DNA of 15,480 nt, taken from NCBI GenBank assembly GCA_003235435.1, contig QJWF01000100.1, forward strand, positions 1 to 15,480, in the 5' to 3' direction. The DNA comes from Nitrosomonadales bacterium. Lineage in GTDB: Bacteria; Pseudomonadota; Gammaproteobacteria; Burkholderiales; Gallionellaceae. Below the pieces are notes generated by a model that was not told the origin of the DNA, did no database searches, and saw only the letters and a program-made list of their open reading frames with translations. Of this stretch, positions 1 to 15,480 are shown piece by piece. The position numbers were made by a program, and so were the translations under genes. Within the stretch, counting starts at the first letter, position 1, and the number at the start of each line of letters is the position of its first letter.

Positions 1-734
1 ATCTTGTTAATGAATCTGTTAATTCAACCGCGCCTTGGAATCTCGCGAAAAATCCTGACCAGTTGAATACAAATTCCGATCTTCATGCATCATGTAGTGA
101 CTATCTTCGGGCGTTTAGAATTCTTACAATATATCTATCACCAATCTTGCCCAAGATCGCTGCACAAGTTGCATCTTTTTTTGGAGATGGCTCACCCTAT
201 AAATGGGAAGATCTTAAATTTTCCCCATCAAAAATTGGTACCTATCAACACCTCATGACTCGCCTCGATCCCAAACTGATCGAATCCATGGTTGCTTCGA
301 ACAAAGAAAGCCTTCAGCCGCTGGAACATTCCCGCCAACGCCATGCTGCACACCAGCAGCACACCGCGAACAAGGAAGTAGCGCAGACCGAGAAGGATTT
401 CGAGCCGTTCATCGGCATCGAGGACTTCGCAAAAATCGACCTGCGCGTGGCGAGGATCGTCAATGCCGAACATGTCGAGGGCGCGGAGAAACTGCTGAAG
501 TTGACTCTGGACATCGGCGAGGCAAAGCCGCGCACCGTGTTTGCCGGCATAAAGTCGGGCTACGACCCGGAAAAACTCAAGGGCCGCCTGACCGTGATGG
601 TCGCCAATCTTGCTCCACGCAAGATGAAGTTCGGACTGTCGGAAGGCATGGTGCTGGCGGCTTCCGGCGAATCTCCCGGCCTGTTCATCCTCAGCCCTGA
701 TGACGGTGCGCAGCCGGGTATGCGAATAAAATAG
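1..734 (+). CDS. metG: Methionyl-tRNA synthetase, C-terminal part (5' end outside window)
   Basis: This is the 3' part of the gene for the enzyme that charges tRNA-Met in the cytoplasm. The frame is open from base 3 with no start codon of its own, so the gene enters from upstream. The TTG at 63 is an internal codon: in-frame residues before it ([12 protein letters not shown]) match the family's anticodon-binding domain, which continues to about base 300. A charged, Gln/His-rich linker follows, then the C-terminal tRNA-binding (EMAPII/Trbp111-like OB-fold) domain from about 411 to 731, with [33 protein letters not shown] and a terminal PGMRIK. This domain is the dimerising tRNA-binding module of long MetRS forms. 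Oddly, bases 1-240 are about 38% GC and the remainder about 57%, although the reading frame and domain order stay intact. Identity is secure; the cause of the composition break is not known. Confidence 0.95.
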
Positions 735-750
735 TGGTAGACAACGTCTT

Positions 751-795
751 AGCATATGGACAGCTCAACGTCGAGCGGTTCAATAGCCATATGCT
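751..795. repeat. Inverted repeat between metG and the ModA-like gene
   Basis: A perfect 9-base inverted repeat (AGCATATGG at 751-759, CCATATGCT at 787-795) flanks a 27-base loop that holds a smaller hairpin (GCTC 763-766 with GAGC 773-776). It lies 17 bases after the metG stop and 45 bases before the next start codon. No T-run follows it, so it is not a canonical intrinsic terminator. It could be a Rho-assisted or mRNA-stabilising 3' structure for metG, or an operator for the downstream gene. The sequence does not decide between these. Confidence 0.4.
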
Positions 796-830
796 TCATT
801 AAAACAATCACATAGACCAAACACAACAAA

Positions 831-834
831 GGAG
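831..834 (+). promoter_or_regulatory. Ribosome binding site of the ModA-like gene
   Basis: GGAG sits within AAAGGAGAAAGC, five bases before the ATG at 840. It is a strong, well-spaced Shine-Dalgarno sequence and supports that start. It is one of the clearest ribosome binding sites in the window. Confidence 0.75.
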
Positions 835-839
835 AAAGC

Positions 840-1847
840 ATGCGCTTATCACGTTTAGCATCAATTGCACTGTTCGCTGCCGGGCTGTTCACCAACCAGA
901 CCTACGCCGCGGACGCTCCCCAGCCAACAACTGCTGCTTCGTCATTTGAAGTCATCCCCCCCAATAAAGACAACGACCTGCGGATATTCTATGCGGATGG
1001 CAAGATCGTCAAAGGCACCCCCGCGCTCGAGAAGATGAATAGCGATGCCAATCTCAAGCTATGGCTCGCGGGCAACCAGTTTTTCGCCATGGAGGACGTG
1101 ATCCAGACATTCCAGAAAGCCCATCCCGAAGCAGGCAACGTCGCTGTGATCACGCTGCCACCCGGCGTCATTCTCAAGGCAATCAACGCCGGCGGCTGGA
1201 ACTATGAGGGCAAGGACTACGCGATGCAGCCGGACATCTACGCTTCAGTAGACTTGGGGCACCTGAAGACCCTTAAAGCCAAAGGCAAGATGGACAATTA
1301 CATGATCTATACCCACAATGCGCTGGAACTCATGGTGGCGAAGGACAACCCCAAGAGCATCAAGGGCATCGACGACCTTGGCCGGGACGACTTGAAGATC
1401 ATGCTGCCAAACCCGCTTACCGAGGGCATCATGACTTTCTATGCCAAGAAGGTACTGCAGGATCACAAGCTATGGGACAAAGTATCAGGCGGCAAGGAGT
1501 GCAAGTCCTGCGATCCGACTCCAAACGTTCATTTTACCTCTGTGCATCACCGCGAGATACCTGACGGACTGAAAGCCGGCACCGTGGATGTCGGTATCGT
1601 CTGGGCAACGGAAACCAAAAATGCCCTGGGCGAAGGCCACGCGGTCGACGCGGTGAAATTGCCACCTGAAGATAGCCTGATCAACGATGTGTCTTACGCT
1701 ATCGGCACGCTGACTTCCAGCACCAACTTGCAAGCCGCAAGCAAATACCTTGCTTTCCTGAAATTAGACAGCGGCCAGAGCGCCTATGCCAAATTCGGTT
1801 TCATCAACGCATCCAAGGACGACCTGGAAACCAAACCTATTCCCTGA
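840..1847 (+). CDS. Periplasmic ModA-like substrate-binding protein (orphan, ligand unknown)
   Basis: This 335-residue protein starts with a Sec signal peptide: basic MRLSR, a hydrophobic stretch to about residue 18, and a likely cleavage site after TYA at 23. The mature part looks like a type II periplasmic binding protein of the ModA/SBP_bac_11 class. Supporting features are the motif PDIYASVD at 131-138 (compare the family's 'ADVFASAD'), NPLTEG at 191-196, VGIVWATET at 251-259 and a C-terminal FGF near 319-321. Known ModA proteins bind molybdate or tungstate for an ABC importer, but they are usually about 250 residues. This one has an N-terminal extension (about residues 24-70) and a CxxC pair (C221, C224) near a double histidine (H236, H237), which ModA lacks. 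No permease or ATPase gene is adjacent, so it may serve an unlinked transporter or be a sensor or metal-binding protein. The fold is likely; the ligand is unknown. Confidence 0.7.
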   Translation: MRLSRLASIALFAAGLFTNQTYAADAPQPTTAASSFEVIPPNKDNDLRIFYADGKIVKGTPALEKMNSDANLKLWLAGNQFFAMEDVIQTFQKAHPEAGNVAVITLPPGVILKAINAGGWNYEGKDYAMQPDIYASVDLGHLKTLKAKGKMDNYMIYTHNALELMVAKDNPKSIKGIDDLGRDDLKIMLPNPLTEGIMTFYAKKVLQDHKLWDKVSGGKECKSCDPTPNVHFTSVHHREIPDGLKAGTVDVGIVWATETKNALGEGHAVDAVKLPPEDSLINDVSYAIGTLTSSTNLQAASKYLAFLKLDSGQSAYAKFGFINASKDDLETKPIP

Positions 1848-1865
1848 TTGAATTCTGCAAGATGA

Positions 1866-1893
1866 GATAAGGACGGCTGCGGCCGTCCTTATT
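1866..1893 (+). terminator. Rho-independent terminator after the ModA-like gene
   Basis: AAGGACGGC (1869-1877) pairs perfectly with GCCGTCCTT (1882-1890) across a TGCG tetraloop. Two more A-T pairs and a G-T wobble extend the stem outward. The tail is ATTCATTTC, only moderately T-rich. It lies about 20 bases after the stop codon. It would end a monocistronic transcript of the binding-protein gene and insulate the flavoprotein gene. The stem is symmetrical, so some reverse-direction activity is possible. Confidence 0.8.
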
Positions 1894-1926
1894 CATTTCG
1901 CAAGCAGGCTGAGGATAAAGGCACGT

Positions 1927-1932
1927 TATAAT
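1927..1932 (+). promoter_or_regulatory. Putative sigma-70 -10 element before the flavoprotein gene
   Basis: A perfect TATAAT hexamer lies after the preceding terminator and about 78 bases before the ATG at 2011. No good TTGACA-like -35 is visible 16-18 bases upstream, so the promoter may be weak or activator-dependent. The position after a terminator supports a separate transcription unit starting here. Confidence 0.45.
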
Positions 1933-2010
1933 TCCCTCATATCTTTCCTGAATCATTACTCGTCCTAACTCTCCCCATATCAATCAATCTCAACCCTTCT
2001 GGCCATTCAC

Positions 2011-3408
2011 ATGGACTATGACGTGCTGATCATCGGTTCCGGCCCTGCCGGTCAACAGGCGGCCTGGCAGGCAGCACGCATGGGCAAGCGCGCCGCGATC
2101 ATCGAACGCAAGCCCAAGATCGGCGGGGCGGGGCTTCAGACCGGAACCATACCCAGCAAGGCACTACGCGAAGTGGCCTATCTGGTATCTCGCTCTGGAT
2201 TCGGCGGCATGCGGCAGACGCTGGCGCCGGATGTTCGAAGCCGCCATGGCTTGCTGGCGGATGCGGTGCAGCGCAAGGAGATGGTGATTGCACAGCAGGA
2301 ATCAGTCATCATGCAGCGTCTGCTGCGTTCCGGCGTGGCATTGATACCCGGGGAAGCATCTTTTGCCGATGCTCATACCATTCATATCGCCGATTCCTCG
2401 GGGGAAAAACGCAATATTTCCGCCAATGTCATCGTGCTTGCCACGGGATCGAGGCCGCGCCGCCCGTCCAGCGTTCCATTCGACAAGAAGACGGTGCTGG
2501 ATTCGACCTCCATCCTCAATCTGCGCCACCTGCCGGAAAGCCTGCTGGTTGTCGGAGGCGGCGTGATCGCATGCGAGTTCGTCTCGATCTTTGCCGCGCT
2601 GGGGGTGAACGTATGTGTGGTGGACAGCCATGTACAACTGCTGACTTACCTGAGCGAAGACGTGGTGGGCGTGCTGGCCGACAGTTTTTTAAGGATGGGC
2701 GTTACTTTCCACATGCAGGAACGCATCGCGGAAATTCGTCGCGAGGGCAAGGGCACGTTCACCCTGCTGGAAAGCGGAAAGCAATTCCGGACCGATGCGG
2801 TACTGTATGCGCAAGGCAGGGAGCCCAACAGTGAAAAGCTGCAGGTTTCAAACGCCGGCATCATCGTGGAGAATGGCTGGATCGAGGTGAACCGGCAGTT
2901 CCAAACCAGCGTTCCGCATGTCTTTGCGGTCGGCGATCTGATCGGCAGACCCGCGCTTGCTTCGACCGGGATGGAACAGGGACGTGCCGCGGTGCTGTAT
3001 GCATTCGGTGGCAAAGAGCATATTTTGGCCGAGAATCAGCCGATGGCGGTCTATACCATCCCTGAGATATCCTACGTCGGCAAGACTGAAAAGGAAGCGC
3101 AACGGGAAAACATCCCTTATGTTGTCGGGCGAGCATATTTCAAGGACAGCGCACGCGGGCAGATCATCGGCGACGGACAGGGACTGCTCAAACTGGTCGT
3201 GGACTCGGAAAATGAAAAGTTGCTCGGTGTTCACATCGCCGGCGAACAGGCCAGCGAATTGATCCACATTGGGCAACTGGTGATGAACTTGAACGGTACT
3301 GTGCGCGATCTGGTCAGCAATGTTTTCAACTATCCGACACTCGCAGAATGCTACAAGCTTGCCGCGCTTGACTGCCTGCACCAGCTCGAGCAACCGAAGG
3401 AAGTCTAG
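2011..3408 (+). CDS. SthA-like FAD-dependent pyridine nucleotide oxidoreductase lacking redox cysteines
   Basis: This 465-residue flavoprotein belongs to the family of soluble transhydrogenase (SthA) and lipoamide dehydrogenase. Visible motifs are the N-terminal FAD-binding GSGPAG (9-14), ATGSRPRRP (145-153), the NAD(P)-binding GGGVIACE (182-189), a second FAD motif FAVGDLIG (305-312) and the C-terminal dimer domain with FNYPTLAECYK (439-449), which is typical of SthA. In lipoamide dehydrogenase the active disulfide lies in GGxCxxxGCIPSK; here the segment reads GGAGLQTGTIPSK, with G41 and T46 at the cysteine positions. E. coli SthA keeps the first cysteine, so this protein has lost both. The catalytic His of the His-Glu dyad is Y441, while E446 remains. 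Disulfide chemistry is therefore excluded; hydride transfer between NAD(H) and NADP(H) through FAD stays plausible. No good Shine-Dalgarno precedes the ATG. The hyf-like operon starts 102 bases downstream, suggesting but not proving a functional link. Confidence 0.85.
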   Translation: MDYDVLIIGSGPAGQQAAWQAARMGKRAAIIERKPKIGGAGLQTGTIPSKALREVAYLVSRSGFGGMRQTLAPDVRSRHGLLADAVQRKEMVIAQQESVIMQRLLRSGVALIPGEASFADAHTIHIADSSGEKRNISANVIVLATGSRPRRPSSVPFDKKTVLDSTSILNLRHLPESLLVVGGGVIACEFVSIFAALGVNVCVVDSHVQLLTYLSEDVVGVLADSFLRMGVTFHMQERIAEIRREGKGTFTLLESGKQFRTDAVLYAQGREPNSEKLQVSNAGIIVENGWIEVNRQFQTSVPHVFAVGDLIGRPALASTGMEQGRAAVLYAFGGKEHILAENQPMAVYTIPEISYVGKTEKEAQRENIPYVVGRAYFKDSARGQIIGDGQGLLKLVVDSENEKLLGVHIAGEQASELIHIGQLVMNLNGTVRDLVSNVFNYPTLAECYKLAALDCLHQLEQPKEV

Positions 3409-3460
3409 CGGACCCCTCACCATGTTTTGATGAGACGGCGGTGACGAGCAACAAATAATT

Positions 3461-3489
3461 TTCGCGCGCCTGCGCGGCGGGTCTATAAT
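3461..3489 (+). promoter_or_regulatory. Putative sigma-70 promoter of the hyf-like operon
   Basis: A perfect -10 hexamer TATAAT (3484-3489) lies 17 bases after a weak -35 candidate, TTCGCG (3461-3466). The predicted start of transcription, near 3496, leaves a leader of only about 15-25 bases. Bases just after the -10 (TCGCGCCC) form a GC-rich discriminator. The spacer holds a short inverted repeat, CGCGC/GCGCG (3463-3467 and 3472-3476). Confidence 0.6.
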
Positions 3490-3501
3490 TCGCGCCCATT
3501 A

Positions 3502-3508
3502 AGGGAGG
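3502..3508 (+). promoter_or_regulatory. Shine-Dalgarno of hyfB, bearing on its start codon
   Basis: AGGGAGG is a near-perfect match to the anti-Shine-Dalgarno sequence. It is only 2 bases before the GTG at 3511 but 11 bases before the in-frame GTG at 3520. The usual spacing is about 5-9, so neither fits ideally. The true start of HyfB could be either GTG, a difference of three residues. Confidence 0.65.
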
Positions 3509-3510
3509 TA

Positions 3511-5529
3511 GTGCCCGCAGTGTTCGCTTCTTTAGGTGTTTCGCCCATCAACGTCATATTGGGAGTGACGGTGTTCTGGCTGTTGCTCGGCTTGGGCGGT
3601 CTGGCATTGCAGGACAATCGCATCATCACACGGGTCATCTTTCCGGTTGGCGCGATCGGTTCGCTGATATTGGCAACCGCCGCACTAGGCGGTTTGAGCG
3701 GGGTCGATACCGCCGTTCTGCCGATAGGCCTGCCCGACCTGCCGTTCCATCTCCGTATTGATTCCCTCTCCGCTTTTTTCCTGCTGTTGCTCGGCGCATC
3801 CAGTATCGGCATCACGTTGTTCTCGGCAGGCTACTTTGGCCGCATGGCCGTTCAGGAACTGGGTTTGTTGTGCCTGGAATATCACATCTTCCTCGCCAGC
3901 ATGACCCTGGTATTTCTGGCGGACGACGCCTATATGTTCATGGTGGCATGGGAGGCGATGGCGCTGTCGTCCTACTTCCTTGTCACCACCGATCATGACC
4001 AGCCCGAAGTGCGCCGCGCCGGCTTCCTCTATCTGCTGATCGCACATGTCGGTGCGATCGCCATCCTGATGGGATTCGGGGTGATGCAAGGCGGGCATGG
4101 AGACTATACCTTCGACACCATGCGTCACGGACATCTGTCTGCGTATTGGGCCAGCATCACATTCTTTCTGGCATTGTTCGGCTTCGGAGCCAAGGCCGGA
4201 ATATTGCCGATGCATGCCTGGCTGCCGGAGGCGCACCCGGCTGCACCTTCACCTGTATCCGCCTTGCTGAGCGGCATCATGCTCAAGACAGCCATCTACG
4301 GCATACTGCGTGTGAGCTTCGATCTGCTCGACATACAGATCTGGTGGTGGGGGGTGGTAGCACTGACGCTCGGACTTTTCACCGCGCTGTTCGGGGTGAT
4401 CTTCGCCGCCGTGCAAGTGGACATGAAACGCCTGCTGGCTTATTCCTCGATCGAAAACATCGGCATCATTCTGGTCGGCATCGGCCTCACCATCATCTTT
4501 CATGCTTCGGGCAAGGAAGCGCTGGCAGCGCTGTCGCTGACTGCATCGCTCTATCATTCGATCAATCACGCCTTCATGAAGGGTCTGCTGTTCCTCGGCA
4601 CCGGTTCGATCCTTCACGCGACGGGTGAACGGCATCTCGGCAAGCTCGGCGGCTTGATCCACAAGATGCCCAACCTGGCGTTGTTCATGCTGATCGGCAC
4701 CCTTGCGCTTGCCGGATTGCCGCCGCTTAACGGCTTTGTGTCGGAATGGCTGATGCTGCAGGCCTTCCTGTTGTCACCCGGCTTGACGCAAGCGTACATC
4801 AACATGCTGGTGCCGATAGCGGCGGCCGCGCTGGTGCTGACTGCGGCACTGGCGGGATTTGTGATGGTGAAGTTCTACGGAGTGATCTTTCTCGGCCAGC
4901 CACGTGATGCCGGTCTTGCCGTGGTTCACGATGCCGGCATTTGGGAGCGCATAGGCATGCTGTGCATGGTGGCAGGGTGTATCGCCCTAGGCATCTTCCC
5001 TACTTTTGTGATCCTGCATCTGGATTTTGTTGCCGAAATGCTGGTGCATAATTCCCTGGGTACCAGTGCAGTACATTCCGGCTGGCTGATGCTCACGCCG
5101 ATAGCGGCCGAGCGTGCCAGCTACAGCCCCCTCATTTTGCTGCTCATCATCGTCTCCGGCGTGGTACTCACCATGCTGGCGGTAAAGAAGTTCTATCACG
5201 GTCGCTTGAGGCGCGGTCCGGCATGGGACTGCGGTTTCCCCGAGCAGGGCGCGCGCATGCAGGATACGGCGGAGGGATTCGGCCAGCCGATCCGGCAGAT
5301 CTTTGAGTGGTTCATGGGCGTTGTCAGAAAGATGCCCTCGCCGTTCGATCTGCATCCGCATTACCATGCCGAGGTGCATGACCGGCTGTGGAACATTTTC
5401 TATGCGCCGATAAAACGCGCGAATGAGGCGATCGGCAACCAGATTGGAAAATTGCAGCATGGGCGCATCCACGTATACCTGCTATACAGCTTCATCACAC
5501 TGCTGGCCTTGCTGGCGTTCATCGAATGA
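3511..5529 (+). CDS. hyfB: HyfB-like antiporter-like membrane subunit (NuoL/M/N family)
   Basis: This 672-residue inner-membrane protein is the large ion-translocating subunit of hydrogenase-4/complex-I-like assemblies and equals E. coli HyfB in length. About 14 hydrophobic segments form the Mrp-antiporter/NuoM-type core. Key charged residues of the proton path are present: E148 in the segment AWEAMALSSYFLV, K228 in GFGAKAG, H235 in the conserved PMHAWLPEAHPAAPSPVSA block, and K259 in MLKTAIYG. The C-terminal extension (about 560-672) has the HycC/HyfB-type RRGPAWDCGFPEQGARMQ and ends in another membrane segment. It is the first gene of the operon, after a TATAAT promoter. The start is GTG at 3511 or 3520. 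Its stop overlaps the next start in ATGA. In the assembled complex it should couple electron transfer in the peripheral arm to H+ or Na+ movement; which ion is used cannot be read from the sequence. Confidence 0.93.
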   Translation: MPAVFASLGVSPINVILGVTVFWLLLGLGGLALQDNRIITRVIFPVGAIGSLILATAALGGLSGVDTAVLPIGLPDLPFHLRIDSLSAFFLLLLGASSIGITLFSAGYFGRMAVQELGLLCLEYHIFLASMTLVFLADDAYMFMVAWEAMALSSYFLVTTDHDQPEVRRAGFLYLLIAHVGAIAILMGFGVMQGGHGDYTFDTMRHGHLSAYWASITFFLALFGFGAKAGILPMHAWLPEAHPAAPSPVSALLSGIMLKTAIYGILRVSFDLLDIQIWWWGVVALTLGLFTALFGVIFAAVQVDMKRLLAYSSIENIGIILVGIGLTIIFHASGKEALAALSLTASLYHSINHAFMKGLLFLGTGSILHATGERHLGKLGGLIHKMPNLALFMLIGTLALAGLPPLNGFVSEWLMLQAFLLSPGLTQAYINMLVPIAAAALVLTAALAGFVMVKFYGVIFLGQPRDAGLAVVHDAGIWERIGMLCMVAGCIALGIFPTFVILHLDFVAEMLVHNSLGTSAVHSGWLMLTPIAAERASYSPLILLLIIVSGVVLTMLAVKKFYHGRLRRGPAWDCGFPEQGARMQDTAEGFGQPIRQIFEWFMGVVRKMPSPFDLHPHYHAEVHDRLWNIFYAPIKRANEAIGNQIGKLQHGRIHVYLLYSFITLLALLAFIE

Positions 5530-6473
5530 GCGCCTCGGCCATTTTCCTGCAGCTTTTGCAAAACGTGCTGGTACTGCTTGCAGCACCGCTGTTGCTCGGC
5601 TGGATCAATCAGTGCCGTGCCTGGCTGCAGAACCGCAACGGTGCCGGAATGCTGCAGCCATACCGCAACCTGCTCAAACTTTTTCACAAGGATGCGGTGC
5701 TTGCTCACAACGCATCGCAACTGTTCCGCACAACGCCCTATATCCTTTTTGCCTGCATGTGGCTGGCCGCCGCACTGGTACCGGTTCTGGCCACCGACCT
5801 TCCGTTATCGCCGGCGGTCGATGTGATCGCCCTGGTTGGCATCTTCGCGCTGGCCCGGGTATTCATCTCGCTGGCAGCGATGGACATCGGCACGGCCTTC
5901 GGTTCGCTCGGTGCGCGCCGCGAAATGCTGGTCGGCTTTCTCGCCGAACCGGCGCTGCTGATGGTGCTGTTCACCGCTTCCACGATCAGCCAGTCCACCT
6001 CGCTGATCACCATCGTCGAGACGCTGGCACACAAGCAATTCGTGCTTTACCCGAGCATGACCTTTGCGGCTGTCGCGTTCGTCATGGTGTTGCTGGCCGA
6101 GAATGCGCGCGTCCCAGTGGATAATCCCTCCACCCACCTCGAACTGACCATGATCCACGAGGCGATGGTCCTGGAATATTCGGCGCGCCATCTTGCCTTG
6201 GTGGAATGGGCCAGCGCACTCAAACTGTTGGCATATATGGCCATCGGGATCGCCCTGTTCATCCCGTATGGCATTGCCGAAGCGGGCAACTGGAATGCGC
6301 TTCCGGCCGCGATAGCGCTGCTGACTTTCAAATTGCTGCTGGCGGGGGCGGGATTGGCTTTCATCGAGACGATTTCCGCCAAGATGCGCATCTTCCGCGT
6401 GCCGGAATTCATGGGTACCGCATTCCTGCTCGCCGTACTGGGACTATTGACCCACTTTTTGCTGGAGACCTGA
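5526..6473 (+). CDS. hyfC: HyfC-like membrane subunit (NuoH family)
   Basis: This 315-residue membrane protein matches the NuoH/HycD/HyfC family, the subunit that joins the membrane arm to the peripheral arm; E. coli HyfC also has 315 residues. It has about eight transmembrane segments. Conserved loops include YRNLLKLFHKDAV (46-58), MDIGTAFGSLGARREM (119-134) and the acidic block AENARVPVDNPSTHLELTMIH (191-211) followed by EAMVLEYS. In complex I this region forms the charged entry to the proton channels near the quinone site; whether a quinone is used here is unknown. Translation is coupled to hyfB through an ATGA overlap, and only one base separates its stop from hyfE. Confidence 0.93.
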   Translation: MSASAIFLQLLQNVLVLLAAPLLLGWINQCRAWLQNRNGAGMLQPYRNLLKLFHKDAVLAHNASQLFRTTPYILFACMWLAAALVPVLATDLPLSPAVDVIALVGIFALARVFISLAAMDIGTAFGSLGARREMLVGFLAEPALLMVLFTASTISQSTSLITIVETLAHKQFVLYPSMTFAAVAFVMVLLAENARVPVDNPSTHLELTMIHEAMVLEYSARHLALVEWASALKLLAYMAIGIALFIPYGIAEAGNWNALPAAIALLTFKLLLAGAGLAFIETISAKMRIFRVPEFMGTAFLLAVLGLLTHFLLET

Positions 6474-6474
6474 A

Positions 6475-7137
6475 ATGGGCATTCCGATCACCGGCCAGAT
6501 CATCAACATGTGCGCAGCGCTGCTGCTGCTGATCGCCTTCGCGATGCTGTCGCAACGCCGCATTCTGTCCCTGATCAACCTGTTCTCGTTGCAGGGATTG
6601 ATCCTTGCCATCAGCACCAGCGTGGTCGCCTATTCCTCGCAGCAGCAGCATCTGTATTATTCGGCCGCGCTGACCTTGCTGCTCAAGGCTATCGTGCTGC
6701 CGATGATCCTGCACCGGCTGATCCGCAAGCTCAACATCAAATGGGACGTGGAAACCATGTTCAACATTCCCACCATCATGCTGGTCGGTCTGGCGCTGGT
6801 GGTGTTCGCTTTCAACCTTGCAGCGCCGATCTCGCAGATGGCAGCCACCATCACGAGAAGCACGCTGGGCATCGCGATGGCAAGCGTGCTGCTTTCGTTC
6901 CTGATGATGATCACGCGCAGCAAGGCAGTACCGCAGGTGGTGGGTTTTCTTGCGATGGAAAACGGACTGTTCTTCGCTGCCACCTCCGCCACATACGGCA
7001 TGCCGATGGTGGTCGAGCTAGGCATCGCGCTGGATGTACTGGTGGGCATGTTCATCCTCGGCATTTTCTTCTTCCAGATCCGCACTGCATTCGACAGTCT
7101 GGACTTGAAGCATATGGAAAAACTGAAGGAAGAATGA
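6475..7137 (+). CDS. hyfE: HyfE-like membrane subunit (NuoK-related)
   Basis: This 220-residue, very hydrophobic protein corresponds to HyfE of hydrogenase-4 (216 residues in E. coli). It has six or seven transmembrane segments. Its C-terminal half is NuoK-like, with membrane glutamates at E162 (GFLAMENGLFF) and E181 (PMVVELGIALDVLVG), the counterparts of residues needed for proton translocation in complex I. A charged C-terminal tail (HMEKLKEE) is likely cytoplasmic. It starts one base after the hyfC stop and ends one base before the GTG of hyfF, so all three are probably translated in a coupled way. Confidence 0.9.
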   Translation: MGIPITGQIINMCAALLLLIAFAMLSQRRILSLINLFSLQGLILAISTSVVAYSSQQQHLYYSAALTLLLKAIVLPMILHRLIRKLNIKWDVETMFNIPTIMLVGLALVVFAFNLAAPISQMAATITRSTLGIAMASVLLSFLMMITRSKAVPQVVGFLAMENGLFFAATSATYGMPMVVELGIALDVLVGMFILGIFFFQIRTAFDSLDLKHMEKLKEE

Positions 7138-7138
7138 C

Positions 7139-8587
7139 GTGGAAATATTCTGGGTCCTGGTGATTCCCTTTTTCGGCGGCCTGATCATGGCACTCTTCGG
7201 CAGGCAACACTATGCACCGGAGATCAATTCCGTGGTGAGCCTCTGCACCTTCGTAGCGGCTGCCGCCCTGACCGTCCGCGTCATTTCGGACGGTTCATTC
7301 ACGGCATGGAACGAACAATTCTTTGTGGACGCCCTCAATGTTTTTCTGGTCGCGCTGACCGCGTTCGTCGGTTTTACCACTTCGCTGTTCTCGCGCCCCT
7401 ACATGCTCATCGAACAGCATCACGGCAAACTGACTGCGAACATGCTGCGCCTGTATTACAGCATGTATCAGCTGTTCAGCTTCACCATGCTGCTGGCATT
7501 GCTCACCAACAACATGGGCATTCTGTGGGTAGCGATGGAAGCCGCCACGCTAACCACCGTGCTGCTGGTATCGCTGTACCGCACACCCTCTTCGCTGGAG
7601 GCGGCATGGAAGTATTTCATCCTGTGCGGCGTCGGCATCGCACAAGCATTGTTCGGCACCATATTGCTGTATTTCGCAGCCGAAAAACTGCTTGGCGCGG
7701 GGGGAACCGCATTGCTGTGGACACATCTGAACGGGGTTAAAACTCAACTTGAGCCTACCGTTTTGTCGCTCGCATTCGTGTTTCTGCTGGTCGGCTATGG
7801 CACCAAAGTCGGTTTGGCGCCGCTGCACAACTGGCTGCCGGATGCGCATGCCGAAGGACCCACACCGGTATCGGCGGTACTCTCCGGCCTGCTGCTGAAT
7901 GTCGCGCTGTACGCCGTGGTGCGCTCCAAGGTGCTCGTTGATGGCGCGCTCGGATCCCATCTTGCCGGTAATCTGATGATGGGTTTCGGTTTGCTCAGCG
8001 TGGTGATGGCGGCATTCTTCCTGTCGCGGCAAAAGGACGTGAAGCGCATGTTCGCCTATTCCTCGATCGAACACATGGGTCTGATGACATTCGCCTTCGG
8101 CATGGGCGGTCCGGTGGCGACCTTTGCCGGCTTGCTGCACATGACGGTGCACAGTCTGACCAAATCCGCGATTTTCTTTGCCGTCGGCCATGCCGCGCAG
8201 AAATCCGGCACACAACTGATGGAGCACATTCGCGGTTTGATCAAGACCAGTCCGACCGTCGGCTGGGGACTGGCGCTCGGTACTCTGGCCATTCTCGGCA
8301 TGCCGCCGTTCGGCGTATTCACCAGCGAGTTCCTGATCCTGACCACTGCAATGCATTCTTATCCGTGGACAATGCCGTTGCTACTCACCGCGCTCGGCGT
8401 AGCCTTCGCCGCGATCTTTGGACGCATGCAATTGATGGTGTTCGGGGATACCACCAACAAGCGTCTGCCGCACCCCCCCGCACTGATACCGGTGTTCGTG
8501 CATCTGCTGCTGGTATTGATGCTGGGACTGTACATTCCCCCATATCTTGCCGACTGGTACCGGCAAGCTGCCGCACTGATCGGATGA
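7139..8587 (+). CDS. hyfF: HyfF-like antiporter-like membrane subunit (NuoN/NuoM family)
   Basis: This 482-residue inner-membrane protein is the second Mrp/NuoN-type subunit of the operon. It has about 14 transmembrane segments. E134 lies in LWVAMEAATLTTVLL and K223 in GYGTKVGLAPLHNWLPDAHA, the Glu/Lys pair typical of a proton-translocating half channel. The run PTPVSAVLSGLLLNVALYAVVR follows. E. coli HyfF is somewhat longer (526 residues). The start is GTG at 7139, supported by a GGAAG-containing purine-rich stretch within the last codons of hyfE. It is followed after four bases by hyfG. With HyfB this gives two antiporter-like modules; no hyfD-like third module is present. Confidence 0.92.
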   Translation: MEIFWVLVIPFFGGLIMALFGRQHYAPEINSVVSLCTFVAAAALTVRVISDGSFTAWNEQFFVDALNVFLVALTAFVGFTTSLFSRPYMLIEQHHGKLTANMLRLYYSMYQLFSFTMLLALLTNNMGILWVAMEAATLTTVLLVSLYRTPSSLEAAWKYFILCGVGIAQALFGTILLYFAAEKLLGAGGTALLWTHLNGVKTQLEPTVLSLAFVFLLVGYGTKVGLAPLHNWLPDAHAEGPTPVSAVLSGLLLNVALYAVVRSKVLVDGALGSHLAGNLMMGFGLLSVVMAAFFLSRQKDVKRMFAYSSIEHMGLMTFAFGMGGPVATFAGLLHMTVHSLTKSAIFFAVGHAAQKSGTQLMEHIRGLIKTSPTVGWGLALGTLAILGMPPFGVFTSEFLILTTAMHSYPWTMPLLLTALGVAFAAIFGRMQLMVFGDTTNKRLPHPPALIPVFVHLLLVLMLGLYIPPYLADWYRQAAALIG

Positions 8588-8591
8588 TGCG

Positions 8592-10166
8592 ATGAGACTG
8601 GACGATTTCCCCAAGTTATTTACCAAGTTGCATGGAGCCATGCCGGTATGGCACGGCAGCGTGGATGCAAAGGACTTGCGCGCGCTGTGCGAACAGGTAC
8701 TGCATGGCGGGGGAAAACTTCTCGCGCTGTGGGGAGAGGACTGCAGCGATATTTCACCCGATGTCCAAGGTACGACTCGCGAAGCGGGATATGCGCTGCA
8801 TGTCGCGCTGGTGACCGCACCTGGCTTGCTGGTTCTCACGCTGCCGGTGGACCAAAACAAGCCGGCCTTTCCCGACCTGAGCGATCTGTTTCCTGCGGCA
8901 GACCGCATGCAACGCAACATCGCCGACATGCTGGGATTGCATCCCGCTGAGGGCGGAGACCACCGCAAGTGGACGCGTCATGCCTCCTGGCCCGGCAATG
9001 CGCATCCGCTGCGCAAGTCCTTTGACATCAATGCGACGCATGCTACCGAGATGGATGCATATCAATTTGTGCCGGTGACCGGCAACGGTGTGCACGAGAT
9101 CGCTGTCGGGCCGGTACATGCGGGCATCATTGAGGTGGGACATTTCCATTTTTCCGTCATCGGGGAAAAAGTGCTTCGGCTTGAAGAACGTTTCGGCTAC
9201 AAACACAAGGGCATCGAAAAAAGATTCGAAGGCATGTCGCTGGAGCAGGGCGCCAAACTTGCCGGCCGCATATCGGGCGATACCACGGTTGCCTATGCCT
9301 GGGCTTACGCGCTGGCCGTGGAAAGCGTCACTCACACCACGGCGCCATTGCGCGCGCAATGGCTGCGCGCGATGTTCCTCGAACTGGAACGTCTGCTCAA
9401 CCACCTGGGCGATCTCGGCTATCTCGGCAACGATGCCGCGTTGGGCTTCGGCTTCGCGCAATTCTGGATACTCAAGGAAGACCTGCTGCGCATGAACAGC
9501 GAACTGTTCGGCCATCGTTATCTGATGGATCGGATCGTGCCCGGTGGCGTGTCGGTCGATATCGACAGCGCCACGCATACCAGGATATTTGAGACCCTGC
9601 AGCATATCGCAAGCACGGTCTCAACCCTGAAAAACATCTATGACGAACATGCCGGCGTGCAGGATCGCTTCATTACCACCGGGCGCGTCACGCCCGATCT
9701 TGCTGCTCAACTCGGACTGACGGGTCTCGCCGGGCGTGCCAGCGGCCAGGCTTGGGATTTGCGCGCGCAGTTCCCGTGCGCCCCTTATGACCAGCTTGAA
9801 GTCTTGATGGCAACCCATCGCAACGGCGATGTTGCGGCGCGTGTCACCGTGCGTTTCGAGGAAATCACGGAATCCATCCGGCTCATCCGCGCGATACTGG
9901 AGAAGTTGCCGCAGGGAGAATCGCGTTGCGCCATCGGCGAGGTGCAATCAGTACATCCCGGCATCGGCTGGGTGGAAGGATGGCGCGGTGAAGTGCTGAT
10001 CGCGCTGCATACCGGAAGCGACAACCTGATCCATCGCCTGCACGCGCATGATCCCTCGTGGCAGAACTGGCCGGTGCTGGAACACGCGGTCATCGGCAAC
10101 ATCGTGCCGGATTTCCCGCTGATCAACAAATCGTTCAACCTGAGTTACAGCGGCGTCGATTTATAG
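8592..10166 (+). CDS. hyfG: HyfG-like large subunit (NuoC-NuoD fusion) lacking the Ni-Fe ligands
   Basis: This 524-residue cytoplasmic peripheral-arm protein has a weakly conserved NuoC-like N-terminal part (about 1-140) and a group 4 hydrogenase large-subunit/NuoD-like remainder. Family landmarks are EVGHFHFSVIGEKVLRLEE (181-199), YKHKGIEKRFEGMSLEQGAKLAGRI (203-227) and LEIERLLNHLGDLG-like residues at 264-276 (here LELERLLNHLGDLG). In active hydrogenases Ni-Fe is held by CGxC near the middle and DPCxxC at the end. Here the first motif reads SGDTTVAY (S228 and T231 in place of Cys) and the second NLSYSGVDL (S518 and G521 in place of Cys). All four ligands are gone, so it cannot carry a Ni-Fe centre. 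The protein also ends right at the second motif, with no extension for protease processing. These features fit an Ehr-type subunit. What occupies the old active-site cavity, for example a quinone or nothing, is unknown. Confidence 0.9.
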   Translation: MRLDDFPKLFTKLHGAMPVWHGSVDAKDLRALCEQVLHGGGKLLALWGEDCSDISPDVQGTTREAGYALHVALVTAPGLLVLTLPVDQNKPAFPDLSDLFPAADRMQRNIADMLGLHPAEGGDHRKWTRHASWPGNAHPLRKSFDINATHATEMDAYQFVPVTGNGVHEIAVGPVHAGIIEVGHFHFSVIGEKVLRLEERFGYKHKGIEKRFEGMSLEQGAKLAGRISGDTTVAYAWAYALAVESVTHTTAPLRAQWLRAMFLELERLLNHLGDLGYLGNDAALGFGFAQFWILKEDLLRMNSELFGHRYLMDRIVPGGVSVDIDSATHTRIFETLQHIASTVSTLKNIYDEHAGVQDRFITTGRVTPDLAAQLGLTGLAGRASGQAWDLRAQFPCAPYDQLEVLMATHRNGDVAARVTVRFEEITESIRLIRAILEKLPQGESRCAIGEVQSVHPGIGWVEGWRGEVLIALHTGSDNLIHRLHAHDPSWQNWPVLEHAVIGNIVPDFPLINKSFNLSYSGVDL

Positions 10167-10176
10167 GGCTCCACAG

Positions 10177-10689
10177 ATGTATCAGATCATCAAGCAAATA
10201 CTTCACACCGGTATCAAATCCGAAAAGCCTCCTCAGCCGGATGATGCGTTGCGCAGCCAAGTGCAGGAGATCAATGCACAGATCCTGAAGTATGTCGGCC
10301 GCGCGCTGGCCATCCGCCATGTCGACGCAGGATCATGCAACGGCTGCGAACTCGAGATCCACTGCCTGAACAATCCGTACTACAACATCGAAGGGATGGG
10401 CATCCATTTCGTCGCCAGTCCGCGACATGCAGACATGCTGCTGGTCACTGGGCCGGTTTCGCGGCATATGGAAGTGGCACTCAAGCGAACTTTCGATGCC
10501 ACGCCCGACCCCAAGCTGGTCGTCGCGGTCGGCGATTGCGGCAGGGACGGCGGCATCTTCGGCACCAGCTATGCGAGTTGCGGAGGGGTGACGAGCGTGA
10601 TCCCGGTCGATGCCGTCGTTCCCGGCTGTCCTCCCACCCCGGTTGCGATACTGCAGGGCATTCTGACCGCTGTCAGCCGGCGCGTATGA
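10177..10689 (+). CDS. hyfI: HyfI-like small subunit (NuoB family) with proximal [4Fe-4S] site
   Basis: This 170-residue protein is the NuoB/HycG/HyfI-type small subunit that holds the iron-sulfur cluster next to the large subunit. The cluster cysteines are intact: C54 and C57 in GSCNGCELE, C121 in VGDCGRDGG and C151 in PGCPPTP. A further conserved cysteine, C135, lies in SYASCGGV. The CNGCE spacing is the hydrogenase form rather than the tandem CC of complex I. E. coli HyfI is longer (252 residues) because of a C-terminal extension missing here; the length is closer to NuoB. It is the last gene of the operon, ten bases after hyfG, with 55 bases to the convergent dnaE end. Keeping the cluster argues that the complex still moves electrons even though the large subunit has no Ni-Fe site. 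Confidence 0.93.
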   Translation: MYQIIKQILHTGIKSEKPPQPDDALRSQVQEINAQILKYVGRALAIRHVDAGSCNGCELEIHCLNNPYYNIEGMGIHFVASPRHADMLLVTGPVSRHMEVALKRTFDATPDPKLVVAVGDCGRDGGIFGTSYASCGGVTSVIPVDAVVPGCPPTPVAILQGILTAVSRRV

Positions 10690-10744
10690 TTTGTGCATCA
10701 CAGTTTGCGCTGGCAGCACTTGCGACACCAGACTTTCCTGCGCA

Positions 10745-13700
10745 TCAACTGTAAACCACCCTGACATTCTCCTCCTGCAGCAATTCCCGCAAATCGCGCA
10801 GCAGGTCGTCATGCAATGTCACTTGCCAAGCATCGCCCAAGCGCAACTGGCAACTGGCAAAATCGTTACGGTAGTGGATCTGCACCGGGCATTTGCCATC
10901 GCGATACGGCGTGAACAACTCTTTCAGCTGAGCGACACTGGCGTTGCCGTTGCAGCGCAAGGCCAGTTGTTGCGCAAAGGCAGAGCGCGCCGAGGCAAAG
11001 TCGAACAATTCTTCCGCGCCCACGCGTACATTGCCGGAATACTCGTCTAGAGCCGCCTTGCCGCGCACCACCAGCAACTCATCCTCGCGTATCCACGGGC
11101 GGCTGGCCTCGAACAGTTCGTTGAACACGGTCATCTCCACCTGCGCGCCGCCATCGTCCAGCGTGATGATCGCCATGCGCCCGCGCCGCGTCTGCTGGAT
11201 CCGCAAGCCCGCCACGATGCCCGCCAGCACGACCGGCACGCCGCGTCGCGAGCCATGGCCGGAACCGCTTGCCTGCCCATTCGTCTGCCCGATGAACTGC
11301 GGCGTCAGGTCGCTCAATTTCACCTTGATGAAGTCCGCCAGTTCATCCGAGAATTCCTGGTATGGATGTCCGCCGAGATAGAAACCCAGGCTGGATTTTT
11401 CGTGCGCGAGCTGTTCGCGCAAGCGCCAGCGCGGTACATCCGCATGCTTTTCCAGCAGCACGCTGTCCGCCTCGTCGTGCCCGAACAGGCTGTTCTGGTT
11501 CGCCGCGCGCGCCTGCTGGTCGGCGCTCGCCAGCGCCGCGTCGACGCTGGACATCAGGCTGGCGCGATGATCGTTGATGGAGTCGAACGCCCCGGCGCGT
11601 ATCAGGGCCTCGACAGTGCGCCGGTTGACGATGCGCTTGTCAACGCGCCGGCAAAAATCGAACAGATCCTTGAACGGCCCGCTTTCGCGCGCCTTGACGA
11701 TATTGCTTATCGCCGCTTCCCCGGTGCCCTTGATCGCCCCCAGCCCGTAGGCGATGGTCTGCTCGTCGACGGGCGAAAACACATATGCGGAACTGTTCAC
11801 GTCCGGCGGAAGCACCCGTATCCTGGCTCGTTCTTTATCATCCTGCTGCGGCGCATACTGCTGCAGCGCATCCAGATAGAAAATACGCACCTTGTCTGTG
11901 TTGTCCATATCCCCCGACAAAGTTGCCGCCATGAATGCCGCCGGATGATGCGCCTTGAGGTAGGCTGTCTGATAGGCGATCAGCGCGTATGCCGCCGCAT
12001 GGGATTTGTTGAACCCATATCCGGCAAATTTCTCCATCAAGTCGAACAGGTTGCCGGCCTGCTCCTTCGACGTGCCGCCCTTGAGCGCACCGGCTATGAA
12101 TATCTCCCTTTGCTCGGCCATTTCCTCCGGCTTTTTCTTGCCCATCGCGCGGCGCAACAGATCGGCCTCTGCCAAGCTGTATCCACCCACGACCTGGGCG
12201 ATCTGCATCACCTGCTCCTGATAGACCATGATGCCGTGTGTCTCGCGCAGCACCGGTCCGACAGCCGGGTGCGGATATTCGAACTTCTCGCCGTGCTTGC
12301 GCCGTACAAAATCCGGAATCAGATCCATCGGGCCGGGGCGATACAGCGCCACCAATGCGATGATGTCCTCGAAGCAGTCCGGTTTGGCGCGCACCAGCAT
12401 GTCCTTCATGCCGCGCGATTCGAGCTGGAACACGGCGGTCGTGTTGGCACTTTGCAACAGTTCATAGGTAGCACTGTCATCCAGCGGCAGAGATTCCAAC
12501 TCGAAAGGTGTTATTCCTCCAGCCAACCTGGAAACATGCCGCATCGCCCAGTCGAGGATGGTCAGCGTGCGTAGCCCGAGGAAGTCGAACTTGACCAAGC
12601 CGATGTCCTCGACATCATCCTTGTCGAACTGGCTGACCACGCTGGCGCTGCTGTCGGCGCAATACAGCGGACAGAAATCGGTGAGCTGTCCCGGCGCGAT
12701 CAGCACGCCACCGGCATGCATGCCGACATTGCGGGTCAGGTCCTCGAGGCGCTCGGCCAGTTCCAGCAATTCCGGCACGCCTTCCTCGCTCTCGGCGATC
12801 GCCGCGATCTCCGGTTCCATCTCACGCGCTTTTTTCAGTGATACCGGCTTCACGCCTTCGACGGGAATCGCCTTGGAAAGCCGGTCGCACAGTCCATACG
12901 GGAAATCCATCACCCGGCCGACATCGCGGATCACCGCCTTGGAAGCCATCGTGCCGAAAGTGGCGATCTGCGACACGCTTGCCGTGCCGTATTTCTGCTT
13001 CACATAGTCGATGACGCGCTCGCGCCCGTCCTGGCAGAAATCCACGTCGAAGTCGGGCATCGATATCCGTCCGGGATTCAGGAATCGCTCGAACAGCAAT
13101 TCGTAGCGCAAAGGATCCAGATCGGTGATGCCGAGGCTGTAGGCCACTAGTGAGCCCGCGCCGGAGCCGCGTCCGGGACCGACCGGCACACCATTCTGCT
13201 TGGCCCAGCGAATGAAATCCGCGACGATCAGAAAGTAACCGGGGAAGCCCATCTTGATGATGGTCTCGGTCTCGAACGCAAGGCGTTGCTGATAATCCGG
13301 CAGCCTCGCGGCACGCACTGCCTCATCAGGGTAGAGCATTTTCATGCGCCGCAGCAGACCGGCCACCGCCTGATCGCGCAGGTAATCGTCCAGCCCCTGC
13401 CCTTGCGGCGTCGGGAAATCCGGCAGGCGCGGCTTGCCTAAAGTCAATGTCAGATTGCAGCGCTTCGCGATCTCGACGCTGTTTTGCAATGCCTCGGGCA
13501 GATCGGCGAACAATTCCGCCATCTCTGCCTGGGTCTTGAAATACTGCTGTGCGGTATACGCCCGCACACGGCGCTTGTCGTTGAGCACATAGCCTTCGGA
13601 GATGCACACTCGCGCCTCGTGCGCCTTGAAATCCTCCGCCGTCAGGAACTGCACCGGATGGGTAGCGACTACCGGCAATCCTATCTCTGCGGCAAGCTGA

Positions 13701-14257
13701 ATCGCGGCATGGATGTAATGCTCCTCGTCAGCGAAACCGGCACGCTGCACTTCCAGGTAGAAGCGGTTATTGAACAAGCCGGCCCATTCCTGCGCGTAAC
13801 GTTTCGCTTGTGCGGCATTGCCAGCCAGCAGCGCATTGCCGACATCGCCGAGATGCGCACCGGACAACGCGATCAAGCCTTCCGTACCTGCATGGAACCA
13901 CTCGCGGCGCAATTCGGCGCGGCCGCGATGCTGATTCTCCAGAAAGGCCCGTGTAAGCAGGCGACACAACTGCAGATAGCCCGCTTCGGACTGGCACAGC
14001 AACAACAGCCGGAAGGGACGATCCCGGTCCGCGTCGTTCGTGAGGTATACATCGCAGCCGGTAATGGGCTTGATGCCCGACCCGCGCGCCGCTTTGTAGA
14101 ATTTGACCAGCCCGAAAAAATTGTTCAGGTCGGTCAGCGCCAACGCGGGCATCGCGTCGTTTCTTGCCGCCGCGACCGCCTCGTCCACGCGCACCATGCC
14201 ATCCGAAATGGAATATTCGCTGTGGAGACGGAGATGGACGAAAGAAGGTTGCGGCAT
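10745..14257 (-). CDS. dnaE: DNA polymerase III subunit alpha
   Basis: This 1170-residue protein is the replicative polymerase subunit and is close in length to E. coli DnaE (1160). The N-terminal PHP domain begins with FVHLRLHSEYSISDGM. The C-family polymerase core has the catalytic aspartates D402 and D404 in MPDFDVDF and the third at D558 in VKFDFLGLRTLT, matching D401/D403/D555 of E. coli. GPGRGSGAGSLVAY is also conserved. A clamp-binding pentapeptide QNSLF lies at 921-925, in the position of the E. coli QADMF motif. An OB-fold (VVLAGIVAGLRIQQTRRGRM onward) and a C-terminal domain follow. The ATG has no clear Shine-Dalgarno, but the alignment of the N-terminus with E. coli supports it. 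It is convergent with the hyf-like operon and divergent from the MFS gene. Nothing looks broken or unusual in it. Confidence 0.97.
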   Translation of the reverse strand: MPQPSFVHLRLHSEYSISDGMVRVDEAVAAARNDAMPALALTDLNNFFGLVKFYKAARGSGIKPITGCDVYLTNDADRDRPFRLLLLCQSEAGYLQLCRLLTRAFLENQHRGRAELRREWFHAGTEGLIALSGAHLGDVGNALLAGNAAQAKRYAQEWAGLFNNRFYLEVQRAGFADEEHYIHAAIQLAAEIGLPVVATHPVQFLTAEDFKAHEARVCISEGYVLNDKRRVRAYTAQQYFKTQAEMAELFADLPEALQNSVEIAKRCNLTLTLGKPRLPDFPTPQGQGLDDYLRDQAVAGLLRRMKMLYPDEAVRAARLPDYQQRLAFETETIIKMGFPGYFLIVADFIRWAKQNGVPVGPGRGSGAGSLVAYSLGITDLDPLRYELLFERFLNPGRISMPDFDVDFCQDGRERVIDYVKQKYGTASVSQIATFGTMASKAVIRDVGRVMDFPYGLCDRLSKAIPVEGVKPVSLKKAREMEPEIAAIAESEEGVPELLELAERLEDLTRNVGMHAGGVLIAPGQLTDFCPLYCADSSASVVSQFDKDDVEDIGLVKFDFLGLRTLTILDWAMRHVSRLAGGITPFELESLPLDDSATYELLQSANTTAVFQLESRGMKDMLVRAKPDCFEDIIALVALYRPGPMDLIPDFVRRKHGEKFEYPHPAVGPVLRETHGIMVYQEQVMQIAQVVGGYSLAEADLLRRAMGKKKPEEMAEQREIFIAGALKGGTSKEQAGNLFDLMEKFAGYGFNKSHAAAYALIAYQTAYLKAHHPAAFMAATLSGDMDNTDKVRIFYLDALQQYAPQQDDKERARIRVLPPDVNSSAYVFSPVDEQTIAYGLGAIKGTGEAAISNIVKARESGPFKDLFDFCRRVDKRIVNRRTVEALIRAGAFDSINDHRASLMSSVDAALASADQQARAANQNSLFGHDEADSVLLEKHADVPRWRLREQLAHEKSSLGFYLGGHPYQEFSDELADFIKVKLSDLTPQFIGQTNGQASGSGHGSRRGVPVVLAGIVAGLRIQQTRRGRMAIITLDDGGAQVEMTVFNELFEASRPWIREDELLVVRGKAALDEYSGNVRVGAEELFDFASARSAFAQQLALRCNGNASVAQLKELFTPYRDGKCPVQIHYRNDFASCQLRLGDAWQVTLHDDLLRDLRELLQEENVRVVYS

Positions 14258-14371
14258 GATGGAAAACTCTAATTTCGAGCAACGATTCTAGCACTGTCGG
14301 ATGAAGTAATATTTCTTGTCGGCGATTCAAAACGTTAGAATCGCATCCTCATCCTGACCGGCATCACACGC
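14258..14371. promoter_or_regulatory. Divergent dnaE / MFS promoter region
   Basis: This 114-base gap must hold the promoters for both flanking genes. On the minus strand a TAGAAT -10 candidate (14285-14290) lies about 28 bases before the dnaE start. On the plus strand another TAGAAT (14336-14341) lies about 30 bases before the MFS start, with TTTCTT (14312-14317) 18 bases upstream as a poor -35. Neither has a convincing -35, so the assignments are tentative. No repeats or RNA gene are seen. Confidence 0.35.
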
Positions 14372-15480
14372 GTGCAACACACCCTTACACCGCAAAAAGA
14401 AAGCTACCTGCTGCTGACGCTCGCAGGTATCCAGTTCAGCCACATACTCGATTTCATGATCATGATGCCACTCGGGCCTATATTGATCGACGCGTTCGGC
14501 ATCGGCACGCACGAGTTCGGCCTGCTGGTCGCGTCCTACAGTTTCAGCGCAGCGCTGTCGGGATTATTGGCGGCAACCTTCGTGGACAGGTTCGAGCGTA
14601 AGCGCCTGTTGCTAAGCGTGTTCGCGCTGTTCGGGCTGTCCACGCTGGCGTGCGGACTGGCGCCCAGTTACGCCACGCTTCTGATCGCGCGCGGCCTGGC
14701 GGGCACGTTCGGCGGCGTGATGGGCGCGATGGTGCAAACCATCGTCGGCGACGTGATCCCTTTTGCGCGCCGCGCCAAGGCAAGCGGCATCGTGGCGACC
14801 GCGTTTTCCGTGTCCACGGTCGCCGGCGTGCCGTTGTCGCTGTGGCTGGCGAATCATTTGCAATGGCGCGCGCCTTTCATCCTGATCGCGCTGTTGAGCG
14901 TGCTGTTCATCCTGATCGGCAGGCGCGTCCTGCCCGAGCTGCATCATCACATCAACGCCCAGAAGCGCGCCCATCCTTTCGTCGAGATGTTCGCCGTGAT
15001 GCGCGATGCCAACCACTTGCGTGCCCTGCTGTTTTCAACGCTGATCATCTTTTCCGGCTTCACGGTGATTCCCTATATCACCATCTATGCGGTGGGCAAC
15101 GTCGGCATCTCACAGCATGACATCCCATACATCTACCTGACCGGCGGAACTGCCACGCTGGTCACGGCCCGGATGATCGGACACTGGGCCGACCTGCGCG
15201 GCAAGATCAAAATATATCGCCTAGTTGCCGTTGCTGCATTGCTGCCTTTGTTCGTGGTGACCCATATCGGCGCGGCACCGCTATGGTTATGGCTTGTATG
15301 TACCACTGCATTCTTCGTGCTGGTCTCGGGTCGCATGATACCGGCGATGGCCATTATCACCTCGGCGGCACAACCAAAGTTGCGCGGTACGTTCATGTCA
15401 CTCAACGCGACAGTGCAGTCACTCGCGATGGGACTGGCTACAACGCTGGCGGGATTTATCATCACGCAAAACAGCGTTGG
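14372..15480 (+). CDS. MFS transporter, drug-efflux type (3' end outside window)
   Basis: From the GTG at 14372 the frame is open for 369 codons to the window edge without a stop, so the gene is cut off at its 3' end. The product begins MQHTLTPQKESYLLLTLAGI and is strongly hydrophobic, with about ten or more membrane segments so far. MFS signatures are the loop 2-3 motif with D72 (VDRFERKRLL, residues 71-80), ARGLAGTFGGVMGA in segment 4 and AFSVSTVAGVPLSLWLA in segment 5, like the arabinose-efflux/DHA1 group. It probably exports a small molecule or drug by proton antiport; the substrate cannot be told. The start is uncertain: no clear Shine-Dalgarno precedes the GTG, an in-frame TAG at 14336 bounds it upstream, and the first in-frame ATG (14459) would cut into segment 1. 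Confidence 0.88.
   Translation, partial: MQHTLTPQKESYLLLTLAGIQFSHILDFMIMMPLGPILIDAFGIGTHEFGLLVASYSFSAALSGLLAATFVDRFERKRLLLSVFALFGLSTLACGLAPSYATLLIARGLAGTFGGVMGAMVQTIVGDVIPFARRAKASGIVATAFSVSTVAGVPLSLWLANHLQWRAPFILIALLSVLFILIGRRVLPELHHHINAQKRAHPFVEMFAVMRDANHLRALLFSTLIIFSGFTVIPYITIYAVGNVGISQHDIPYIYLTGGTATLVTARMIGHWADLRGKIKIYRLVAVAALLPLFVVTHIGAAPLWLWLVCTTAFFVLVSGRMIPAMAIITSAAQPKLRGTFMSLNATVQSLAMGLATTLAGFIITQNSV

Follow-up and report, generated by a model that had tools for sequence, protein, structure and literature searches.

The locus raises the question of what a complex with hydrogenase-4 gene names can do when both the Ni-Fe ligands and the ferredoxin-like subunits of that enzyme are missing. 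The window is the entire contig C205 (15,480 bp), part of a 64%-complete MAG. Six consecutive ORFs occupy positions 3511-10689 of the + strand, which carries all features below, in the order hyfBCEFGI, with neighbouring genes overlapping by as much as 4 bp or separated by up to 10 bp. HyfB (3511-5529, 672 aa) and HyfF (7139-8587, 482 aa) are antiporter-like subunits (PF00361, 1.1e-56 and 1.7e-52), and among the NCBIfam matches named only these two exceeded the cut-off (NF005086 hydrogenase 4 subunit B, 864 bits, cut-off 667; NF005045, 880 bits, cut-off 543). HyfC (5526-6473, 315 aa) is a NuoH/HycD-like membrane anchor (PF00146, 1.6e-34; top solved chain 7z0s_D HycD, 2.7e-39). HyfE (6475-7137, 220 aa) is a NuoK-like membrane subunit that matched NF008556 (hydrogenase 4 membrane subunit, 8.7e-24) with 84.6 bits, under the cut-off of 136, and had zero matches in the Pfam scan of the window proteins. 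HyfG (8592-10166, 524 aa) is a NuoCD/HycE-like large subunit (PF00346, 1.7e-36; PF00329, 1.5e-12) and HyfI (10177-10689, 170 aa) a NuoB/HycG-like small subunit (PF01058, 3.5e-28). ORFs, spacing, Pfam and NCBIfam matches thus agree with the tightly coupled six-gene operon proposed in the initial annotation. The 102-bp leader (3409-3510) between a SthA-like gene and hyfB contains a Shine-Dalgarno-like AGGGAGG (3502-3508), and hyfB may start at GTG 3520 instead of 3511; promoter-like matches in this region did not rise above the shuffled-sequence level.

The initial annotation had also found hyfA, hyfH, hyfD and hyp genes missing here. The ORF list and Pfam scan bore this out for contig C205, including the HyfH-type 2x[4Fe-4S] subunit that is a hallmark of hydrogenase 4, although by itself this is weak evidence because the window is one contig of a 64%-complete MAG. 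Elsewhere in genomes the partners were sought with E. coli HyfH in 20 window-type hyf genomes (the window's own and 19 that are at least 93% complete). In the 9 genomes with a located nuo operon no separate HyfH was detected, the best match lying in the nuo region (the 11 others are unmapped); the window's own genome carries its nuo genes as an operon apart, on contig C30. HypD was missing from 17 of 51 window-type hyf-carrying genomes at least 90% complete and present in the other 34; genome G000 gave no HypD match. As far as these 9 and 51 genomes reach, a hyfH gene elsewhere did not turn up and HypD is absent from a third of the carriers.

The six-gene set is widespread and has already been published. 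Among the 80 relatives retained for the locus survey, 63 had all six genes, and the order was hyfBCEFGI in 63/63 untruncated loci from many genera. The complex occurs commonly among environmental and plant-associated proteobacteria, and annotations routinely label it hydrogenase 4 or formate hydrogenlyase. The operon is in print for Cupriavidus metallidurans CH34 / C. necator H16, Acidithiobacillus ferrooxidans and Nitrospira, and hyfBCEFG was reported for A. caldus (PMC3826726). In their accessible portions these accounts differ: the set is taken for an incomplete operon, for a group-4 hydrogenase, for a possible formate oxidation system or for a non-hydrogenase whose role is unclear (the class that HydDB gave the A. 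ferrooxidans set, PMC7735108). Those portions mention neither a HyfI anchor peptide nor a replacement pocket. A copy on the CH34 megaplasmid (L165, 53% HyfG identity) groups inside the window-type clade and is presumably the published operon. What the present analysis adds is the anchor-peptide trace on HyfI, the shift of constraint and the neighbourhood of SulP, carbonic anhydrase and RuBisCO genes described below.

In the alignment of 119 distinct window-type HyfG sequences, all four Ni-Fe cysteines are substituted, the ligand positions now being S, T (mostly S in relatives), S and G, and the replacement signature R[VI]SGD[ST] ... NKSFNLSYxGxDL is almost fixed. The altered L1 motif (residues 226-231, 9267-9284) reads RISGDT against RVCGIC of HycE, with S228 in 118 rows, G229 in 118, D230 in all 119 and residue 231 divided among S (105), T (9) and A (5); the five active hydrogenases compared have Cys at both L1 ligand positions. 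At the C-terminus the altered L2 motif (residues 512-524, 10125-10163) is NKSFNLSYSGVDL, whereas active enzymes have DPC.SC plus a C-terminal maturation extension, which HyfG lacks; here N512, K513, S514, Y519 and D523 are found in 119/119, S518 in 117 and G521 in 118. The hydrogenase-4 hallmark RxCxxC / DPCxxC cysteines are thus gone. The fold is predicted to be that of the E. coli formate hydrogenlyase large subunit: for a structure model with pLDDT 75.8, the closest fold was 7z0s_E (TM 0.82, normalised to the query length), and 7z0s_E HycE is also the best solved chain (1.4e-56). The position of the NuoD tyrosine, Tyr in E. coli NuoCD and which we take to be the quinone residue of complex I, is Gly229 in 118/119 HyfG rows.

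In the HyfG tree (37 rows, four long branches flagged, composed without Geobacter, archaeal or other published Ehr references), a wider lineage of 30 rows forms one clade (support 100/100), outside which fall both E. coli HycE/HyfG and three Hyf-type hydrogenases of the order that are intact. Within this lineage, the window-type clade (25 rows, 97/95) has no row with the Ni-Fe cysteine motif. HyfG is therefore related to, yet outside, the active group-4 hydrogenases, with the caveat that L062 set 1, whose four Ni-Fe cysteines are intact, branches inside the 30-row clade. The initial annotation had taken the complex for a minimal member of the Ehr group, which lacks the Ni-Fe site; both the substituted ligands and the tree sustain this, and on its sequence the complex is of the Ehr type and not a hydrogenase. 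Of the two findings that the initial annotation named as refuting it, partner genes of the complex elsewhere (as covered by the HyfH and HypD searches) and a HyfG nested among active hydrogenases, neither emerged as far as the data reach. The subunit make-up also fits Ehr complexes (NuoCD/HycE-like large and NuoB-like small subunits, antiporter-like and NuoH-like membrane subunits), from whose large subunit the Ni-Fe-binding CxxC pairs are likewise missing. Geobacter ehr probably comprises a comparable set of six genes. For comammox Nitrospira (PMC10284858) and Margulisbacteria (PMC6349859), group-4-like subunits have been described that lack Ni-Fe ligands and have an undefined function. The window clade differs from Ehr complexes in having no HyfH/NuoI relay in the cluster and only an apparent anchor peptide on HyfI.

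HyfI is expected to bind one [4Fe-4S] cluster of the proximal/N2 type, its ligands Cys54 and Cys57 (SCNGC, 10336-10347), Cys121 (10537-10539) and Cys151 (PGCPP, 10627-10629) each being Cys in 114/114 window-type rows. Its best solved chains are MbhJ (2e-39) and HycG (5e-38), to which the NuoB-like similarity begins at HyfI residues 25 and 28. The preceding residues 1-24 (10177-10248), a 'ferredoxin scar', resemble the N-terminal membrane-anchor segment of HycF/HyfH, which in solved FHL is a loop and short amphipathic helix at the membrane (PMC9474812, as far as accessible). A PSSM built from the N-termini of 101 relatives scored HycF at 10.2 and HyfH at 8.4, the best unrelated decoy N-terminus at 0.4, and 0/2000 shuffles reached the HycF/HyfH scores; this test did not single out E. 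coli NuoI or three of the five fused ferredoxin-HyfI forms. A helix at residues 2-11 is predicted with low confidence. Short N-terminal peptides are weak evidence of homology.

The sister complexes (L151, L152, L153, L176 and L062 set 1) share one HyfG clade with the window and have a similar subunit set, but in them a ferredoxin domain is fused to the N-terminus of HyfI; it gives Fer4 dicluster matches in L176, L151 and L152 and is degenerate in L062 set 1 and L153. Unlike in the window, the best HyfB-like frame of L151 and L153 is found 3' of hyfI, and no HyfE-like frame was detected in the L151 or L152 loci. In the tree, the ferredoxin-less clade is nested in the lineage carrying these fusions. 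The sister position of the Variovorax fused row depends on a very long branch. Because the HyfI anchor-like peptide runs directly into the NuoB-like domain, while the sisters carry a fused ferredoxin domain, the ferredoxin subunit looks to have been excised with its anchor peptide kept on HyfI, rather than being just absent.

Charged residues of the membrane arm are kept. HyfB E148, K228, K259, H349, H353 and K357 are retained in at least 97% of 89 rows (presumably ion-path residues, by complex I), HyfC E133, E141, E192, D199, E206 and E212 in at least 97% of 99 rows, and HyfF E134, K223, H334, H338 and K342 in at least 97% of 112 rows. Among 45 genome pairs, mean identity was highest for HyfF (0.777), followed by HyfE (0.743) and HyfC (0.710), with HyfB at 0.647 and HyfG at 0.610 (0.664 for its D-part, so that HyfG without the C-domain is not below HyfB). 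NuoD was more conserved than NuoM in 45/45 pairs and HyfG less than HyfF in 45/45; constraint is shifted relative to complex I. As HyfG is less conserved than HyfF, HyfE and HyfC, opposite to NuoD, net electron transfer could matter less. This profile and the retained charged residues are what favours a membrane arm acting as an Mrp-type cation/proton antiporter, with the HyfG pocket and HyfI cluster purely structural or a redox sensor, which we hold to be unlikely. Cluster ligands in all 114 HyfI rows and a near-fixed HyfG signature point instead to a function in redox or ligand binding. The identity of HyfB does not exceed that of the HyfG D-part, and at alpha-beta distance HyfG is above HyfB with HyfI among the best-conserved subunits. 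The missing subunits, the lost metal site and the lower conservation of HyfG than of most membrane subunits might instead mark a decaying remnant of a hydrogenase operon, but the invariant gene order and the near-invariant pocket, cluster and charged membrane residues make this very improbable. An ordinary [NiFe] hydrogenase-4/formate hydrogenlyase with its missing subunits encoded elsewhere has on its side the gene names, the family matches and published assignments in A. caldus and Nitrospira, in the portions accessible. The loss of the Ni-Fe cysteines in the sequence refutes it, and with the absent C-terminal extension, the HypD-less carriers, the lack of a separate HyfH in the 9 mapped genomes and the HydDB result for A. 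ferrooxidans there is hardly any chance that it applies.

An Ehr-type ion pump fed directly at HyfI, with an excised relay, an altered pocket and ion coupling, is the best overall explanation, and we consider it probable, with little more than even confidence. In such a complex two antiporter-like, one NuoH-like and one NuoK-like subunit would lie in the membrane, and the soluble head, made of two subunits, is expected to hold one [4Fe-4S] cluster. The relay would have been fused to HyfI in an ancestor and later deleted. The HyfI cluster may trade electrons with a ferredoxin- or flavodoxin-like soluble carrier that docks at the former relay site, and a substrate held in the altered pocket of HyfG may take up or give off these electrons. 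HyfC would couple the exchange to ions moved by HyfB and HyfF, in one direction or the other. Quinol/quinone may serve as a first guess for the substrate, and only as a guess because the complex I quinone tyrosine is replaced by Gly. Counting against this reading, no neighbour gene is common to all lineages of hyf loci. Among solved systems, E. coli formate hydrogenlyase is the closest relative of HyfB, HyfC and HyfG and the second for HyfI after MBH; both E. coli Hyc and Hyf differ in having HyfH/HycF, HyfA/HycB, HyfD (Hyf only), Ni-Fe ligands, hyp genes and the C-terminal extension. The antiporter and head subunits of Pyrococcus MBX and MBH also align with the window proteins (HyfF with MBX, then MBH), but MBX, a sulfane-sulfur reductase, and MBH both have a NuoI-like subunit. 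Respiratory complex I shares the core folds, whereas the window cluster has no NADH module and no NuoI, Gly at the quinone Tyr and another conservation profile. If the relay was excised and the anchor kept, the complex would be nature's own trial of the parts that members of the complex I superfamily require to translocate ions: a single cluster, a pair of antiporter subunits and a substrate pocket. Because the ferredoxin domain is intact, degenerate or deleted among the sister complexes, the question can be tested, using the complexes of C. metallidurans, C. necator and similar harmless laboratory strains.

In CO2-fixing sulfur and iron oxidisers the Ehr-type pump may support carbon fixation by supplying low-potential reductant or inorganic carbon. 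In Sulfuricella sp. T08 (L016), a SulP gene is followed by hyfBCEFGI, a CsoSCA-like carbonic anhydrase, a GGDEF/EAL gene, a LysR regulator and RuBisCO large and small subunits, and in the Thiobacillus-type loci L045, L053, L076, L079 and L082 hyf lies in one stretch with RuBisCO subunit genes and a VWA (cbbO-like) gene. Over the 80 loci, RuBisCO subunits occurred near hyf in 6, CsoSCA-like anhydrase in 6 and SulP in 21. SulP immediately precedes the cluster, in the same orientation, in 17 of the 58 loci that allowed this to be seen. RuBisCO was found in 36/51 hyf-carrying and 38/148 hyf-less genomes (raw counts that ignore kinship), and carriers of the order with retrieved loci had SulP, anhydrase or RuBisCO nearby in 5/10 with RuBisCO and 0/13 without. 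One A. caldus hyfBCEFG adjoins a beta carbonic anhydrase and another co-occurs with carbon fixation genes (PMC3826726, as far as accessible). These neighbourhoods would suit an inorganic-carbon complex, likened to cyanobacterial NDH-1MS or DAB complexes, in which membrane potential or limited electron flow drives CO2 hydration/bicarbonate accumulation with SulP and carbonic anhydrase; we regard this as possible but rather improbable. Because 15 of the 51 carriers have no RuBisCO, such a role cannot be general. Annotated plasmid copies (Variovorax, Rhizobium, Methylovirgula, Burkholderia) sit among unrelated genes, and the window has neither SulP nor a carbonic anhydrase gene. The NDH-1MS and DAB complexes contain a CupA/B or DabA subunit; the Pfam scan of ten window proteins found none. 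Ranked below the directly fed pump and rather doubtful is a combination of stepwise loss (separate HyfH, fused HyfH-HyfI, degenerate fusion, anchor only) with an ion-driven inorganic-carbon device, which with SulP and carbonic anhydrase in CO2-fixing betaproteobacteria would, if true, be a proteobacterial counterpart of NDH-1MS. The RuBisCO and carbonic anhydrase link in some sulfur oxidisers offers a concrete phenotype to seek. SulP itself may point elsewhere: the closest solved relative of SulP11 is a plant sulfate transporter, and in L022, L023, L033 and L072 SulP stands together with a DmsC-like gene, which would fit sulfate export following sulfite oxidation.

The six genes hyfB, hyfC, hyfE, hyfF, hyfG and hyfI lie consecutively on the plus strand at 3511-10689, with a 4-bp overlap or gaps of 1-10 bp, and they match the antiporter (two genes), NuoH, HyfE, NuoCD and NuoB families. 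The initial annotation of a hyfBCEFGI operon was correct. Among solved structures, the subunits are closest to those of E. coli formate hydrogenlyase and MBH; for HyfF, MBX ranks first. The window spans the whole 15,480-bp contig C205 of a 64%-complete, 1.57-Mb MAG. Upstream of hyfB are metG, a ModA/CysP-like solute-binding protein gene (840-1847, plus strand; no adjoining transporter permease gene recognised) and an SthA-like (Si-specific transhydrogenase) flavoprotein gene (2011-3408, plus strand, 102 bp upstream of hyfB), and hyfI is followed by dnaE on the opposite strand and an MFS gene on the plus strand. For the start of hyfB (3511-3522), the GTG at 3520 is better spaced; between position 3511 and the Shine-Dalgarno-like AGGGAGG there are only 2 bases. 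In the window, promoter and terminator matches were no more numerous than in shuffles and the tRNA scan found none; a 301-base piece of hyfI had no match in E. coli DNA.

The HyfG scan of GTDB genomes gave 573 confirmed relatives, of which the best 80 were kept; among these, the nearest named relatives of the window's hyfG are Nitrosomonadales, Gallionellaceae and Sulfuricella MAGs. A full set of six genes is present in 63 of the 80 loci, invariably in the order hyfB-C-E-F-G-I (63/63); the remaining 17 end early at one side and were left out of the gene-order count. The same six genes with differing flanks were found on annotated plasmids of Variovorax, Rhizobium (two records), Methylovirgula and Burkholderia. 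Of 200 genomes examined from the order (the window's own and 199 picked at a completeness of at least 90%), 51 besides the window's own have a close HyfG, with E no higher than 7.8e-115. A hyc-type set of six genes with a similar composition exists in Mycobacterium tuberculosis.

Aligned to HycE of E. coli formate hydrogenlyase, HyfG shows RISGDT for RVCGIC in the L1 motif and NLSYSG for DPCYSC in the L2 stretch. Removal of duplicates and of rows shorter than 400 aa left 129 rows (119 of the window's type, called window-type here, 5 active hydrogenases and 5 others) besides NuoCD. In the 119 window-type rows the L1 substitutes are S228 (118), G229 (118) and D230 (119), followed at residue 231 by S (105), T (9) or A (5), while in L2 N512, K513, S514, Y519 and D523 are each found in 119, S518 in 117 and G521 in 118. 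The position of the NuoD tyrosine is Gly in 118 of these rows. The five active hydrogenases keep all four cysteines and the C-terminal extension, which is absent from HyfG. With the Ni-Fe cysteines replaced in 119 rows and no extension, the earlier assignment to the energy-converting-hydrogenase-related (Ehr) type holds. The HyfG model falls below pLDDT 50 at residues 154-205 and 500-524, so no claim is made on pocket geometry. HyfI retains Cys54, 57, 121 and 151 in 114/114 rows; the four cysteines are also present in the window-type locus L168 (53%), which fell below the threshold and is outside the 114.

The near-fixed substitutes in HyfG indicate that the site is not decaying, and together with the kept charged membrane residues and the constant gene order they led us to reject an operon in decay. 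We also considered a hidden hydrogenase with subunits encoded elsewhere. Genomes with hyf do not avoid Hyp, since HypD is present in 34/51 of them vs 33/148 other genomes, presumably serving other hydrogenases; this reading was rejected on the altered Ni-Fe motifs, the absence of HypD from 17/51 genomes and searches of 20 genomes for the ferredoxin relay subunit HyfH, whose best match lay in the nuo region in the 9 where it was mapped. The SthA-like flavoprotein was rejected as electron donor, its gene being directly 5' of hyfB only in the window and in L008; at L054, L057, L066 and L071 it is downstream, adjoins metG and lies on the opposite strand, which speaks against a donor role. The 29% match seen at L046, some 1 kb 5' of hyfB, belongs to a flavoprotein that is more distant.

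The initial annotation had found no ferredoxin relay in the hyf cluster. HyfI starts with an anchor-like peptide and continues directly into the NuoB-like part. Alignments with its two best solved NuoB-type relatives start at residues 25 and 28, and residues 1-24 (MYQIIKQILHTGIKSEKPPQPDDA) are similar to the N-termini of E. coli HycF and HyfH (NuoI-like ferredoxin subunit). With a PSSM of 101 HyfI rows, HycF scored 10.2 and HyfH 8.4; such a score was reached by 9 of 3523 decoy N-termini (8 further HyfI rows and the fused L062 protein) and by 0 of 2000 shuffles, the best unrelated decoy scoring 0.4. As counter-evidence, E. coli NuoI and the fused HyfI forms of L151, L152 and L176 were not outstanding in this test, and that of L153 was only partly so (-4.8; decoys as high 17/3523, shuffles 0/2000). 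The HyfI model is weak (pLDDT 63) and was used only for the overall NuoB fold and the N-terminal helix, which it places at residues 2-11. Judged on its sequence, the hyf complex is a relay-less variant of a known, uncharacterised complex type.

In sister complexes a comparable N-terminus is followed by a ferredoxin domain that is fused to HyfI. Matches to the Fer4 dicluster domain were obtained for the second Variovorax set (L176), L152 and L151, the last being a different Ehr-like set (8932-11314, plus strand) in G176, a genome of the window's genus without a close HyfG match. In L153 (8652-9395, minus strand) the fused ferredoxin domain is degenerate, its trace being below the cut-off, and Asn replaces one proximal-cluster Cys (PGNPP), so that this HyfI may be without an ordinary cluster. 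L062 set 1 (1989-4425, plus strand), directly 5' of a window-type hyf set, keeps four Ni-Fe cysteines and has a degenerate ferredoxin fused to HyfI, with no Pfam ferredoxin match and one CxxCxxC kept. Among 7999 scored proteins of any type, the 120 best listed relatives of this HyfI share its length class (270-297 aa, 82-100% identity), and the five inspected retain C[VI]FCGRC, with the first cluster motif absent. When 16 window-type rows are aligned to the fused L062 row with MAFFT, their gap separates the TGIKS/T peptide from the NuoB-like part. On plasmid 3 of Variovorax sp. PBL-E5 (L166/L176), two hyf-like sets are separated by a few kb, and only one of them has the fused ferredoxin.

The HyfG tree unites the 30 rows that have either the fusion or the anchor-like peptide in one clade (100/100). 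Inside it, the 25 peptide-bearing rows group together (97/95), and the Variovorax fused row attaches to them (100/98). The placement of this fused row is uncertain, because four long branches were flagged (L166_31, which is the Variovorax row, L153 and both Nuo outgroup rows) and long branches also meet at L153/L151; the earliest splits within the 30-row clade lack support. For a relay deletion with the anchor kept, the simplest order would be fusion first and deletion later.

Subunit constraint was compared between hyf and nuo in 10 of the 51 hyf-bearing genomes, picked as both operons were located (45 non-independent pairs). Mean identity was 0.904 for nuoB, 0.832 for nuoD, 0.747 for nuoH, 0.745 for nuoM, 0.725 for nuoL, 0.662 for nuoN and 0.640 for nuoC, vs 0.777 for hyfF, 0.743 for hyfE, 0.710 for hyfC, 0.689 for hyfI, 0.647 for hyfB and 0.610 for hyfG. 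In 45/45 pairs nuoD exceeded nuoM and hyfG was below hyfF; without its C-domain, HyfG (0.664) was still below hyfF in 45/45 but above the hyfB mean. Between E. coli Hyf and Hyc, both hydrogenases, the values are G 0.73, I 0.67, C 0.53 and B 0.38, and between L154, an intact hydrogenase of the order, and E. coli Hyf they are I 0.46, G 0.41, C 0.35 and B 0.34. At the alpha-beta distance (L167, L168, L169 and L171 against the window), HyfG (0.43-0.45) is higher than HyfB (0.41-0.43) and on a par with HyfE (0.38-0.44), and HyfI (0.54-0.56) equals HyfF (0.53-0.57). The shift in constraint is thus real for HyfG relative to HyfF and HyfC and does not extend to every membrane subunit.

The hyfBCEFGI gene set is already known from print. 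In the portions of the papers available, the set of C. metallidurans and C. necator H16 was described as an operon that is incomplete and unlikely to be used for lithotrophy (PMC2864759), that of A. ferrooxidans as a non-hydrogenase by HydDB (PMC7735108) and that of Nitrospira as a putative group-4 hydrogenase (PMC5596200); A. caldus hyfBCEFG adjoins carbonic anhydrase (PMC3826726), and Ehr complexes are described as having no Ni-Fe ligands and an unknown function (PMC10284858, PMC6349859). Literature searches to which most subscription journals were outside scope yielded, in the text accessible, no account of the proposed relay deletion with its anchor, of the pocket signature, of the conservation shift or of the anchor peptide of HyfI. 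For a relay-less Ehr they returned only PMC6349859, and on hyf together with cbbL and carbonic anhydrase they returned nothing.

Charged membrane residues and cluster ligands are kept, the altered pocket is near-fixed and the relay is absent from the cluster. On this basis we lean slightly towards a working in which a soluble low-potential carrier would meet the HyfI cluster directly, electrons would be exchanged, in either direction, with a substrate in the pocket of HyfG, and this step would be coupled via HyfC to HyfB/HyfF; the direction may vary among organisms.

A role in inorganic carbon is unlikely to be the main function. Among the best 80 of the 573 relatives, 21 have SulP near hyf, and a CsoSCA-like anhydrase and RuBisCO subunits are each present in 6. 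At 17 of the 58 loci where this is visible, the SulP gene shares the strand of hyfB and ends at most 600 bp 5' of it. SulP was rejected as proof of bicarbonate uptake: its closest solved kin is a sulfate transporter, and some copies stand beside a DmsC-like gene. RuBisCO occurs in 36/51 genomes with hyf vs 38/148 without (P-value = 2.5e-8, Fisher test, kinship ignored; 15/89 matches weaker than 1e-100 left out). The link between hyf and carbon fixation applies to some lineages only, because none of the 13 RuBisCO-less carriers with a fetched locus (of 15; G038 and G125 are the others) has SulP, anhydrase or RuBisCO neighbours; 5 of 10 fetched RuBisCO-bearing carriers do. RuBisCO genes adjoin hyf in five Thiobacillus-type loci, and Sulfuricella T08 (L016) has SulP, hyf, anhydrase, GGDEF/EAL, LysR and RuBisCO genes in one stretch, the CsoSCA-like (carboxysome-type) carbonic anhydrase homologue (12214-13275, minus strand), between hyf and RuBisCO genes, keeping HFS..DP.H.GCA. 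In a Thiobacillus MAG (L078), Mrp/Mbh-type antiporter genes (MbhD, MbhE and MNHE domains; 16376-21243, minus strand) lie about 4-9 kb 3' of hyf.
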